Positions 1 to 64,000 of a DNA stretch of 64,000 nucleotides are shown here, piece by piece. The notes under the pieces are model-generated. The model searched no databases. It saw only the letters and a program-made list of their open reading frames with translations, and had not been told where the DNA came from. Both the position numbers and the translations under genes were made by a program. Each line of letters starts with the position of its first letter. The first letter of the stretch is position 1. Source of the stretch: Pseudovibrio japonicus (GTDB lineage Bacteria > Pseudomonadota > Alphaproteobacteria > Rhizobiales > Stappiaceae); NCBI RefSeq assembly GCF_014651595.1, contig NZ_BMXE01000005.1:62001-126000 (forward strand), given 5' to 3'.

Positions 1-75
1 TCAGTTGGTCGTAGGTTGGGCGGAGCTACTTTGAGAGGTAACGTATTTCGCAGTAGGTCTGTAGAGATTGCCCTG
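1..75 (+). repeat. Partial copy C of the dispersed structured element
   Basis: This stretch aligns, with scattered substitutions, to positions about 439-512 of the element at 361-772, including the shared GGTAACGTATTTCGCAG core. Similarity stops abruptly at about position 75, where a different palindromic repeat begins. The left end is cut by the window edge, so the true extent is unknown. Confidence 0.75.
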
Positions 76-76
76 G

Positions 77-97
77 ATCCCTGATCAAGTCAGGGAT
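77..97. repeat. Short intergenic palindrome
   Basis: Perfect inverted repeat with arms ATCCCTGA and TCAGGGAT around a TCAAG centre. It resembles the CCCGGATCAAGTCCGGG-type intergenic repeats widespread in Alphaproteobacteria; that resemblance is from memory of the repeat class. No coding potential. Confidence 0.65.
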
Positions 98-198
98 GAC
101 GGCGGTAACGGAAGCGATACAATAAGAACCTCAACTACGTCATGCCGCACAAGCGCAGCGCGATGCGGTATCCAGAGCCAGCAATACAGGCATTAGAG

Positions 199-240
199 CG
201 TATTCCCGAAAAGCGGGTCCGGTTTTCGGAGAAGAATACG
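199..240. repeat. Nested palindromic intergenic repeat
   Basis: Outer arms CGTATTC/GAATACG enclose inner arms CCGAAAA/TTTTCGG, giving a 42-nt two-tier hairpin. The sequence resembles a palindromic repeat common between genes of Hyphomicrobiales-like genomes. It sits in a gene-free stretch made largely of repeats. Confidence 0.65.
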
Positions 241-360
241 TGTGAAAACAAACGCTTAGAGCTTGGCGCGTGAATTCATATGAACGCAGCATGCTCTAGA
301 AATCTTCGCCCTGTCCCTACAACACATTGCGTTCTAGCAAGAAGACTAATCCTTCTTGCC

Positions 361-772
361 AAAAACTTATCCCCCCACATCAAAACACAGGTCATACTTT
401 CTCCCATGCCTACGTTACGGGCTGCTGGTGGACCGTCCGCCAGTTGGGCGTAGGCTGGGTGGGGCTACTGTGGGAGGTAACGTATTTCGCAGCAGGTCCG
501 TGGAGGTTGCCCAAACGCCATGAGTGTTGGGGCGGGAGGATGCGCGGCCAAACCAGAGGGCGTCAGCACTGGGAGATATTCTGTAACAGGAGTGCCTTCT
601 CAAAGCGTCTTTTGGAGCTTGGCCATAGCCTCCTACAAAAACGCCCGGGCAAGGCGACAGCCAATGCCGAAGAAACTAATTTAACAAGTAGCGCAGGCAC
701 TGCCTGCTCGCCTTGCTCATCCCGTTCCTCGGGACACTCTGGTTCAACACTGCATGGATGCCATGCGGTGCT
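361..772 (+). repeat. Dispersed structured element, copy A
   Basis: About 412 bp that aligns almost end to end with the reverse complement of 10815-11233. Both copies begin at CAAAAACTTATCCCCC and end at GCCATGCGGTGCT. Inside are conserved hairpins: AGTGTTG (523-529) with CAGCACT (564-570), GCAGGCACTGCCTGC (693-707), CCCG/CGGG around 720-733 and GCATGG/CCATGC at 752-766. A long open frame crosses it but is judged not to be a gene. It ends 65 bp upstream of the GNAT gene, in the same orientation. Function unknown; a structured RNA or a small non-autonomous mobile element are the main possibilities. Confidence 0.8.
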
Positions 773-837
773 CTTCGTGTTTGCTGGATACTTTTTGCAG
801 GGGCTATGCTAGGTTTTTGCCAAAATATGGGGGGACT

Positions 838-1287
838 ATGCAGAGGTTTGAAATCAGAGCGGCGCGGCATGATGAGTTGCCGGAAGTTGCGCGCATGTAT
901 CGGCATTCACGGGATCAGTGCCTTTCGTTTTTACCAAAACTGCATACACCGGCAGAAGACCTTTGGTTTTTTCAGAATATTGTTTTTAAGAGCAATGAAC
1001 TGACAATAGTCATAGGAGATGAGCAAATCATCGGTATGATGGCCACCAAAGATGACTGGATAGAACAGCTTTATCTGGATCCGCGACACCTGCGGAAAGG
1101 CATTGGCTCCAAGCTCTTGGACCTGGCAAAAGCTCAATCTTCCGGGAATCTGAAGCTTATGTGCTTTGTTGAGAATACGGATGCCAGAGTATTTTACGAA
1201 GCGCATGGCTTTAAGGAAGTGAAGCGGACAAGCGGTTCAGAGAATGAAGAAGGCGCACCGGATATCTTGTATGAGTGGCAGGCCTAG
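838..1287 (+). CDS. GNAT family N-acetyltransferase
   Basis: A 149-residue protein of the Gcn5-related acetyltransferase fold, expected to move an acetyl group from acetyl-CoA to an amine in the cytoplasm; the acceptor cannot be told. The acetyl-CoA loop is visible in the middle as an LDPRHLRKGIGSKLL segment (R/Q-x-x-G-x-G/A type), followed by the family's N-x-x-A-x-x-FYEAHGF motif near the C-terminus. The ATG at 838 was chosen over the upstream in-frame ATG at 754 because a GGGGGG ribosome site lies just before it and the domain starts there; the longer form would extend back into the repeat. It stands alone directly after repeat copy A, so it may be an acquired accessory gene. Confidence 0.85.
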   Translation: MQRFEIRAARHDELPEVARMYRHSRDQCLSFLPKLHTPAEDLWFFQNIVFKSNELTIVIGDEQIIGMMATKDDWIEQLYLDPRHLRKGIGSKLLDLAKAQSSGNLKLMCFVENTDARVFYEAHGFKEVKRTSGSENEEGAPDILYEWQA

Positions 1288-1458
1288 TCTGCCCAGCAAG
1301 GTTGATGGTTCCGTGTGTTGGTCAAAGGCGGAAGCGGGATAATACCCCCAAAATATCAGGGGGCATATACGGTGAGTTCCGTCTAGCACAGCATGACTCT
1401 GAGTGGCATTGTTCAACGTAGATGTACTCTAGGACCATGTGTTGGGAGGCGCACGAGA

Positions 1459-2151
1459 ATGCTGAACACTGCAAGTTATGCCAATTACAAGATCACGCAT
1501 ACGGATGAGACTTTTACGGATTGGCTTGTGAAATCCGCAGGGCCCAAGTGGGATGCGGCAGTCAATCATCCATTCACGGTTGCGATTGGCGATGACACGG
1601 TCAGTTCCGAGGCGGTTAAGCGCTATCTGCTGGAGGACTATCACTATATCCTGGATCTTGCGTCTGCGCTTGGCTTTCTCATTGCCAAAGCACCAACAAT
1701 GACGGCAAAAGCGCATTTGGCAAAGTTTGTTGATGGATTGACCTCGAATGAACTCAGTTTTTTCCAGCGGGCTTTCAAGGAGTTGGGTGTTGAACCCGAG
1801 GTCTACGAGAACACGGAACCGAACTCCGTTACTCGTGCGATTGGGTCAATGCTTCTGTCCACGTCAGGTAAGGGCCATTACATTGATGGTATGGCTGCGC
1901 TGCTGGCTACAGAGTGGATCTATCGTGAATGGGGACATCGTGAAGCTGCGAAGCCGACCCCCAAGCGCCCCTACCTTGCTGAATGGGTTGAGTTTCTGGC
2001 TTGTGATGAGTTTGGTGAGTTCATAGAGTGGCTCAAGCAGGAAGTGAATGTGCATGGCGAAGAAGAGCGGGCGCAACGCCAGAGCGAGATATCAGAAAGC
2101 TTCACTTACATGTGCAAGTTGGAGGCGGATTTCTTTGATATGGTGAGCTGA
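1459..2151 (+). CDS. TenA-like (TENA/THI-4 family) protein
   Basis: A 230-residue all-helical protein of the TenA/PqqC superfamily. True TenA enzymes hydrolyse aminopyrimidines in thiamine salvage. Family features are the YLLEDYHYILDLA helix near residues 55-67, a TSNELSFFQRAFKELG segment and an ALLATEWIYREWG segment. In classical TenA the last segment carries the catalytic cysteine (LLPC type); here that position is Thr/Ala, so this is a Cys-less TenA-like protein and its reaction is uncertain. ATG 1459 was preferred to 1393 because a GGGAGG site precedes it with normal spacing. No thiamine riboswitch was found upstream and the neighbours are not thiamine genes. Confidence 0.8.
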   Translation: MLNTASYANYKITHTDETFTDWLVKSAGPKWDAAVNHPFTVAIGDDTVSSEAVKRYLLEDYHYILDLASALGFLIAKAPTMTAKAHLAKFVDGLTSNELSFFQRAFKELGVEPEVYENTEPNSVTRAIGSMLLSTSGKGHYIDGMAALLATEWIYREWGHREAAKPTPKRPYLAEWVEFLACDEFGEFIEWLKQEVNVHGEEERAQRQSEISESFTYMCKLEADFFDMVS

Positions 2152-2176
2152 TTAACAGGCCATATTTTTGGTGCGA

Positions 2177-2208
2177 AATGCTCTCTGTTTTGCAGGGAGC
2201 ATTTTTTT
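2177..2208 (+). terminator. Rho-independent terminator of the TenA-like gene
   Basis: Stem AATGCTCTCTG / CAGGGAGCATT with one G-U pair and a short loop, followed by a run of seven T. It lies 26 bp after the TenA-like stop codon. Confidence 0.85.
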
Positions 2209-2520
2209 CCAGTTTAGTGAGTCCTGACCCAGACCTTTCGCCTAAAATCAGGGGGCAAGTACACGTTTCCATGTATCTGCTCTGTGATTTTGCCCGATAA
2301 TTGAAAGAGAGCGCAAACTGTTCCTAAACTAGATTTTGTTAACCTATCCCTTCTGGGAAGTATTTTTTATTCAATTGGTGTTTTTTGATGATGTTTTCTA
2401 ATGCTGGCTGCTTTTAGTAGTTTATCTGACTTAAATGGGCTTTTTGCCCGCTTGATTGTAGAAAATTTTCCTCATTCTGGTAAAACACGGTCAACAAAGA
2501 AACACGAATAAGGAATAGAT
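2209..2520 (+). promoter_or_regulatory. AT-rich leader of the amino-acid ABC operon
   Basis: About 310 bp without a gene. It is strongly AT-rich, contains a perfect GAAAATTTTC palindrome at 2461-2470 and ends with an AGGAA ribosome site six bases before the ATG at 2521. It presumably carries the operon promoter, but no convincing -35/-10 pair could be chosen. Confidence 0.4.
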
Positions 2521-3267
2521 ATGTTCTCTCGTTCTACTGTTGCTGCCCTTGCCCTTCTCGTGGCTGTTCCTGCTCAGGCTGAAACAATCCGCGTGGGCAT
2601 GTCTGGTGGGTATTTCCCATTCACTTTCGTCAAGCAGGATGTTCTGCAGGGCTTTGAAGTTGACGTTGCTCGTGCAATTGGTGAGCAGACCGGTGATGAC
2701 ATCGAATTCGTCACCATGAGCTTCTCCGGTTTGGTTGGTGCTCTGGAAGCTGACCGTATTGACACTATTGCGAACCAGATCACGATTACACCTGAGCGTG
2801 AAGCGAAGTACGTCTTCTCCCAACCGTACGTTTACGATGGTGCGCAGGTTGTTACTAAAAAAGGCAACGACGACGTCAATGGCGTTGAAGACCTGAAAGG
2901 CAGAAGCGTTGCGGTTAACCTCGGTTCCAACTTTGAAGACCTGATGCAGGATCTGCCATACGCGAATGAAATCGACATCCGCACCTATGAAAGCAACCTG
3001 GCTCAGGATACTGCTCTTGGCCGTGTTGATGCGTTTGTGATGGACCGCGTTAGTGCTACTCAGCTGATCAAAGAAACGCCACTGCCGCTGGAGCTGGCTG
3101 GTGCACCGTTCTCTGAAATTCGTAACGCAATGCCGTTCCGCAATGATGAAGAAGGTAAAGCTTTGGCTGCTAAGGTAGATGCTGCTATCACTGAGCTGAA
3201 GGCTTCTGGCAAGCTTGCCGAGATCTCCGACAAGTGGTTTGGTGCGGACATCACTAAAGCTGACTAA
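2521..3267 (+). CDS. Amino-acid ABC transporter, periplasmic binding protein
   Basis: A 248-residue family 3 solute-binding protein. Residues 1-20 form a Sec signal peptide with an AQA cleavage site, followed by the mature start ETIRVGMSGGYFPFTF. The family motif G.F.E.VDVARAIG appears as GFEVDVARAIG, and the second lobe has a DLKGRSVAVNLGSNFE segment like that of cystine/polar amino-acid binders. It would capture an amino acid in the periplasm and hand it to the permease encoded next. The three genes form an operon, with a 37-bp gap before the permease. The ligand cannot be fixed from sequence; cystine or an S-alkyl cysteine derivative is a guess based on resemblance to TcyA-type proteins and on the neighbouring M20 enzyme. 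Confidence 0.9.
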   Translation: MFSRSTVAALALLVAVPAQAETIRVGMSGGYFPFTFVKQDVLQGFEVDVARAIGEQTGDDIEFVTMSFSGLVGALEADRIDTIANQITITPEREAKYVFSQPYVYDGAQVVTKKGNDDVNGVEDLKGRSVAVNLGSNFEDLMQDLPYANEIDIRTYESNLAQDTALGRVDAFVMDRVSATQLIKETPLPLELAGAPFSEIRNAMPFRNDEEGKALAAKVDAAITELKASGKLAEISDKWFGADITKAD

Positions 3268-3304
3268 GCCGTCTGTTTTTAAATAACTATAATAAGACCT
3301 GAAT

Positions 3305-3979
3305 ATGCGCGCCTTAAATCTGGATTATATGCTCGGCCTTGTGCCGGTCCTCTTAAAGTACCTACCCCTAACTTTGGGTATGGCAAGTTTGTCCATGATT
3401 TTGGCGCTCATACTTGCATCGCTGTTTGCGATTATCCGTGTGGTTCGCTTCCCAGTTCTGGATGCGGCCACGCGGCTCTTTATCAGCTTCTTCCGTGGCA
3501 CACCGCTGCTGGTGCAGCTGTTTCTGTTTTACTACGGCCTGCCGCAGTTGTTCTCGTTTCTCACCGCGATTGACGGGGTTACGGCAGCGATTATTGGTCT
3601 GACGCTGCACTTTTCCGCCTATATGGCAGAGAGTATTCGTGCTGCGATCCTCGGCGTTGACCGCAGCCAGTGGGAAGCGGCAAAGTCGATCGGAATGTCG
3701 ACCGGTCAGATGATGCGTCGGATTATTCTGCCGCAAGCGGCGCGTGTTGCTGCGCCGACTCTGATCAACTACTTCATTGACCTGATCAAGAGCACCAGTC
3801 TGGCCTTTACACTAGGTGTGACCGAGTTGATGGGCGCTGCGCAGAAAGAAGCTGCGGGAAGCTTCCTGTACTTCGAGACATTTATTGTTGTTGCAGTGAT
3901 CTATTGGGCTGTGGTCGAAAGCCTCGCTTTCATCCAGACCCGTATTGAAAACCGACTTTCAAAGGCTGTTTCCAGATGA
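3305..3979 (+). CDS. Amino-acid ABC transporter permease (HisM family)
   Basis: A 224-residue inner-membrane protein with about five hydrophobic segments. The family signature FRGTPLLVQLFLFYYGLPQ is at about residues 63-81, and the EAA cytoplasmic loop reads EAAKSIGMSTGQMMRRIILPQA at about 123-144, which docks on the ATPase. One permease gene implies a homodimer. The stop overlaps the start of the ATP-binding subunit by four bases (ATGA), indicating translational coupling. Confidence 0.92.
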   Translation: MRALNLDYMLGLVPVLLKYLPLTLGMASLSMILALILASLFAIIRVVRFPVLDAATRLFISFFRGTPLLVQLFLFYYGLPQLFSFLTAIDGVTAAIIGLTLHFSAYMAESIRAAILGVDRSQWEAAKSIGMSTGQMMRRIILPQAARVAAPTLINYFIDLIKSTSLAFTLGVTELMGAAQKEAAGSFLYFETFIVVAVIYWAVVESLAFIQTRIENRLSKAVSR

Positions 3980-4707
3980 TCCAGATCCGCGGGCTCACAA
4001 AAATCTATAATGGTGTTCCTGTGTTGAACGGGATCGACCTGGATATCGAAAAAGGCGAACGTATCGCCATCATCGGACCGTCCGGAACCGGTAAGTCGAC
4101 CTTGCTGCGCTGTCTCAACTTTCTTGAGACGCCTGAAAAGGGCGAATACATTCTTGATGGCAAAACCATCGATGTTCAGAAGGCTAATGCGGCTCAGATC
4201 AAAGAGATGCGTCTGAGAACGGCGTTTATCTTTCAGAACTATGCGCTATTTGCCAACAAAACTGCTCGCGAGAACATTGCTGAAGGGCTGATTACTGTTC
4301 GTGGTGAGCCCAAAGAGGCTGCGTTTGAGCGTTCGGATGCGATCCTCCGGGATATCGGCATGGCAGAAAAAGCTGATGCCTATCCGGCTTCCCTGTCGGG
4401 CGGTCAGCAGCAGCGTGTGGGTATTGGCCGGGCTATGGCCAGCGACGCAGAGCTGATGCTGGTAGATGAGCCGACCTCAGCGCTTGATCCAGAGTGGGTG
4501 GATGAAGTGCTGCAGTTGCTGACGCGGGTAGCGCAGGCTCATCAGACCATGCTGATCGTGACCCATGAGATGGCGTTTGCAAAAGAGATTGCCGACCGTG
4601 TTCTGTTCATGGAAGGTGGCCGGATCGTTGAGCAGGGTCCGCCTGAAAAGATCTTTACCAGTCCGGATGACCCGAGGACCCGTAGCTTCCTGCGCAAAGT
4701 CCTATAA
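3976..4707 (+). CDS. Amino-acid ABC transporter, ATP-binding subunit
   Basis: A 243-residue ABC ATPase of the polar amino-acid type. Walker A is GPSGTGKST, the Q-loop is IFQNYALF, the signature is LSGGQQQRV, Walker B is LMLVDEPTSALD and the switch histidine is in VTHEM. It powers import through the permease encoded just upstream. It is the last gene of the operon and is followed directly by a strong hairpin terminator shared with the convergent dehydratase gene. Confidence 0.94.
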   Translation: MIQIRGLTKIYNGVPVLNGIDLDIEKGERIAIIGPSGTGKSTLLRCLNFLETPEKGEYILDGKTIDVQKANAAQIKEMRLRTAFIFQNYALFANKTARENIAEGLITVRGEPKEAAFERSDAILRDIGMAEKADAYPASLSGGQQQRVGIGRAMASDAELMLVDEPTSALDPEWVDEVLQLLTRVAQAHQTMLIVTHEMAFAKEIADRVLFMEGGRIVEQGPPEKIFTSPDDPRTRSFLRKVL

Positions 4708-4715
4708 GGAATTTC

Positions 4716-4752
4716 GAAAGCGGTACCTCTTGATGGAAGTACCGCTTTTCTT
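4716..4752. terminator. Bidirectional terminator
   Basis: Stem AAAGCGGTAC (4717-4726) with GTACCGCTTT (4739-4748), with T residues following on the plus strand and A residues preceding it. It lies between the ABC operon and the convergent dehydratase gene and can serve both. Confidence 0.8.
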
Positions 4753-5703
4753 TTATCGGCCTTTCAGGGCATCATTGACCTGAATGAGTTCTGCATTGCC
4801 GCCGCAGAGTAGGACACCGACGCGCTCGCCGTCTGCTGGCTTGTAGGCGCCGGAAATGAGCGCTGCCAATGCGGTGGCTCCGCCGGGTTCCACAACCAGC
4901 TGCATCTCTCTCCAGAGGCAGCGTTGTGCGGCCAGGATGGCGTCGTCTTCCACCAGAACGGATTGTGCAATATGCTTGCTTGCCACCTCAAAGGGGTATG
5001 TGCCGCACCGCTTTGCACCAAGTGCATTGGCTGCAATGCTGTTGAGCTCCACGTCTACCGGCTCTCCGGCTTTGAGGGCTGCGTGCAGGGAGCATGAACC
5101 AGTTGGCTCCACGGCGATAATCTTGGTTGGGGTATCGGCGTAGTAACTTGCAATGCCTGCGGCAAGGCCGCCGCCACCAACAGCGACGAGGATAGTATTC
5201 AGATCAGGGTTTTGCTCTGCCCACTCCAGCGCCACTGTGCCCTGACCATTGATTGTATCAATCGCGTCGTAGGGGTGAATATCAATTGCGCCGGTCTGCG
5301 CTTGGTATTGAGAGCAAAGAGCTGCAGCGTCTGCATAAGTTGCGCCTTCTATGTGAAGATCAGCCCCAAAGCTGCGGATCTTGTCGACCTTTGCCGGGTT
5401 TGAGATCTCAGGCACGAAGATCTTGGCAGTGAGCCCGAGTGCATGAGCTGCACACGCGACTGCGGCACCGTGGTTTCCGCCAGATGCGGCTGTAACTCCA
5501 GCCTCGGGAATACGGCTGTTCAGTAGTGAATTAAAAGCTCCACGGGCTTTGAAAGAGCCAGAGTGTTGCAGATGCTCCAGTTTCAAGGAAATGGAGTATT
5601 TCAAGCCGAAGGTTCCGTTACCGCTCACAATACACGGGGTCTTGCGAATGTGTTTCTGGATCCGTTCGTAAGTGAATTCAATTTGTTGCTTCGATATTTG
5701 CAC
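4753..5703 (-). CDS. PLP-dependent threonine/serine dehydratase family protein
   Basis: A 316-residue fold-type II PLP enzyme. The Schiff-base lysine is in the SGSFKARGA motif near residue 52, the phosphate/substrate loop is ASGGNHG near 94-100, and the glycine-rich PLP phosphate loop is VGGGGLAAG near 173-181. The family removes ammonia from threonine, serine or related amino acids to give 2-oxo acids; EutB-type dehydratases of ectoine breakdown are close relatives. There is no C-terminal ACT domain, so a catabolic rather than biosynthetic role is more likely. It lies downstream of the M20 amidohydrolase on the same strand (75-bp gap) and faces the amino-acid importer, so the three units may handle one substrate. 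That link is inferred. Confidence 0.85.
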   Translation of the reverse strand: MQISKQQIEFTYERIQKHIRKTPCIVSGNGTFGLKYSISLKLEHLQHSGSFKARGAFNSLLNSRIPEAGVTAASGGNHGAAVACAAHALGLTAKIFVPEISNPAKVDKIRSFGADLHIEGATYADAAALCSQYQAQTGAIDIHPYDAIDTINGQGTVALEWAEQNPDLNTILVAVGGGGLAAGIASYYADTPTKIIAVEPTGSCSLHAALKAGEPVDVELNSIAANALGAKRCGTYPFEVASKHIAQSVLVEDDAILAAQRCLWREMQLVVEPGGATALAALISGAYKPADGERVGVLLCGGNAELIQVNDALKGR

Positions 5704-5732
5704 GCGAATGGCCTAATTTATTTTTTGATATT

Positions 5733-5757
5733 GAGAACCTCGGGAAACCTCGAGGCT
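5733..5757 (-). other. Intercistronic hairpin
   Basis: CCTCG/CGAGG arms with flanking GAG/CTC pairing lie between the M20 amidohydrolase and the dehydratase genes. There is no clear T-run, so it may be an mRNA stability or processing structure rather than a terminator. Confidence 0.35.
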
Positions 5758-5778
5758 CTGGAACTTGTGGCAATGACC

Positions 5779-6951
5779 TCAGGTCGCAGGCATTGCGGTT
5801 TCAACCAATTTGATGAAATAGGAGCAACCGTAGGGTATTACTTCGTCGTTGAAGTCATATTCTGGGTGATGTAGGCCAGCGCTATCGCCGTTTCCGAGGA
5901 AGACAAAAGCCCCAGGCTTTTCTTCCAGATAATAGGAGAAGTCTTCGGCTCCCATGATTGGTGCTAGGTTCTTGTCTACCTTATCTATGCTACCCGAGAT
6001 TTCTGTAGCAATTCGTGTTGCGAAGTTGGTTTGCTCCGGGTGATTAACTGTGGTCGGGTAACCCTCTGAAAACTCCAGCTCCACGTCCGCGCCGTTTGCT
6101 GCACATATGCCTTCAACGACTTGCTTTATGCGTTCGGCAGCCTGTTTGCGGGTTCCTTTGGCGAGCGTTCGGATTGTTCCGCCAAGTTTTACGGTCTCCG
6201 GAATGATGTTGTATGCGGTACCGGCCTGAAAGAAGGTCACGGAAACTACGATGGATTGCAGCGGATCGACATTTCGGGATGCGATTGATTGCAAGGCGGA
6301 TACGATTTGTGAGCCAACAATAATCGGATCGATTGTCTTGTGTGGGTAAGCAGCGTGACCTCCCTTACCTTTCACGGTGATGGTAAACTCATCGGAAGAG
6401 GCCATTAATGCACCGGGCCGGGTCCCAAAGTGGTTGAGCGGTGTGCCTGGCTGGTTGTGCAGGCCGTAAATTTCGTCAACGTGCCAGCGTGTGAACAGGC
6501 CGTCGTCCATCATTGTTTTGGCGCCCCCACCACCTTCTTCAGCCGGTTGGAAAATGAGGATAACGGTACCGTCAAAATTACGGGTTTCAGTCAGGTATTT
6601 TGCGGTTCCCAGCAGCATGGCGGTGTGCCCGTCGTGGCCACATGCGTGCATGGCGCCTTCGTTTTTGGACGCATACTCCTTGCCGGTTTCCTCGGTCATG
6701 GGAAGGGCGTCCATGTCCGCACGGAGGGCAATGGATTTTCCGGTACCGCCGTTGCGGCCTTTGATGACACCGACGACGCCTGTGCGGCCTACGCCTGTTG
6801 TGACTTCATCAACGCCGATCTCAGTAAGGATTTCGGCTACTTTTGCTGATGTGCGGTGGGTTTCATAGAGAACTTCGGGATATTCGTGAAAATCGCGGCG
6901 CCAAGCGGTGATTTCATCATGCATTTCTGCAAGCCGATTAATGGTTGGCAT
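5779..6951 (-). CDS. M20D family amidohydrolase (N-acyl amino-acid hydrolase type)
   Basis: A 390-residue metallopeptidase-fold hydrolase related to hippurate hydrolase and N-acyl-L-amino-acid amidohydrolases. Visible metal and catalytic elements are RADMDALP near residue 79, the HACGHDGHTAMLLG metal motif near 106-119, FQPAEEGGGGA near 139-149 and a dimerisation-domain HAAYPH segment near 203. It would cleave an acyl group from an N-acylated amino acid in the cytoplasm. It is first in a leftward pair with the PLP dehydratase, which could act on the freed amino acid. M20D members also process S-alkyl-N-acetylcysteine and diaminobutyrate derivatives, so the substrate is open. Confidence 0.87.
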   Translation of the reverse strand: MPTINRLAEMHDEITAWRRDFHEYPEVLYETHRTSAKVAEILTEIGVDEVTTGVGRTGVVGVIKGRNGGTGKSIALRADMDALPMTEETGKEYASKNEGAMHACGHDGHTAMLLGTAKYLTETRNFDGTVILIFQPAEEGGGGAKTMMDDGLFTRWHVDEIYGLHNQPGTPLNHFGTRPGALMASSDEFTITVKGKGGHAAYPHKTIDPIIVGSQIVSALQSIASRNVDPLQSIVVSVTFFQAGTAYNIIPETVKLGGTIRTLAKGTRKQAAERIKQVVEGICAANGADVELEFSEGYPTTVNHPEQTNFATRIATEISGSIDKVDKNLAPIMGAEDFSYYLEEKPGAFVFLGNGDSAGLHHPEYDFNDEVIPYGCSYFIKLVETAMPAT

Positions 6952-7122
6952 CAGACTGCTCCCTCAAATACTTCGGATTTTTATTGCTATGAAATAATGC
7001 GTCTCACTTTGGCCCAGTGCAGTGAAATATTGCAAGAGCAAATCAATCGCAAAAAGGTCAGTTGAGTAAATTTAAATGGACTGCTCGTCGCGTTTGTTTA
7101 CCAACCCCAAAACTGCTTCATC

Positions 7123-7143
7123 ACGACAGAGTATAGCTGTCGT
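7123..7143. promoter_or_regulatory. Inverted repeat upstream of the 7191 gene
   Basis: Arms ACGACAG and CTGTCGT are separated by seven bases, 48 bp before the start of the small hypothetical gene. It could be an operator or an RNA hairpin. Confidence 0.35.
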
Positions 7144-7190
7144 CAGAACACATATTGCACTTGGTTCAACTTTAGCAACAGCGAGGCAGT

Positions 7191-7556
7191 ATGGCGATTT
7201 ATCTGAGTGTTTTTCGGAATGTCACTGAAGAGAAGCAACACTGGATGTTTCTTAACAAAGCCAATCGATATGTCAGCCTTTTGCCTGCTCGCTCTGAGTT
7301 TGAAACCGGGCCTTTTGACTTCCGCCGGAATGCCTCAATCAATCTGCTTGTGAACGGTGGCTTGTACGGTACATCGCTGCGTTACAACTCGTTGCGTGAC
7401 AGCTGGAGCCTTTGGCCTTTGACCAGTGACTTTTCGCTGCAGGTAGAAAAGCGCACCGTTGTTGTCGAATGTGCTCTGACCACCCCTTATGCTGCTGACG
7501 CGAATGTGGCCTCTCTTACTCGGTTTTATGAGGAAATGAGCAGGCCGGGCGGTTGA
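7191..7556 (+). CDS. Hypothetical protein, 121 aa
   Basis: No family is recognised. The protein has no signal peptide or membrane segment, is rich in aromatic and polar residues, and contains an NLLVNGGLYGTSLRYNSLRDSW stretch that may form a beta-rich core. A modest GCGAGG ribosome site precedes the ATG. It is judged real because it fills the space between two genes without overlap and converges on the methyltransferase gene with a 16-bp gap. It could still be a chance open frame. Confidence 0.55.
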   Translation: MAIYLSVFRNVTEEKQHWMFLNKANRYVSLLPARSEFETGPFDFRRNASINLLVNGGLYGTSLRYNSLRDSWSLWPLTSDFSLQVEKRTVVVECALTTPYAADANVASLTRFYEEMSRPGG

Positions 7557-7572
7557 GCCTTGCTGCTGGTGG

Positions 7573-8226
7573 TTACGCGAAGGCGTAGACGGCGGTCTTT
7601 TTTGTCTCGTTGTCTTCCAGCTCTCGCTGAACCGGAATTTCGTAGGTTTGCAGGTGTGTGAGTCGTGATGCGGGGAAGTAAGAGCGCTGTGGATCGCCAA
7701 CCAGTACGGGAACCGGTTTGATTTGGCGGTTTGCATCAAGCCAACCTAATACACTTGCTGTCATCTCCGGATCATAAAAGACGTCACCGCAACAGATCAG
7801 GTCATATTGGGCAAGAGAGCTTTTAAGAAGGTCTTGTGTGGTGACTTCAATTGTAACCTGATTCAGGTCTGCGTTGATAAGTGCAGAATCTGCAGCAAAC
7901 AGGTCAATGTCGGCAGCGACGGCAGAGGCTGCGCCAGCTTTCATGGCTGCGATGGCGACGAGGCCGGAGCCGCTGGCAAAGTCAAGGATGTGCTTGCCTC
8001 TGACCGTTTCCGGGTTGTCCAGAATGTAGCGTGCCAGTGCTTGCCCGCCTGCCCATGCAAATGCCCAGAAGGGGGAGGGAACACCGAGCTTTTCCAGCTC
8101 CTCTTCTCCCATACGCCACAGATCGACGCTTTCGTCGGCCAGGTGGAGGGAGAGGGACGGCGCATGTGGGACAGGGTGAATGCGTGTCTGTTCCAGAATA
8201 AAGCTGCGCCGATCCGTAATTGCCAT
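7573..8226 (-). CDS. METTL20-like protein methyltransferase
   Basis: A 217-residue class I SAM-dependent methyltransferase of the COG3897 group. The SAM-binding motif I reads ILDFASGSGLVAIAA near residues 79-93, motif II is AVAADID, and the CCGDVFYD post-motif is near 145-152. The PFWAFAWAGGQALARYI segment before motif I is typical of ETFbeta-lysine methyltransferases (METTL20) and their bacterial relatives, so methylation of electron-transfer flavoprotein lysines is the best guess. It directly follows the EVE-domain gene in the leftward cluster with a 6-bp gap, so the two are probably co-translated. Confidence 0.8.
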   Translation of the reverse strand: MAITDRRSFILEQTRIHPVPHAPSLSLHLADESVDLWRMGEEELEKLGVPSPFWAFAWAGGQALARYILDNPETVRGKHILDFASGSGLVAIAAMKAGAASAVAADIDLFAADSALINADLNQVTIEVTTQDLLKSSLAQYDLICCGDVFYDPEMTASVLGWLDANRQIKPVPVLVGDPQRSYFPASRLTHLQTYEIPVQRELEDNETKKTAVYAFA

Positions 8227-8232
8227 AGCAGA

Positions 8233-8673
8233 TCAGACCTCGGAAGGGTCCATGCCTGCCATCTCCAGAACCACAGCCCATTCTTCTGGCTTGACCGGCT
8301 GAACGGACAGGCGCATGGAGGTTACTAGAGCCATGTCGGAGAGGCGTTCCTCGGCCTTGACCTGCGCCAACGTGACTGTCTGCGGCAGGTCTTTAACGGC
8401 TTTGATATCAACGCATTCCCAGCGCGGATCGTCGGTTGTGGAATCCGGATGCACCAAGGCACACACTTCTACAATGCCGACGACTTCCTTGCCGATATTG
8501 GAGTGATAGAAGAAGCCGCGGTCGCCGATTTTCATATCGCGCATGAAGTTGCGGGCCTGATAGTTGCGTATGCCGTCCCACTCTTCGCCTTCTTCGCCCT
8601 TGGCTTTTTGTTGTTCCCAAGACCATTTGTTAGGTTCGGATTTGAACAGCCAGTATTGCAACGCTTCCTCCAT
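8233..8673 (-). CDS. EVE domain protein
   Basis: A 146-residue protein made of a single EVE domain (PUA-like fold), a family that binds modified bases in DNA or RNA. It begins with the characteristic YWLFKSEPNKWSWE and continues with WDGIRNYQARNFMRDMKIGD, the aromatic cage-forming region, and GFFYHSN. The ATG at 8673 was chosen because the conserved domain begins there; an upstream in-frame start at 8727 adds 18 non-conserved residues. It sits between YciI and the METTL20-like gene in a leftward group also holding gpsA and tsaD, a grouping common in alphaproteobacteria. A pseudoknot-like arrangement lies 40-100 bases upstream. Confidence 0.9.
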   Translation of the reverse strand: MEEALQYWLFKSEPNKWSWEQQKAKGEEGEEWDGIRNYQARNFMRDMKIGDRGFFYHSNIGKEVVGIVEVCALVHPDSTTDDPRWECVDIKAVKDLPQTVTLAQVKAEERLSDMALVTSMRLSVQPVKPEEWAVVLEMAGMDPSEV

Positions 8674-8712
8674 GTAAACTGTATGTGTGTTTTGATCGAA
8701 GTGATCGAGTCG

Positions 8713-8772
8713 ATGTTTCGGGAACACACAGTAAATGGAGCACCAGCTTTTCGAAACATGGCGTGTGCTCCA
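8713..8772 (-). promoter_or_regulatory. Pseudoknot-like structure upstream of the EVE gene
   Basis: Two perfect 8-bp inverted repeats interleave. ATGTTTCG (8713-8720) pairs with CGAAACAT (8752-8759), and TGGAGCAC (8736-8743) pairs with GTGCTCCA (8765-8772). The arm order 1-2-1'-2' is that of a pseudoknot, or of two mutually exclusive hairpins. It lies in the gap between yciI and the EVE gene, in the likely leader of the latter. Confidence 0.45.
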
Positions 8773-8808
8773 GTTTAGATATGTTGTAAAACGTAACTTA
8801 CAGCAAAA

Positions 8809-9099
8809 TTACATTTCCGGGTTCTTTAATACCCAGTTCCATGGGCGGATCTCAACAGATTCAAACAGGCCTGCGAGAGCGTATGGGTCTTCGTTCGCCA
8901 CTGCCAGTGCTTCGTCGCGGTTTGCAGCTTCAATAATGACCAGCGAACCGGTTGGGGACACAAGATCATCACACATGAATGGACCAGCACCTTTCAGCCG
9001 ATCACCAAGACCGTTCAGGAAGTTGAGGTGCTCTTCGCGGGTCTTCTGACGAAGCTCTACCGAATGGGGCTTGTCTGTGCAGATGAGAGCGTACAGCAT
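8809..9099 (-). CDS. YciI family protein
   Basis: A 96-residue protein of the YciI family (ferredoxin-like, dimeric alpha-beta barrel fold). It starts MLYALICTDKPHSVELRQKTREEHLNFL, with the conserved R..TR..HL..L pattern, and has the conserved GSLVIIEAANRDEALAVANEDPYALAGLF segment with the family's DP motif. The catalytic role of these proteins is not established. It lies downstream of gpsA on the same strand (85-bp gap holding a weak hairpin) and upstream of the EVE gene. Confidence 0.88.
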   Translation of the reverse strand: MLYALICTDKPHSVELRQKTREEHLNFLNGLGDRLKGAGPFMCDDLVSPTGSLVIIEAANRDEALAVANEDPYALAGLFESVEIRPWNWVLKNPEM

Positions 9100-9133
9100 A
9101 TTGGATACTCCAGTAGCGGGATTTCAACCCAAC

Positions 9134-9159
9134 CTTTAAAACCCTGATTTCTAATCAGG
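9134..9159 (-). terminator. Weak terminator after gpsA
   Basis: Stem CCTGATT / AATCAGG with a 3-base loop, followed on the minus strand by a GTTTTAAA tract. It lies 26 bp after the gpsA stop, so it may lower but not abolish read-through into yciI. Confidence 0.5.
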
Positions 9160-9184
9160 TAAATCTGACTTTATGTGGATTCTG

Positions 9185-10195
9185 TTAGGGGTGGGTCTCT
9201 CGTTTGAGGGGGCGCGTCATTAAGTCGCTTAGTGCTTGTGCGACATCGATCTTACCGGCCACAATCTGAGAAACCGCTCTGGCAATTGGCATTTCGACGC
9301 CGTGTTTGTCGGCCAAGTCTACCGCGATATTGGCTGAGTGTGCGCCCTCTGCAAGCTTTTGGCCCGGTGCGACGAGCTCTTCCGGTTTTCTGCCCTGACC
9401 GATCTTGAGGCCGAACGCGAAGTTGCGTGACTGTGTAGAGGAACAGCTCAGTACGAGATCGCCCAGACCGGACAGACCGGTGAGGGTTTCACTTCTTGCG
9501 TTCAATGCCATGCCGAGACGTGTTAGTTCTGCAAAACCACGTGCGGTGAGGGCTGCCTGTGCGCTGGCGCCGAGGCCGTAGCCGATGGCAGCGCCACATG
9601 CGATGGCCAGAACGTTCTTGAGAGCACCGCCGATCTGGACGCCGATGAGGTCATCGGTTGCGTAGGGGCGGAAACTGTTAGACGCCAATGCTGCGGAAAG
9701 CTGATCTGCGACTGCGCCATCTTCCGCTGCGATTGTCACGGCAGTGGGCAGGCCTTTGGTCACATCGCTCGCGAAGCTTGGGCCGGACAGGGCTGCTGGA
9801 ATTGCGTCTGGTGCGACGGACTTGATGATTTCGGAAAGCAATCGGCCAGTCTTTTGCTCGATGCCCTTCGCGCAGAGCACAATGGGCGTTTCCGGTTTGA
9901 GAAACGGTCTGATTGCCTCGGTCATTGCGCGGGTTGTCTGTGCTGGTGTGACGAGCAGCAGAGCGTCGGCGTCTCTGACAGCTTCTTCCAGGCTATCGGT
10001 TGCCGTGATCTGCTCTGTCCACTGGATGCCGGGCAGGTATTTCGGATTTTGCTTGCTGGTGTTGATTGCGGTGACAGTCTCCGCATCACGCGCCCATATG
10101 ATGGCGTCACGACCTGCTCTTGCAGCTGCCAGAGCGAGCGCAGTTCCCCAAGATCCTCCGCCAATTACAGCGATCTTGTTCAGAGCAGTGGTCAT
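9185..10195 (-). CDS. gpsA: NAD(P)-dependent glycerol-3-phosphate dehydrogenase
   Basis: A 336-residue cytoplasmic enzyme that reduces dihydroxyacetone phosphate to sn-glycerol 3-phosphate for phospholipid synthesis. The N-terminal dinucleotide motif is IAVIGGGSWGTALALAAA (residues 8-25). The substrate domain has LCAKGIEQKTGRLLSE, LSGPSFASDVTKGLPTAV and the signature IGGALKNVLAIACGAAIGYGLG, whose lysine is the catalytic residue of the family. Length is normal. The Nudix gene lies 10 bp upstream on the same strand, and tsaD is further upstream beyond repeat copy B. Confidence 0.95.
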   Translation of the reverse strand: MTTALNKIAVIGGGSWGTALALAAARAGRDAIIWARDAETVTAINTSKQNPKYLPGIQWTEQITATDSLEEAVRDADALLLVTPAQTTRAMTEAIRPFLKPETPIVLCAKGIEQKTGRLLSEIIKSVAPDAIPAALSGPSFASDVTKGLPTAVTIAAEDGAVADQLSAALASNSFRPYATDDLIGVQIGGALKNVLAIACGAAIGYGLGASAQAALTARGFAELTRLGMALNARSETLTGLSGLGDLVLSCSSTQSRNFAFGLKIGQGRKPEELVAPGQKLAEGAHSANIAVDLADKHGVEMPIARAVSQIVAGKIDVAQALSDLMTRPLKRETHP

Positions 10196-10205
10196 GTTGT
10201 TTTCC

Positions 10206-10688
10206 TTATCGGATAATGTTCAATCGTTCACAGAGCTGTTCGAGAGGGAGACCGAACCCGCCTAGCATTGTTAAGCTGGACTTAGTTGTGTTGTCTGCCA
10301 AATCAACCCAGAGGAAGCGAAAGAGTATGGGATCTCCACCGTCATTTGGGCTCATTTCGTAATGATCCCATGTTTGCTTCGCCTTATGGGTGACCTTGAC
10401 GTGAAAGAAAGCGCTACGATGTAGTTCCTGACCCTCTGTTCGGTCATCTTCATAAAGGTACTCACGCTTGTCAAACTGTTCCAGCGCACCGGTCACTGCC
10501 AGGCCGGTTTCTTCTTCAAACTCGCGCTTTGCGGCAATGAGATAACTTTCGCCGGGGTCCACCGTTCCACCAGGTACCTGGAACTCTCCTGAAAGGTCTG
10601 TTTCCGGTTCCTTGAATACGAGGAGGTGTGTGCCGCAGGTCATGTAGACGTAAGCTTTGTGCCGAGGCTGTAGTGCTGTTTTTTCCAT
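10206..10688 (-). CDS. Nudix hydrolase
   Basis: A 160-residue Nudix protein. The Nudix box is complete: G-x5-E-x7-REF-EEE-x-GL, spanning GTVDPGESYLIAAKREFEEE at about residues 41-60. The family cleaves nucleoside diphosphates linked to another moiety; the substrate here is unknown. It sits between tsaD and gpsA, which are close neighbours in many alphaproteobacteria, and repeat copy B lies 126 bp upstream of its start in the same orientation. The initiation region has no obvious ribosome site. Together this suggests a gene inserted into a conserved cluster. Confidence 0.88.
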   Translation of the reverse strand: MEKTALQPRHKAYVYMTCGTHLLVFKEPETDLSGEFQVPGGTVDPGESYLIAAKREFEEETGLAVTGALEQFDKREYLYEDDRTEGQELHRSAFFHVKVTHKAKQTWDHYEMSPNDGGDPILFRFLWVDLADNTTKSSLTMLGGFGLPLEQLCERLNIIR

Positions 10689-10814
10689 GAGTCAATCAAC
10701 GCAATGCTTTGAATATTTGGCGGATGTTATGCGGAGGACTTTGTCTCAGGCAAGGCGTGAAGCGGTTTTGTACATGATAAGCAGCAAGACGTTGGTACTA
10801 TTGAAACGCCGTTT

Positions 10815-11233
10815 AGCACCGCATGGCATTCCATGCAGTGTTTGACCAAGATTTCCCGAGGAACGGGATGGGCAAGGCGAGCAGGCAGTGCCTGCGCTAC
10901 TTTTTAGTTTAGTTTCTTCGGCATTGGCTGTCGCCTTGCCCGGACGTTTTTGTAGGAGGCTATGGCCAAGCTCCAATAGGCGCTTTGAGAAGGTGATCCC
11001 GACTGATGCAGGTACCTCCCAGTGTTGACGCCCTTTGGTTTGGCCGCGCATCCGCCCGCCCCAACACTGTTGGCGTTTGGGCAACCTCCACGGACCTGCT
11101 GCGAAATACGTTACCCTCCACAGTAGCCCCATCCAGCTCGCACCAGCTTGAGGGACGTTCCCCCAAACTGCCCGTTGCATGAGCTTGATACACAGTTTGC
11201 ACGTGTCTTGGGGGAGGGGGATAAGTTTTTGAC
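10815..11233 (-). repeat. Dispersed structured element, copy B
   Basis: About 419 bp on the minus strand, aligning with copy A (361-772) from the CAAAAACTTATCCCCC start to the GCCATGCGGTGCT end. A run of about 60 bases around 10910-10970 differs from copy A at one position only. The hairpins are kept: AGTGTTG/CAACACT arms (plus-strand 11062-11068 and 11021-11027), the GCAGGCAGTGCCTGC palindrome (10881-10895) and the GCATGG/CCATGC hairpin at the 3' end. It lies between the tsaD terminator and the Nudix gene. A 165-codon open frame crosses it but is not supported as a gene. Confidence 0.8.
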
Positions 11234-11243
11234 CGAACGACAT

Positions 11244-11272
11244 AAAAAATCCCGCAGGTGCTGCGGGATTTC
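11244..11272 (-). terminator. tsaD terminator
   Basis: Stem ATCCCGCAG / CTGCGGGAT with a 3-base loop, followed on the minus strand by a run of T residues. It lies 38 bp after the tsaD stop and separates tsaD transcription from repeat copy B and the Nudix-gpsA genes. Confidence 0.85.
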
Positions 11273-11309
11273 GAAAGTGCGTTCGTGCTGATTGGCTCTA
11301 TGGCGGTGG

Positions 11310-12425
11310 TTAGACCTTCGCGCCTTTGCGGCCAAAGCCGACGACGCTTTCGGATTTTTTGTCGAGTGGCCAGCGAGGACGGGGGGCTTCGTTCATGTCG
11401 TCGCCAATCCCGTTTTGCTCCAGAATGGACGGGTCTTCGGCTGCCAGCTGTCTCAGGCGCTCGGCACCGGCCCATGCGATCATGGCGGCGTTATCTGTGC
11501 ATAGTTTGTGTGGTGGGGCGATCAGTTCTGCATGTTGCTCTGCTGCAACCTGATTGAGACGCGTGCGAATTGCTTCGTTTGCTGCCACACCGCCTGCGAT
11601 GACCATCTTTGGTGGTGTATCCGGATAGCGGTCCTTGAACAGCTGGAAGGCACGTGCGCTGCGTTGGCCGACGACATCCGCCACGGCTTCCTGAAAGGAT
11701 GCGCACAGATTGTTGACGGTTTGCTCGCTGACTGGTTCTTCCTTCAGCGCTGCGGTGCGCACGGCGGTTTTGAGACCAGCAAAGGACATGTCGAGGCCGG
11801 GGCGGTCAAGCAGTGGGCGCGGCAGTTTGTAGACGGTTGGGTCACCAAGTTTTGCAGCTTTTTCTACAGCCGGGCCGCCGGGATAAGGCAGGCCGAGGAG
11901 TTTGGCTGTTTTATCGAAAGCTTCGCCGATTGCATCATCGATCGTGGTGCCGAGTCGCTCGTATTCCCCAAGAGCTTTTACGAGGAGATACTGCGTGTGT
12001 CCGCCGGAGACGAGGAGTAGCAGGAATGGGAACTCAACCTGATCCGTCATGCGGGCTGTCAGGGCGTGACCTTCCAAATGATTTACTGCAATCAATGGTT
12101 TGTTGATCGCCATCGCAATGGATTTTGCTGTCATCAGGCCCACAATGACGCCGCCAATGAGGCCGGGGCCTGCGGTTGCGGTGACTGCGGAGAGATTGGA
12201 GTAATTCACATTTGCCGTTTTCATCGCCTGTTCTACGATACCATCCAGCAACTGAATATGGGCGCGCGCGGCAATCTCTGGTACAACACCGCCGAACGGT
12301 GTGTGCTTATCGATTTGAGAATGCACCACGTTGGACAAAATTTCGCATTTGCCATCTTGATCAATCTCAAGGACAGCGGCGGCAGTTTCGTCACAACTCG
12401 TTTCGATGCCGAGGATGGTCAGCAC
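11310..12425 (-). CDS. tsaD: tRNA N6-threonylcarbamoyladenosine transferase
   Basis: A 371-residue Kae1/TsaD ATPase-fold protein. With TsaB and TsaE it transfers threonylcarbamoyl from TC-AMP to A37 of ANN-reading tRNAs. The N-terminus [16 protein letters not shown], the metal-ligand pair in [10 protein letters not shown] near residue 115, the [10 protein letters not shown] loop and the [12 protein letters not shown] motif near the C-terminus are all present. It is divergently transcribed from hemC across a 125-bp gap, a common alphaproteobacterial arrangement. Its own terminator isolates it from the Nudix-gpsA genes downstream. Confidence 0.95.
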
Positions 12426-12550
12426 GTTTTGGTCTCCTTTGGCCGCATGGTTTTTGTCGTTCTCTCATGCGAAAAGCATGGTTGATTTCGCGGGCCGATG
12501 ATTTTATGTCGCTCATCTAACATGAGCCCCTAGCATTGGGAATGTGATCC

Positions 12551-13474
12551 TTGCAAACAAAACCTATAAGAATTGGTACACGTGGAAGCGCCCTGGCACT
12601 GGCTCAGGCGCATGAAACACGCGCTCGTCTCGCGAAGGCACACGGGTTAACCGATGATGACTTCGAGATTGTTGTTATAAAGACAACGGGAGACCAAATT
12701 CAAGATAGGCCTCTTTCCGAAGCTGGCGGCAAAGGCCTGTTTACCAAGGAAATTGAGGAAGCTTTGCTGGATAAGTCCATTGATTTGGCGGTGCACTCTT
12801 CCAAAGATATGCCGACAGTTCTTCCTGATGGTCTGGGCATGACTGCTTACCTTCCACGTGAAGATGTGCGTGATGCTTTCATTTCGCCGAAGGTGGAGAA
12901 GCTGACTGATCTTCCACAGGGAGCCGTGGTTGGGTCTTCCAGCCTGCGTCGTCAGGCACAGATTAAACGTCTGCGTCCTGATCTGGACGTCGTGATGTAC
13001 CGTGGTAATCTGCAAACCCGTTTGCGTAAGCTGGATGAAGGGGTGGTTGATGCAACTTTCCTGGCTTATGCTGGCCTGCGCCGTCTGGGGCAGGGGGATC
13101 TGGTGACATCGCTAATGGATCTGGAGCACTTCCTGCCAGCGGTTGGTCAGGGTGCCATTGGCATTGAGGCGCGTCTTGGGGATGAAGAGACGGCACGCAT
13201 TCTTGCGCCGATCCATCACGCCGAGACTGAAAGCCGACTTCTGCTGGAGCGGGCTTATCTGGCCGAGATGGATGGGTCGTGCCGGACGCCGATTGCCGGT
13301 CTTTCGCACGTTGAAGGGGATCGCATCCGCTTCCGTGGGGAGGTGATCAAGCCGGATGGCAGCCAAACACACACGGTGGAAGGTGAAGGCCTGTTGAGTG
13401 ATGCGGAAGAGATTGGCCGCGAACTGGGCAAAGAGCTGAAAGCCAAATCCGGTCCAAACTTTCTGGAGCTCTGA
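12551..13474 (+). CDS. hemC: Hydroxymethylbilane synthase (porphobilinogen deaminase)
   Basis: A 307-residue enzyme that joins four porphobilinogens into hydroxymethylbilane in haem synthesis. The N-terminus [15 protein letters not shown] is the family signature, the [24 protein letters not shown] and AVHSSKDMP segments form the active site, and the cysteine in [10 protein letters not shown] carries the dipyrromethane cofactor. The start is a TTG, preceded at nine bases by GGGA; it gives the standard N-terminal length and no ATG fits better. The stop overlaps the hemD start by one base (TGATG). Confidence 0.94.
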
Positions 13475-14169
13475 TGAATATACTCGTGACCCGTCCTCAG
13501 CCACAGGCAGGTAAAACTGCTCAGAAGCTGATTGCTATGGGACACGATGTAATTGTTGAGCCGATGCTACGTTTCCAGCCGCTGACCGTTAACAGGGATG
13601 TGGCTGGGGATGCCAAAGCGATTGCTGTGACGAGCGCCAATGCGATTGAGGCTCTGGCCGTCAATGGTCTGGTTGATCAGTTGCAGCACCTTCCTGTCTA
13701 TTCTGTGGGTGAGGCGACAGCCAATGCTGCAGAGACTTCCGGTTTCCAAAATGTGTTCAAGGCAGAAGGGGATGTTGGTTCCCTTGGCCGACTGATCGCG
13801 AGCAGTGGTCAGCAGGGGCCTGTCTTCTATCCTGCTGCGGTTGATCGTAGTGGAGACCTTGCCGGGCAACTTAAGCAACAGGGGATTGCCTGCCATTTGA
13901 CGGAAGTTTATCAAATGGCGGCTGTGACGGGTTTTTCTGAGACGACCCGTGAACAGATTCATGCTGGAACAGTGGATTGTGCATTGTTTTATTCTCTGCG
14001 AACAATTCAAATTTTTCTCATGATTGCAAAACTTGAAAAAACCACAGTGTTTCTTAACTCTATGAAAGCATTATGTGTTTCTAAGCGGGTTGCGGAACAA
14101 GCTGCGGTGTTCGGGGAAGTTTTGACTGCAAAAGCGCCTAGTGAGGATGGTTTGTTTGAACTTCTTTGA
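13474..14169 (+). CDS. hemD: Uroporphyrinogen-III synthase
   Basis: A 231-residue HemD-family protein that cyclises hydroxymethylbilane to uroporphyrinogen III. The start NILVTRPQPQAGKTAQKL and the AIAVTSANAIEAL, YSVGEATANAAETSGF and DCALFYSLRTIQIF segments match the two-lobed fold. The family is poorly conserved in sequence; the call rests on these motifs plus its place directly after hemC with a 1-bp overlap and before the mitofilin/HemY pair. Confidence 0.9.
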   Translation: MNILVTRPQPQAGKTAQKLIAMGHDVIVEPMLRFQPLTVNRDVAGDAKAIAVTSANAIEALAVNGLVDQLQHLPVYSVGEATANAAETSGFQNVFKAEGDVGSLGRLIASSGQQGPVFYPAAVDRSGDLAGQLKQQGIACHLTEVYQMAAVTGFSETTREQIHAGTVDCALFYSLRTIQIFLMIAKLEKTTVFLNSMKALCVSKRVAEQAAVFGEVLTAKAPSEDGLFELL

Positions 14170-14385
14170 GCTGCCATAAGTTGAGAGGAAGTGATTTGGA
14201 CTTTTCCGGCCCCACTGGAGGAGTTATCGTTTTTTGGCAAGGTGCTAATTCTCCCTGATAGTAGTTTGCTGATGGGATGCTTATGTTAGTGAAAAGGCCT
14301 CTTCGGATGCCTTATCAAGTTTGCGTGCGTATAAAACTTGGCGCGGCTGGAAACTGCTTGAAACGCGCCATTCTAGGAGGTTTTG

Positions 14386-16398
14386 ATGGCTGCTGATGAT
14401 AAAAAGGGTGGGAACTCCACCGGGGCAGGCTCGGGTGGTGGCAACTCATCACGGAAATCTCCACTCTCTGGCGGGTCTCGTAAGCCAGTGGTGATTGATC
14501 TGCCTGCAAAAGACGTTTCCAAGAGTGACAAGCCGGCCGCAAATGCTGGTGGCGCCGGAGCCAAGCCAACCGCGAGCAAGACGGCTTCATCCAAGCCGGG
14601 TTCTGTTCCGCCGACTGGTAAACAACAATCACAAACATCCGCGAAGAGTGAAAAAACTGAAGCGACTAAAGCTGGCGATGCGAAGCCTGCAACAGGTGCA
14701 AAGCCAGCTATGGGCGCTAAGTCTTCCTCAACCTCAACCTCAACCTCAACCAAGCCAACTGCCGCTGCTACTAGCGCGAAGGCTGCGGGTGATGAGAAAA
14801 AGACTGCTGCTGAGGAGAAGAAACCAGCAGCGGGTGAGAAGGCGACAACCGGAACAACTGCGACCAGCGCTGCAAAGCCTGCTGCAGGTGCAAAGACCGG
14901 CACGTCCAGTGCTTCTGACAAGACAGCTGCTGCCGGTAAAACTACGGCCACATCGGCTGGCAAGGAACCTGTGAAGGGCAAAGATGGTGCTGGATCAGGG
15001 GGTGGCAAGGATACGCCTCCACCGCCGCCTCCATCTGGTAAGGGACCAGGAGGTCCTTCTGACAAGCCTCCGCGCCCGCCTAAACAAGGTGCTGGCTTTG
15101 GTGCCATGCTTGGTGCTGGTGTGATCGGCGCGTTGATCGTTGTTGGCGCTGGGGTTGGTTTGCATCAGGTTGGTGCGCTGCAGATGATCGGGGCAGGTTC
15201 CCAGCAGAATGCTGAGGAAATTCAGACGCTCTTGCAGACTTCTCAGACCCGATATTCGCAGCTGGAGCAGCAAAATTCCCAGCTAGCGCAACAGGTCTCT
15301 GATCTACGTGAACATGCAACAGGCACTTTTGCGGCGAAAGAGACGCTTGATAACCTGAGTGCGCAGCTTGCGACGATCCAGCAGGAAACCAGCAGTAAGC
15401 TGAGTGATGCGACTGCTAGTGTGACCAACCAGGTGCAGGAGCAGATTTCTACGCTGGATGCGGAGATCAAAGAGCTCAATGACCTCATCGCAAACGGTGC
15501 AGCAGGTGATGGTGCGGCTGTTGCGAGCCTGAAGAATACTCAGGATGAGCTTGCTAAGCAGGTTCATGATCTGGCGACGACCACGCAGCAGAACACCCAG
15601 CAGGCTCTGGAAAGTGTGCAGGGTAGTCTGACAGATCTGCAAGGGCAGTTTCAGGCATTACAGGATGCACCGACGCAGCTGAAAGATCTGGGTTCTCAAC
15701 TTGCTGTGACAAGTTCCAAGGTGGATGAAGCCCTTGCACAGATTGGCAAGGTGACCGCGGAACAGCAGGTTCTGGATGGTAAGATCACAGCTCTCTCCGA
15801 GACAGATGCCCAGACGACACAACAGATGACCGCGCGGGTTGACCGGATGGAACAGGCTCTTGGCACTGCAAGCGCTCAAGAACGTGCTGCTCGCGCCATT
15901 GCGATTGCTTCGTTGAGCAATGCGGTGGACTCTGGTGAAAGCTATGAGGCCGAACTTGCTGCCGTTGAAGCTGTGTTGCCGGATGATGCTGCTGAGCTGG
16001 CACCACTGAAGGCGACTGCGGCGACTGGTATTCCTACTTCTGCTGCATTGATCGCTGGTTTTGGGCAGGTTGCGCGTGACATGAGTGCTGTGTCGCTCAC
16101 CAGCGCGGATGATGGTGTGGTCGACCGCCTGTTCTCCAGCGCCAAATCGCTTGTTTCTATCCGCACGCCAAACGACAGTGAAGGCACGAGTTCGGGTGCT
16201 GTGCTTGGCACCATGGAAGCGCGGGTTTCTGCGGGCGATCTTACCGGAGCAATGACTGCTTATGATGCTTTGCCAGAACCTATGCAGCAGGTTGGGGCGA
16301 CATGGGCAGAGCAGGTGAAAGCCCGTTTGGCTGCAGATGAATTGGTGAAGAAGATCACCGCGCAAGTTTTGAAGTCGCTTGTTTCTGAAAACAAGTAG
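14386..16398 (+). CDS. Mitofilin-like (COG4223) inner-membrane protein
   Basis: A 670-residue protein of the bacterial mitofilin (Mic60-like) group found next to hemD and HemY in alphaproteobacteria. Residues 1 to about 235 are a low-complexity Ala/Lys/Ser/Thr/Gly-rich cytoplasmic tail with a proline run. A single membrane segment follows (GAMLGAGVIGALIVVGAGVGL, about 238-258), then a long periplasmic coiled coil to about 490 and a C-terminal mitofilin-type helical region. Mic60 homologues are linked to inner-membrane shaping. ATG 14386 was chosen because AGGAGG lies five bases upstream. A hexanucleotide tandem repeat sits inside the low-complexity tail. The HemY-like gene follows after 21 bp. 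Confidence 0.88.
   Translation: MAADDKKGGNSTGAGSGGGNSSRKSPLSGGSRKPVVIDLPAKDVSKSDKPAANAGGAGAKPTASKTASSKPGSVPPTGKQQSQTSAKSEKTEATKAGDAKPATGAKPAMGAKSSSTSTSTSTKPTAAATSAKAAGDEKKTAAEEKKPAAGEKATTGTTATSAAKPAAGAKTGTSSASDKTAAAGKTTATSAGKEPVKGKDGAGSGGGKDTPPPPPPSGKGPGGPSDKPPRPPKQGAGFGAMLGAGVIGALIVVGAGVGLHQVGALQMIGAGSQQNAEEIQTLLQTSQTRYSQLEQQNSQLAQQVSDLREHATGTFAAKETLDNLSAQLATIQQETSSKLSDATASVTNQVQEQISTLDAEIKELNDLIANGAAGDGAAVASLKNTQDELAKQVHDLATTTQQNTQQALESVQGSLTDLQGQFQALQDAPTQLKDLGSQLAVTSSKVDEALAQIGKVTAEQQVLDGKITALSETDAQTTQQMTARVDRMEQALGTASAQERAARAIAIASLSNAVDSGESYEAELAAVEAVLPDDAAELAPLKATAATGIPTSAALIAGFGQVARDMSAVSLTSADDGVVDRLFSSAKSLVSIRTPNDSEGTSSGAVLGTMEARVSAGDLTGAMTAYDALPEPMQQVGATWAEQVKARLAADELVKKITAQVLKSLVSENK
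14726..14751 (+). repeat. Hexanucleotide tandem repeat inside the mitofilin-like gene
   Basis: Four copies of CCTCAA encode a Ser-Thr-Ser-Thr run in the low-complexity cytoplasmic tail. Because the unit is six bases, copy-number change would keep the reading frame. Confidence 0.8.
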
Positions 16399-16419
16399 TA
16401 TCGGAAAGGAGCGAAGGAC

Positions 16420-18213
16420 ATGGTCCGCGTTCTCATCTTTTTCGCGTTTGTGTTTCTTTTGGCGCTTGGCGGCGCCTGGATGGCAGACCGCCCCGGTTTG
16501 GTTACGCTTGATTGGCAGGGGTATGTCGTTCAGGTAAGCCTGCTGACGACCGTTGTCGCCTTTGGTATTTCCATTGTGGCGTCCATTGTGATCTGGGGCT
16601 TCTTGCGACTGGTTTGGAAGTCGCCAACGCTGGTTTCGCATTTCATGCAGCGTCGCCGTAAGGACAAGGGCTATGATGCTCTGTCACAGGGCCTGATGGC
16701 GCTCGGCTCCGGTGACACCTTGCATGCTCGCAAGTTCGGGCTAAAGGCTGATAAGTTTTTGGACGGCAATGAGCCTGCAGCGCGTCTGCTGTTGGCACAG
16801 GCCTCGCAGCTGGATGGTGACCACGCCGAAAGTCGTCGCCGGTTTGAGGCGATGATTGAAGATGATCGTTCCAAAGCAGTTGGTCTGCATGGACTTTACA
16901 TTGAAGCAGAGCGTGAAAACGAACCTGCAGCTGCGCGCCACTTTGCAGAGGAAGCGTTCAATCTGGTGCCGGGTCTGCATTGGGCAGGCAATGCGGTGCT
17001 TGGGTATCAGGCGGTCTCCGGTGACTGGGAAGAAGCCATTGCAACGCTTGAGCGCAACTATGCTGCTCGCATGATCGACAAGAAAACCCTTCGTCGCCAG
17101 AAAGCGGTTCTGCTAACAGCGCGTGCGCTTGAGTTGGAGAACGAGAATCCGGATCGTGCACGTACGTTGGCTGTTGAGGCGCATGGTCTTGCACCTTCGC
17201 TTGTGCCTGCTGCGCTCGTTGCAGCGCGTTTGCGCATCCGCGCTGGCGAAATTCGCAAGGCGAGCAAGATCCTTGAAGCAACCTGGAAGCTCAGCCCACA
17301 TCCAGACCTTGCAGAAGCTTACGCGCACGTTCGCCCGGGTGATTCTGTTACGGACCGTATGAGCCGCGTGAAAACGCTGGCTGGCATGCGTGCTTACTCT
17401 GCTGAAGGGGCGATTGCGGTTGCGGTTGCTGCCATTGAGGCACAGAAGTTTGATGAAGCGCGCGAGCAGCTCAAGCGCGTTCTGCGCTCCGAGCCAACAC
17501 AGCGGGCCTTCCTGCTGATGGCTGATCTTGAAGAGCGTGAGCATGGGGATCAGGGCCGTATTCGTGAGTGGCTGTCTCGTGCGGTGCGTGCGCCTCACGA
17601 TAAGGTCTGGATTGCGGATGGTGTTGTTTCTGCGAACTGGGCGCCGGTTTCTCCAAAGACTGGCCGAGTGGATGCCTATGAATGGGCAACACCGGAAAGC
17701 GCAATTGATCAGGACCAGACTATCGAAGTCATTGATGACAAGTTGTTTGAGCCACCAGAGCTGGCTGCTCCTGTGCAGGTGCTGAACGAGCCGGTTGCAG
17801 CTGATATTGTGGTGTCACCATCGCAAGAGGCGGAAAAGTCTGCAGCTGCGGACAAACCTGAGCCTGCGGAACCTGTTGTTGCGACGGAAGCTGCAAAGGA
17901 ACCAAAGGACGCGCCTGCTCCTGAGAAGAAGTCGAAGGAAACCACCAAGGCTGACAAGCCACGGGCAACTGTTATGCCTGTCGGGTTTTCAGGCTCTGCG
18001 CCGGCCAAGGCTGATGAAAAGGGCATGAAGAAGGTAGCGGAGCCGTCCAAAGCGACGCCGGATGCTGCAGCCAAGACCGGTAAGAAGTCGAAGGCGGAGA
18101 AGGAGACGCTCGTAGAATTCCCGCTTCCTCATCTTCCTGATGATCCGGGGCTGGAGTCTGAAGAGGATGATCCGAAAGCGCCGAAGGAACAAGGTTTTAG
18201 GTTCTTCCGCTAG
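16420..18213 (+). CDS. HemY-domain TPR membrane protein
   Basis: A 597-residue HemY_N family protein (the Proteobacterial 'HemY', distinct from protoporphyrinogen oxidase). Two N-terminal membrane segments (about residues 4-20 and 40-62) are followed by the conserved KGYDALSQGLMALGSGD linker, TPR-like helical repeats to about residue 420 and a C-terminal tail of about 150 residues rich in Ala, Pro, Glu and Lys. Its role is not settled; it is traditionally tied to haem synthesis by gene order. An AAAGGAGCGAAGG ribosome site precedes the ATG, and the gene is co-directional with hemC, hemD and the mitofilin-like gene. Confidence 0.88.
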   Translation: MVRVLIFFAFVFLLALGGAWMADRPGLVTLDWQGYVVQVSLLTTVVAFGISIVASIVIWGFLRLVWKSPTLVSHFMQRRRKDKGYDALSQGLMALGSGDTLHARKFGLKADKFLDGNEPAARLLLAQASQLDGDHAESRRRFEAMIEDDRSKAVGLHGLYIEAERENEPAAARHFAEEAFNLVPGLHWAGNAVLGYQAVSGDWEEAIATLERNYAARMIDKKTLRRQKAVLLTARALELENENPDRARTLAVEAHGLAPSLVPAALVAARLRIRAGEIRKASKILEATWKLSPHPDLAEAYAHVRPGDSVTDRMSRVKTLAGMRAYSAEGAIAVAVAAIEAQKFDEAREQLKRVLRSEPTQRAFLLMADLEEREHGDQGRIREWLSRAVRAPHDKVWIADGVVSANWAPVSPKTGRVDAYEWATPESAIDQDQTIEVIDDKLFEPPELAAPVQVLNEPVAADIVVSPSQEAEKSAAADKPEPAEPVVATEAAKEPKDAPAPEKKSKETTKADKPRATVMPVGFSGSAPAKADEKGMKKVAEPSKATPDAAAKTGKKSKAEKETLVEFPLPHLPDDPGLESEEDDPKAPKEQGFRFFR

Positions 18214-18221
18214 TTGAATTG

Positions 18222-18266
18222 CATGGGCAGAAGGGCTTTCGGGTTTTCGACCTCTTCTGCTCATGT
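18222..18266 (+). terminator. Hairpin after the HemY-like gene
   Basis: Imperfect stem ATGGGCAGAAG / CTTCTGCTCAT around a long loop. There is no clear T-run, so termination is only suggested. Confidence 0.35.
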
Positions 18267-18375
18267 TGATAGGTGGTGGATGCACCTTCTATCCTTGCAA
18301 ATCATACTTGCATCTTTTCGGGAGCTTGGGTATCAAGCTTCCACTTTCCAGCACATCCCTTGTGCTTGTTGGTAA

Positions 18376-18451
18376 GCCGCTGTAGCTCAGATGGTAGAGC
18401 ACGTCATTCGTAATGATGGGGTCGAAGGTTCGAGTCCTTTCAGCGGCACCA
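18376..18451 (+). tRNA. tRNA-Thr (CGT)
   Basis: A complete cloverleaf: acceptor GCCGCTG / CAGCGGC, D-arm GCTC/GAGC, anticodon stem CGTCA/TGATG (one G-U pair) with loop TTCGTAA giving anticodon CGT, T-arm with TTCGAGT, discriminator A, and an encoded CCA end. It reads the ACG threonine codon. Confidence 0.95.
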
Positions 18452-18701
18452 CACACACTCTCTGATACTTCATAATCCCCCAGAAATTTGTCGGTTTGGC
18501 TTTGTCTTATGGCTTACTCGTCGTAGGTTCTGAGTTGTGTTTTTTGGGCCATTGGTCGAACTTTTGAACATGCCGATCTCTTAGGGTGCGTTGCGGTTGT
18601 TATTAGTCACGCATCGTTCTCTAAGTCCTTTTGTTTTTTGCGTAGATGGAGGCCATTGTGGTTTCGTGGGAGCGGGCCGCTGATGGTGTGGAGTAGCGGA
18701 C
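18452..18701. other. Gene-free stretch after tRNA-Thr
   Basis: Nothing convincing is seen here: no long open frame, no strong hairpin and no recognised repeat. It presumably carries the promoter of the AGE-family gene. Confidence 0.4.
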
Positions 18702-19901
18702 GTGATTGTCGATCATCTGAATAAGTTGCGCACATGGTTGTTTGATGATGCATTGCCGCTTTGGCTGAAGGCGGGTGAGGATGCTGCGAACGGTGGTTTT
18801 GCAGAGACCATTACGCTGGAGTGCCAGGGCAGCACCGATAATAGGCGTGGTCGGGTAAATCCGCGTATGGTGTTTGTGTATTGCGAAGCTGGTCGTTTGG
18901 GCTGGGATGGCCCATGGATGGACGTTGTGCTGCGCACGCAGGCTTATGTGGAGCGGGTTTACGGGACTTCCGACGGGTATATTGGCGCATTGTCGACGCC
19001 TGAGGGTGAGCTGGTTGATCCGTCCTTTGATCTTTACAATCAGGCGTTTGCGTTACTGGCACTTTCCAGCATTGCTGATGTGAATAGTGAGAAGCGCGAA
19101 GAGGCCTGTGCGAAGGCCAAGGCGCTGCTTGATGTGCTGAACAGTCGCTTCAAACATCCTACCGCTGGTTTTCAGGAGGCTGAGCCTGCGCGCGCGCCGC
19201 TGGGTGCTAACCCGCATATGCATTTGTTCGAGATGTGTCTGGAATGGGAACGTTCTGACAATCTAAGCGCTGAGCAGAAGGCTGTTTGGTCCGCTTTGGC
19301 CGATGAATTGGGTGAGCTTTGCCTCAAGCACTTCATCTGCGAGAAGACGGGTGGTTTGCGTGAGTTCTTTGCGCTGGACTGGTCGCCGATGCCGGGTGAT
19401 GAGGGCAGGGTGCTGGAGCCGGGGCACCATTTTGAATGGGCCTGGCTTTTGACCCGCTGGAGCAAGTTGCGCGGGGATCGGCGGGCCAAGGCTGCTGCTG
19501 TCCGTCTCTTTGAGATTGCGGAGACATATGGTGTTGACCGTGAACGCGGCGTTGCGGTGATGGGGATCAACGATGATTTCTCCATGCGTGACCCTCTGGC
19601 GCGTCTGTGGTCGCAGGCGGAGTGGCTTAAGGGCTCTCTGGCGATGCTGGAGAGTACGCCGGAGAGTGAATGGCCGCGTTATCGCCAGTCCATGCTGGAT
19701 GCTCTGGCGGCGCTGGAACTCTTCTTTGAGGATGTGCCAGCAGGCCTTTGGAAAGATAAGCTGTTGCCGGATGGCGATTTTGTGCAGGAAGCGGCTCCGG
19801 CAAGCTCGCTTTACCACATCATTTCAGCAATCTCCGAGCTTGACCGGTTTTCGCAAACCGTGGTTGGGCAGAAGGTGATTGCGCTTGAGAATACCAAGTA
19901 G
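18702..19901 (+). CDS. AGE family sugar epimerase/isomerase
   Basis: A 399-residue (alpha/alpha)6-barrel protein of the N-acylglucosamine 2-epimerase / mannose isomerase family. Typical segments are GGFAETI near residue 31, RVNPRMVFVYCEAGRLG near 51-67, NPHMHLFEMCLEW near 169-181 and EPGHHFEWAWLL near 241-252; the His and Glu residues of the last two are the family's catalytic positions. It would interconvert aldose and ketose or epimerise at C2; the exact sugar is unknown. The start is a GTG. A Gfo/Idh/MocA oxidoreductase follows after 32 bp, so both likely act on one sugar pathway. Confidence 0.85.
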   Translation: MIVDHLNKLRTWLFDDALPLWLKAGEDAANGGFAETITLECQGSTDNRRGRVNPRMVFVYCEAGRLGWDGPWMDVVLRTQAYVERVYGTSDGYIGALSTPEGELVDPSFDLYNQAFALLALSSIADVNSEKREEACAKAKALLDVLNSRFKHPTAGFQEAEPARAPLGANPHMHLFEMCLEWERSDNLSAEQKAVWSALADELGELCLKHFICEKTGGLREFFALDWSPMPGDEGRVLEPGHHFEWAWLLTRWSKLRGDRRAKAAAVRLFEIAETYGVDRERGVAVMGINDDFSMRDPLARLWSQAEWLKGSLAMLESTPESEWPRYRQSMLDALAALELFFEDVPAGLWKDKLLPDGDFVQEAAPASSLYHIISAISELDRFSQTVVGQKVIALENTK

Positions 19902-19933
19902 CGTTCCGGGCAGGATAGATAGGGAGTATCATA

Positions 19934-20938
19934 ATGGTTAGGTGGGGTGTTCTATCCACTGCACGGATTGGCCGCGAGAAGGTCATTCCGGCTCTGCAGA
20001 AAGCCAAGAACCTTGAGGTTGCTGCGATTGCCTCACGCGATGAGGAAAATGCGCAGAAGGTTGCTGCTGAGCTGGGAATCGGGAAAGCTTACGGGTCCTA
20101 CGAGGCGTTGCTGGCAGATCCTGATATCGATGTGATTTACAATCCTTTGCCAAACCACATGCATGTGCCGATGACGGTAGAGGCGGTGAAGGCCGGAAAG
20201 CATGTACTTTGTGAAAAGCCGATTGCGCTGGATGCGAAGGAAGCTCGTCTGCTGCGGGATATGCCGAGTGATCGCTTTGTTATGGAAGCTTTTATGGTGC
20301 GGGCACATCCGCAATGGCAGCGGGCTCTGGAGATTGTTGAGTCCGGCGAGCTGGGCAAGTTGCAGAGCATTCAGGCGTTCTTTTCCTATAATAATCAGGA
20401 CCCAGATAACATTCGCAATAAACCCGCGTTTGGTGGTGGGGCGCTGATGGATGTGGGCTGCTACCCGATTGTGGCGGGGCGCTACTTTTACAATGCGGAG
20501 CCTGAGCGGGTTGTGAGTCTGATTGACCGTGACAAGAATTTTGGCACGGACCGTCTGACATCTGCAATGATGGACTTTGGTGAGGGACGTCAGGCGCAGT
20601 TTACGGTTTCCACGCAGTCGGCTCCGTATCAGCGGATCAATCTGGTTGGGACCGCCAAGCGGCTGGAAATCCTTATTCCATTCAACGCGCCTGCGGGTGC
20701 AGAGACCATTTTGCGTCTGGATTCCGGCACTGCGCTGGGTGATGGCGGGCTTGAAGTGGAGCGCATTCCTGCCTGTGATCAGTACACGTTGCAGGGGGAG
20801 TTGTTCTCCCGCGTGGTTCGGGGCGAGGAGAAGCTGCCTTATGGCGTTGATGATGCGATTCAGATGATGGACATCATTGATGCGATGTTCCGTTCTGAAC
20901 GCAGTGGCAGCTGGGAGACCATTGGGTCTCCCGACTGA
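19934..20938 (+). CDS. Gfo/Idh/MocA family oxidoreductase
   Basis: A 334-residue NAD(P)-dependent sugar or polyol dehydrogenase. The Rossmann start is VRWGVLSTARIGREKVIPAL, the characteristic EKP motif appears as GKHVLCEKPIALDAKEA near residues 90-106, and the C-terminal domain has GGGALMDVGCYPI near 167-179. It acts in the cytoplasm. It probably forms an operon with the AGE-family epimerase upstream, and it converges on lldD across a 13-bp gap. The substrate is not identifiable. Confidence 0.9.
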   Translation: MVRWGVLSTARIGREKVIPALQKAKNLEVAAIASRDEENAQKVAAELGIGKAYGSYEALLADPDIDVIYNPLPNHMHVPMTVEAVKAGKHVLCEKPIALDAKEARLLRDMPSDRFVMEAFMVRAHPQWQRALEIVESGELGKLQSIQAFFSYNNQDPDNIRNKPAFGGGALMDVGCYPIVAGRYFYNAEPERVVSLIDRDKNFGTDRLTSAMMDFGEGRQAQFTVSTQSAPYQRINLVGTAKRLEILIPFNAPAGAETILRLDSGTALGDGGLEVERIPACDQYTLQGELFSRVVRGEEKLPYGVDDAIQMMDIIDAMFRSERSGSWETIGSPD

Positions 20939-20951
20939 GTGTCAGTGAGCG

Positions 20952-22106
20952 TTACACCTTAACGCCATTGATGGAATACAGGTTGTCGCGATTGAGTGTA
21001 TTGAGATCGCGGCGGCCACACAGCGCCATGGTGATGTCCAGTTCTTTCTGGATTACCTCCAGTGACTGCGTTACGCCTTGCTTTCCGCCAGCGCCCAGAC
21101 CGTAGAGGAATGGTCTGCCGATGTAGGTGCCTTTTGCACCGAGGCAGATGGCTTTCAATACGTCCTGTCCCGAGCGAATGCCGCCGTCGAAGTGGATTTC
21201 CACCTTGTCTCCGACCTCGTCAACGATTTCCGGCAGGACTTCTATGGAGGATGGTGCGCCGTCCAGCTGACGTCCGCCGTGGTTCGAGACGATGATCGCA
21301 TCACAGCCATGATCGACTGCGTGGCGGGCATCTTCTCTGTCCAGTATACCTTTCAGGATCAGCGGGCCGCCCCACCGTTCTTTGATCCACTCAATGTCAT
21401 CCCAGCTCAGCCGCGGGTCAAATTGCTCTGCTGCCCATGAGGAGAGAGAAGAGAGGTCTGCAACGCCCTTGGCATGACCGACAATGTTACCGAAGGAGCG
21501 GTTCTGTGTGGTGAGCATATTCATGCACCACATTGGGCGTGTTGCCATTTGCCATATGTGCTTTGGGGTGAACTTTGGCGGGGCAGACAGGCCGTTGCGT
21601 AGGTCTTTGTGACGCTGGCCGAGGATCTGTAGGTCAAAGGTGAGCACCAGTGCAGAACAGCCAGCATTCTTGGCGCGGTCAATGAGCGCGTTGATGAAGT
21701 CCCGATCCTTCATCACGTAGAGCTGAAACCAAAACGGCTTTGTTGTTTTGGCTCTGACCGCCTCAATAGAGCAGATACTCATGGTTGAAAGGGTGAAGGG
21801 AACGCCGAATTCTTCTGCTGCCTGTGCCGCGAGGATCTCGCCATCGGCATGCTGCATTCCAGTCAGGCCGGTTGGGGCCAGCGCGACAGGCATTGAGACA
21901 TCCTGTCCGATCATCTTGGTGGCTAGGGTCCGGTTGGTCATATCAACCGCGATGCGCTGTCGCAGTTTGATCTTGGCGAAGTCACTCTCGTTGGCTTTGT
22001 AGGTGCTCTCGGTCCATGAGCCGGAATCTGCATAATCGAAAAACATTTTCGGAACGCGTCTGCGAGCGCGTTCTTTGAGATCATTGATTTCTAAAATTGG
22101 TGCCAT
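20952..22106 (-). CDS. lldD: FMN-dependent L-lactate dehydrogenase (alpha-hydroxy-acid oxidase family)
   Basis: A 384-residue FMN-dependent enzyme oxidising L-lactate, or a close 2-hydroxy acid, to the 2-oxo acid, feeding electrons to the respiratory chain at the inner membrane. Family marks are FFDYADSGSWTESTY near residues 22-36, LAPTGLTGMQHADGE near 76-90 and the active-site IIVSNHGGRQLDGAPSS near 275-291, whose His is the catalytic base and Arg binds the carboxylate. Length fits LldD. No lactate permease is adjacent. A TAGAC-N4-GTCTA inverted repeat lies about 80 bp upstream and may be an operator. Confidence 0.9.
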   Translation of the reverse strand: MAPILEINDLKERARRRVPKMFFDYADSGSWTESTYKANESDFAKIKLRQRIAVDMTNRTLATKMIGQDVSMPVALAPTGLTGMQHADGEILAAQAAEEFGVPFTLSTMSICSIEAVRAKTTKPFWFQLYVMKDRDFINALIDRAKNAGCSALVLTFDLQILGQRHKDLRNGLSAPPKFTPKHIWQMATRPMWCMNMLTTQNRSFGNIVGHAKGVADLSSLSSWAAEQFDPRLSWDDIEWIKERWGGPLILKGILDREDARHAVDHGCDAIIVSNHGGRQLDGAPSSIEVLPEIVDEVGDKVEIHFDGGIRSGQDVLKAICLGAKGTYIGRPFLYGLGAGGKQGVTQSLEVIQKELDITMALCGRRDLNTLNRDNLYSINGVKV

Positions 22107-22185
22107 GTACGGGCCTCCCCCCGAAACATTCGATCTATCTATAAAGGGATTGCACGTATCGGTGATATGTCAATAAGCGAGGCTT

Positions 22186-22199
22186 TAGACTTGCGTCTA
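22186..22199. promoter_or_regulatory. Candidate operator upstream of lldD
   Basis: Inverted repeat TAGAC-TTGC-GTCTA, 80 bp before the lldD start. The form suits a dimeric GntR- or LysR-type regulator, but no regulator gene is adjacent. Confidence 0.3.
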
Positions 22200-22298
22200 C
22201 AGGTATAGCTGGGGGTGGTTTTCTTATGAGATCGGGAGACACATATGTAGCTCACGCTTTTCATGCGTAAGATGATTGATATGCGTTTGCTGGAAAGC

Positions 22299-22375
22299 TG
22301 GTGACCCCGACAGGATTCGAACCTGTGACCTGCCGCTTAGGAGGCGGCCGCTCTATCCAGCTGAGCTACGGGGCC
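22299..22375 (-). tRNA. tRNA-Arg (CCT)
   Basis: A complete cloverleaf on the minus strand: acceptor GGCCCCG / CGGGGTC, D-arm GCTC/GAGC, anticodon stem GCCGC/GCGGC with loop CTCCTAA giving anticodon CCT, T-arm ACAGG-TTCGAAT-CCTGT, discriminator A and encoded CCA. It reads AGG. Confidence 0.95.
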
Positions 22376-22640
22376 TTTGGCTGTGCTTTGTTAGCCGAGA
22401 TTTCTTTAGGCTACTCGCATCAGATCTTGGCAGCTGAAGATGCTGCGTGTTTTCAAATATCATGAAAATCGGAGGTATGCGAGACAGATTGAGCAGCTGT
22501 GAACAGGCTAGGCGTCGGTTTAAACATGGGAATTTTTGTGGTCCGTGTTTCTCTGCTTTTTTTGCCCGAGAGTTCTGAGGGGCGTTCATGGGCAGGTGAC
22601 CTGATATAATTTTCAATTGTATCTTGAAGGGCGAGTTGCA

Positions 22641-23393
22641 GTGTCCGCGCGATCCATGGGCCTATTTTTAGTATTGCTGTTTTGCACGGGGAGAGCGTTT
22701 GCCGGGCCGTGTGATGAAGCTGTGTCAGCTGAGCAAGGCTTGTCCGTGATCCTGCTGGAGGAAGCGCTCAGTAATCCGGTGAGTTTTACCGCCAGTGACG
22801 GGCACGCTTATTATCTTGCTGACTTGATGGTTCCGGAGCCGTTTGGGGAAATGGGAGCGGAGCTTCTTGGGGGCGGTGAGGTTTATGTTCAGGCATTGGC
22901 TACAAAGAGCGACCGATGGGGGCGGAAGCCCGCGATTCTGCTCGACCGTGACCGGCGGGATTTGTCTGCCAGACTGGTAGAGGCCGGAGTGGCCATTGTT
23001 AAGCCACAATTGAGAGCTTTCAATTGTCTGAAATTACTTATTAAACTTGAAAGAGACGCTCGTAAGACAACCAGTGGATTATGGGTCGTTAAAAATGTAA
23101 TTATCGATTATAAGTCAATAGGCTACGCGCAAATTGGACTTTACGGGATTGTGGAAGCCAAGCTGGTTTCTGTGGGGCAAACACGATCCAGAACATACTT
23201 GAACTTTGGTGAGCGCTGGACAGAAGATTTAACCGGGATTATTCAAAGGAGAAAGCTAGCGGATTTTTCGGAGTTCGGGCATGATCTTTCAATGATTGAG
23301 GGTCGCAGAGTTCGTCTCAGGGGCGTTGTGCAACTGGACGATGGACCCCAAATAGAGCTCAAACATCCAGCGCAGTTGGAGCTTCTGGACTAA
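22641..23393 (+). CDS. Exported SNase-like (thermonuclease-fold) protein
   Basis: A protein of about 250 residues with an N-terminal signal peptide (MGLFLVLLFCTGRAFA core). The middle part follows the staphylococcal nuclease pattern, with VPEP in place of the DTPE loop, SDRWGRKPAILL matching the DRYGR strand and DLSARLVEAGVAIV matching the next helix. The family's first catalytic arginine and the aspartate of DTPE appear to be missing, so nuclease activity is doubtful. A C-terminal OB-like region (YLNFGERWTEDLTGII, RLRGVVQ) follows. The GTG at 22641 is preferred because AAGGGCGAG lies just upstream; ATG 22656 is an alternative. The M48 protease gene follows after 21 bp. Confidence 0.75.
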   Translation: MSARSMGLFLVLLFCTGRAFAGPCDEAVSAEQGLSVILLEEALSNPVSFTASDGHAYYLADLMVPEPFGEMGAELLGGGEVYVQALATKSDRWGRKPAILLDRDRRDLSARLVEAGVAIVKPQLRAFNCLKLLIKLERDARKTTSGLWVVKNVIIDYKSIGYAQIGLYGIVEAKLVSVGQTRSRTYLNFGERWTEDLTGIIQRRKLADFSEFGHDLSMIEGRRVRLRGVVQLDDGPQIELKHPAQLELLD

Positions 23394-23414
23394 GGCAAAG
23401 AGCCGGAAACGCGA

Positions 23415-24884
23415 ATGACTTTGAGTAGTGCATTGTCTGGATTACGGACGAGCCTAAGAATTTTATCGGTATCTGCAGTGGCCGCAGCCCTTGTTGCGTG
23501 TCAGCTGACGGGCTCTGCCAATCAAAGCACTCCAAAACCCGGTAGTTTGCGTAGCGGGCTTGGAAGCGACGTGGGGGCGAAGGAGCATCCGCGTGTCGTT
23601 GCCACTTACGGCGGCGTCTACAATGATACCAAAGCTGAAACGGCGATTGCGCGGGTTGTTGGCGGCCTTGTTGCGGCCTCTGAAGATCCTGAGGCGCAGT
23701 ACCGTGTAACTCTGCTCAACAGCCCTGCGGTAAATGCTTTCGCGCTTCCTGGTGGTTATCTTTATGTCACCCGCGGCTTGCTTGCGCTTGCAAACGATAC
23801 TTCTGAACTGGCTGCCGTGCTTTCCCATGAAATGGCGCATGTGACGGCTCGTCACGCCATTAAACGTCAGCGTCAGGCTGAGGAAGCCGAGTTTGTCACC
23901 AAGGTGATGACCAATATCGGCAAGGATCAGGAGACGATTGATGCGGCTGTGAAAGAGAAGCAGCATCAGTTTGCGCGGTTCTCGCAAGAGCAGGAGCTTG
24001 AGGCGGATGATGTGGGCGTGAGAACGCTCGCAGGGGCGGGATATGATCCTTATGCCGCTGCCCGGTTCTTGAACACGATGGGGCAATTTGCGCGTTACCA
24101 GCAGCTTGGTGGAGAGACCAGTTCTGCGCCGGACTTCCTTTCTTCACATCCCAACACACCTGAGCGTATTCGCCGGGCAGTGTTGAGTGCGCGGCAGATT
24201 GGGGCGCCGGGGATTGGGCTTAACGGTCGTGCTGAATACCTGCGCAGTCTGGATGGAATGCTGTTTGGGGATGATCCGCTGGAAGGGTATGTGCGTGGGC
24301 GTCAGTTCCTGCACAAGGGCCTTGGCATCTCCTTTAGTGTGCCAAAGGGGTTTGTGCTTGAAAATGCCGCTGAAGCCGTTCTCGCCAGCAATAAATCCGG
24401 CACAGCCATGCGATTTGATGGCGCTGATCTGACCGGATACGCCAGCTTAACCGATTATATGTTATCAGGCTGGATCAATGGCCTGATCGACAACAGTGTC
24501 CGCCCGACCACAATTAACGGCCTGCCAGCGGTTATTGGATCAGCAATTACAGATGGTTGGTCGTTCCGCATTGGTGTGGTCCGGATTGGATTAACCGGAT
24601 ATAGGTTTATCTTCGCAAATCGCTCGCCAACCGCTGTATTTACTAGTGATTTTGAAAAGTCGCTTGGAAGTTTCAGGCAGCTTAGCCCTACTGAACAGGC
24701 GAGGCTTAACCCACTTCGAGTTAAGATCATTCAGGCTAAGGGTGGGGAGACAGCGCGTAAGCTGGCTGTTGGTATGAGCGGCGTTGAGCCGTCCCGTCGT
24801 CTGGAGTTGTTTACGATCCTCAACCAGGTGAAGGCGAACCAGCGTTTCAAGCAGGGCGAGCTGCTGAAGGTGATTACTGACTAA
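23415..24884 (+). CDS. M48 family metalloprotease lipoprotein
   Basis: A 489-residue zinc protease of the M48 (BepA/LoiP-like) family, likely a periplasm-facing lipoprotein: residues 1-28 are a signal peptide ending in the lipobox LVAC with Cys29 as the lipidation site. The zinc site is HEMAHVTARH near residue 140, with the third ligand in QELEADDVGVR near 194. The C-terminal region ends in LNQVKANQRFKQGELLKVI, which looks like a LysM-type fold. BepA relatives help outer-membrane protein quality control. It may be co-transcribed with the SNase-like gene and converges on rpoH2 with only two bases between the stop codons. Confidence 0.9.
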   Translation: MTLSSALSGLRTSLRILSVSAVAAALVACQLTGSANQSTPKPGSLRSGLGSDVGAKEHPRVVATYGGVYNDTKAETAIARVVGGLVAASEDPEAQYRVTLLNSPAVNAFALPGGYLYVTRGLLALANDTSELAAVLSHEMAHVTARHAIKRQRQAEEAEFVTKVMTNIGKDQETIDAAVKEKQHQFARFSQEQELEADDVGVRTLAGAGYDPYAAARFLNTMGQFARYQQLGGETSSAPDFLSSHPNTPERIRRAVLSARQIGAPGIGLNGRAEYLRSLDGMLFGDDPLEGYVRGRQFLHKGLGISFSVPKGFVLENAAEAVLASNKSGTAMRFDGADLTGYASLTDYMLSGWINGLIDNSVRPTTINGLPAVIGSAITDGWSFRIGVVRIGLTGYRFIFANRSPTAVFTSDFEKSLGSFRQLSPTEQARLNPLRVKIIQAKGGETARKLAVGMSGVEPSRRLELFTILNQVKANQRFKQGELLKVITD

Positions 24885-24886
24885 GA

Positions 24887-25750
24887 TCAGTCGGCCGTGT
24901 TGTTCTCTGATTGGGTAAGTGCGTCTTTGAGCTTTTGCATTGCGCGGGATTCAATCTGACGAACACGCTCCTTCGAGACGCCTAGTTTTTCGCTAAGCGC
25001 TTTCAATGTAATGGTCTGCTCATTGAGTTTGCGCTCTCTAATGATGCGTTGCTCACGTGGTTTGAGACTTCTGAGTGCGCTGTAAAGACGTTTTTGATCG
25101 CGTGCACCGTCCACTCGCAGTTCCACAAGTTCATCAGGGCGCGGCTCGTCTGCGGGAAGTGTATCCTGAAGCTCCAGGGCTGTTTCGCTGCCGCGCAGTG
25201 TTGCGTTCAACGAGGCATCTTTGCCGCTTAGTCTACCTGCCATCATGGTGATGTCCTGCAGCTTTGCGCCGGTTTGGTTAGACATCTGCTCGTGAAGCTC
25301 AGCTTCGCTCAGGTTCGGGTGTTTGTTAGCGAGTTCCGTCCGCATGCGCTTAAAGCCGAAGAACAGCATTTTCTGGCGGGAGGATGTGCCGCCGCGCACG
25401 ATGGACTGGTTGCGCAGGACATAATCCTGAATGGACGACTTGATCCACCAAGATGCATAGGTGGCAAAGCGCACATCTTTTGACAGTTGGAACCGATTAG
25501 CCGCCTCCATCAAGCCGATGTGTCCTTCCTGAATGAGATCAGAGAGCGGAACGCCATAGGACTTGAACTTTAGGGCGAGTGCGATCACCAGACGTGTGTG
25601 GGAAAGGGATAGCTTATCAAGCGCGCGGTTGTCTCGCCGGGTGATCCAACGATCCAACAGAGCGTATTCTTCTTCTTTTGACAGATATGGGGCTTTTCTT
25701 GCCAAGCGAGCAAGAGGCCCGAGACTTTGGTCTCTTTCTTGGTGAGCCAT
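24887..25750 (-). CDS. rpoH2: RNA polymerase sigma-32 family factor (RpoH2 type)
   Basis: A 287-residue sigma-70 group 3 (heat-shock type) factor. Region 2 is seen as LVIALALKFKSYGVPLSDLIQEGHIGLMEAANRF and VRFATYASWWIKSSIQDYVLRN (about residues 53-114), and region 4 has the helix-turn-helix TLKALSEKLGVSKERVRQIESRAMQKL near the C-terminus. The RpoH-box region reads QKMLFFGFKRMR. In alphaproteobacteria the second RpoH often serves oxidative and photo-oxidative stress; that assignment is inferred from position near carD, fdxA and the helicase. Its GGGAGGCG site precedes the ATG. Confidence 0.88.
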   Translation of the reverse strand: MAHQERDQSLGPLARLARKAPYLSKEEEYALLDRWITRRDNRALDKLSLSHTRLVIALALKFKSYGVPLSDLIQEGHIGLMEAANRFQLSKDVRFATYASWWIKSSIQDYVLRNQSIVRGGTSSRQKMLFFGFKRMRTELANKHPNLSEAELHEQMSNQTGAKLQDITMMAGRLSGKDASLNATLRGSETALELQDTLPADEPRPDELVELRVDGARDQKRLYSALRSLKPREQRIIRERKLNEQTITLKALSEKLGVSKERVRQIESRAMQKLKDALTQSENNTAD

Positions 25751-25807
25751 AATCGCCTCCCGTTGTTGAATGGGATACGGCGCTGGCGCTCCATTGGATC
25801 TGTTAAC

Positions 25808-25838
25808 CCAAAAAGAAAGCCCCGCTCAGGGCGGGGCC
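25808..25838 (-). terminator. carD terminator
   Basis: Stem GCCCCGC / GCGGGGC with loop TCAGG, followed on the minus strand by CTTTCTTTTT. It lies 31 bp past the carD stop, between carD and rpoH2. Confidence 0.85.
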
Positions 25839-25868
25839 TCTTAGAAAGAGTTAGTTAGAAGAGGCTGA

Positions 25869-26453
25869 TTAAGCAGCTTCTTCCTGACTTCCGTCTTCAC
25901 CGTCCGTTGTCGCAGCAACTTTTGCTGCACGCCCTGGAGCCGTGGACAGAACGCCTTCGATCTGACGAATTGCTTCCGTGTCAGTCTGTTTCTGAACGGC
26001 TGCAATCTCGCGTGCCATACGGTCCAGAGCAGCTTCATAAAGCTGGCGCTCGGAGTAGGACTGTTCTGGCTGAGAATCAGAACGATAAAGATCGCGGACA
26101 ACTTCTGCAGTAGAAACAAGATCGCCCGAGTTGATCTTTGCTTCATATTCCTGTGCGCGGCGGCTCCACATGGTGCGCTTTACACGAGGCTTGCCTGCAA
26201 TGGTTTCAAGAGATTTTTTAACGGTGGATGCATCAGAAAGCTTACGCATTCCAACAGAAGCAATTTTTGCGACTGGAACGCGGAGCGTCATTTTATCCTG
26301 TTCGAATTCAATTACGAGAAGTTCAAGAGAGTATCCAGCTACGGTCTGCTCTTCAATCGCAGTAATCAAACCAACGCCGTGAGATGGATAAATGATGTGC
26401 TCGCCTGTTTTAAACCCCTGACGCTGCGCGGTCTTTTTTGCGGGTGTGGCCAT
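25869..26453 (-). CDS. carD: CarD family transcriptional regulator
   Basis: A 194-residue CarD/CdnL protein. Such proteins bind the RNA polymerase beta subunit and stabilise open promoter complexes. The N-terminal RNAP-interaction domain shows FKTGEHIIYPSHGVGLITAIEEQ (about residues 14-36) and VIEFEQDKMTLRVPV; the C-terminal helical DNA-binding domain has MWSRRAQEYEAKINSGD, with the conserved tryptophan. The tail is Ala/Glu-rich. It is transcribed leftward with its own terminator, ahead of rpoH2. Confidence 0.93.
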   Translation of the reverse strand: MATPAKKTAQRQGFKTGEHIIYPSHGVGLITAIEEQTVAGYSLELLVIEFEQDKMTLRVPVAKIASVGMRKLSDASTVKKSLETIAGKPRVKRTMWSRRAQEYEAKINSGDLVSTAEVVRDLYRSDSQPEQSYSERQLYEAALDRMAREIAAVQKQTDTEAIRQIEGVLSTAPGRAAKVAATTDGEDGSQEEAA

Positions 26454-26691
26454 ACGCTATACTTCTCCTGCGCAGTGGTTACTTTTGTCTGGCAGACACA
26501 AGCAACCTAGATGCAGCGAGTTCGCTGCATCTTTCTCTGTAGAAAAACGTGAAAAGTCCAACTTATGCGAAAAGTACTTTCTCGCACCAATTGGTTTCGC
26601 GTTCAAATGTGATCAGTCGAATTCACTGTTTTGGCGACTTCGGCGAATGCTGGAATAGATTAATCTTCGCCGCTCTATAGAACTGCGATCA

Positions 26692-26718
26692 TAAAAAAAC
26701 CTCCGATTGGGGAGGATG
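26692..26718 (-). terminator. Terminator of the helicase-S4-fdxA group
   Basis: Stem CCTCC / GGAGG around GATTGG, followed on the minus strand by a run of seven T. It is the first T-run hairpin downstream of fdxA. Confidence 0.8.
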
Positions 26719-26726
26719 CACCAGAC

Positions 26727-26827
26727 TGCCAAATAACTGTAACAAAGTGTATAGCACATTATCCACGGATTTCCAACCTCTCTCAAGCAAGAGAGGATTT
26801 AAGACATCCGTGGATACTGTTTGGCAA
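26727..26827 (-). other. Three-tier nested hairpin behind fdxA
   Basis: An outer pair TGCCAAA (about 26727-26733) with TTTGGCA (about 26820-26826) encloses a perfect 11-bp pair TATCCACGGAT (26760-26770) with ATCCGTGGATA (26806-26816). That in turn encloses CCTCTCT / AGAGAGG. The structure sits between the fdxA stop and its terminator, so it would be part of the fdxA 3' UTR or a separate small RNA. Confidence 0.5.
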
Positions 26828-26863
26828 ATAATAAATGATTGGTAATTCTAGGCTTTCGGGATC

Positions 26864-27202
26864 TTAGTCTCCGGCGCCCGGCTTTTCAGAGAAATACTTA
26901 TCAAGCTTTCCTGCAACACCATCAAATTCTGCAGCTTCTGGTAACTGATCTTTCTTGACGGTGAGATTCGGCCACTTCTCTGAGTACTCGGCGTTGAGCT
27001 CAACCCACTTTTCCAGGCCGGGCTCAGTGTCAGGGAGAATTGCGTCTGCTGGACATTCCGGCTCACACACACCACAGTCGATACATTCGTCCGGGTTAAT
27101 GACGAGCATGTTCTCGCCCTCGTAGAAACAATCGACCGGGCAAACTTCAACACAGTCGGTGTATTTGCATTTGATGCAATTGTCCGTGACGACGTATGTC
27201 AT
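26864..27202 (-). CDS. fdxA: 7Fe ferredoxin
   Basis: A 112-residue FdxA-type ferredoxin with one [3Fe-4S] and one [4Fe-4S] cluster. It begins [28 protein letters not shown] and has the second cysteine motif [12 protein letters not shown] near residues 40-51, followed by the family's helical C-terminal extension ([19 protein letters not shown]). The ATG at 27202 gives the standard start; an upstream in-frame ATG at 27247 adds 15 unlike residues. It is an electron carrier in the cytoplasm. It lies downstream of the S4-domain and helicase genes, a common alphaproteobacterial order. Confidence 0.94.
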
Positions 27203-27232
27203 CGCAATCCTCTTAGTCTCTGGCTTTGCAGT

Positions 27233-27248
27233 TTTGTCTGGAGACAAA
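27233..27248. promoter_or_regulatory. Palindrome in the fdxA leader
   Basis: TTTGTCT-GG-AGACAAA, about 30 bp upstream of the fdxA start. The 7-bp perfect arms suit a dimeric regulator or a tight RNA hairpin. Confidence 0.35.
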
Positions 27249-27388
27249 CGGCATGGGCTCTTGCGGCCCTGACGATTTTTCGTCCATTAAACTTTGAACT
27301 CTTTGCTACCGGTTTTCAGTGGGTAGCGCAAGCGGTGTCATAGGCGAAGAGTTGGCTATTTTGGGGCAAAATTTGCCTAAAGTCGCCG

Positions 27389-27790
27389 CTAAAAAGGATC
27401 AATTTCGTTGAAGCCCCGAATCCGGGCAATCTGGCGTCGATCCCGCTTTGTCGGGCGGCCTGCACCAGCCTCTCGCTTGGCCACCGGAACCTGTGTTTCC
27501 TTGGGTGGAGGCGGGGGGGACATGTCCTCATAAAGCTCTTGTGCTTCAGGGGCTGGACCGCGCCGGGTTCCAAGTTTTAAAACCTTAAGGATCAAAAGGC
27601 GCCGCGGCATTGTGATGGTCAGTACATCACCGGGCTTTACAGCGGTTTTGGCGGCCGCAATCTTTTCTTTATTGAGTCGGACGTGGCCGGACACTGCCAG
27701 TTTTTGTGCCAGTGTCCGGGATTTCGTGATGCGCGCATACCAGAGCCACTTGTCAATACGAATTGAGCCTTGTGGTTCTGGTGCTGCCAT
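27389..27790 (-). CDS. S4-domain RNA-binding protein (Hsp15-like)
   Basis: A 133-residue protein with an S4 RNA-binding domain at the N-terminus: IRIDKWLWYARITKSRTLAQKL (about residues 9-30) and GHVRLNKEKIAAAKTAVKPGD. The tail is basic and proline-rich. Hsp15 (HslR) proteins bind stalled 50S subunits carrying nascent chains. It starts 22 bp downstream of the SUV3-like helicase stop and is likely co-transcribed with it. Confidence 0.9.
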   Translation of the reverse strand: MAAPEPQGSIRIDKWLWYARITKSRTLAQKLAVSGHVRLNKEKIAAAKTAVKPGDVLTITMPRRLLILKVLKLGTRRGPAPEAQELYEDMSPPPPPKETQVPVAKREAGAGRPTKRDRRQIARIRGFNEIDPF

Positions 27791-27812
27791 CTGCGTTATC
27801 CTGAAGGGGCGA

Positions 27813-30791
27813 CTATTTGTCGCCCTTTTCCAAGTTCTGTTTTAAAGACATCAGCGCTGCGAATGGAGAATCCGGATCCAACGGCTTGTCTTTGCGCGGA
27901 GCAGGCTTTGCCTGATGGCCGCGGTTCTGCTGGCCTTTGTTAAAGCCACGACCTTTGCCGCCAGGTTTACCCGGGTTACGACGCTGCTGATTGTTGTTGC
28001 TGCGCTGACCGCCACGACGTTCGTTGCCACCGCGTGCGTTGCGCTGACGTTCGTTGTTGTTGCGGTTTCCGCCGAAACGACCCGGACGCCAGATTTCAAC
28101 GGTAACCGTTTCCATCTCTTGTTCGGCAGCTGGTTCTTCAGAAGCTTCTGCTGGGGCCTCGTCGAGGACTTCAGCGACAACTTCTTCAGAGACAGCTTCT
28201 TCTGCTGCGGGTGCAGCTGCTACGCTTTCAGCTTCAGCAGGAGCTGCTGCTTCGCCTTCAACCGGTTCTGCTTGCGCAGTTTCGGTTGTCTCAGCAGGAG
28301 CTGCTTCAGGCTTCTTGGCAACTGGGCGCTGTTCTTCGCGTGTTTCCAGACGGTAGCCGAGAGACTTCAGGATGTTGGTGAAGTCTTCGCCTGCGCAACC
28401 GAGCAGGGAGGTCATGGAAACAGTGACGGTGAACGCGCCGCCCTCAGCCATGGCACCTTCTGGCGGCTCGACGCCTTCTTCCAGAGGTTTCCAGGCAACC
28501 AGCGGACGAATGATGTCAGCAAGGCGCTCCAGAATATCGACACGTACGGCGCGTGGGCCGCAAACGCGGAAGCCGACGACGCGGTAAAGCGCGTGTTCGA
28601 TTTCCGGATCGACAGGAACAGAGGTACGACCAGAAGCGGACAGCTGAGGAAGCTCAGTCAGGCCTTTGATGCCGCTCTTGCCTTCTTTCAGCGCCCAGAG
28701 CTGTGCGAGCAGCTGGCTTGGGGCTGGTTTCAGAAGAGCCGGGACATAGACATGATAAGCACCAAAGCGAACACCGAGCTTGCGGAGGGAACCGCGCATT
28801 TGCTGGTCGAGCTGGCGAATATCATCGGCAATCTCCTGACGCTCAAGGATACCGAGGTTCTCGGTCAGGCGGAATGCCACGCCACGAGCGATGCCTTCAA
28901 CCTCTTCGGCCTGTTCCAGGTCGAAAAGCGGCTTCAGGAGAGTTTCGATGTGTGTCTTGATCCATAGATCAAGGCGCTCCTGCACCATATCGCGTGCAGG
29001 TCCCGTCAATTGCTCATCAGCAAGAATGATCAGGGATGGGCGCAGGGTCTGTTCACTAGCCGCCAGGCGGGCGATCGCTTCGCCCTGCCATCTTAGTGTG
29101 CCATCATCGGAGAGGATGAACTCTTCGTTAGGCGCGCGAGACAACCGTTCTGCACGGTTTTCAATCTCACTAGCTAGTGCTTTTTGGGCCGCAGCACGGA
29201 CAGCTTTTTCTTCCTGTCCTTCTGCCGTTGCATCCGGAGCAAACCGGAAGCCATGAAGCTGGCCAATGTGCTGTCCTTCTACAAGGACATCTCCGGTTGC
29301 GGTGATCTCCGCTTCGAGCATTTTGTTCTCTCTCAGACGTCGCATCAATACGCTGGTTCGCCGGTCCACAAACCGCTGGGTAAGCCGTTCGTGAAGGGCA
29401 TCTGATAATCGATCTTCTATGCCGCGCGTCACGCCCTGCCAATGAGCAGGATCATTCAGCCAGTCGGCACGGTTTGCAACAAAGGTCCACGTTCGGATAT
29501 GAGCAATCCGGTTCGCCAATGTGTCGATATCCCCATCGGTCCTGTCCGCCAGTTTGATCTGACTATTGAACCAGTCATCAGGAATGGCTCCGTCCTGGAC
29601 CAGATGTGAATATATCCCTGTAACGAGATCTGCATGGTTTGCCGGAGCAATCTTGCGATAGTCTGGAACCTGACAGGTATCCCACAGCAATGAAACTCGC
29701 TCCTGCGTTGTCGCAAGGGAAATAATGTCCCTGTCACGATTAGCAAGTTCGAGAACACCGATATCCTCTGCCGGAGGGGCTTTGGTCAAGCCCTCTTCGC
29801 GCGGAGAATGCTCCAAACTGCGCAAAAGTGCACGAATCGAGGAAAAATCTAGGTTTGGGTTGCGCCATTGCAGCACTTTTAGTGGTTCAAACTCATGAGA
29901 TTCGAGTTGGTGGACCAGTTCCTCATCAAAACCGGGGACTCGGCCAGTTACGCCGAAAGTACCATCTCTAAGGTGTCTGCCAGCGCGTCCGGCGATCTGG
30001 CCGTTCTCTGCCGGGGTTAATTGACGGTACTGATAGCCATCGAATTTGCGGTGCCCGGCGAACGCGATGTGGTCCACATCTAGGTTGAGGCCCATGCCTA
30101 CAGCGTCGGTGGCGATGAGCCAGTCAACGTCGCCGTTCTGGAACAGGTCAACCTGCGCGTTGCGCGTTCTTGGAGAAAGGGAACCGAGGACGACAGCAGC
30201 GCCGCCGCGCTGGCGCCGGATCAGTTCTGCGATGGCGTAAACTTCATCGGATGAAAATGCGACGATGGCGGAGCGGCGAGGGAGGCGTGTGATCTTCTTG
30301 GAGCCTGCGTATGTCAAAATGGACATGCGCGGTCGGGTGATCACATTCAGGCCCGGCATCAGCTTTTCGAGAAGTGGGCGAATGGTCGAGGAGCCGAGCA
30401 GCAGAGTTTCTTCTCTGCCGCGCAAATTCAAAATGCGGTCGGTGAAGACGTGGCCCCGTTCCAAGTCACCTGCAAGCTGGACTTCATCGATGGCGACAAA
30501 GTCCACGTCCAGATCTTTTGGCATGGCCTCGACGGTGGAGACCCAGAAGCGCGGGTTCTTCGGGATGATCTTTTCTTCGCCGGTGATCAGTGCGACGAGG
30601 TCCGGTCCCTTCTTCTCTACGAGACGGCCATAGACTTCTCTGGCCAGCAGGCGGAGGGGCAGACCTATGAGGCCAGATGAGTACGCACTCATGCGTTCAA
30701 TGGCCAGATGTGTCTTACCAGTGTTCGTTGGCCCCAAGATCGCGGTGACAGACCGTGATCTTGTTGTTCGGTACAGCGTGTTCTTGTTCAT
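27813..30791 (-). CDS. SUV3-like superfamily 2 RNA helicase
   Basis: A 992-residue helicase related to mitochondrial SUV3. Motif I is GPTNTGKTHLAIERM (about residues 20-34), motif II is FVAIDEVQLAGDLERG near 92-107 (DEVQ in place of DEAD), and motif VI is GQIAGRAGRHLRDG near 263-276. An auxiliary C-terminal helical region follows. From about residue 830 the tail is first Ala/Glu-rich and acidic, then Arg/Asn/Gly-rich (NRNNNERQRNARGGNERRGG type), as expected of an unstructured RNA-binding end. SUV3 unwinds RNA for decay in mitochondria; the bacterial role is less certain. It heads the leftward set with the S4 gene and fdxA. Confidence 0.92.
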   Translation of the reverse strand: MNKNTLYRTTRSRSVTAILGPTNTGKTHLAIERMSAYSSGLIGLPLRLLAREVYGRLVEKKGPDLVALITGEEKIIPKNPRFWVSTVEAMPKDLDVDFVAIDEVQLAGDLERGHVFTDRILNLRGREETLLLGSSTIRPLLEKLMPGLNVITRPRMSILTYAGSKKITRLPRRSAIVAFSSDEVYAIAELIRRQRGGAAVVLGSLSPRTRNAQVDLFQNGDVDWLIATDAVGMGLNLDVDHIAFAGHRKFDGYQYRQLTPAENGQIAGRAGRHLRDGTFGVTGRVPGFDEELVHQLESHEFEPLKVLQWRNPNLDFSSIRALLRSLEHSPREEGLTKAPPAEDIGVLELANRDRDIISLATTQERVSLLWDTCQVPDYRKIAPANHADLVTGIYSHLVQDGAIPDDWFNSQIKLADRTDGDIDTLANRIAHIRTWTFVANRADWLNDPAHWQGVTRGIEDRLSDALHERLTQRFVDRRTSVLMRRLRENKMLEAEITATGDVLVEGQHIGQLHGFRFAPDATAEGQEEKAVRAAAQKALASEIENRAERLSRAPNEEFILSDDGTLRWQGEAIARLAASEQTLRPSLIILADEQLTGPARDMVQERLDLWIKTHIETLLKPLFDLEQAEEVEGIARGVAFRLTENLGILERQEIADDIRQLDQQMRGSLRKLGVRFGAYHVYVPALLKPAPSQLLAQLWALKEGKSGIKGLTELPQLSASGRTSVPVDPEIEHALYRVVGFRVCGPRAVRVDILERLADIIRPLVAWKPLEEGVEPPEGAMAEGGAFTVTVSMTSLLGCAGEDFTNILKSLGYRLETREEQRPVAKKPEAAPAETTETAQAEPVEGEAAAPAEAESVAAAPAAEEAVSEEVVAEVLDEAPAEASEEPAAEQEMETVTVEIWRPGRFGGNRNNNERQRNARGGNERRGGQRSNNNQQRRNPGKPGGKGRGFNKGQQNRGHQAKPAPRKDKPLDPDSPFAALMSLKQNLEKGDK

Positions 30792-31280
30792 CTAGAAGTG
30801 CAATTCCGTAGTCTTATGGCCAAACGTATCTCGGCACTCAATTCTTTGGCTGGGATACCGAAAATGCCCTAGCGGTGCCTCACCCAATGAAGTGGCATTT
30901 ATATGGCAGAGGAAAGCGCTGTAAAGCTCTGGAATGAAGAAAGACAAAAAATGCTGATGATGAGGGCTGGAATGGGAGTCTAGTTTCACGGCGATATGTA
31001 AGCGCTTACCAGCGTATACGTGATTATCGCTCTGTTGTTTTCCATGAATATGATGAATGACTATAACGTATAGCACATGCCGCTTGGGTGAGGGTGCGTT
31101 AGGTCTAAAGGTTACGGGATACGTGTATATCTGTATATATTCGGTAACATATTGGTTATTCTTACCAGCTGATTTCATTAATGATTATCTTTAATTTGCG
31201 CGAAATCGCCACTTCTAAATCCCCAAAGGTCTACCGGTGATTAGAGTGAAATGGGGTATGCTGAGGGGCTTTTTTTGCCC

Positions 31281-31297
31281 CCCAAGTAGCACTTGGG
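31281..31297. other. Hairpin in the divergent region
   Basis: CCCAAGT-AGC-ACTTGGG, directly after a GGGGC-T7-GCCCC hairpin at about 31265-31281. Function unknown. Confidence 0.4.
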
Positions 31298-31453
31298 CGG
31301 AGTTATCCCCGCTTTCCCCTCAGGCTTATCGTTAAGTTTTTTGCATCTATGCAGGATAAAAAGAAACGAGGAATCTAAACTCGATTGCCTGTGAAATAGT
31401 GGAATGCTTTTGCCAGATTACATGCACAATGGCGCTGAAGCCCGAAGAATACG

Positions 31454-31474
31454 AAGTTAACGAAACGTTAACTT
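31454..31474. promoter_or_regulatory. Perfect 21-bp palindrome upstream of the luxR-type gene
   Basis: Arms AAGTTAACG and CGTTAACTT with an AAA centre, 278 bp before the LuxR-type start. It has the look of an operator and shares its CG-TTT-CG core, read on the other strand, with two palindromes upstream of the acetate transporter gene. Confidence 0.5.
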
Positions 31475-31751
31475 GCTCCTTTCAATAGCTTTTTCCAAAG
31501 AAAAACTAGTGCTCATTTTAGGTGTAAAGTTCTTCTATACGAGTTTTTCTAAAAAGACATAGTGCAATTTAACAATGTCAATATATATGGCCGTATTTCT
31601 ATTGGATAGAAAGTTAAATTGAATAGATTTCTTTCCCATTACGAAAATAATCATCATCGAATAGAAGATGGGTGATAGATACACCTTCTATAATCGGTGG
31701 AGATTGCGTAGAGTAAGGTTGTTGGAGGCATAATATGTAGGGGTGTATAAA

Positions 31752-32471
31752 ATGAATCCGTTGACTGCTGCACTTGAATTTGTTGAATCTGTTAATAATG
31801 AAGAGACACCTGACGGTGTTTCTAAGCGTATTGCTGAGCTTGGTCAGTCTTTTGGCTTCACAAGTTTCTGTCTCGCTGCGATCCCCGAAGCTGGCGCATC
31901 CTTTGATGGGTCTATCATGTTGAGTGGATGGCGGCCTGAGTGGCAACAACGTTATCTTGACCGTGATTACATACAGAATGATCCGATTGTCGCGAAAGCG
32001 CGCACTGCTAGTCGTCCTTTCCTTTGGTCCAGCGTTGCCCGTGATCGCAATCTTACTGCAGCTGCACAGCAAGTTCTGTCAGAAGCGCGCGATTACGGAA
32101 TGTATGACGGCGTTTGTGTGCCTGTACATGGCCTTCAGGGCTATCAAGGCATGCTGATTTTTGGCGGACCAGAAGTGCGACTGAATGAACGCGAAATTAG
32201 TGTTCTTCATCTGGTTGGTATCTATGCGAGTAATAAGGTGCGCGAGCTGGTTGGTGCCAACACCACTCGTCCGCGTCATCGCCTTACGCCTCGCGAACTT
32301 GAATGCCTGAAGTGGTCTGCTGCAGGTAAAACAAGTTGGGAGATCAGTCAGATCCTAAATATCTCTCAGCATACTGCGGACTGGTATCTGGCTTCTGCTG
32401 CCAGAAAGTTGCATGCTGCGAACAGAACACACGCGGTGGCTGAGGGTTTCCGGCTCGGCCTTATTCGATAA
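31752..32471 (+). CDS. LuxR-family regulator with AHL-binding domain
   Basis: A 239-residue quorum-sensing type regulator. The N-terminal autoinducer domain carries all six residues conserved in AHL receptors at their normal spacing: W and Y in WQQRY, D and P in NDP nine residues on, W in RPFLW, and G in YDGV (the W57, Y61, D70, P71, W85 and G113 positions of TraR numbering). The C-terminal LuxR helix-turn-helix is LTPRELECLKWSAAGKTSWEISQILNIS (about residues 178-205). ATG 31752 was preferred to GTG 31743 because AGGGGTG precedes it with good spacing. No luxI-type synthase is in the window, so it behaves as a LuxR solo. Targets are unknown. Confidence 0.92.
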   Translation: MNPLTAALEFVESVNNEETPDGVSKRIAELGQSFGFTSFCLAAIPEAGASFDGSIMLSGWRPEWQQRYLDRDYIQNDPIVAKARTASRPFLWSSVARDRNLTAAAQQVLSEARDYGMYDGVCVPVHGLQGYQGMLIFGGPEVRLNEREISVLHLVGIYASNKVRELVGANTTRPRHRLTPRELECLKWSAAGKTSWEISQILNISQHTADWYLASAARKLHAANRTHAVAEGFRLGLIR

Positions 32472-32498
32472 GCTTAAATGACACCTACCTATGCTCTC

Positions 32499-32553
32499 GG
32501 CAGGGTTCGCACCGCGAATCCTGCTGTTTGCACATGTGCAGCAGTCTCTGAAT
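32499..32553. other. Tandem hairpins after the luxR-type gene
   Basis: GCAGGGTTCGC-ACC-GCGAATCCTGC (one G-U pair) is followed at once by a second structure, CTGCTG / CAGCAG around TTTGCACATGTG. There is no T-run, so this is not a classical terminator. Confidence 0.45.
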
Positions 32554-32811
32554 TTTCAGTTTCTATATCTTAAGTAGAACTTTTTGTTGAGATATATTAG
32601 CAAAGACAAAGTTTAACAGATTTGTGTAAATATTTTTACGTGTTTAGTTTTTCTCAATTAAGTGAAAAATTCCCTAGATTTTCCCCGTTTTCCTAATGTT
32701 TTCTGGTCCGGTAAATATAGTAATGATTCTTGTGACTATAAATTAATCTTTCCATCGGTGGAGTAGCTCGACTATAAAACCCCAAAATACATAGAAACTG
32801 GGGGACCTACT
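32554..32811 (+). promoter_or_regulatory. AT-rich leader of the pyruvate carboxylase gene
   Basis: A gene-free, very AT-rich stretch that must hold the pyc promoter. At its end, CCCCA (32780-32784) can pair with TGGGG (32799-32803), covering much of the GGGGGA ribosome site of the TTG-started pyc gene. Confidence 0.4.
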
Positions 32812-35800
32812 TTGGCTATTCAACGTATATTGGTTGCTAACCGCTCAGAGATTGCAATCCGCGTTTTCCGGGCTGCAAATGAACTTGGTCTCCAGACGGT
32901 TGCCGTCTTTGCAGAAGAAGACAAACTGGCTTTGCATCGCTTTAAGGCGGACGAAGCCTATCAGGTCGGCAAAGGGATGGGGCCGATTGAAGCATACCTG
33001 TCTATTGATGAGATTATCCGCGTTGCAAAAGAGCAGCGCGTTGATGCGATCCACCCTGGATACGGCTTCCTTTCTGAAAGCCCGGAGTTTGCTGAGGCGT
33101 GCGCCGCGAATGGCATCGTCTTTATTGGCCCTTCACCAGAGACCATGCGCCGTCTTGGCAACAAAGTAGCTGCTCGTGAGCTGGCAATTAAAGCTGGCGT
33201 TCCTGTAATGCCTGCGACGGACCCACTTCCGGATGATATGGAAGAAGTGAAGCGTCTTGCGCTCGAGATCGGCTATCCGGTGATGCTGAAAGCCTCATGG
33301 GGTGGAGGTGGCCGCGGTATGCGCGTCATCCATGACGAAGAAACGCTTCTGCGCGAGGTAGTTGAGGCCAAGCGTGAAGCCAAAGCAGCATTCGGCAAGG
33401 ACGAGGTTTATCTCGAAAAGCTTGTCGAACGTGCGCGTCACGTTGAAGTGCAGATTCTTGGTGATCAGCATGGCAACCTTGTGCATCTGTTTGAGCGCGA
33501 CTGTTCCATTCAGCGCCGCCACCAGAAAGTGGTTGAACGTGCACCCGCGCCTTACCTCGATGAGGATAAGCGCCGAGAGCTTTGTGAGTATGGTCTGAAG
33601 ATTGGCCGCGAAGTTGGTTATTGTGGTGCGGGTACCGTTGAGTTCCTGATGGATGCGGATACCGACAAGGTCTACTTCATTGAGGTGAATCCGCGTATTC
33701 AGGTGGAACATACTGTTACTGAAGAAGTTACCGGTATCGACATCGTTCGTGCGCAGATCCGCATTGCGGAAGGTGGCCGCATTGGTGACGAGGCCGTGAC
33801 TGGTGTGCCTGAACAGGGCGCGATTGTGCTGAACGGTCATGCGCTTCAGTGCCGTATTACCACTGAAGATCCTGAGCACAATTTCATTCCTGATTATGGT
33901 CGTTTGACTGCCTATCGTGGGGCGACCGGTTTTGGTATCCGTCTTGATGGTGGTACGGCTTACGCCGGTGCGGTGATCACCCGGTTCTATGATCCGCTGC
34001 TTGAAAAAGTGACCGCCTGGGCGCCGACGCCTGAAGAAGTTTGTGCGCGTATGGACCGTGCGCTGCGTGAGTTTCGTATTCGCGGCGTTGCGACCAACCT
34101 GATTTTCCTTGAGCGAATTATCGGACATCCGTCCTTCCAGAATAACTCTTATACAACGCGGTTTATTGATAACACGCCGGAGCTGTTTGAGAACATTAAG
34201 ACGGCTGACCGCGCAACCAAGCTGCTGACGTATATTGCTGATGTGACCGTGAACGGGCATCCGGAGACCAAGGGCCGCCCCAAGCCGCCGGCTGCTGCGC
34301 CGGTACCGGTCGCGCCAAAGTTCAAACTGCCTGTGATGGATGGGACCCGTCAGAAGCTTGAGGAACTTGGTCCGAAGAAATTTGCCAAGTGGGTAAAAGC
34401 GCAGCCGCAAGTGCTGGTTACTGACACTACTATGCGTGATGCACATCAATCATTGCTTGCTACACGCATGCGCACCTATGATCTGGTGCAGGTGGCGGAC
34501 AGTTATGCGCAGGGTCTGCCTGAGCTGTTTTCTCTGGAATGCTGGGGCGGCGCGACCTTTGATGTGTCCATGCGCTTCCTGACAGAAGACCCGTGGGAGC
34601 GTCTGCGTCTTGTGCGCGAGAAAGCGCCGAACCTGCTGATGCAGATGTTGCTGCGTGGGTCCAACGGCGTGGGGTATGCCAACTATCCGGATAACGTGGT
34701 TCAGCACTTTGTGCAGCAGGCTGCTGAAGCTGGTGTGGATGTATTCCGCGTGTTTGACTGTCTCAACTGGGTTGAGAACATGCGCGTTTCGCTTGATGCC
34801 GTACAAGAACAAGGCAAGTTGTGTGAGGCAGCGATTTGCTACACTGGCGACATTCTGAACAGCGGGCGTCCTAAGTATGATCTGAAGTACTACGTTAAAC
34901 TAGCAAAAGAGCTTGAAGCGGCGGGCGCGCATATTCTTGGCATTAAGGATATGGGCGGGGTGCTGAAGCCTCAGGCGGCGAAGGTACTGGTGAAGGCGCT
35001 GAAGGAAGAGACCGATCTGCCGATCCACTTCCATACCCACGATACTTCTGGCATTGCAGCCTCTTCCGTTCTAGCTGCGGTCGAAAGCGGTGCTGATATT
35101 GTTGATCTGGCGATGGACTCACTGTCTGGCCTGACGTCTCAGCCATGTATGGGATCTGTTGTTGAAGCGCTGAAGGGGACTTCCCGTGACAGCGGTTTGA
35201 ACACAGATCGCATCCAGCAGCTTTCCTTCTACTGGGAAGCGGTGCGTACCCAGTACCGTGCGTTCGAAAGTGACCTACGCTTCGGGGCTTCCGAGGTTTA
35301 CCTGCACGAGATGCCCGGTGGGCAGTTCACCAACCTTAAAGAACAGGCGCGCTCGCTTGGTCTGGAGATGCGTTGGCACGAAGTTGCCAAGGCGTATGCT
35401 GATGCGAACATGATGTTCGGTGACATTGTGAAGGTGACGCCGAGTTCCAAGGTTGTTGGTGACATGGCGGTGATGATGGTGTCACAGGGCATCACAACTG
35501 AGGATGTTCTTGATCCGACGAAGGAAGTCTCCTTCCCGGAATCTGTCGTGAACATGCTGCATGGTGACCTTGGTATCCCTCCGGGGGGCTGGCCTGTTGA
35601 TCTGCAGAAGAAAGTTCTGAAAGGGCAAAAGCCGATCACGGTTCGTCCGGGGTCCTTGCTTGAAGCTGAAGATATGGATGGGAAGCGCAAGGAGCTTGCA
35701 GGCATCTTGGGCCGCAAAGGGTCCGAGCAGGAGCTTTCTTCCATGCTGATGTACCCGAAGGTGTATACGGAGTTTGCCAAGGCGCAGGACAAGTATGGTC

Positions 35801-36258
35801 CGACTAGCGTGCTACCAACGCCAACCTACTTTTACGGTCTCAATGTTGGTGACGAGATCATGGCTGAGCTGGAGCCGGGGAAGACGATTGTTATCTCTTG
35901 CCTTGCGATCGGTGAGACTGATGAACGGGGTGAGAAGCGTGTGTTCTTTGAGCTGAATGGTCAGCCACGCAACATCCGTATCATTGACCGGACCCACAGT
36001 GCAGCTAACGCACCTGCGCGCCGCAAGGTGGATGAAGACAACGAGCTTCAGGTTGGCGCACCTGTGCCGGGTGTGGTTTCAACGCTGGGTGTGAAGGCGG
36101 GTCAGACCGTCAGAGCAGGGGACCTGCTGGTTTCCATTGAAGCAATGAAGATGGAAACATCGGTTCATGCCGAGCGGGATGGGGAGATCAACGAGGTTTG
36201 TGTTGCTCCAGGCGACCAGCTTGATGCCAAGGATCTGATCTGTACGTTTAAGGGATAG
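32812..36258 (+). CDS. pyc: Pyruvate carboxylase
   Basis: A full-length 1148-residue single-chain pyruvate carboxylase, which makes oxaloacetate from pyruvate, bicarbonate and ATP using biotin. The biotin carboxylase domain (about 1-460) starts IQRILVANRSEIAIRVFRAA and has the ATP-grasp glycine loop KASWGGGGRGMRV and the EVNPRIQVEHTVTEE motif. The carboxyltransferase domain (about 540-810) has DTTMRDAHQSLLATR and the metal-binding HFHTHDTSG. The C-terminal carrier domain has EAMKM with the biotinyl lysine at residue 1113. The start is TTG, with GGGGGA six bases upstream; the protein begins at the normal place. It is anaplerotic and monocistronic, with a strong terminator behind. Confidence 0.97.
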   Translation: MAIQRILVANRSEIAIRVFRAANELGLQTVAVFAEEDKLALHRFKADEAYQVGKGMGPIEAYLSIDEIIRVAKEQRVDAIHPGYGFLSESPEFAEACAANGIVFIGPSPETMRRLGNKVAARELAIKAGVPVMPATDPLPDDMEEVKRLALEIGYPVMLKASWGGGGRGMRVIHDEETLLREVVEAKREAKAAFGKDEVYLEKLVERARHVEVQILGDQHGNLVHLFERDCSIQRRHQKVVERAPAPYLDEDKRRELCEYGLKIGREVGYCGAGTVEFLMDADTDKVYFIEVNPRIQVEHTVTEEVTGIDIVRAQIRIAEGGRIGDEAVTGVPEQGAIVLNGHALQCRITTEDPEHNFIPDYGRLTAYRGATGFGIRLDGGTAYAGAVITRFYDPLLEKVTAWAPTPEEVCARMDRALREFRIRGVATNLIFLERIIGHPSFQNNSYTTRFIDNTPELFENIKTADRATKLLTYIADVTVNGHPETKGRPKPPAAAPVPVAPKFKLPVMDGTRQKLEELGPKKFAKWVKAQPQVLVTDTTMRDAHQSLLATRMRTYDLVQVADSYAQGLPELFSLECWGGATFDVSMRFLTEDPWERLRLVREKAPNLLMQMLLRGSNGVGYANYPDNVVQHFVQQAAEAGVDVFRVFDCLNWVENMRVSLDAVQEQGKLCEAAICYTGDILNSGRPKYDLKYYVKLAKELEAAGAHILGIKDMGGVLKPQAAKVLVKALKEETDLPIHFHTHDTSGIAASSVLAAVESGADIVDLAMDSLSGLTSQPCMGSVVEALKGTSRDSGLNTDRIQQLSFYWEAVRTQYRAFESDLRFGASEVYLHEMPGGQFTNLKEQARSLGLEMRWHEVAKAYADANMMFGDIVKVTPSSKVVGDMAVMMVSQGITTEDVLDPTKEVSFPESVVNMLHGDLGIPPGGWPVDLQKKVLKGQKPITVRPGSLLEAEDMDGKRKELAGILGRKGSEQELSSMLMYPKVYTEFAKAQDKYGPTSVLPTPTYFYGLNVGDEIMAELEPGKTIVISCLAIGETDERGEKRVFFELNGQPRNIRIIDRTHSAANAPARRKVDEDNELQVGAPVPGVVSTLGVKAGQTVRAGDLLVSIEAMKMETSVHAERDGEINEVCVAPGDQLDAKDLICTFKG

Positions 36259-36287
36259 ATCTGAAGCCTGTTTGATTTGTTGAGATT

Positions 36288-36336
36288 AACCAGCAATGCG
36301 TTTGGTGCATAAGCACTATGCATTGCTGGTTTTTCT
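36288..36336 (+). terminator. pyc terminator
   Basis: Perfect 12-bp stem AACCAGCAATGC / GCATTGCTGGTT with a 20-base loop, followed by a T-rich tract, 30 bp after the pyc stop. Confidence 0.9.
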
Positions 36337-36389
36337 ATTTTTGGGGAATAAAAATTCATATTAATCAACATGTTGTATGGTTCTGACCG

Positions 36390-36424
36390 TAACGTTTTTC
36401 GTTAGGTATTGCTACGTTTCGTAG
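36390..36424. promoter_or_regulatory. Paired CG-T-CG palindromes upstream of the acetate transporter
   Basis: TAACG-TTTTT-CGTTA (36390-36404) and CTACG-TTT-CGTAG (36412-36424) stand side by side about 140 bp upstream of the transporter start. They resemble each other and the palindrome at 31454-31474, suggesting one regulator. Confidence 0.4.
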
Positions 36425-36559
36425 TAGTGCGATTGTTCCTGTCTGAGTGCTTCTGTATTGAGCGCCCCAACTAATTCATGAGTGTGTCTCCCAATTTCTG
36501 ATCTTTAGGAACTGCTTTCCTACAGGGCCAGAGTTGGGTTTTTTATTGAGGGTGCAACG

Positions 36560-37171
36560 GTGCAAACTAAAACAGGAAACCCGGCAGTCATTGGTCTGGC
36601 TGGATTTGGTATCACGACCTTTGTTCTGCAGATGGCGAACATTGGTCTGCTTGAGAATATGGGGCCGGTTCTCTGGCTTGGCGTCTTTGTTGGTGGACTT
36701 GCGCAGATGGTTGCTGGTTTCCAGACGGGCAAGACCGGCAACAATTTCGGCTACAGCGCTTTCACGATCTATGGGGCATTCTGGCTGGCTTTTGCAGGCA
36801 TTCTTGCTGGCAATGAGCTGGGCTTTTACGCAGCCTCGCACACTGACATCGGTTTCTTCCTGCTGCCGTTCGCCATCTACACCGGCATCATGTTCTACGC
36901 GGCACTGCACGTGCATACTGCGGAAGCTTCCATTTTCGGCAGTTTGTTTCTCGGTTTTATCTTGTTGGTTCTGGGGCACTTTGGTCCGGCGTTCTTTAAC
37001 GTGATCGCGGGTTACGTGCTGATCCTGTGTTCCTTCTGCGCCTGGTATGTGATGGCACATATCATTTACAAGGATATCTGTGGCCGGGATGTTCTGCCGG
37101 TTGGTTCACCGGTTCTGCAACCGGGTGGGAAGGCGACTGGTGCTGGTGCTGATGCTGTTGCAGCTGAATAA
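36560..37171 (+). CDS. Acetate uptake transporter family protein (GPR1/FUN34/YaaH)
   Basis: A 203-residue inner-membrane protein of the acetate/succinate transporter family (SatP-like). It starts with the family signature NPAVIGLAGFGITTFVL (the NPAPLGL motif) at residues 7-23 and has six hydrophobic segments, ending in a short Gly/Ala-rich cytoplasmic tail. It would import acetate or other short carboxylates with protons. The start is a GTG with GAGGG upstream. Its place after pyc and the paired palindromes upstream fit control by carbon source. Confidence 0.9.
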   Translation: MQTKTGNPAVIGLAGFGITTFVLQMANIGLLENMGPVLWLGVFVGGLAQMVAGFQTGKTGNNFGYSAFTIYGAFWLAFAGILAGNELGFYAASHTDIGFFLLPFAIYTGIMFYAALHVHTAEASIFGSLFLGFILLVLGHFGPAFFNVIAGYVLILCSFCAWYVMAHIIYKDICGRDVLPVGSPVLQPGGKATGAGADAVAAE

Positions 37172-37193
37172 TCCAGCTATAAAGCGATGTGAA

Positions 37194-37217
37194 AAGCCCG
37201 GTCCTGTGACCGGGCTT
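37194..37217. terminator. Bidirectional terminator-like hairpin
   Basis: Perfect 10-bp stem AAGCCCGGTC / GACCGGGCTT with loop CTGT, between the transporter and the convergent amidotransferase. T and A tracts at the flanks are short. Confidence 0.7.
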
Positions 37218-37219
37218 GT

Positions 37220-37969
37220 CTATTTACCTGTCTGAGATGACCATTCCCTGGCAGGTTCGGATGCATAACCGATCCAGTTGTCCATGAATGCTTCCAGCCA
37301 ATGCAGCACCGCAGGGTCGTATACGAAGCTTTCTCGGAAATGCTCGCCGCGTTTCTTGGCACCTGGCAGCACCAGACGATGTGCGGCACGTGTCGTCCAG
37401 CGGTGCATCATGGCGTACGTCAGTTCGGGATGAAATTGAATGCCGAATGCATTTTCGCCAACGCGGATCGCCTGATTTTCGTAAGTTGGACTCGATGCCA
37501 GAAGCTCGGCACCTGATGGCAGTGAGAAGCCTTCGCGATGCCATTGATAAACCTGTTCGGGCCACGCCATCAGTTTGGTGCCCGATGGTGTTGCTTTCAG
37601 TGGGTAATAGCCGATTTCGACCAATCCGTCGTCACGCCCTGTTACCGTACCGCCGAGGTGTTTGGAGAGCATCTGTGCGCCGAGGCAGATCCCCAGATAT
37701 GGCTTGTTTTCCTTGAGTGGAACGTTGATCCAGTCGATTTCCCGTTTCACAAAGTCATCACTGTCATTGGCACTCATTGGACCACCAAAGATGACTGCGC
37801 CCGCGTGGTCTGCTAGTGTTTCCGGCAATGGATCTCCAAAGCGTGGACGCCGGATGTCCAGTTCAAAGCCGCGTTTGATCAATTGTTGTCCAACGCGACC
37901 GGGGTTTGAGGTTTCCTGATGCAGCACCACCAGCACTTTAGGCTGGTGTCGAGAAATACCTTCTTTCAT
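37220..37969 (-). CDS. Class I glutamine amidotransferase domain protein
   Basis: A 249-residue stand-alone GATase1 protein of the GMP-synthase-like subgroup. The nucleophile elbow GICLGAQ (near residues 93-99) holds the catalytic Cys, and FGIQFHPEL (near 176-184) holds the His and Glu of the triad. Such proteins release ammonia from glutamine or gamma-glutamyl compounds; without a synthetase partner the substrate is unknown. It lies upstream of nothing obvious in function and 23 bp downstream of the TerB-like gene on the same strand. Confidence 0.87.
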   Translation of the reverse strand: MKEGISRHQPKVLVVLHQETSNPGRVGQQLIKRGFELDIRRPRFGDPLPETLADHAGAVIFGGPMSANDSDDFVKREIDWINVPLKENKPYLGICLGAQMLSKHLGGTVTGRDDGLVEIGYYPLKATPSGTKLMAWPEQVYQWHREGFSLPSGAELLASSPTYENQAIRVGENAFGIQFHPELTYAMMHRWTTRAAHRLVLPGAKKRGEHFRESFVYDPAVLHWLEAFMDNWIGYASEPAREWSSQTGK

Positions 37970-37992
37970 TTATCTCCTAACCATTAAGTAGA

Positions 37993-38463
37993 CTAAGAAT
38001 TATTGCCCCCCTGTCGATGAGCAACTTTTTGTTTGAGCTCCATGCGGTCTCTGGACGAGACGCCTAACAGCTCGGCAACGCGCCAAATTGTATTGTCTTC
38101 AAATTCGTGAACTGACCCATCTGCGAAGCCCATCTCCCAGAGGATCTCAATAACTCTAAGTCGTTGTTCTGGCTCCAGCTTGCGCTTGAGGACAGATGTG
38201 AAGCGATAAAGATCGACAGAATCCTCGTCGCGTTCGCGTGCAAGGTCCATGAGCTCCTGAGTGTCATCGTCGCTCAAATCGTATTGCTGTTGTAGGATTC
38301 GTTTGAGCTGGTCCAGCTCCTGTTGCCCGATCTCGCCATCTACTGTGATGATGTGGAACATAAGCGCCGCCACTGCCAACCGTTCATCATCTTCAGAAAA
38401 GCGGCCTTCTTGCTCCTGTTCGCCTGACAGGCCTTTGAAGAATTTTTTCAGGGCGTCCAGCAT
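37993..38463 (-). CDS. TerB-like (tellurite resistance family) protein
   Basis: A 156-residue acidic, helical protein of the TerB/DjlA N-terminal family. The conserved core is ALMFHIITVDGEIGQQELDQLKRIL (about residues 33-57), with the metal-contacting VDGE motif, and a second FADGSVHEFEDNTIWRVAELLGVS (about 112-135). TerB proteins bind metal ions at the membrane face, though a role in tellurite resistance cannot be claimed without the other ter genes, which are absent. It may be co-transcribed with the amidotransferase gene. Confidence 0.87.
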   Translation of the reverse strand: MLDALKKFFKGLSGEQEQEGRFSEDDERLAVAALMFHIITVDGEIGQQELDQLKRILQQQYDLSDDDTQELMDLARERDEDSVDLYRFTSVLKRKLEPEQRLRVIEILWEMGFADGSVHEFEDNTIWRVAELLGVSSRDRMELKQKVAHRQGGNNS

Positions 38464-38829
38464 TCATATGCTCCATGCAGTTATTTGTTTTCTTGTAGCT
38501 TTATTTAGTGCTTTTCTGAGATGCGTAAAGGTGTTTCGGCTCCAATTGGAATACTATTGATATGCAAAAATAATTTCAAATGAGAAAGAAAAGGAATTAA
38601 AATCGCCAGTTTGACACCACTTGATACTGCGACACTTGGGAGCAAATGTGTTAGAAGTCCCTGGTTCAGAACGACAGCTGGCTTTGTTCCGGGGCTTGTA
38701 AGACTTTAACTAATCATAATTTAGACGTTTTCTACGGGCTTTGTGCCCTGTATTTGTTGAGTACAAGCTGCTTACATGTGAGTCCAATTTTCGGCTTCAA
38801 GAAATCGTCCACTAGGATACTAAGACTAA
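38464..38829. other. Gene-free divergent region
   Basis: A 366-bp region between the divergent TerB-like and AsmA genes. It holds a small GGGC/GCCC hairpin near 38739-38752 and AT-rich tracts; nothing else convincing is seen. It must carry both promoters. Confidence 0.4.
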
Positions 38830-41814
38830 ATGAAACGCTCTCTTCTTATCTTTGGAGCTCTGGCTGCTCTTTTGGTTTGCGGTCTGGTGCTTGCACCGCT
38901 TCTCGTTCCGCAGCAACAGCTGAAAGCCCAAATTGCGGAAACATTTGAGACGGCAACTGGATGGAAGCTGCGTCTTGACGGACGCACGAGTGTGGATTTG
39001 TTTCCAACACTGGCTATCGAGGTTGAAAATGTTGGTGTTGCCGGTGCCGCGAGGGCTGATGGGATCGAGTTCGCCAGGGTGGAAAAAGCCCGATTTGAGC
39101 TGAACTCTCTGCGTTTGCTGACTGGCGGCAACATCATTCGGAATATTGAACTCATCGAACCCAACTGGACCCTTGAAGTTGATCAGGAAGGAGCGTCCTC
39201 CTGGCAACCGCTGTTGGCCAGTGATGAAGACGGGGAGGCTCCCATGGTTGCTGCGAATATTGCAGGCCGGGTTGCTTCCTTTATGGATCAGCTGGATCTG
39301 GATACCCTGAGTATTGAACGGGGTCAGATCTCCTACAGTGAACCTGAGCCCAAAGCCCCTCTGGTGTTTTCCAATATTGATCTTGCGTTGAACTTCGAAA
39401 GCGGCAGTGATGCCCTGACGGCTGAGGGAGCGTTTGTTCTTGGGGATGAGCGCTATGCGGTTGGTGGCCGTGTCGGGTCTGTAACCGCTTTGCAGAATGC
39501 ACAGGCTACTGCTGTTGAGGCTCATGTTGTCGGACCGGCGCAGGAGAAGTTTGGCTTTGAAGGTCAGCTGGCGTTTGGTGTCCGTCCTGTTGGGCGATTG
39601 CAAGTTACTGCGGAACTGCCGGACCTTGCTGCATTTGCCGCGCAGCATGCTGTGAAGTTTCCGGAAGGTATCGGAAGCGGTGCGCTGACCAGTGAAGTGC
39701 ATTTCCGTAAACGCGGTATTCGCACCAAGGGTCTTTCCATCACCTCGGGTTCCGTCGCTTTTGGCGGCGATATTGCACTCAATTATCTTGAAGACGGTTA
39801 TGAGCTGAAAGGCCAGGTTACTGGCCAGTCTCTGGATTTCGAGCAACTTCTTCGTCTTGCCGGGCTGGATACAGCGGCATCAGGTTTTGCTAATGTGGAT
39901 GCCTCGTTCTACGGCGTTGGGCAGTCTTATGAGGAACTGGTCGCAGGTCTGGAAGTTGAGGGTGGCGCTCTGCTGAGAAAGGGGCGTATCGCCAACATCC
40001 AGCTGCCAGAGATGCTTGCGGTAGAGGGGCGCGAGGAAGCGCTCGACGATATGGACCTCACTATGGTCTTTTCCGGGCTTTCCAATCCTCTGGAGCTGAA
40101 AGGCACTGCGCGTTGGCAGGGTGAGCCGATTGTTCTGCAGGGCGGATTACGCTCAGATGCTAATATTGATCTGGCGTTCTCCAGTGAGATGTTTTCGGGC
40201 AGTTTGACCGGCCCTTATTCCTTAAGTGATGGCTTTGACGGAATTTTCGCCTTTCAAACTATTGACTTCAATAATCTGGCGCGCTGGTACGGGCGTCCGC
40301 TGCCGCGATACCTGCGTGGCAACAAGCTTGAGCTAGCTGGGCGCTTTGAAGCTGATGCAGATGGCGTTTCCTTTGAGAATGCGCAGTTTAGACTGGATGA
40401 TACCAGCTTGACGGGCAGTGGCCGGCTCGACACCGGAGAAATTCCGAAACTCAGTGGTGAGTTGCAAATTAAGCAGGCCTCCTTTGACAAGATGTTCTCT
40501 CGCAATGACGACAAGAATGCAAAGGGTGAAGGGGCCTACGACTTCTCGGTTCTGCGCAGCTTCGATCTGGATCTGGCGCTGTCTATTGAGGACCTCAGCC
40601 TTGGTGCGCTTCGCGGGCAGAATGCGGAGTTGAAAGCAGTGCTTTCCGAGGGGCGACTCGCTTTGGACGTGGCGCGGGTTGGCCTTTATCAGGGTGAGGG
40701 CGCCGGTAAGCTTCTGTTGAATGGTGCCACGATCAAGCCGGGTATTTCTGCGGAGTTTTCGCTTAAGGGTATTGATGCGGCTCCTTTCCTTGCCTCGCTT
40801 GGCGATATGCCGCGTGTTGATGGCAATCTTTACGCCGAGATGGATGTGAACACTTCTGGCAGCACCCCAAGTGATTTCTGGGTCAATATGGGCGGTGCAC
40901 TCAGCTTCCAGCTTGGCAACGGGATGCTGCACGAGCTGGATGTTGATCGGCTGGTCGCCTCTGTCAGCAGTGAAGGCATTACAGGCTGGCCGTTTACCGA
41001 GGCGGACCGGACAGAATTTTCCAGCTGGGGTGCGGATGTTGTCTTTGATCGGGGCACTGCGGAGTTCCAGGCGCTGACGTTGCAGAGCAAAACGGCTCTT
41101 GTTGAAGGGCGTGGTGCGATCAACATCAAGGATGGCGAGGTTCTGTGGTATCTGCAGCCAAGCTTGCTGGATCAGAGCAAGATTGGCGGTGAAGGCACGG
41201 AAACCGCACAGTCCGGTGATGTGGCGCCACTGAAGATCCGTGGTTCGATCAATGTTCCAAGTTTCGAGCCTGTCGATAAGCAAGAATACGCGAGTGCGTC
41301 TTTTGGGGATGTGAAGCAGACTCAGAAGCTCTCTGACAAGCTTGCAGAAGATCTGGAAACTGCAAAAACCGTTGAAGAGGTGCAGCGCCTGCGTACTGCG
41401 GCGGCGAAAGACGGACAAGTCAATGCGCCGGAGCCTTCCGAGACGGTTGCCGAGGCACTGCCTGTCGCTGTGGAGCCATCTGAAGAAGAGGCGAGTGTAA
41501 CGACGGCTTCAGTTGCTGCGGATGATCTGCCTCCGCTCAGCGAGGATGCTGCGCCGAATACGAATAGTGCGAAGGTTTTGGTGCCTGTTGCAAAGCCGGA
41601 GGATGTGCCAGCACCTGCTGTTGTGGCCTCAACGCCGAAGAGACCAGCCAAGAGCGGTGCACCTAAGCGTGATCTCAAACGCCGTGATGTTGTGCCTCGT
41701 GGGCCGGGCAATGTGAATGTGAAAGCTGTTGCTGATGGAACGGCAGACCCGGATGCGACACTGACCTCCCTGGAGGAGGCGTTTGGAATGCCAGCTGGCT
41801 TTCTTACTGATTGA
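38830..41814 (+). CDS. AsmA family protein
   Basis: A 994-residue AsmA-family protein. A single N-terminal membrane anchor (about residues 4-26) is followed by the AsmA N-terminal domain, with the characteristic FETATGWKLRLDGRTSVDLFPTLAIEVENVGV segment (about 41-72), a long beta-rich region and the AsmA_2-like C-terminal part near 600-830 (INIKDGEVLWYL). The last 150 residues are a low-complexity Ala/Pro/Ser/Lys tail. AsmA-like proteins are thought to form beta-rich bridges for lipid transport between the membranes. Transcribed alone, with a strong terminator. Confidence 0.9.
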   Translation: MKRSLLIFGALAALLVCGLVLAPLLVPQQQLKAQIAETFETATGWKLRLDGRTSVDLFPTLAIEVENVGVAGAARADGIEFARVEKARFELNSLRLLTGGNIIRNIELIEPNWTLEVDQEGASSWQPLLASDEDGEAPMVAANIAGRVASFMDQLDLDTLSIERGQISYSEPEPKAPLVFSNIDLALNFESGSDALTAEGAFVLGDERYAVGGRVGSVTALQNAQATAVEAHVVGPAQEKFGFEGQLAFGVRPVGRLQVTAELPDLAAFAAQHAVKFPEGIGSGALTSEVHFRKRGIRTKGLSITSGSVAFGGDIALNYLEDGYELKGQVTGQSLDFEQLLRLAGLDTAASGFANVDASFYGVGQSYEELVAGLEVEGGALLRKGRIANIQLPEMLAVEGREEALDDMDLTMVFSGLSNPLELKGTARWQGEPIVLQGGLRSDANIDLAFSSEMFSGSLTGPYSLSDGFDGIFAFQTIDFNNLARWYGRPLPRYLRGNKLELAGRFEADADGVSFENAQFRLDDTSLTGSGRLDTGEIPKLSGELQIKQASFDKMFSRNDDKNAKGEGAYDFSVLRSFDLDLALSIEDLSLGALRGQNAELKAVLSEGRLALDVARVGLYQGEGAGKLLLNGATIKPGISAEFSLKGIDAAPFLASLGDMPRVDGNLYAEMDVNTSGSTPSDFWVNMGGALSFQLGNGMLHELDVDRLVASVSSEGITGWPFTEADRTEFSSWGADVVFDRGTAEFQALTLQSKTALVEGRGAINIKDGEVLWYLQPSLLDQSKIGGEGTETAQSGDVAPLKIRGSINVPSFEPVDKQEYASASFGDVKQTQKLSDKLAEDLETAKTVEEVQRLRTAAAKDGQVNAPEPSETVAEALPVAVEPSEEEASVTTASVAADDLPPLSEDAAPNTNSAKVLVPVAKPEDVPAPAVVASTPKRPAKSGAPKRDLKRRDVVPRGPGNVNVKAVADGTADPDATLTSLEEAFGMPAGFLTD

Positions 41815-41834
41815 TCAAGGGACCTGAGAAAAAC

Positions 41835-41870
41835 AAAGGCCCGGAGAGATGTCTGCTCCGGGCCTTTTTT
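41835..41870. terminator. Terminator after the AsmA gene
   Basis: Perfect 11-bp stem AAAGGCCCGGA / TCCGGGCCTTT followed by T residues. It lies between the AsmA gene and the convergent molybdenum hydroxylase gene and may serve both. Confidence 0.9.
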
Positions 41871-41891
41871 GTGTGGTGAAGTCGATCTTTC

Positions 41892-44174
41892 TTAGATGAA
41901 GTCGATCTCGTTGCTGAGTGGCATTTGTCTGATGCGTTTGCCTGTCGCTGCGAAGATCGCGTTCGCCAGTGCCGGTGTTGAAGGCGGTGTGCCCGGTTCG
42001 CCAGCTCCGCCCATGCGTGGAGAGTTCTCCAGCAGCTCGACAGTGATCTTTGGTGCCTGATACATGCGCATGGCGTCAAAGCTATCAAAGTTAGCTTGTT
42101 CGACCTGGCCATCTGCCCATGTAATCTCCTGTCCCAGTGCCTGACTGAGGCCGAAGTTGATGCCGGACATGATCTGATCCTTGAACATACCCGGATCAAG
42201 AACGATTCCCGGATCAGCCACGGCCCAGACTTCCTCAATGGTGACGGTGTCGTCGGTGACATCCACCTGAACCACCTGGGCCGTCCACGTGCCGAAGGAG
42301 AGGACGTGGGCAATGCCGCGACCTTTACCTGCTGGCAGTGGTGTTCCCCAACCAGACATTTCAGCAACGCGCTTCAGTGCCTCGCGGGCGGGCAGGAACT
42401 CTTCGCTGGTCATGTGGGCCAGACGGAACTCAAGCGGATCCTTGCCTGCTTTGTGGGCAGCTTCGTCAACGAAGCTTTCATGGAAGAAGCCGTTGATGGA
42501 ATTACCGACCGAGCGCCAGAAGCCAACTGGAACTTGAAGATCTGCTACGTGCGCCTGACAGCGTTGGTTTTCGACATCGAGTGGCTGGTTGTAAGCGCCA
42601 TCAAGGACTGTGTTATCCGGCCCCACTGGGCTGATGGCCGGGAACGTTCTTGGCATCACGCTTTTGATGATGGACGGAGAGGCCACGTGCATGTCCATAG
42701 TCTTCAAGGTGCCGTCTGGTGTGACTTGACCTTTAAATTCACCAATCGCCATCGGGCGGTAAGTGTCATGCTGGGTGTCTTCTTCGCGGGTCCATGTCAC
42801 TTTGACAGGATGTGGTGCTGTTGCCTCAGCGATGACAGAGGCATAAAGCGCAAAGTCGGCGTCGAGACGACGACCGAAACCGCCACCGAGACGAGTGGTG
42901 GTGACGTCGATGTCGGCGCTGTCCATGTCGAAATGGCTTGCGACAACGGTTTGTACGATACCTGGAGCTTGTGTCCCGGTCCAGATACGGATGGTGCTTC
43001 CGTCGTGCTGGGCAGTTGCGTTCATTGGCTCCATGGTCGCGTGCGCGAGGAAGGGAACGCGGTACTGCGCCGATACTTCTTCACTTGCCGGAATGGAGGT
43101 GTAAACTTCAGCGTCTGATCCGGTGCCGCCAAGCTCGAAGGTCGCTTCCTGTGTCAGAGCGTTCTCAAGAGCTGACCACATCTGGTCGGTGTTTTGCAGT
43201 GAGAGCGGATCATCCCATTCGATTTCCAGAACTTCAGCACCTTTAAACGCGGCCCATGTGTTATCTGCAACAACGCCAAGGCCTTCACCGGCGATTGTCC
43301 TGATTTCGACTACGTCTGTTACGCCGGGAATGGCGAGGGCTGCGGTCTTGTCATAGCTCTTGAGGCTAACACCTTTGCGCGGGGCCATTCTGACAGTGCC
43401 GTAGCGCATGTCCGGAAGCTGGACGTCGATACCGAAAATGCGGCCACCGGTGACTTTGTCTTTGATCTCGACGCGCTTTTGCGATTTGCCGAGGATCTTC
43501 CAGTCGCTGGCTTTCTTCAGCTTCATTTCGGTTGGTGGGGAGATGTTTACAGCTTTGCTTGCAAGTTCACCGTACGTGACAGTTTTGCCAGAGGTGGTGT
43601 CCGTGATTGTACCATCTGCCAGCGTGAGGTTGTCCTCAGAGGTGCCGAAGTGCTCAGCTGCGGCTTTCAGCAGGACAAATCTTGCTGTGTATCCGGCTTC
43701 GCGCATTTTCACGAAGGCATCGGTCATGGAGGATGATCCACCGGTGACATTCATACCGAGGAACTTGGCGACAATCTTCATTGAGCCGCGCGCGATTTCT
43801 GCCATAACGCCTTCATCGTAGAACGGGAAGGGGGCGGATTCTTCGAACATTGCGGCGTTGAAGTAGGCGGGGCTGGATGGGCCGTGCTCGACAACCACCT
43901 GTTCCAGCGGTACTTCCAGCTCTTCGGCAACCAGAGCGGCCAGCGTGGTGTGTGTGCCCTGACCCATCTCCGCACGCGGTGCGATAATGGTGATGGTGTT
44001 GTCCGCACTGATCATCACATACGGGTTGAACGGCGTATCGCCCTCAGCCTTGTTTGCATCCAGTGGGTTGGCATAGGGCTTCTGGTAAAAGTAGTAGCCA
44101 ACGGCAAGGCCGCCTGCTGCTCCAACGCCGAGGCCGAGAAAGGCGCGGCGGGTGCATTTTCCCAAACGGCTCAT
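41892..44174 (-). CDS. Molybdenum hydroxylase large subunit (isoquinoline 1-oxidoreductase beta type)
   Basis: A 760-residue molybdopterin-binding subunit of the xanthine dehydrogenase family, IorB-like. A Tat signal (TRRAFLGLGVGAAGG) opens the protein, so it is expected in the periplasm as a folded complex. The substrate-channel and cofactor elements include PRAEMGQGTHT near 69-79, TRLGGGFGRRLDAD near 430-443 and RMGGAGEPGTPPSTPALANA near the C-terminus with the catalytic-site Glu. The start at 44174 was chosen for the Tat motif; an upstream ATG at 44246 lies inside the small-subunit gene. It follows the 2Fe-2S subunit gene by 2 bp. Substrate (N-heterocycle or aldehyde) is unknown. Confidence 0.9.
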   Translation of the reverse strand: MSRLGKCTRRAFLGLGVGAAGGLAVGYYFYQKPYANPLDANKAEGDTPFNPYVMISADNTITIIAPRAEMGQGTHTTLAALVAEELEVPLEQVVVEHGPSSPAYFNAAMFEESAPFPFYDEGVMAEIARGSMKIVAKFLGMNVTGGSSSMTDAFVKMREAGYTARFVLLKAAAEHFGTSEDNLTLADGTITDTTSGKTVTYGELASKAVNISPPTEMKLKKASDWKILGKSQKRVEIKDKVTGGRIFGIDVQLPDMRYGTVRMAPRKGVSLKSYDKTAALAIPGVTDVVEIRTIAGEGLGVVADNTWAAFKGAEVLEIEWDDPLSLQNTDQMWSALENALTQEATFELGGTGSDAEVYTSIPASEEVSAQYRVPFLAHATMEPMNATAQHDGSTIRIWTGTQAPGIVQTVVASHFDMDSADIDVTTTRLGGGFGRRLDADFALYASVIAEATAPHPVKVTWTREEDTQHDTYRPMAIGEFKGQVTPDGTLKTMDMHVASPSIIKSVMPRTFPAISPVGPDNTVLDGAYNQPLDVENQRCQAHVADLQVPVGFWRSVGNSINGFFHESFVDEAAHKAGKDPLEFRLAHMTSEEFLPAREALKRVAEMSGWGTPLPAGKGRGIAHVLSFGTWTAQVVQVDVTDDTVTIEEVWAVADPGIVLDPGMFKDQIMSGINFGLSQALGQEITWADGQVEQANFDSFDAMRMYQAPKITVELLENSPRMGGAGEPGTPPSTPALANAIFAATGKRIRQMPLSNEIDFI

Positions 44175-44176
44175 CT

Positions 44177-44662
44177 TCAGGCTCCCAGCGTTTGTGCTGC
44201 GTCTTTGATCGCGGCTTTGATTTTCGGGTAGGTTCCACAGCGGCACAGGTTGGTCATGGCATCGCTGATGTCTTCATCGGTTGGGTTCGGGATTTCTTCC
44301 AGAAGAGCAACGGCGGCCATGATTTGACCGGCCTGGCAGTAACCACACTGGGGCACGGAATGCTTCATCCAAGCTTGCTGGACAGCGTGCAGCTCATTGC
44401 CTTGAGAGATGCCTTCGATGGTGGTGATTTCACCTTCTACATCGCCAACTGGCTGGGAGCAGGAGCGCACAGGCTCACCGTCGATCAGAACAGTGCAGGC
44501 ACCGCAGGCGGCAACACCGCATCCGAACTTCGGGCCTTTGATGTCCATAATGTCCCGAAGCGCCCACAGAAGTGGCATTTCCGGATCAGCTTCTATCTCT
44601 CGGTTTTGACCATTCACGGTCAGAGGTATTTTCGGGTACATTGGTTTGGCGATCCCGCACAT
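44177..44662 (-). CDS. Molybdenum hydroxylase 2Fe-2S subunit (isoquinoline 1-oxidoreductase alpha type)
   Basis: A 161-residue iron-sulfur subunit passing electrons from the molybdenum centre. The plant-type cluster motif is CGVAACGACTVLIDG near residues 48-62, with the remaining Cys in VRSC near 68, and the second cluster is formed by CGYCQAGQI near 107-115 and NLCRCGTY near 139-146. It has no Tat signal and would travel with the large subunit. ATG 44641 is an alternative start giving a more usual N-terminus. The gene is divergent from a TetR regulator, the likely controller. Confidence 0.92.
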   Translation of the reverse strand: MCGIAKPMYPKIPLTVNGQNREIEADPEMPLLWALRDIMDIKGPKFGCGVAACGACTVLIDGEPVRSCSQPVGDVEGEITTIEGISQGNELHAVQQAWMKHSVPQCGYCQAGQIMAAVALLEEIPNPTDEDISDAMTNLCRCGTYPKIKAAIKDAAQTLGA

Positions 44663-44674
44663 CTTAATTAGGAG

Positions 44675-44700
44675 ACTTATGTTCTCTTAACTTATGTTCT
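44675..44700. promoter_or_regulatory. Direct repeat between the molybdenum hydroxylase and tetR genes
   Basis: ACTTATGTTCT occurs twice, at 44675-44685 and 44690-44700, 15 bp apart, in the short gap between the divergent genes. It is a candidate binding site of the TetR-type regulator. Confidence 0.45.
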
Positions 44701-44740
44701 TGCGGCATTTTGTCAATGCATAATGCCAGGATTTATTGAC

Positions 44741-45442
44741 ATGACGGAGAAGGGGGCATATTTCCAATTTATGACCAACCAGAGTTTTCAGCGCGCAAGA
44801 TCCGCCGAAGCAAAAGCGCAGCGCCATAATGATCTCATCCGTGCCGCGACCAGTGTGCTTGAGCAGGAAGGCGTTGACGGGCTGACATTGCAGGCGATTG
44901 CCAGCCGTGCGGGGATCGTGAAGTCCAATATCTATCGATATTTCGAGACGCGGGAAGCGATTCTTATGGAATTGCTGCTGCACGACTTTGTGGAAATGAC
45001 CACGGAGCTGGAGAAGCAGATTGCCGGTGAGATGACACCCGCAGATATGGCAAAGCTTCTGTCGGAGATGTTTGCTTCGCGCCGCCGGTTGTGTGAACTC
45101 ATGAGCCTGATTGCGCCGACTATGGAAAAGAACATTTCCATAGACAGTGTACGGGACTTCAAGCGTGCCTTGATTGCTGAAGCTAAGCGGGCAACTGCCG
45201 TTTTGCAACGGGGGTTGCCGTGGCTTGATGCTGAAGAGGCAATGTCTGTCTTTTTCAGCATTCACGTATTCGTTGCGGGCCTCTGGCCGGTTACCAATCC
45301 ACCACCAGTTCTCGTGACACTCTACAAAGAGCCAGAATTTGAAGTCCTAAAACATGACTTCGCGCCGACATTGTTTGGTATGATCACCGCTCACCTGGTT
45401 GGTTTGGAAGCGACAAAGAAGCTTAATGCTGAAAAGCTCTGA
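44741..45442 (+). CDS. TetR family transcriptional regulator
   Basis: A protein of about 233 residues. The N-terminal TetR DNA-binding domain is clear: RHNDLIRAATSVLEQEGVDGLTLQAIASRAGIVKSNIYRYFETREAIL, with the helix-turn-helix in the second half. The C-terminal ligand domain is variable. ATG 44741 was preferred because CAGGAT lies upstream; 44723 and 44771 are also possible. Its divergent position suggests control of the molybdenum hydroxylase genes. Its 3' end overlaps the convergent phnN gene by 20 bp. Confidence 0.88.
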   Translation: MTEKGAYFQFMTNQSFQRARSAEAKAQRHNDLIRAATSVLEQEGVDGLTLQAIASRAGIVKSNIYRYFETREAILMELLLHDFVEMTTELEKQIAGEMTPADMAKLLSEMFASRRRLCELMSLIAPTMEKNISIDSVRDFKRALIAEAKRATAVLQRGLPWLDAEEAMSVFFSIHVFVAGLWPVTNPPPVLVTLYKEPEFEVLKHDFAPTLFGMITAHLVGLEATKKLNAEKL

Positions 45443-46016
45443 TTGCTTGTTCCAGCTGATCAATGCCAGCCTCTGGGTCGCCGATGTTTTGTATCTCCAC
45501 CAAGTTCGGAAGATCGGGCAGGGATAAATCCGCCCGCCTGAGACGTTGCTCGATATCCCTTGCTGTCTCGCGGCCTCTGGTCGCAAGACGCTTTGCGAGG
45601 ATGTGAGCCGGTGCCGTTATGTGGATGACCAGCAGCCTTTGATATTTTGAAGCAGCCTGTGCCAAGGTTTTACGGGAGCCGTTGGCGATTGCTATTCCGC
45701 CTTTGGCGATGTGGTCATCGATGGCTTCCGGCAGGGCGTAGGTTAGTCCGTGTGCGGGCCAGAATAATGCCACGCGGCCCTGATTGATGAGCTGCTCCAT
45801 TTGCTGGTGGCAGATGGTTTGGTGTGGCTCCGAGCCGGCATCGGCTGGCCGGGTAATCAGGCGGCGGGCGAACAGGATGTTTTTGTCGCCTTTACAGCGG
45901 TCCTGATAGCCGTAGATCAGCGTGTCCTTGCCAGCGCCACTTGGCCCGACAACCATGATCAGAGCGCCGGGGCCAAGCTTTCCAGCCTGTTTCCCGGCCT
46001 TGTCCAGAACCGTCAT
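45423..46016 (-). CDS. phnN: Ribose 1,5-bisphosphate phosphokinase
   Basis: A 197-residue kinase of the guanylate-kinase-like PhnN family, converting ribose 1,5-bisphosphate to PRPP at the end of the C-P lyase pathway. The Walker A loop is VVGPSGAGKDTLI near residues 22-34, and RLITRPADAGSEPHQTI matches the nucleotide/substrate region. It is last in a leftward set with phnM (27 bp upstream) and DUF1045. The gene end overlaps the convergent tetR gene by 20 bp. Confidence 0.92.
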   Translation of the reverse strand: MTVLDKAGKQAGKLGPGALIMVVGPSGAGKDTLIYGYQDRCKGDKNILFARRLITRPADAGSEPHQTICHQQMEQLINQGRVALFWPAHGLTYALPEAIDDHIAKGGIAIANGSRKTLAQAASKYQRLLVIHITAPAHILAKRLATRGRETARDIEQRLRRADLSLPDLPNLVEIQNIGDPEAGIDQLEQAIRAFQH

Positions 46017-46043
46017 TCCAGATCCCTTTCTCTTGCGTTGGCG

Positions 46044-47237
46044 TCAGGCGATGCGGTTGCCTTGTCGCCAGACACCACGGACGATTGGCACGTCACCAAC
46101 CATGCGCACCTGAACCAAATCCGCACGGCGGCCAACCTCGAGTGCGCCTCGATCGGAGAGGCCGACTGCTTCCGCCGGGATTTTGGTTACCTTTTGAAGG
46201 GCTTTGGGCAGGTTTAGGCTGTCGACTTGTTGGGCCAGCACAAAAGCCGCCTGGAGCAGGGAAACCGGAACATAATCGGAGGACAGGACGTCCAGATAAC
46301 CGGCTTCCGCCAGTTCAAGCGCGGAGATGTTGCCGGAGTGGGATTTACCGCGCACCACGTTGGGCGCTCCCATCAGAACGGCCATGCCCGCTTCATGGGA
46401 TGCTCTTGCAGCTTCCAGCGTGGTTGGGAATTCTGCCACGTGGATGCCGAATTGGATTGCCTCTTCAACGTGGGCAAGCGTAGCATCATCGTGGGTTGCC
46501 AGTATCATGCCCGCTGCTCTGGCAGCTTGGGAGATGGCGTAGCGGTTCTTCTCGGAGTTGCGGTCTGCGCGCGCCTGCATTCGCGTCGTGAATTTCTGCA
46601 GTTCCTCGTCAGAAAAGCCCCTCTTGGTTTTGTAAAAGAGTTTGTACTCAGTCATTGAGGTGAACTGGCGTTGCCCCGGTGTGTGGTCCATCAAGGAAGC
46701 AAGGCGAACGCGTGGGTCGTCATTGAACAACTCAAAGCCTTCAATGCAGTTGTCGGCAGAAACCTCGCAGCGCAAGTGGATGTAGTGGTCCGCTCGCAGG
46801 CGGCCTTCCTGCTGGCCGATCTCGATTGCGTCCGCCATGGCACGCATGTCTTTCGCAGTCAGTTCAGCGTTGGCCTCTGTGCCGACGCGAAGGGCGTCAA
46901 ATACGGTGGTGATGCCGGAACACGCGATTTGCGCGTCATGCGCCTGAACAGCGGATACAGGGTTCCAGATTACGCCTGGACGCGGTTTGTAATGGTTTTC
47001 AAGATGATCAGTGTGCAGCTCGACAAGGCCGGGAATGAGGTAGTCGCCTTCGCAGTCTAATGCGTTGGAGACACTGCCCCTGCTCACGTCGTGGATGTTG
47101 CCGTTCTCGACTACCAGAGAGCCTGCCATAATTTGGTCAGGTAGGATCAGCTTTGCGTTAGTGAAGGCCATTGGGGTGTGGGGTTTGTCCTGTGTTGACG
47201 GCTGGTGTGGCGCTTCACCGACTAATACGTCGCTCAT
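46044..47237 (-). CDS. phnM: Alpha-D-ribose 1-methylphosphonate 5-triphosphate diphosphatase
   Basis: A 397-residue amidohydrolase-superfamily enzyme that removes pyrophosphate from the triphosphate intermediate before the C-P lyase step. The metal motif VELHTDHLENHYKPRPGV lies near residues 72-89, and later metal-site segments are ILATHDDATLAHVEEA near 245-260 and LSSDYVPVSLL near 315-325. Its start overlaps the DUF1045 stop by four bases (ATGA). The first 20 residues are an unusual extension before the beta-sandwich domain. Confidence 0.93.
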   Translation of the reverse strand: MSDVLVGEAPHQPSTQDKPHTPMAFTNAKLILPDQIMAGSLVVENGNIHDVSRGSVSNALDCEGDYLIPGLVELHTDHLENHYKPRPGVIWNPVSAVQAHDAQIACSGITTVFDALRVGTEANAELTAKDMRAMADAIEIGQQEGRLRADHYIHLRCEVSADNCIEGFELFNDDPRVRLASLMDHTPGQRQFTSMTEYKLFYKTKRGFSDEELQKFTTRMQARADRNSEKNRYAISQAARAAGMILATHDDATLAHVEEAIQFGIHVAEFPTTLEAARASHEAGMAVLMGAPNVVRGKSHSGNISALELAEAGYLDVLSSDYVPVSLLQAAFVLAQQVDSLNLPKALQKVTKIPAEAVGLSDRGALEVGRRADLVQVRMVGDVPIVRGVWRQGNRIA

Positions 47238-47932
47238 GATGCTGGTCCTTCCAATGGTTTAATTTCAATAACTTGGAATGGCGCGTCTGCTTCTGGTTCA
47301 ACGCAGAGCGCGAGGTGGGAAATGGAAATTTTCTGATGAATGACAGGCTCGAAGTGTTCTTCGGCGGCGGCTTTGAGAGCTTGTCGTTCGCTTTCGTCTT
47401 CCAGTGGTTGTGACAGTGTCATATGAAAATGGAAGTGCTCAAAAATATAGGGATAGCCCCACTGCAGCATGTAAGCGTCTTGCTGAGGTGTCAGCTTTGC
47501 TTTCCGGCGGCGTTTGATGTCTTTCTCACTCAGGGGCGCACGAAGGTGATCAAACTCTTTGATGCATTGTGCTGCCAGTTGGTTGAGCTGGTCCGAAGGC
47601 TGGTTTGGGGTGAGGGCGAGAAACTTGCCGAGGAAGTTGGGGGCCAAACCCTTGATAGTAAAGGCGGGTGTTTGCTTTGCAAAAGCGGTGAAGGCTGCTT
47701 TTACATCGTCGGGTGATCGGCCTTCTGCCAATTTAAACGGCGGCTTCATGGTGGCGTGAAAGCCGTAGCGGCGCGCGTTTATTGTAAGTGATTGCAGACG
47801 TGTGGGCTCAATTCCTGTAAGTGATGGGTGTTCCATACTGTTGTTGGAGAAGGCAGAACGGCCAAGCCATTGGCTGCCCAGTTTTGTTAGTTTTGCTGAT
47901 TGCGGGTGGGTGAAATAGATTGAGTAACGCAT
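47234..47932 (-). CDS. DUF1045 protein of phosphonate operons
   Basis: A 232-residue protein of the DUF1045 family, found almost only beside phosphonate genes. It starts MRYSIYFTHPQSAKLTKLGSQWLGR and has the paired H-x-T/S style motifs of 2H phosphoesterases: GFHATMKPPF near residues 57-66 and FHFHMTLSQPL near 166-176. A cyclic-phosphate hydrolase role like PhnP is possible but not shown. It leads the leftward phn set, with a perfect hairpin and a PhnF-type operator upstream. Confidence 0.9.
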   Translation of the reverse strand: MRYSIYFTHPQSAKLTKLGSQWLGRSAFSNNSMEHPSLTGIEPTRLQSLTINARRYGFHATMKPPFKLAEGRSPDDVKAAFTAFAKQTPAFTIKGLAPNFLGKFLALTPNQPSDQLNQLAAQCIKEFDHLRAPLSEKDIKRRRKAKLTPQQDAYMLQWGYPYIFEHFHFHMTLSQPLEDESERQALKAAAEEHFEPVIHQKISISHLALCVEPEADAPFQVIEIKPLEGPAS

Positions 47933-47966
47933 ATTCAGAGTATCCCTTGGCCTCCCATGTTCGAGC

Positions 47967-47994
47967 GTGGCGTGTCAGTCCTCTGACACGCCAC
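47967..47994. other. Perfect 12-bp hairpin upstream of DUF1045
   Basis: GTGGCGTGTCAG / CTGACACGCCAC with a TCCT loop, 35 bp before the DUF1045 start. There is no T-run on either strand. It could be an mRNA leader structure or a leftover of a removed gene boundary. Confidence 0.6.
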
Positions 47995-48074
47995 TCTGAA
48001 ACTTTGCCATTATGTGGTGACGCGCTGCGGAGTGGTGAGAGAATCTGTCTACGCGTCTGAATATGGTTGCCAAG

Positions 48075-48106
48075 TTAGACTTAATATTGTCTAGTTGTCT
48101 ATACAA
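48075..48106. promoter_or_regulatory. Candidate PhnF operator
   Basis: TTGTCTATACAA (48095-48106) contains GTCTATAC, which fits the GTNTANAC operator type of HutC-subfamily GntR regulators. Just beside it TTAGAC (48075-48080) faces GTCTAG (48089-48094). The sites lie between the divergent DUF1045-phnMN set and phnF, 45 bp before phnF. Confidence 0.6.
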
Positions 48107-48150
48107 ATAAATTGTTCGCCAAGTGATTGGTGTTGTTTCATGACGGTGAC

Positions 48151-48903
48151 ATGACGAAGCTGATGAAATTCGATTTCTCCCCTTTGGAGCGACGTGCGGG
48201 CGTTTCCATGTGGAAGCAGATTGCTGAGGTGCTGCGCTTCGAGCTTTCGCGGACCGAGGTTTCTGAAGGTGAGAAAATACCTACAGAACAAGAGCTTGCG
48301 AGTTGTTTTGAGGTTAACCGGCATACGGTGCGACGGGCAATTTCCACGCTGATTGAAGAGGGTTTTTTGCGCTCCGATCAGGGACGGGGAACCTTTGTTG
48401 CCAAGGCTCCGTTGGTTTATCCCATCGGTCCGCGGACGCGCTTTTCCGAGAATTTGTCGGGTCAGGCGCAAGAGGTCTATGGGGATATCTTCCGCACAAG
48501 CGAAGTCGCGGCAGATGCTTACACCTCCGATTTGTTGGAGGTTGAGCAGGGCACTGCGCTGTTTGAATGTGAGACTGTGAGCTACGCAGATGGCGTACCG
48601 ATTACTGTCGGAACGCGCTGGTTCGAGGTCTCACGTTTTCCGAATCTGCTCTCAGATCTGAAGGAAACTAGCTCTGTCACTAAGATCATGGAGAAGTATG
48701 GTTTTGGTGATTATAAGCGCCAGGAAACGCGGATTACCGCAGCGCTTTGTAGTGCGCGCAATGCGGAGTTGCTCAAGATCTCCGAGGGCGCGCCTGTCCT
48801 CATAATGGAGTCCATCAACGTGATTGGCGGTGGCATCCCGATTCAAGCTGGTCGGTCCTATGTGGCTGCCGACCGGATGCATCTGACTGTCAGGAATGAT
48901 TGA
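48151..48903 (+). CDS. phnF: GntR/HutC family regulator of phosphonate metabolism
   Basis: A 250-residue regulator. The N-terminal winged helix reads PLERRAGVSMWKQIAEVLRFEL and IPTEQELASCFEVNRHTVRRAISTLIEEGFLRSDQGRGTFVA (about residues 6-80), and the C-terminal UTRA ligand domain has FECETVSYADGVPITVGTRWF and VLIMESINVIGGGIPIQAGRSYVAADR. The HutC/UTRA type plus position identify it as PhnF. ATG 48151 is preferred to the weak TTG at 48127. It probably represses the divergent phn genes and itself. Confidence 0.9.
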   Translation: MTKLMKFDFSPLERRAGVSMWKQIAEVLRFELSRTEVSEGEKIPTEQELASCFEVNRHTVRRAISTLIEEGFLRSDQGRGTFVAKAPLVYPIGPRTRFSENLSGQAQEVYGDIFRTSEVAADAYTSDLLEVEQGTALFECETVSYADGVPITVGTRWFEVSRFPNLLSDLKETSSVTKIMEKYGFGDYKRQETRITAALCSARNAELLKISEGAPVLIMESINVIGGGIPIQAGRSYVAADRMHLTVRND

Positions 48904-48910
48904 GCCAGGG

Positions 48911-50467
48911 TTAAAGCCAGTACCTGGGCGCTTCTACTGCTGCGTTCCAACGTTCCTGAGCGGTCAGCCATGCATGATCTGCACGGGCCTGATGCCAGCC
49001 TGCAACGAAGCCGATGACGGCTGATACCTCGTTGTTTTGCAGGGATTGGGGAAGCTTCATGGCGACCAGCCGGTCTGCCATTGCCACGTCGTTCAGATAA
49101 CCGAAGGTGTTTTGCAGGCGTTTCAAGCATTTGAGGAAGACGCGTAGGTCCTCTGGCTCATATAACGAACGAAAGAACTCAACCGTATAACGCATCTTTT
49201 TGAGCGCTTTGCGGAGCTCATGGCGCTGCTCGATTGTCAGGTCCTGAAGGTTTTCCGCCTGCTTTTCGCAGATCGTCCAGCGCTTGGTGAGTGCGTTTTG
49301 AGCGAAGGTTTTGACGGGCTGTGCGAATTTTTTTTTGCTTTTCGATAGCCCGAGGTTTTCTTTCCAAGACGGACTTTGTGCCAGTTCTCCCAGCTGGAGC
49401 AGGAAGTCGTTGAGGTTCGGATTGATCAACTCTCGTCTGAGTTCAGCTTGTGCTTCAGCATGGGCCAGTTCTATGGCCTCTAAGAGCGGCGTTACAGAGT
49501 GGGTTTCCGGAAGGAGCGGAATGACTGGCGTGATGATGTCTTCCACCAGCACATCGATATCCCGTTGATTTCCAGCAGTGGTTGCCAGTTGTTGGGCAGA
49601 GGTATCCAGTTCTGCGAACACCTTATTTCTGGACAGGGCACTTTTGTAAATGTTGATGGCGCTTCGTAAGCGGCGCAGTCCAACACGGAGTTGGTGCGGG
49701 CCTTCGGAGATGTTTTGCTGGAGCACGCAGGAACGGTTGGCGACAATTTGGTTGAGGCATTCGCCGAGTATCTTTTGCAGTGCTGAGCTGGCGCTGTCTT
49801 CCGGTGCCAGTTCTATAGGGCTGGAATGAAGTGCCTCTGCGCGCAATTCTGGCGGTTTGCCGCTTGCTAGGCGGTAGCCGATCCCTGCCTTGTTGGTGTT
49901 GGAAAACAGAATTGGCCGGTCTTTCATGAGCGCTGCTGCTAATTTGTACAGGCTTTCGACCGGGCCCTCCATAAGCTCCAGTTCTACTTCATGGATCGGG
50001 TGTTCGTCTGACTTGGTTTTGGCCGCGCCGGAATCAAAGGCGACTTCAATCTTCGCTCCGGCTTTGTCCGTGTAGTAGGCCAGCCTACGGGAAATGGCTG
50101 TTTCGAACAGGATTCCCCAGTTCTTGTCTTCCAGCAGCGCGACGAGCTTGTTCCGAATGTCTTCATCGGGGACTGCATCGAAGTCCGGCTCAATACCGTC
50201 GATTGGGAATTCCAGCTCGATCCTTTTGGAAAGGCCGGACTGCATGCCGCCACCTTGCTTGATGGTTTGCAGCCAGTTGGTGCCGTTGTAGCGTGTTCTG
50301 AGTGCGATGCGTTCGTTCTTGAGGGTATGCTCCGGTGTGTCATAATACACAGAACGGAGTTGCTTGATGGACTGCTCGCTGACCGCAAAACCCTTAGGCG
50401 GCTTTGCCTTTGCCAGTTGCTCCAGCGTTGCTTCATCTACAGAAAGCTTAAGCTCAATCTCGTGCAT
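48911..50467 (-). CDS. CYTH-CHAD domain protein (inorganic triphosphatase-like)
   Basis: A 518-residue two-domain protein like E. coli YgiF. The CYTH domain (about 1-200) starts EIELKLSVDEATLEQL, with the ExExK signature, and continues with basic and acidic tunnel strands (RIALRTRYNG, KRIELEFPI, EVELELMEG). The CHAD domain (about 225-510) is helical with conserved histidines in GPHQLRVGLRRLRSA and RHELRKALKKMRYTVEFF. CYTH hydrolyses tripolyphosphate; CHAD binds polyphosphate. It is convergent with phnF across 7 bp. Confidence 0.92.
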   Translation of the reverse strand: MHEIELKLSVDEATLEQLAKAKPPKGFAVSEQSIKQLRSVYYDTPEHTLKNERIALRTRYNGTNWLQTIKQGGGMQSGLSKRIELEFPIDGIEPDFDAVPDEDIRNKLVALLEDKNWGILFETAISRRLAYYTDKAGAKIEVAFDSGAAKTKSDEHPIHEVELELMEGPVESLYKLAAALMKDRPILFSNTNKAGIGYRLASGKPPELRAEALHSSPIELAPEDSASSALQKILGECLNQIVANRSCVLQQNISEGPHQLRVGLRRLRSAINIYKSALSRNKVFAELDTSAQQLATTAGNQRDIDVLVEDIITPVIPLLPETHSVTPLLEAIELAHAEAQAELRRELINPNLNDFLLQLGELAQSPSWKENLGLSKSKKKFAQPVKTFAQNALTKRWTICEKQAENLQDLTIEQRHELRKALKKMRYTVEFFRSLYEPEDLRVFLKCLKRLQNTFGYLNDVAMADRLVAMKLPQSLQNNEVSAVIGFVAGWHQARADHAWLTAQERWNAAVEAPRYWL

Positions 50468-50683
50468 AATCGCAGGACCACCCTGTGCACAGCGCGCGAA
50501 GTGGAAGCTTGTTCCATCCCACTCTTGTTGATTTTACGTAGCAAACATCTCGCGAACACAACCTGTTGTAAAGGGCGTAAAACGTCTATAGGATTTTGGC
50601 AGGGAACTAATCCCCAGCGGGTAATAGCTTTATAATATATGTCTGGTTGATAGCAGTGAGCGGGATCTATCAGGGCGTGGTTG

Positions 50684-50717
50684 CAAAACAGCCCCTGAAT
50701 TTGTCCTTAAGGGGCTA
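50684..50717 (-). terminator. Copper ATPase gene terminator
   Basis: Perfect 7-bp stem AGCCCCT / AGGGGCT with a 13-base loop, followed on the minus strand by GTTTT, 17 bp after the stop codon. Confidence 0.75.
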
Positions 50718-50733
50718 GAGTACTGATATCAAT

Positions 50734-52953
50734 TCATGTTTTCGGCTTCCAGCGCCGGAGCAGCATGGCGTTGGTGACGACGGAGACGGAGCTCATGGCC
50801 ATGGCGGCTCCAGCGATGACAGGGGAGAGTAAGCCCATGGCTGCCAGTGGGATGCCGATGATGTTGTAGATGAAGGCCCAGAACAGGTTTTGCCTGATTT
50901 TTCTGAGGGTTGCCTTGGAGATGTCGAGCGCGGCCGGGATCATCTTTGGCTCGGAACGCATGAGAGTAACACCTGCGGTTTCCAGCGCTACATCGGTGCC
51001 GGAGCCCATTGCGATGCCGAGATCTGCGGTTGCGAGAGCGGGGCCATCGTTGATGCCGTCGCCGACCATAGCTACTCTATAGCCTTGTTCTTTCAGCTTA
51101 TTTACAACTTCGTTCTTGCCTTCTGGCTGAACGCGGGCGAGGAACTCGTCGACGCCAACCTGATCGGCGATATTCTTGGCCGCCAGCTCGGTGTCGCCGG
51201 TGATCATCACCGTGCGAATCCCTTGTTTCTTAAGGGTTTCTATGGCTTCCCGCGCGGATTCTCTTGCTTGATCGACAAAGGCGAGAACCCCGATGGCGCG
51301 ATCTCCCAGAGTGACGGTTACAGCGGTTTTGCCAGCAGATTCGTAAGTCTTTAAAAGGCCATCACCTGTCATGGATGGGGTGATGTTGAGGTCGTTCATT
51401 AGTGCGGCGTTGCCGATGGCGACTTGCTGGCCGGTGAGCTCTGCGATGATGCCCTTTCCGGGGATAGCTTTGATAGCGCGGGGGCGTGTGAGCTTGAGGT
51501 TGCGCTCTTCGGCTGCGCGGATAAGTGGGCTGGCGAGGGGATGCTCGCTGCCGAGCTGAATGCTGGCGGCGATTGTGAGCAGGCGGTCGTCGTTGCGGTC
51601 AAATGCTTGCGCATCCGTCAGAACCGGCTTGCCGACGGTCAGCGTGCCGGTCTTGTCAAAGAGGATGGTATCGACCTTGTGGGCGCGTTCCAGCGCTTCG
51701 ATATCGCGGATAAGTATGCCAGCCTTGGCTGCGGCGCCAGTGCCTGCGACAAGTGCTGTGGGGGTAGCAAGTCCCAATGCGCATGGGCAGGCGATGACGA
51801 GGACAGCGACGGAGGCGCCGACGGCTGTAGTGATATCGCCGGAATACATCATCCAGCCAGCGAAGGTTGCCAGCGCGATCAGTACGATAATGGGAACAAA
51901 AATACCGGCGACTTTGTCGACTAATTTCTGCAGTGGAGCCTTGGAGGCCTGTGCGCCTTCGACAAGGCGGATAATCTGGGCCAGGCGTGTTGATTCGCCT
52001 AGCGCTGTGGTGCGGACAAAGATCGCGCCGGATCCGTTGATTGTTCCACCGGTTACCTGATCGCCTGTGTATTTGTGCACGGGAAGGCTCTCGCCGGTGA
52101 GCATTGATTCATCCAGCTCGCTTTCGCCGTCTTCAATCAAGCCATCGGTTGGAATGCGTTCACCGGGTTTGACAACAATGTAGTCGCCAAGACGCAGGTC
52201 CGAGATGCTGACGGGCACAATTTTGTCGCCGGAAATCTTGTTGGCTGTGGTCGGGCGCAGGGCAATCAAAGAGCGGACAGCTGCCGAGGTGGAGCGTTTG
52301 GCTTTAATCTCCAGATACTTACCCATCAGGATGAGCGTAAGAATGACGGCAGAGGCTTCGAAATAAAGGTCTGCTGTGTGGGCGTTGGCAGCGAAGAAGA
52401 CGTTGTAAACGCTGTATAGATACGCTGCGGAGGTGCCCAATGAAACGAGGACATCCATGTTGGCGGCGCCGTGGCGCAGTGCTGCAAATGCACCTTTGTA
52501 GAATCGGGCACCGACGAAAAGTTGAATTGGCGTTGCTAACGCAAACTGCAACAGTCCGGAAAGCTCAAATTGCACGCCAAAAGCCATCAAAACCATTGGA
52601 ATTACTAAAGGAATTGCCAGTAGCGTTGAAAATGCGAAAAGTTGAAAGGTTTTGCGTTCTTCTGCGTCGCTATGTGCCTCGCGCTCTTCAAAAGCCTTCT
52701 GCGCGGCCTCTGCTTCCTCCCGGCGTTCTTTCGCCTCAAAGCCAGCTGTGGTGACCACAGCAACGAGGTCATGCGTTGCGAGCTGAGGCGAGTGTTCCAC
52801 CTCTGCCGTTTCCAGTGCGAAGTTGACAGTCGCGCCGACCACACCTTCGGTTGCTTGCAGGGCCTTTTCCAAGCGAGATGCGCAACCTGCACATGTCATT
52901 CCGGTTATGTCGAGTTTGACGGTTTTGGCTGTGGCGGTTGCGTGTACGTTCAT
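50734..52953 (-). CDS. copA: Copper-translocating P1B-type ATPase
   Basis: A 739-residue inner-membrane copper exporter. One N-terminal heavy-metal domain has [10 protein letters not shown] with its CxxC at residues 21 and 24. The eight-helix membrane part holds the transport motif [13 protein letters not shown]. The cytoplasmic domains show TGESLPV (actuator), [11 protein letters not shown] with the phosphorylated Asp, [10 protein letters not shown] (HP motif) and [16 protein letters not shown]. It has no adjacent chaperone or CueR-type gene. An FNR-type box about 120 bp upstream raises the possibility of oxygen-linked control, as for copper ATPases that serve cytochrome oxidase assembly. 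Confidence 0.94.
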
Positions 52954-53298
52954 CAGAGCTATCTTCGGTTGCCGAGTTTAGACCATCAGGACTTATTACC
53001 ATTGTTGATGGCGGGTCAAGAGGTTGTAGAGAGTGTAAATACGCAAGCTCCCTTATGTGATGTAGAGTTGCTGTGATCCTGATCAAAGCAGAGCTCAGGG
53101 CTTGTTCAATTTTACTGAGAACTTATGGGTTTTAACGGTGTTTGGCGTGTAAATGACCTTCCGTTGGCAGAAGAGACACTGTGGATAGTCACGCTATGGG
53201 AAACCGGCGACCATGCTCGCGAGTTACGTCAACAGGAGTGAGATTCCCTGAGCAATCGGGTTGGATGGATTTGGTTGGTTTTGACGCGTTTGACGGTT
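52954..53298. other. Gene-free region upstream of the copper ATPase
   Basis: A 345-bp region between the copA start and the 3' end of the LysR gene. Apart from the FNR-type box at 53073-53086 nothing convincing is seen; no copper-responsive palindrome of the CueR kind was found. Confidence 0.4.
53073..53086 (-). promoter_or_regulatory. FNR/Anr-type box upstream of copA
   Basis: On the minus strand TTGATCAGGATCAC matches the FNR consensus TTGAT-N4-ATCAA at nine of ten defined positions. It lies 120 bp before the copA start and in the right region for a class of oxygen-responsive promoter. Confidence 0.45.
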
Positions 53299-54201
53299 CT
53301 AGCTTATCAGCTGCTTGCCTGAGAGTGCGTCGGCCAGAAGGTCGAAGACGATGCGGATGCGTCTTGAGGTGTGCAGTTCGCGGTGGGTTGCGAGCCAGAA
53401 GGGGACGACGAACGGCTCGAAGCTTGGCAGGACTTGCTCCATTTCCGGAAACTGTTCTGCGATCTCTTTGATCATCACGATGATGCCGAAGTCGTTTCTT
53501 GCCATCTCCCATCCGACCAATCCGCTTGCAGTTGCCAGCTTGAAGTTGCGTTCTTGCAAGGGGAGGCCGGTCTCAGTGAAGTGCTGAAGGAATCGGTCTG
53601 GTCTGTCGAAGGCGATAAATTCGTGGCTGGACAGGCCTTCGGCAGATTGCGGGCGGCCTTTGCGGTCCAGATACGCCTTGCTGGCGTAGAAGTGGGCTGC
53701 CGTTTCTCTGACAAGTCTTGCAGTGAGGTCAGGTTGCTCGGGGCGCACATGACGGATGGCGATGTCTGCTTCGCGGAGTTGCAAATCACTGACAGCATTG
53801 GTTGCGACGATCTCCACGTTGATTCCCGGTGCGCTCTCTCGAAGGCGCTTCAGAATTGGGGGGAGCAGGTAAGCGGAGGCGGTGTCGCTGGCGCTGATGC
53901 AGACGGTACCGTCGATCTCCTGTGATTGGCCCGAGGCTGCCAGCGAGATACGGTTGGCGGCTTCTCCCATGGACTTCACGTGGTCCAGCAGCTCAAGGCC
54001 TGCCGGTGTGAGGGAGAGGGAGCGGCCAATGCGCTCGAACAGGGTGACACCTAACGCTTCTTCCAGAGCGGAGACCTGCCTGCCCAATGTTGGCTGGGTG
54101 AGGCCAAGAGCGCGGGCGGCAGCCGACAGCGAGCCTTCCTCTGCGGTGACGAGGAAGGCGCGGGCCTGATTCCAGTCAAAAGAGACGCTTTGCCAGTTCA
54201 T
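53299..54201 (-). CDS. LysR family transcriptional regulator
   Basis: A 300-residue LysR-type regulator. The N-terminal winged helix is FDWNQARAFLVTAEEGSLSAAARALGLTQPTLGRQVSALEEALGVTLFER (about residues 8-57), followed by the periplasmic-binding-protein-like effector domain (SASDTASAYLLPPIL and onward). The ATG at 54201 was chosen since the fold begins there; the upstream ATG at 54264 adds 21 unrelated residues. It is divergent from a SAM methyltransferase gene across 85 bp and may regulate it. Confidence 0.92.
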   Translation of the reverse strand: MNWQSVSFDWNQARAFLVTAEEGSLSAAARALGLTQPTLGRQVSALEEALGVTLFERIGRSLSLTPAGLELLDHVKSMGEAANRISLAASGQSQEIDGTVCISASDTASAYLLPPILKRLRESAPGINVEIVATNAVSDLQLREADIAIRHVRPEQPDLTARLVRETAAHFYASKAYLDRKGRPQSAEGLSSHEFIAFDRPDRFLQHFTETGLPLQERNFKLATASGLVGWEMARNDFGIIVMIKEIAEQFPEMEQVLPSFEPFVVPFWLATHRELHTSRRIRIVFDLLADALSGKQLIS

Positions 54202-54286
54202 GCATATTTGTATATCGCAACTGCGAATTTTGGCAATTTGTTTTGAGAATATGCATGGATACACTGCAGGAAATGGAGGGATTTCG

Positions 54287-54910
54287 ATGCAGGATTCAGC
54301 AGGTTTTTGGGATAGGCAAGCGCCGGGTTATGTCGCCCGACCAATGAAAGACGTTGCCTCCTATGAAAAGGCTATGGACCGAGTGCGCTCTTATCTTGCA
54401 CCGGAGCAAGAGGTGCTGGAGCTGGGCTGCGGCAGTGGGATGACTGCGATGCTGTTGTCCAGTCACGTCAAGCACGTCACCGCCAGTGACATTTCTGGAA
54501 AGATGATTGAGTTGGGCCGTGAGAAAGCGCAGGCGGATGGGATCGAGAATGTGAGTTTTGTGCATGCGCCAGCAGGTAGCTTAGCATTTGAAGGGCACAC
54601 CTATGATGTGGTGATGGCGTTTAACGTGATCCATCTGATTAAAGGCTCTGCCACAGCGCTTAATCAGGTGCACAGAGTATTGAAGCCGGGCGGGCTGTTT
54701 ATTTCCAAAACGCCATGTGTCGGGGATTCTGCGTTTTATTGGCGTTGGCTGATCAATGTGATGCGGGTTGTCGGGTATGCGCCTTATGTGACCTACTTCA
54801 AGCAGGTCGAGTTGGGTCGGCAGATTGAGAATTCGGGTTTCAAGATTGTTGAGACCGGCAACTATCCCGCTTCTCCAATGGGCCGCTTTATTGTGGCGCG
54901 TAAGATATAG
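54287..54910 (+). CDS. Class I SAM-dependent methyltransferase
   Basis: A 207-residue methyltransferase of the Methyltransf_11/25 type. It starts AGFWDRQAPGYVARPM, has the SAM motif VLELGCGSGMTAMLL (about residues 45-59), VTASDISGKMIELGREKA and the post-motif HRVLKPGGLFISKTP. The substrate is unknown, although the pattern resembles small-molecule methyltransferases. ATG 54287 follows a good GGAGGG site; the frame is open further upstream from 54200, but that region overlaps the LysR gene start. Probably controlled by the divergent LysR protein. Confidence 0.9.
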   Translation: MQDSAGFWDRQAPGYVARPMKDVASYEKAMDRVRSYLAPEQEVLELGCGSGMTAMLLSSHVKHVTASDISGKMIELGREKAQADGIENVSFVHAPAGSLAFEGHTYDVVMAFNVIHLIKGSATALNQVHRVLKPGGLFISKTPCVGDSAFYWRWLINVMRVVGYAPYVTYFKQVELGRQIENSGFKIVETGNYPASPMGRFIVARKI

Positions 54911-54989
54911 GCAATGTGACAAGTCGCAGTGGGAGCGAAAGGCTCTGTAAGGGTGCCTCTGCTGATAATGCCTGAAGGAGCTGAGTGGA

Positions 54990-55355
54990 TTACCCCGTTA
55001 CAGGTGTAGGGACCTGCGGGGCGTGATGCAGGTAACGCCCGAAGATTGTGTTGCAATCTTCAAAGTACTTTTCGGTGAAGAGAATGTGAGTGTGCCAGAC
55101 GATTCCCACGGCTTTGGAGGGTCTGGTGCGTGCGTCGCGGGCCCGCTCTTTGTGAAAGTCGATCTCAAGTTTGAGGGTGTCAGTAAGAAACTCCCGGTAG
55201 TCCTTTAGTGCCTTCCGGGCGTCTTTTTGCGACCACTCATAACCGCCAGTTTTAACGGGAGCCGTGAGCTGGTTTAAAACGCACTCCAGATCAAGGGCTG
55301 CGATTTTCTCGCGACCCTCTTCATATCTGGAGTGTTTTGTTGAATACCAGTCCAT
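54990..55355 (-). CDS. Glycine-rich-domain-protein-like (GRDP-like) small protein
   Basis: A 121-residue protein. The C-terminal half, with WHTHILFTEKYFEDCNTIFG and YLHHAP (about residues 86-113), matches the W-H-x-H...Y..DC...FG..L.H.P pattern of the PF07173/DUF1399 family seen in plant GRDP proteins and scattered bacteria. The N-terminal half is charged and helical. No catalytic function is known for this family. It is flanked by a methyltransferase gene (convergent) and a secreted-protein gene, which give no hint of role. Confidence 0.7.
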   Translation of the reverse strand: MDWYSTKHSRYEEGREKIAALDLECVLNQLTAPVKTGGYEWSQKDARKALKDYREFLTDTLKLEIDFHKERARDARTRPSKAVGIVWHTHILFTEKYFEDCNTIFGRYLHHAPQVPTPVTG

Positions 55356-55433
55356 GTCTTCGGCTCCCGTTGCCAGAAGTTAAGCTTCAGCTCTGATGAG
55401 AGACCTGAAGCTTTGTCTTCCTTGTTTGATCTA

Positions 55434-55916
55434 TTATGACGCGGAACCGTCAACCTCAACTGAGATGCGGCCACGGCATGTGCCATCGGAGAAAACGCCT
55501 GTTACAGGGCTTTCGCCGCTCAAACCGGAAGCAAACATCTGCACTTCAACAGCATCGCCGTTGTCACTGTCCGGGAAGACGATCGCGTAGGTGTTGCTGA
55601 GAGTGTAAATCCCTGCGCCAACTGTCCCGTCTGTTTCAGTGATCACAATATCGTTGTCCTGATCGGACTGTGCTTGACTTTGGTCCTGATCAGACTGGCC
55701 CGCCTGGGGTGCGGTGTAGCTATTTGAATAGCGGGTCGCACATGTACCATCATCTGCAGATCCATCCGCCATAGACAGGTCGGAGAACGAGATAGTTGCT
55801 GGACCGCCAGCAGGGGGTGTTGCATCAGCATTTGAATCTTGGGCGTTGGCAAATGCTGGGTAAGCGACGAGGGCCAGGATGCCCAGGCCTGCGATGGTAG
55901 CAGTTGTTCTTTTCAT
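55434..55916 (-). CDS. Small secreted protein, 160 aa, unknown function
   Basis: A signal peptide (residues 1-25, ending AFANAQ) is followed by an acidic mature protein with a Gln/Asp/Ser-rich stretch (GQSDQDQSQAQSDQDND) and two cysteines, one near residue 59 and one near the C-terminus, which could pair. It has no membrane segment after the signal and no recognised domain. The C-terminal half appears beta-rich. It is monocistronic and likely periplasmic or extracellular. Confidence 0.7.
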   Translation of the reverse strand: MKRTTATIAGLGILALVAYPAFANAQDSNADATPPAGGPATISFSDLSMADGSADDGTCATRYSNSYTAPQAGQSDQDQSQAQSDQDNDIVITETDGTVGAGIYTLSNTYAIVFPDSDNGDAVEVQMFASGLSGESPVTGVFSDGTCRGRISVEVDGSAS

Positions 55917-56133
55917 GTTTTCAGCCTGCTTTGATCAAAATGGGTTGGCATTTATTTGGTATTTTATCCTTGCGGATGCGCAGAGCTTAAGGATGGTAGC
56001 CTTAATGAAAACAGTACTGGCGCGGTGGATGTGCATCCTAGGGTAATGCAAGCTGAAGTAGTTGTTTGGCAGTTTAAGCACTATTGAAACAAAGTGTTTC
56101 CTAAAGCGTTTCGTTCTACGCTCGTGTGCTGCG

Positions 56134-56160
56134 AAAAAAAGGGCCCGCTGGGGCCCTTTG
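56134..56160 (-). terminator. Terminator of the peptide ABC operon
   Basis: Stem AAAGGGCCC / GGGCCCTTT with a GCTG loop, followed on the minus strand by T residues. It lies 25 bp past the ATPase stop. Confidence 0.88.
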
Positions 56161-56184
56161 TGATTTTCAGATCTTCATCCAATG

Positions 56185-57912
56185 CTAGGCCAGCTCTTCT
56201 TCGAGATTGCTGCGCGACAGGCCTTCCATGCTTGGCATCAGGGAGAGAAGCTCCTTGGTGTAGGCATGTTTTGGGGTGTCGAAGAGTTCTTCCGTTTCAG
56301 AGACTTCCAGAAGCTGGCCGTGGCGCATGACACCGATGCGGTTACACATCTGCCGAATGACCGCGAGGTCGTGGCTGATAAACAGCATGGTCAGGCCAAG
56401 TTCGTCCTGAAGGTCCTTCAGCAGGTTCAGGATCTGAGCCTGAATGGACACGTCCAGTGCGGAGGTTGGCTCATCACAGACGAGGAAGCGTGGACGAGTC
56501 GCCAGTGCGCGGGCAATGGAGATACGCTGACGCTGACCGCCGGAAAACTCGTGCGGGAACTTGGCAGCCGCAGCAACGCCAAGGCCGACGTGCTCCAGAA
56601 GGTCGTCGACGATCTGATTTACTTCGCTGTTGGTGCTTGCCAGTTTGTGGAACTTGATTGGCTCAGCCACAATGTCACGCACACGCATGCGGGAATTGAG
56701 GGACGAGAACGGGTCCTGAAAAATCATCTGCATCTGACGACGCATTGCCAGAACCTGCTTCTTGTCCTTCAGGCTGGTTAGTTCTTGCCCCGCGAAGTGG
56801 GCGGTGCCGCCTGCCGGGTGGTAAAGACCAGTGATGACGCGGGCGACGGTTGATTTGCCTGAACCACTTTCCCCCACGAGGCCGAAGGTTTCGCCAGCGT
56901 AGATGTCGAACCCGACCTTATCCAGTGCTGTGAAGTACTCTCTGTTCTTTGGGAACCACGAGTCCTTGGTGAGGAACTTCATGGTGATGTCTTTGACAGA
57001 GAGCAGTGGGCCGTCGACTGGCTTGTAGTCGCGGGCTTTGCCCAGCCAGTGGGTGGAGATGTCGATCTGCTTGAATGGCTTTGCAGAGCCTTCAATGTAG
57101 TCCACCTGTGGGAAGCGATGGACTTTTACGTCCGGACGCGGAACGGCTGCGATAAGGCTTTGAGTATATGGGTGCTTTGGAGCGCCCAGAACCTGTCTGG
57201 ATTCGCCGTACTCCACCAGATCACCACGGTACATAACAGCAACGTGGTCGGTGAGGTCTGCGATCACGCCCATGTCGTGGGTGATGACGACCATCGCCAC
57301 GTTCTTCTCTTCACACAGACGCTTCATCAGCTTCAGAATTTGCGCCTGAATGGAAACGTCCAGAGCGGTTGTTGGTTCATCGGCGATGACAACTTCCGGG
57401 TCTGCGCAGAGGGCGAGGGCGATCACGACTCGCTGACGCATACCGCCAGAGAACTGGTGCGGATACTGTGAGATGCGCTCTTCAGGGTTTGGAATGCCGA
57501 CCTGGTTCAGCAGGTCCACCGCGCGGGCCCGTGCTTCTTCCTTGGAAAGCGGCAAGTGCAGGCGGATGGTTTCGATCAGCTGGAACTCGATGGTCTGGAG
57601 CGGGTCCAGTGAGGTCAGCGGGTCCTGAAAGATCATGCCGATGCGCTTGCCGCGCAGCTTGCGCATGCTTTCCGGATCAAGATTGTCGATGCGCTGGCCG
57701 TCGAGGTGGATTTCACCTTCCGCAATACGGCCCGGATGCTCCAGCAGGCCGATGGTGGCGTTGCCGACGGTGGATTTACCTGCGCCACTCTCACCCACAA
57801 CGCCGAGGATCTTTCCAGCGTCTACAGAGAGATTGACATTGCGGGACGCCGTGAAGACGTCTTTGCGGCTCGGGAACTGAACAGTGAGGCCGCGGATATC
57901 TAAGATGCTCAT
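56185..57912 (-). CDS. Dipeptide/oligopeptide ABC transporter, fused ATP-binding protein
   Basis: A 575-residue protein with two complete ABC domains in one chain, equal to a DppD-DppF fusion (GsiA-like). Domain 1 (about 1-250) has GESGAGKST, FSGGMRQRV and VVIADEPTTALD; domain 2 (about 300-560) has GESGSGKST, FSGGQRQRI and FLVCDEPTSALD. Each half carries the oligopeptide-type C-terminal extension (PHPYTQ and KHAYTKELLS). It is last in the operon, 12 bp after the DppC-type permease gene. Confidence 0.93.
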   Translation of the reverse strand: MSILDIRGLTVQFPSRKDVFTASRNVNLSVDAGKILGVVGESGAGKSTVGNATIGLLEHPGRIAEGEIHLDGQRIDNLDPESMRKLRGKRIGMIFQDPLTSLDPLQTIEFQLIETIRLHLPLSKEEARARAVDLLNQVGIPNPEERISQYPHQFSGGMRQRVVIALALCADPEVVIADEPTTALDVSIQAQILKLMKRLCEEKNVAMVVITHDMGVIADLTDHVAVMYRGDLVEYGESRQVLGAPKHPYTQSLIAAVPRPDVKVHRFPQVDYIEGSAKPFKQIDISTHWLGKARDYKPVDGPLLSVKDITMKFLTKDSWFPKNREYFTALDKVGFDIYAGETFGLVGESGSGKSTVARVITGLYHPAGGTAHFAGQELTSLKDKKQVLAMRRQMQMIFQDPFSSLNSRMRVRDIVAEPIKFHKLASTNSEVNQIVDDLLEHVGLGVAAAAKFPHEFSGGQRQRISIARALATRPRFLVCDEPTSALDVSIQAQILNLLKDLQDELGLTMLFISHDLAVIRQMCNRIGVMRHGQLLEVSETEELFDTPKHAYTKELLSLMPSMEGLSRSNLEEELA

Positions 57913-57924
57913 GGTCTGGCCTCC

Positions 57925-58887
57925 CTAGCGCAGTTTCGGATTGAGTGCGTCGCGGAGCCAGTCGCCCAGCAGGTTCACTGCCAGAACGAGGATCGCAAGA
58001 GCCAGACCTGGGAAGATCGCAATCCACCACTCGCCTGAGAACAGGAAGTCGTTACCGATGCGGATCAGCGTGCCCAGAGATGGCTGTGTTGATGGAACAC
58101 CAACACCGAGGAAGGACAGAGTAGCTTCTGTAATGATCGCCAGAGCAAGGTTAATGGTTGCAATAACCAGAACCGGGCCAAGTACGTTTGGCAGAACGTG
58201 GCGGATCATGATGATCCATGCGGGAATGCCGATGACGCGGGCGGCCTGAACGTATTCCTTGTTCTTCTCGACCAGCGTGGAGCCACGAACCGTACGTGCA
58301 TACTGCACCCAGAAGGACAGGCCGATGGAGAAGGTGAGGATCCAGATCGCCCAGGTTTCGCGGTCGATGTTGCCAAAAATACCGCTGGCGATGCCATCGA
58401 TAAGCAGAGCGAGCAGGATGGCCGGGAAGGTGAGCTGAACCTCTGCAATACGCATGATGATTGCATCTGTTCGACCGCCTACGTAACCGGAGATCAGGCC
58501 CAGAGAGATGCCGAGCACTGCTGCGAAGGCGACGGACAAGAAGCCCACCGCCAGCGAAATACGCATGCCGTACAGGATGCCGGAGAGCAGGTCACGGCCC
58601 TGATCGTCGGTTCCCAGCAGGTAGCGCGGGTCAGACCATTCCATGCCGATTGGCGGGATACGTGCGTCCAGAATGCTGATCTGTGCCAGATCGAACGGAT
58701 TGAACGGTGCTACGAGCGGTGCGAACAGTGCAGCCAGCATCAGTCCCAGTGTTGTGATTGCAGCCAGAACTGTAATCTTGGAGCTGAGGAAGCTGTGCAG
58801 CAGATCGCTGTCCAGGAAGCGGGCCAGCGCGGAGCGGGAGGCTGCTGAAACCTCGCTTCCGGAAACGGTTGGTGTGTTATCTGTCAT
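57925..58887 (-). CDS. Dipeptide/oligopeptide ABC transporter permease (DppC type)
   Basis: A 320-residue inner-membrane permease. It has the OppC N-terminal segment, then LLGTDDQGRDLLSGILYGMRISLAVG (about 92-117), a DppC hallmark, about six membrane helices and the EAA-type loop YVQAARVIGIPAWIIMIRHVLPNV near 215-238. It pairs with the DppB-type permease encoded 20 bp upstream. Confidence 0.93.
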   Translation of the reverse strand: MTDNTPTVSGSEVSAASRSALARFLDSDLLHSFLSSKITVLAAITTLGLMLAALFAPLVAPFNPFDLAQISILDARIPPIGMEWSDPRYLLGTDDQGRDLLSGILYGMRISLAVGFLSVAFAAVLGISLGLISGYVGGRTDAIIMRIAEVQLTFPAILLALLIDGIASGIFGNIDRETWAIWILTFSIGLSFWVQYARTVRGSTLVEKNKEYVQAARVIGIPAWIIMIRHVLPNVLGPVLVIATINLALAIITEATLSFLGVGVPSTQPSLGTLIRIGNDFLFSGEWWIAIFPGLALAILVLAVNLLGDWLRDALNPKLR

Positions 58888-58907
58888 GATTGTTGTCCTA
58901 CCGTTTC

Positions 58908-59888
58908 TTATGCGCGGCCGCGTTCGGTGCGCAGGCGTGGATCAATCACAACGTAGAGAAGATCTACGATGAGGTTGATAACAACGAAGATGAATGCGGT
59001 GAGCAGCAGGTATGCTGCCATGATTGGAATATCCACGTTCTGAACGGCTTGCAGGAAGAGGATACCCATACCCGGCCACTGGAATACGGTCTCAGTGATG
59101 ATCGCGAAGGCGATGATGGAGCCGAGCTGCAGGCCGGTGATGGTGATCACAGGCACCATGGTGTTTTTGAGCGCGTGGACGTAGTAGACGGACCGGTTCG
59201 GCAGGCCGCGGGCGCGGGCGAACTTGATGTGGTCGGTACGCATAACTTCCAGCATTTCAGCGCGGATCAGGCGCATGATGAGGGTCATCTGGTACAGGCC
59301 AAGTGTGATCGCTGGCAGGATGATGGCCTTGAGACCGCTGGCGGTCAGGAAGCCGGTATCCCAGAACGGAGCGATCTGAACAACTTCACCGCGACCAAAG
59401 CTTGGTAGCCACTGTAAGGTGACCGAAAACAGGAAGATAAACAGGATGCCGATAAAGAATGTTGGCAGGGAGATACCTACGAGAGATACCGAGAGGAATA
59501 CTTTCGAGAGCCATGAATCCCGGTTCAGGCCGGTGTAAACGCCCATCGGAATGCCGAGCAGCAGTGCGAAGATCGCGGAGGCAAAGGAAAGTTCCAGAGT
59601 TGCAGGCAGACGGCGACCGATCAGGTCTGCTACAGGCTGCTTGAACTGGTAGGAGTTGCCGAAGTCAAATTGGACGGCACCCCAGATATAACGAAAGAAT
59701 TGAGTGAGAACGGGGTCATTCAGGCCGAGGCGTTGGCGCAGGGCTTCACGCTGTTCCGGGGTGGTCTCAACGCCAACCATCTGGTTGACAGGGTCTCCAA
59801 CAAAGCGGAAGAGCAAGAAAGAGATTAAGGCTACGACAAACATGACCACGAGGGCCATGGCGATACGCCGAGAAATAAAGCCAAACAT
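58908..59888 (-). CDS. Dipeptide/oligopeptide ABC transporter permease (DppB type)
   Basis: A 326-residue permease with six membrane segments. It starts MFGFISRRIAMALVVMFVVALISFLLFRFVGDPV, the DppB/OppB N-terminus, and has the EAA-type loop HIKFARARGLPNRSVYYVHALKN near 215-237. The start at 59888 was chosen because the conserved N-terminus begins there; an in-frame ATG at 59924 adds 12 residues. Separated from the binding-protein gene by a hairpin. Confidence 0.93.
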   Translation of the reverse strand: MFGFISRRIAMALVVMFVVALISFLLFRFVGDPVNQMVGVETTPEQREALRQRLGLNDPVLTQFFRYIWGAVQFDFGNSYQFKQPVADLIGRRLPATLELSFASAIFALLLGIPMGVYTGLNRDSWLSKVFLSVSLVGISLPTFFIGILFIFLFSVTLQWLPSFGRGEVVQIAPFWDTGFLTASGLKAIILPAITLGLYQMTLIMRLIRAEMLEVMRTDHIKFARARGLPNRSVYYVHALKNTMVPVITITGLQLGSIIAFAIITETVFQWPGMGILFLQAVQNVDIPIMAAYLLLTAFIFVVINLIVDLLYVVIDPRLRTERGRA

Positions 59889-59913
59889 TTTTTTAATTGT
59901 TCCTGAATAAGGG

Positions 59914-59940
59914 AAGCCCGGCACCCGTGGCGCCGAGCTT
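59914..59940 (-). other. Hairpin between binding-protein and permease genes
   Basis: On the minus strand AAGCTCGGC pairs with GCCGGGCTT (one G-U pair). Such intercistronic hairpins often protect the mRNA of the abundant binding protein and limit read-through to the permeases. Confidence 0.6.
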
Positions 59941-59960
59941 TTCTCTATGTGCTTACAGGC

Positions 59961-61541
59961 TTATTTGAAGTTCACGTATTTCAATAGGAACTTGTTGTCT
60001 GCGCGTTGTGTCACTGTAACCTTGTCAGATACACCCCAAGCTAGGCCTTGCTGGTGCAGCGGGATGTGGGACACGTCGTTGTTAATGATGGTGTAGGCCT
60101 CGGAGATCAGCGCGTTACGCTTCTCTTCGTCGTTCTCAGAGAGAACCAGCTTGGTCAGCTCATCAACCTTCGGGTTACAATAGCCACCCAGGTTGAATGG
60201 GCTTGCTGTACCTTTGTCATCACGGCAGTTGTTCAGGTTTTTGAGAATGTTATAGCTATCAAAGGAACCTGGGGTCCAGCCGAGCATGTAGAAGGAGGTG
60301 TCAAAACCACCAGAGGCAAGAACCTTAGCAAAGTACTTTGCTTTAGGCTGTGCGTTCAGGTTGATTTTGATGCCTACGCGAGCGAGGAATGCCGCGGTTG
60401 CCTGACAGATTGCTTCGTCGTTCACGTAGCGATCGTTCGGGCAGTCCATGGATACTTCAAAGCCGTCTGCATAACCTGCTTCTGCAAGGAGTGCCTTTGC
60501 TGCTTCCGGATCGTATGGGTAACGAGAGAAGTCACCAGAGTTTGCAAAGAGGAATGGCGAGATCAGCAGGGCTGATGGCTCGGATAGACCACGCATGATT
60601 TTTGCTTTGATCGCGTCAACGTCAATTGCCTGATAGAACGCCTTACGAACGCGCACGTCCTTGAACGGGTTCTTGCCTTTGATGTTGGAGTAGGTCAGCT
60701 CATCGCGGCGCTGATCGAAACCAAGGAAGATTGTGCGCAGCTCTGGTCCTGTCAGAGCAGAGGTGCCCGCATTGTTGTCTACGCGCTTGATGTCCTGAAC
60801 CGGGATCGGATAAGCCATGTCCAGCTCGCCGGAAAGCAATGCTGCAACACGGGTTGCATCTGATCCAATTGGCGTGAACTCAGCGCCCGTCAGGTTGTGT
60901 TGCTTCTCGTCCCACCAGCTGTCATTCACGGTGTAGGTCGTTTTCACACCTGGCTCATGGGAAGCGATCTTAAATGGACCGGTCCCATTTGCATGCAGAG
61001 ATGCATAGTTTGGATTGGTGTCAGAAGCGGAAGTGACCTTCACAGCGTCGTTTGCTTCTGTCCATTCCTTGTCCATGATGGGCCAGTTTTCCCACTCGGA
61101 ATGCAGAATTGGATTGACCCCTGGCAGAATGAAGTCGACGGTATAATCATCAACCTTTTCGACCTTTACTTCTGCTGAAAGAACCTGGGTAAGGTCAGAG
61201 CCTTCTGCGCGCACGCGGTCTGCGGAGAAGATCACGTCATCTGCGTTGAAGTCGTTACCGTTGTGGAACTTTACGCCCTTACGCAGGTGGAAACGCCAGC
61301 GGGTAGGCTCAATAACTTCCCAGCTTGTTGCAAGTGCCGGCTCAATTTTCAGGTCTGCCGAGCGGCGGACGAGAGTTTCGTAGACATTGCCATGCATGCT
61401 GAGCGAAAATGTTTCGTTCAGGCTGTATGGGTCCAGCTGGTTGTATGTTCCCTGAAACGCGAACTTAAGTGTTTCTGCATTTGCTTGAGTTCCCGCAGCA
61501 AGCACCATAGCCAATGCAGCGGATGCAATCTTTAAACGCAT
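59961..61541 (-). CDS. Dipeptide/oligopeptide ABC transporter, solute-binding protein
   Basis: A 526-residue family 5 binding protein. A signal peptide (residues 1-22, ending ANAE) precedes the mature start TLKFAFQGTYNQLDPYSLNETF. Typical segments are LATSWEVIEPTRWRFHLRKGVKFHNGNDFNADDVIFS (about 70-106), NGTGPFKI near 186-193 and KDVRVRKAFYQAIDVDAI near 293-310. It acts in the periplasm and starts the operon. The ligand could be a peptide or another oligomeric compound such as nickel or glutathione; sequence alone does not decide. Confidence 0.93.
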   Translation of the reverse strand: MRLKIASAALAMVLAAGTQANAETLKFAFQGTYNQLDPYSLNETFSLSMHGNVYETLVRRSADLKIEPALATSWEVIEPTRWRFHLRKGVKFHNGNDFNADDVIFSADRVRAEGSDLTQVLSAEVKVEKVDDYTVDFILPGVNPILHSEWENWPIMDKEWTEANDAVKVTSASDTNPNYASLHANGTGPFKIASHEPGVKTTYTVNDSWWDEKQHNLTGAEFTPIGSDATRVAALLSGELDMAYPIPVQDIKRVDNNAGTSALTGPELRTIFLGFDQRRDELTYSNIKGKNPFKDVRVRKAFYQAIDVDAIKAKIMRGLSEPSALLISPFLFANSGDFSRYPYDPEAAKALLAEAGYADGFEVSMDCPNDRYVNDEAICQATAAFLARVGIKINLNAQPKAKYFAKVLASGGFDTSFYMLGWTPGSFDSYNILKNLNNCRDDKGTASPFNLGGYCNPKVDELTKLVLSENDEEKRNALISEAYTIINNDVSHIPLHQQGLAWGVSDKVTVTQRADNKFLLKYVNFK

Positions 61542-61842
61542 TCTCTTTTAACTCCCCTAATCCCCTTAATGCAGAAAAAATGCTTCTGCGGGGCCCCTCT
61601 GATTTCGCCAACTCCTTATCAAGTGGATTCTGGCGTCCCGATGATATTAACGATATGAATGAATGCGTCTAGGGGGCATTGAGTAGTTGAAACGCGGAAT
61701 TACTGTGCATGCAGCGCAATTTCATAGCGTATTCAGAGGTTAAGGTATGTATTGGTGACGCTTTGAAGCGTTTCAATTGAAAGACACTCTAGCGTTAGGT
61801 GAGTAAAATTCATCTGATCACTAAAAATGAAGGGTTCTGATC
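61542..61842. other. Gene-free divergent region
   Basis: A 300-bp region between the divergent peptide-binding protein and ArsC-family genes. It holds small hairpins (GCAGAA/TTCTGC near 61571-61590; CGCTT/AAGCG near 61758-61769) and otherwise nothing convincing. It carries both promoters. Confidence 0.4.
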
Positions 61843-62205
61843 TTGTTGGTTATGTATGGTATTCGCAATTGCGACACTGTTCGTAAGGCACGTAAGCTTC
61901 TGGATGAAAAGAAGGCGACTTACACTTTTCACGATTACAAGAAAGAGGGTGCTGATGAGCAGGCTCTTAAGGATGCCTGCGCGCAGTTTGGCTGGGAAGC
62001 TGTTTTGAACAAACGCGGGACCACGTGGCGCAAACTGGATGATGAAACCAAGGTGGGTGTGACGGATCAGGAGAGTGCTATCTCATTGATGATGCAGGAA
62101 ACTTCTCTCATTAAACGACCGCTTGTGACCGGAGGAAAGCAGCTGTTGCTTGGGTTTGATGCTGTGTTGTGGGATGAGCTGTTGGAAAAAGGAGAGCTTT
62201 ATTGA
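61843..62205 (+). CDS. ArsC/Spx family protein (YffB-like)
   Basis: A 120-residue thioredoxin-fold protein of the ArsC/Spx/YffB group. It starts MLVMYGIRNCDTVRKARKLL, with a single active-site-like Cys at position 10 in NCDT, and ends with the family's SLIKRPLVTGGKQLLLGFD segment. YffB-type proteins lack the resolving cysteines of true arsenate reductases, so glutathione-linked redox roles are suggested but not proven. The TTG at 61843 was chosen because GAAGGG lies eight bases upstream and it gives the family's usual N-terminus; ATG 61852 would cut the first strand. Confidence 0.88.
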   Translation: MLVMYGIRNCDTVRKARKLLDEKKATYTFHDYKKEGADEQALKDACAQFGWEAVLNKRGTTWRKLDDETKVGVTDQESAISLMMQETSLIKRPLVTGGKQLLLGFDAVLWDELLEKGELY

Positions 62206-62774
62206 CAGTGGACCTGTCGTAGTTCTCCTTTGCTGGACGGGAAACTTCAAGGGTTGGGGAGCCTTGGGTTTCGCCGTCCTGCTATGGTACGAGGCGCTGG
62301 CAGCTGGGAATTGTAAGGGGAAGCTGCCAACCTGAGATGTTTTATCCTATGAAGTTTTCTCGAAGCTGACCGCTGCGCTCGGAAAATCCCCGTAAGCCTC
62401 CTTTTTGGCCGAGGCTCCGGTGGGTTTTTGGGGCTGCTGAGCGGAACACGGCATCACGATGACCGATCAATGATGATCCACTCAGTATTAGGGTGAAATT
62501 GCGGTTTACATGAAAAATCTGAGTGTATTGCCGTTGGGTCAGAACTGAACGAAATGTCATCCATATTTCCATGTGCATGAGTGTTGGAAATTAGGAGTTT
62601 TGAGTATTTAGCTACGAAAAATCCGTGGAACCTGTTGGAGTGCCACCATGGGTGAGTATTACGTCTTAGTAGTAAGTAAGTGGTTCTTCTTCCGCTGCGG
62701 CTTCCAAAGGTTATGGTTGTCTTACTGTGGGAGATGTGTCTGAGGGACACATCTCAACATGCGTGTTCTGAAGA
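62206..62774. other. Gene-free region
   Basis: A 570-bp region between ends of convergent genes. No supported gene; one 31-codon micro-frame from the ATG at about 62648 has no clear ribosome site. A perfect hairpin lies at 62732-62756 next to the creatininase-type gene. Nothing else was recognised. Confidence 0.45.
62732..62756 (-). terminator. Hairpin after the creatininase-family gene
   Basis: Perfect 10-bp stem GAGATGTGTC / GACACATCTC with a TGAGG loop, about 20 bp past the stop codon. It lacks a T-run, so termination is only probable. Confidence 0.5.
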
Positions 62775-63578
62775 TCAGGTGTTGCTCAGCGAGGAGACAT
62801 CAAATCGCTGCACGTCCCTCAGCAGCTTGATGAACTCCTGAGAGGCGTGGGTGAGAGAGGCCTGGCCCTTTTCTGCGGTTGCCAGGGCCGCGTTGCCAAG
62901 TGCGCCGGTTTTGTTCAGATCTTCGCTCATCCAGCCGTATTGATGGCGGCCATGTGCACGCAGGTAGGCATCGTTTTTGATGTGGTTCGTTTGTGTGGAG
63001 GTGAAATCTGCTGCCTTGTCCATGTGCACAAGGTTGGGGCGGAGGGCCAGCATAATGGATGTCTCGATATCTCCTCCATGAATGCCATAAGAGAACTCTT
63101 CCTCAGAATAGAGACCTTGTGGTTGACCGAAGCGAAGCCAGCTGGATTCGACCGCAAGCATGTTGTGCTTGTAGCGCAGCTCGCGCGTGATGATATCCAT
63201 CAGCGGGGAATTTCCGCCGTGAGAGTTGGCGAGCACCAGTTTGCGAATTCCTGCACGGGCAACGCATTCTCCGATTTCCACCCAGGCTTTGACGGCAGTT
63301 TCCCAGCTCAGGCTTAGGGTGCCGGGGAACGAGACGTGCTCATCTGATTTGCCGACGGCTTGCACCGGCAGAAATGTGACCGGCAGATCGTCCGGTAGCA
63401 GCTCAATGGTGCGAGAGATCTGGCCTTCTGCGATGCAGGTGTCGGTTGAGAGCGGAAGGTGAGGGCCGTGCTGCTCGATTGCTGCAATTGGCAGCACCGC
63501 GATCCACTCGCTGGTGTCGTTCCCAGAGAAGTCAGAGGTGGTCATCTCGTGCCAATAGGGGCGGGGCAGGGCGCTCAT
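62775..63578 (-). CDS. Creatininase family protein
   Basis: A 267-residue metal-dependent amidohydrolase of the creatininase family. The metal-binding motifs are all visible: AAIEQHGPHLPLSTD near residues 32-46 (Glu, His, Asp), LANSHGGN near 115-122 and YGIHGGDIETS near 163-173 (Glu). The family includes creatininase, mycofactocin peptidase MftE and formamide hydrolases of riboflavin/F420 pathways; no neighbouring pathway gene decides between them here. Confidence 0.9.
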   Translation of the reverse strand: MSALPRPYWHEMTTSDFSGNDTSEWIAVLPIAAIEQHGPHLPLSTDTCIAEGQISRTIELLPDDLPVTFLPVQAVGKSDEHVSFPGTLSLSWETAVKAWVEIGECVARAGIRKLVLANSHGGNSPLMDIITRELRYKHNMLAVESSWLRFGQPQGLYSEEEFSYGIHGGDIETSIMLALRPNLVHMDKAADFTSTQTNHIKNDAYLRAHGRHQYGWMSEDLNKTGALGNAALATAEKGQASLTHASQEFIKLLRDVQRFDVSSLSNT

Positions 63579-63784
63579 GTTGTTATCCGTGCTTGTTGTC
63601 TTCGCGCAAGAGTAGCGCGTTGGAGGGCTGACGTCATCGGTGGACGTGGGGGATGCTCTGGTTTTTCAGAGGTTGAGGGTAGCAAAGTGTTTAGTTTGTT
63701 AGTTCCTTTGCGGGCCTGATGGGTCACGGGTGCTTGGTTCTCACGTCTTTCTTGTTGGCTAATAACAAGAAGGAGAAGCCACTT

Positions 63785-64000
63785 ATGTTTTCCAAGAAAA
63801 TACGCGAAGGATTGATTGGCGGCGTTGCACTGGCATTGGCTGGGGTGATGGCTGGTGAGGCTGGGGCTGCCGGAGCCGTTTTGCTCACAAAGGAAATCTG
63901 CACCAATCCTGCCGATATTATCGTGTCGCATTGGGCTAAGCTGAAGCATGACGCCAATGATGTGTATTTCATGAAGGCAACAGGTGAGGTCGAGAACGTT
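63785..64000 (+). CDS. Exported protein, N-terminal part (cut by window edge)
   Basis: An open frame running off the right edge after 72 codons. It begins MFSKKIREGLIGGVALALAGVMAGEAGAAGA, a good signal peptide, preceded by AAGGAG at normal spacing. The visible mature part (VLLTKEICTNPADIIVSHWAKLKHDANDVYF) matches no family known to me. The rest is outside the window. Confidence 0.65.
   Translation, partial: MFSKKIREGLIGGVALALAGVMAGEAGAAGAVLLTKEICTNPADIIVSHWAKLKHDANDVYFMKATGEVENV

What the first reader, a model, noticed from the sequence alone, without database searches (positions are those of the whole stretch)
361..11233. Roughly 415-bp dispersed element with a small accessory gene behind each full copy
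Copies A (361-772, plus) and B (10815-11233, minus) align from end to end with shared boundaries, and a partial copy C lies at 1-75. Each full copy ends 65-130 bp upstream of a single small gene in the same orientation: GNAT at 838 and Nudix at 10688. Both genes are of the kind often found as mobile cargo. No transposase or integrase is near. This suggests a family of structured, possibly mobile or RNA-guided-type elements linked to accessory genes, not described to my knowledge.
Basis: partly seen in the sequence, partly recalled or inferred. Interest (0 to 1): 0.75.

Follow-up and report, generated by a model that had tools for sequence, protein, structure and literature searches.

The report
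Many-copy structured RNA gene family
The repeated 415-base element is one of about 19 copies in this marine Pseudovibrio genome of what looks like a gene for a large, intricately folded RNA, kept alike by copying between sites; so many copies of one such gene are unusual for a bacterium, and what the RNA does is unknown.

Summary
The repeat is real and much bigger than the finding says. A (361-783, +), B (about 10800-11230, -) and fragment C belong to a family of 19 copies in this Pseudovibrio genome. An RNA model matches 14 of 16 genomes of the genus (1-27 matches each) and 13 of 45 of a second genus (1-3 each). Each full copy is a unit: AAAACTTATYCCC (0-2 mismatches), a -10-like hexamer at a nearly fixed distance, a structured segment of roughly 345-465 nt, a terminal hairpin. 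In the 5' domain 25 of 30 pairs show two-sided changes (0 of 500 shuffles); no Rfam family or shared reading frame fits. The accessory-gene link fails: neighbours are ordinary and mixed, the downstream gene is co-directional in 43 of 78 copies, and one species has tsaD-Nudix without the element. Sites are mostly shared between species, yet in 44 of 45 syntenic comparisons a same-genome paralog is closer: concerted evolution. Best reading: a multi-copy large non-coding RNA gene family acting in trans at high dose (function inferred). Main rival: an old, now mostly immobile, structured mobile element. Transcription is untested.

The parts
361..783 (+). Full copy A of the RNA gene (promoter-like block to T-rich tail); RNA inferred to start near 405 and end near 775
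   Evidence: blastn family in own genome; models R2 405-504 and R1 641-735
362..375 (+). Conserved upstream block AAAACTTATCCCCC of copy A
   Evidence: 0-2 mismatches in all 104 extracted entries (60 with none), by the way they were extracted (in L104 it was first set at a wrong place); 19 exact matches of AAACTTATYCCCC in the genome, 15 of them at copies
393..398 (+). -10-like hexamer CATACT of copy A
   Evidence: best hexamer lies 28-29 nt from the start of AACTTAT in 78 of 88 distinct copies; not called by a generic sigma-70 scan
405..504 (+). 5' domain of copy A: stem P1 with inner hairpin, and stem with GUAACG loop
   Evidence: covarying helices; R2 hit
641..735 (+). 3' domain of copy A (GCCCGGGCAAGGCG ... 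CGCCTTGC and CCCG hairpin)
   Evidence: R1 hit 105.6 bits; conserved in alignment A3
748..770 (+). Terminal hairpin of copy A, followed by T-rich tail 771-783 (terminator-like)
   Evidence: read from sequence; column pairs 432-441 and 434-439 of the 89-copy alignment covary; not called by the generic terminator scan
10800..11230 (-). Full copy B of the RNA gene, 5' end at 11230 (3' end approximate)
   Evidence: blastn; models R2 11187-11087 and R1 10947-10853
11217..11230 (-). Conserved upstream block of copy B (AAAAACTTATCCCC)
   Evidence: sequence; genome pattern hit C5:73216-73228
11194..11199 (-). -10-like hexamer CAAACT of copy B
   Evidence: sequence; listed among the hexamers
10817..10840 (-). 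Terminal hairpin of copy B
   Evidence: sequence; same hairpin as A in alignment A1
1..75 (+). Truncated copy C: 5' domain only; its 5' end lies outside the window; followed directly by another short repeat (gatccctgatcaagtcagggatgac)
   Evidence: R2 1-65, 43.2 bits, cut at 5'; sequence of the contig upstream

Best explanation
A, B and C belong to a multi-copy gene family for one large non-coding RNA. Each full copy is an independent transcription unit: promoter-like block, an RNA of roughly 345-465 nt, terminal hairpin. The RNA has a 5' domain (P1 with an inner hairpin, then a stem with a conserved GUAACG loop), an exchangeable middle with at least three length types, and a conserved 3' domain; a long-range helix ties the 5' domain to the 3' domain. 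The copies spread over the chromosome during the history of the genus and mostly stay where they are, while gene conversion keeps swapping their bodies, as in rRNA genes. Shown: the family, the constant ends, the covariation, the shared sites and the concerted evolution. Inferred: that the copies are transcribed, that conversion (not repeated insertion) does the swapping, and that the RNA acts in trans as an abundant structural or RNP RNA whose dose is set by copy number, rather than controlling its neighbours.
For: Covariation: alignment A2 of 32 Pseudovibrio copies chosen to differ (from 89), 95.6% of cells paired, 20 of 30 pairs with two-sided change, 0 of 500 shuffles as high, best slid version 52.7%. 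With the second genus (A5, 28 rows): 93.9%, 25 of 30, 0 of 500. Long-range pair, columns 96-319: GC 70, AT 11, GU 6, TC 2 of 89. Constant unit: hexamer at offset 28-29 in 78 of 88 copies; copies of the second genus, found by the RNA model and not by the block, have by eye the same layout and hairpins with T-rich tails. Not coding: a stop-free stretch of 130 codons or more occurs in 3 of 18 own copies (A, B, and one on the other strand). Concerted evolution: in the tree the nine A-type copies of G000 form one clade; 44 of 45 syntenic comparisons have a closer same-genome paralog; between sister species G003 and G005 a non-syntenic G005 copy is closer in 5 of 19, including one site with 69% identical bodies between flanks of about 94%. 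No link to the downstream gene.
Against: No transcript evidence was available here; generic promoter and terminator scans call neither end of copy A. Copies spread as a unit with constant ends, which ordinary gene duplication does not easily give and which suits a mobile element. G008 and G014 have no match by either search, so the RNA is not essential for the genus. Copies were gathered by their intact upstream block, so decayed copies (C; the remnant in G013) are left out of the pairing counts. The claim that the promoter stays with the site while the body is converted is not borne out: mean percentile of the syntenic copy is 0.70 for the promoter spacer and 0.71 for the body, and at L302 the promoter changed too.
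Confidence: 0.66

Rival explanations
1. A non-autonomous mobile element (MITE-like or retro-element-like) whose structured RNA serves its own spread with enzymes supplied in trans; it has expanded in Pseudovibrio and is now mostly fixed.
For: Constant ends; 0-2 matches in five species and 17-27 in eight others; site without the element in G010; copies next to other repeats.
Against: No terminal inverted repeats seen by inspection; no transposase, integrase or reverse transcriptase among 72 neighbours of 36 copies; 19 of 21 fetched sites shared by two sister species; structure kept (95.6% of cells in 32 copies); no reverse transcriptase match in G001, G002, G003 and G005, which have 19-27 RNA matches; A not found in the plasmid and phage collections.
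Confidence: 0.25
2. A cis-acting leader, riboswitch or attenuator of the following gene.
For: A and B both precede a co-directional gene; conserved structure.
Against: Downstream gene is co-directional in only 43 of 78 copies (7 of 18 in this genome), with mixed functions, and a terminal hairpin lies before the gene.
Confidence: 0.03
3. A DNA-level repeat, for example a recombination or chromosome-organising site.
For: Dispersal between genes; concerted evolution shows exchange between copies.
Against: Two-sided compensatory changes including G-U pairs over long helices point to selection on RNA; conserved promoter-like block.
Confidence: 0.05
4. Remnant of a known IS, a tRNA-derived element, a known RNA or a dead protein gene.
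For: None found.
Against: No Rfam match at gathering score in the copies of the window; in permissive scans of window 1-1500 and 17 loci the one hit inside a copy is a chance-level microRNA match in L188 (23.9 bits, gathering 53, E 1.1); RNase P RNA is a single locus elsewhere; no Pfam hit for the frames in A and B.
Confidence: 0.01

Closest known systems
Large ornate bacterial RNAs (OLE, ROOL, GOLLD)
   Same: Several hundred nt, intricate fold, no protein frame (partly recalled); the abstract of PMC12286853 describes RNA-only multimers
   Different: No Rfam match here; many dispersed copies per genome with concerted evolution; different hosts (recalled)
Multi-copy rRNA operons
   Same: Copies kept alike by gene conversion / concerted evolution (starts of the abstracts of PMC8022953 and PMC6053082 in the listing)
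   Different: Not rRNA; copies differ more (down to about 60% between types) and exchange whole middle domains
Mosaic intergenic repeats of Hyphomicrobiales (RIME and similar)
   Same: Short dispersed intergenic DNA with modular make-up (recalled)
   Different: Those are recalled as about 100-bp palindromic DNA; this has a promoter-like block, a covarying RNA of about 345-465 nt and a terminal hairpin; no comparison by alignment was made
Mobile/repeat sequence candidates of an RNA discovery pipeline (PMC11109978, passage seen)
   Same: Multiple copies per genome of a structured motif
   Different: That category is described there as often associated with transposases, integrases, nucleases or helicases; among 72 neighbours here only a DEAD helicase, a GIY-YIG protein and a UvrB fragment come near that

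Membership tests
Any of 4227 Rfam 15 families | Covariance-model score at or above gathering | tested here: not met
   Whole window at gathering: two tRNAs only; permissive scans of window 1-1500 and 17 loci gave no credible match inside a copy
Large ornate RNAs OLE / ROOL / GOLLD | Match to the family model | tested here: not met
   (that these families are in Rfam is recalled)
Large ornate RNAs OLE / ROOL / GOLLD | Assembly into RNA-only multimers | not testable with these tools
   Needs purified RNA
Large non-coding RNA gene (general kind) | Conserved secondary structure with compensatory changes | tested here: met
   5' domain; the 3' domain varies little within Pseudovibrio (2 of 17 pairs two-sided)
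Large non-coding RNA gene (general kind) | No conserved reading frame | tested here: met
   Pfam none for the frames in A and B
Large non-coding RNA gene (general kind) | Transcribed as a discrete RNA | not tested
   No reads at hand; promoter-like block and terminal hairpin only by pattern, and generic scans call neither
MITE / IS-derived element | Terminal inverted repeats and target duplications | tested here: inconclusive
   No within-copy inverted pair at 40 nt or more and none seen by eye; short ones and target duplications were not tested; the left side of the tsaD site could not be aligned base by base
MITE / IS-derived element | Insertion polymorphism between close relatives | tested here: inconclusive
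   19 of 21 fetched G003 sites shared with G005, 17 by both flanks and 2 by one; 2 unmatched not followed; G010 lacks the tsaD copy
RNA-guided element (TnpB/IscB type) | RNA-guided nuclease gene next to the RNA | tested here: not met
   None among 72 nearest ORFs of 36 copies (18 of G000, 14 of the second genus, 4 of low-copy G006/G015); a nuclease acting from elsewhere in the genome was not looked for
Retroelement mobilised by a host reverse transcriptase | Reverse transcriptase in high-copy genomes | tested here: not met
   RVT_1 in 6 of 16 genomes; no match in G001, G002, G003, G005 with 19-27 RNA matches

The most novel reading that the evidence does not exclude
A new class of abundant, many-copy structural RNA: a lineage-specific RNA (or RNA-protein) machine whose genes behave like rRNA genes, with tens of dispersed copies, a shared promoter type, exchangeable middle domains and gene conversion, found so far only in Pseudovibrio and one further genus of its family.
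Probability: 0.35. Interest if true: 0.88.

Novelty: new variant of a known kind. Interest (0 to 1): 0.72.

Why it matters
Apart from rRNA and tRNA, bacteria rarely keep many copies of one RNA gene (recalled). An RNA of about 345-465 nt with strong covariation, in up to 27 dispersed copies per genome and homogenised across sites, implies either a dose-dependent RNA machine or an RNA-based element that spread without an obvious enzyme. Either is testable at once: Pseudovibrio strains are cultured, and at least one rRNA-depleted RNA-seq study exists (PMC11796379, passages seen).

Tried and rejected
Rejected: protein-coding remnant (frames of 161 and 165 aa in A and B have no Pfam hit, and are not shared); duplicate of RNase P RNA (single locus elsewhere); known Rfam RNA; cargo gene link; phage or plasmid element (one search is an exact pattern only).

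Led nowhere: scan of viral contigs with an unrelated window protein (a poor choice of query, no relatives); generic promoter and terminator scan. Alignment A4 held badly set rows (contig-end loci L185 and L177) and was dropped for A5; of the 40 rows of A4, A5 keeps 28, leaving out L050, L032, L034, L083, L099, L148, L169, L185, L177, L179, L189 and L180. A6 was built only to scan 56 neighbours at once and shows 25 of 85 families; I therefore scanned all 72 neighbours one by one. Two weak R1 hits in other families (G409, G357) lie in what reads as coding sequence and lack the 5' domain. Wider searches with R3 over 397 genomes of the order and 385 of the class found only the two known genera, but only 10 candidates per genome were scored there, so weak relatives may be missed; the family search also used stricter filters. 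One 3'-core place without an upstream motif (L045/L117) was not followed. One search set the 5' end of L104 wrongly; one search set it right.

Papers: nine of ten searches used; none of the listed titles and abstract starts describes this family. Seen: listings for all; passages of PMC11796379 and PMC11109978; abstract and outline of PMC12286853. The library lacks most subscription papers.
Full report
OBSERVATION. Copies A and B are real, collinear, and share both ends. The covariance models built here recover A, B and the 5'-cut fragment C in the window; R1 also gives two weak opposite-strand hits at the same places. The window lies in G000:C5:62001-126000, a 4.96-Mb genome in 24 contigs. blastn with A gives 27 matches there. 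Read together, these are 9 copies like A, 9 copies that share the two ends but carry another middle, and C. The 5'-domain model R2 independently counts 19. C is a truncated copy: its upstream block lies before the window, and its body stops at window position 75, where another short repeat begins.

WHERE IT OCCURS. All 58 stretches found by a strict pattern in genomes of 84,980 species are from records titled Pseudovibrio, so the genus is Pseudovibrio (Stappiaceae, Hyphomicrobiales); records near the window's own may be left out, and this is not a census. Model R2 over 87 genomes of the family hits 27: 14 of 16 in the window's genus (1 to 27 matches each; G008 and G014 none) and 13 of 45 in a second genus, g6 (1-3 matches each, some weak). 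That genus is unnamed by the tools; Roseibium is my guess from its size. R3 over 397 genomes of the order hits 7, all of these two genera. R3 over 385 of the class hits only the window's genome. R1 over the order hits 9 of 397, two of which are weak matches in what reads as coding sequence. These wide searches score few candidates per genome. A was not found in the plasmid and phage collections.

ANATOMY. I extracted 104 entries (89 unique) by an upstream motif and a 3' core from loci of 14 Pseudovibrio genomes. The upstream block is thus part of the selection. However, the hexamer lying 28-29 nt downstream (78 of 88) was not, and the same layout is seen by eye in the second genus, which was found by the RNA model alone. 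The distances between block and 3' core fall into three groups (about 258-294, 312-326 and 353-379 nt; one further value, 337, comes from a wrongly set end), so the middle is exchangeable. The fold has P1 with an inner hairpin, a stem with a conserved GUAACG loop, a middle with a GNRA-capped hairpin in several copies (seen by eye), a 3' domain GCAAGGCG...CGCCTTGC, a CCCG hairpin and a terminal hairpin with a T-rich tail.

EVIDENCE THAT IT IS AN RNA. In A2 (32 of the 89 copies, chosen to differ) 95.6% of cells pair, 20 of 30 pairs have two-sided changes, and 0 of 500 shuffles reach any of the five measures; sliding the partner by 1-3 columns drops pairing to 34-53%. Adding the second genus (A5, 28 rows) gives 93.9% and 25 of 30, again 0 of 500. 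The shuffle control does not remove relatedness, as the tool says; the slide control does in part. The 3' domain varies too little to say much within Pseudovibrio (2 of 17 pairs two-sided), but the second genus often reads GCGGGGCG/CGCCCCGC where Pseudovibrio reads GCAAGGCG/CGCCTTGC (by eye). A pair between the 5' domain and the 3' domain (columns 96 and 319) keeps pairing as GC 70, AT 11, GU 6, against 2 unpaired, of 89. That screen was by mutual information on a MAFFT alignment, in which type differences of the middle also create spurious pairs. Reading frames are not shared.

NEIGHBOURS. For 78 copies in seven genomes a simple longest-ORF caller gave the nearest genes. The downstream gene is co-directional in 43 of 78 and the upstream gene in 54 of 78, so copies tend to lie behind the 3' end of a gene. 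In this genome 7 of 18 downstream genes are co-directional; their Pfam families are mixed and ordinary, as are those upstream. Around 14 copies of the second genus and 4 of low-copy G006 and G015 most ORFs have no Pfam hit and may not be genes; those that do are ordinary, with one GIY-YIG protein beside L178 and GNATs beside L167 and L163. At B, the tsaD-to-Nudix interval holds a copy in G000, G001, G002, G003, G005, G009 and G011, in G002, G005 and G011 with extra sequence (apparently another gene) between tsaD and the copy; in G012 the fetched locus shows Nudix and a copy but another gene upstream; G013 has a 5'-deleted remnant; G010 has tsaD and Nudix with no copy. In the tsaD loci of G004, G006, G007, G008, G014 and G015 blastn with B's region matched no copy. 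Nudix is therefore independent of the element.

EVOLUTION. Sites are old. Of 21 fetched G003 copies (27 matches in all), 19 have a syntenic copy among 23 fetched of G005 (27 in all), 17 by both flanks and 2 by one; L090 and L091 were unmatched and not followed. Bodies, in contrast, follow the genome. The tree puts the nine A-type copies of G000 in one clade although 8 of the 9 sites have a counterpart by at least one neighbour in G001, G003 or G005. Over 45 syntenic pairs that I listed (many supported by one neighbour only, and not independent), a same-genome paralog is closer in 44. Between the sister species the syntenic copy is the best G005 match in 14 of 19; at L298/L302 bodies are 69% identical while flanks are about 94%. 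Gene conversion, or replacement at the same site, explains this. That promoters stay behind while bodies change is not borne out.

MECHANISM. The best-supported reading is a family of independent RNA genes. Structure, unit layout and lack of a shared frame are shown. Transcription is inferred from the conserved block, the hexamer and the terminal hairpin. Action in trans is inferred from the absence of any rule for neighbours. High dose is inferred from copy number and concerted evolution. The rise from 0-2 matches (G006, G007, G008, G014, G015) to 17-27 in eight species is read as spread, without a species tree; it needs some form of transposition with constant ends, which is the strongest point for the mobile-element rival. 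A reverse transcriptase seems not to be required, as four high-copy genomes show none.

COMPARISON. It looks like a large structured non-coding RNA and evolves like rRNA genes. It matches no Rfam family tested. It fails the test for RNA-guided elements as far as neighbours go. It is not shown to be a MITE: end repeats and target duplications were not resolved. The paper searches named in Tried and rejected turned up no description.

Noticed in passing
L278 (G000:C4:330147 region): An exact copy of the upstream block with a TATTCT hexamer at the same distance stands ahead of a gene that reads as glutamyl-tRNA synthetase (identified by eye), with no RNA body behind it; either the block is a more general promoter type or this is a remnant.
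   Followed up: partly
window 186-338: Sub-threshold match (36.1 bits, gathering 59.8) to Brucella sRNA CI27 (RF02600) between copy C and copy A; a weaker one lies in locus L116 of G001 and, by eye, a similar stretch beside L025. Probably another dispersed repeat.
   Followed up: no
window 75-110, and flanks of L002, L003, L007: Short repeats of the type gatccctgatcaagtcagggatgac / CCGGGATCCAT lie next to several copies, so these gaps collect repeats.
   Followed up: no
L167 (G006) and L163 (G015): In two species with only two matches each, one copy stands beside a divergent GNAT gene, and the DNA between them looks similar by eye; this may be the ancestral site.
   Followed up: no
G010 (20 matches on contigs C1, C4-C8): Twenty reverse transcriptase matches in one Pseudovibrio genome, several with equal scores, as in a recent burst of retroelements.
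   Followed up: no
G050:C13:167969-168713 (L184, L190): Two matches of the RNA model about 650 bp apart in the same orientation in the second genus; one is weak (44.6 bits).
   Followed up: no
G053 (L171, L182): Two copies with nearly identical bodies at two sites in the second genus, with similar sequence also just upstream (by eye), so duplication or conversion goes on there too.
   Followed up: no
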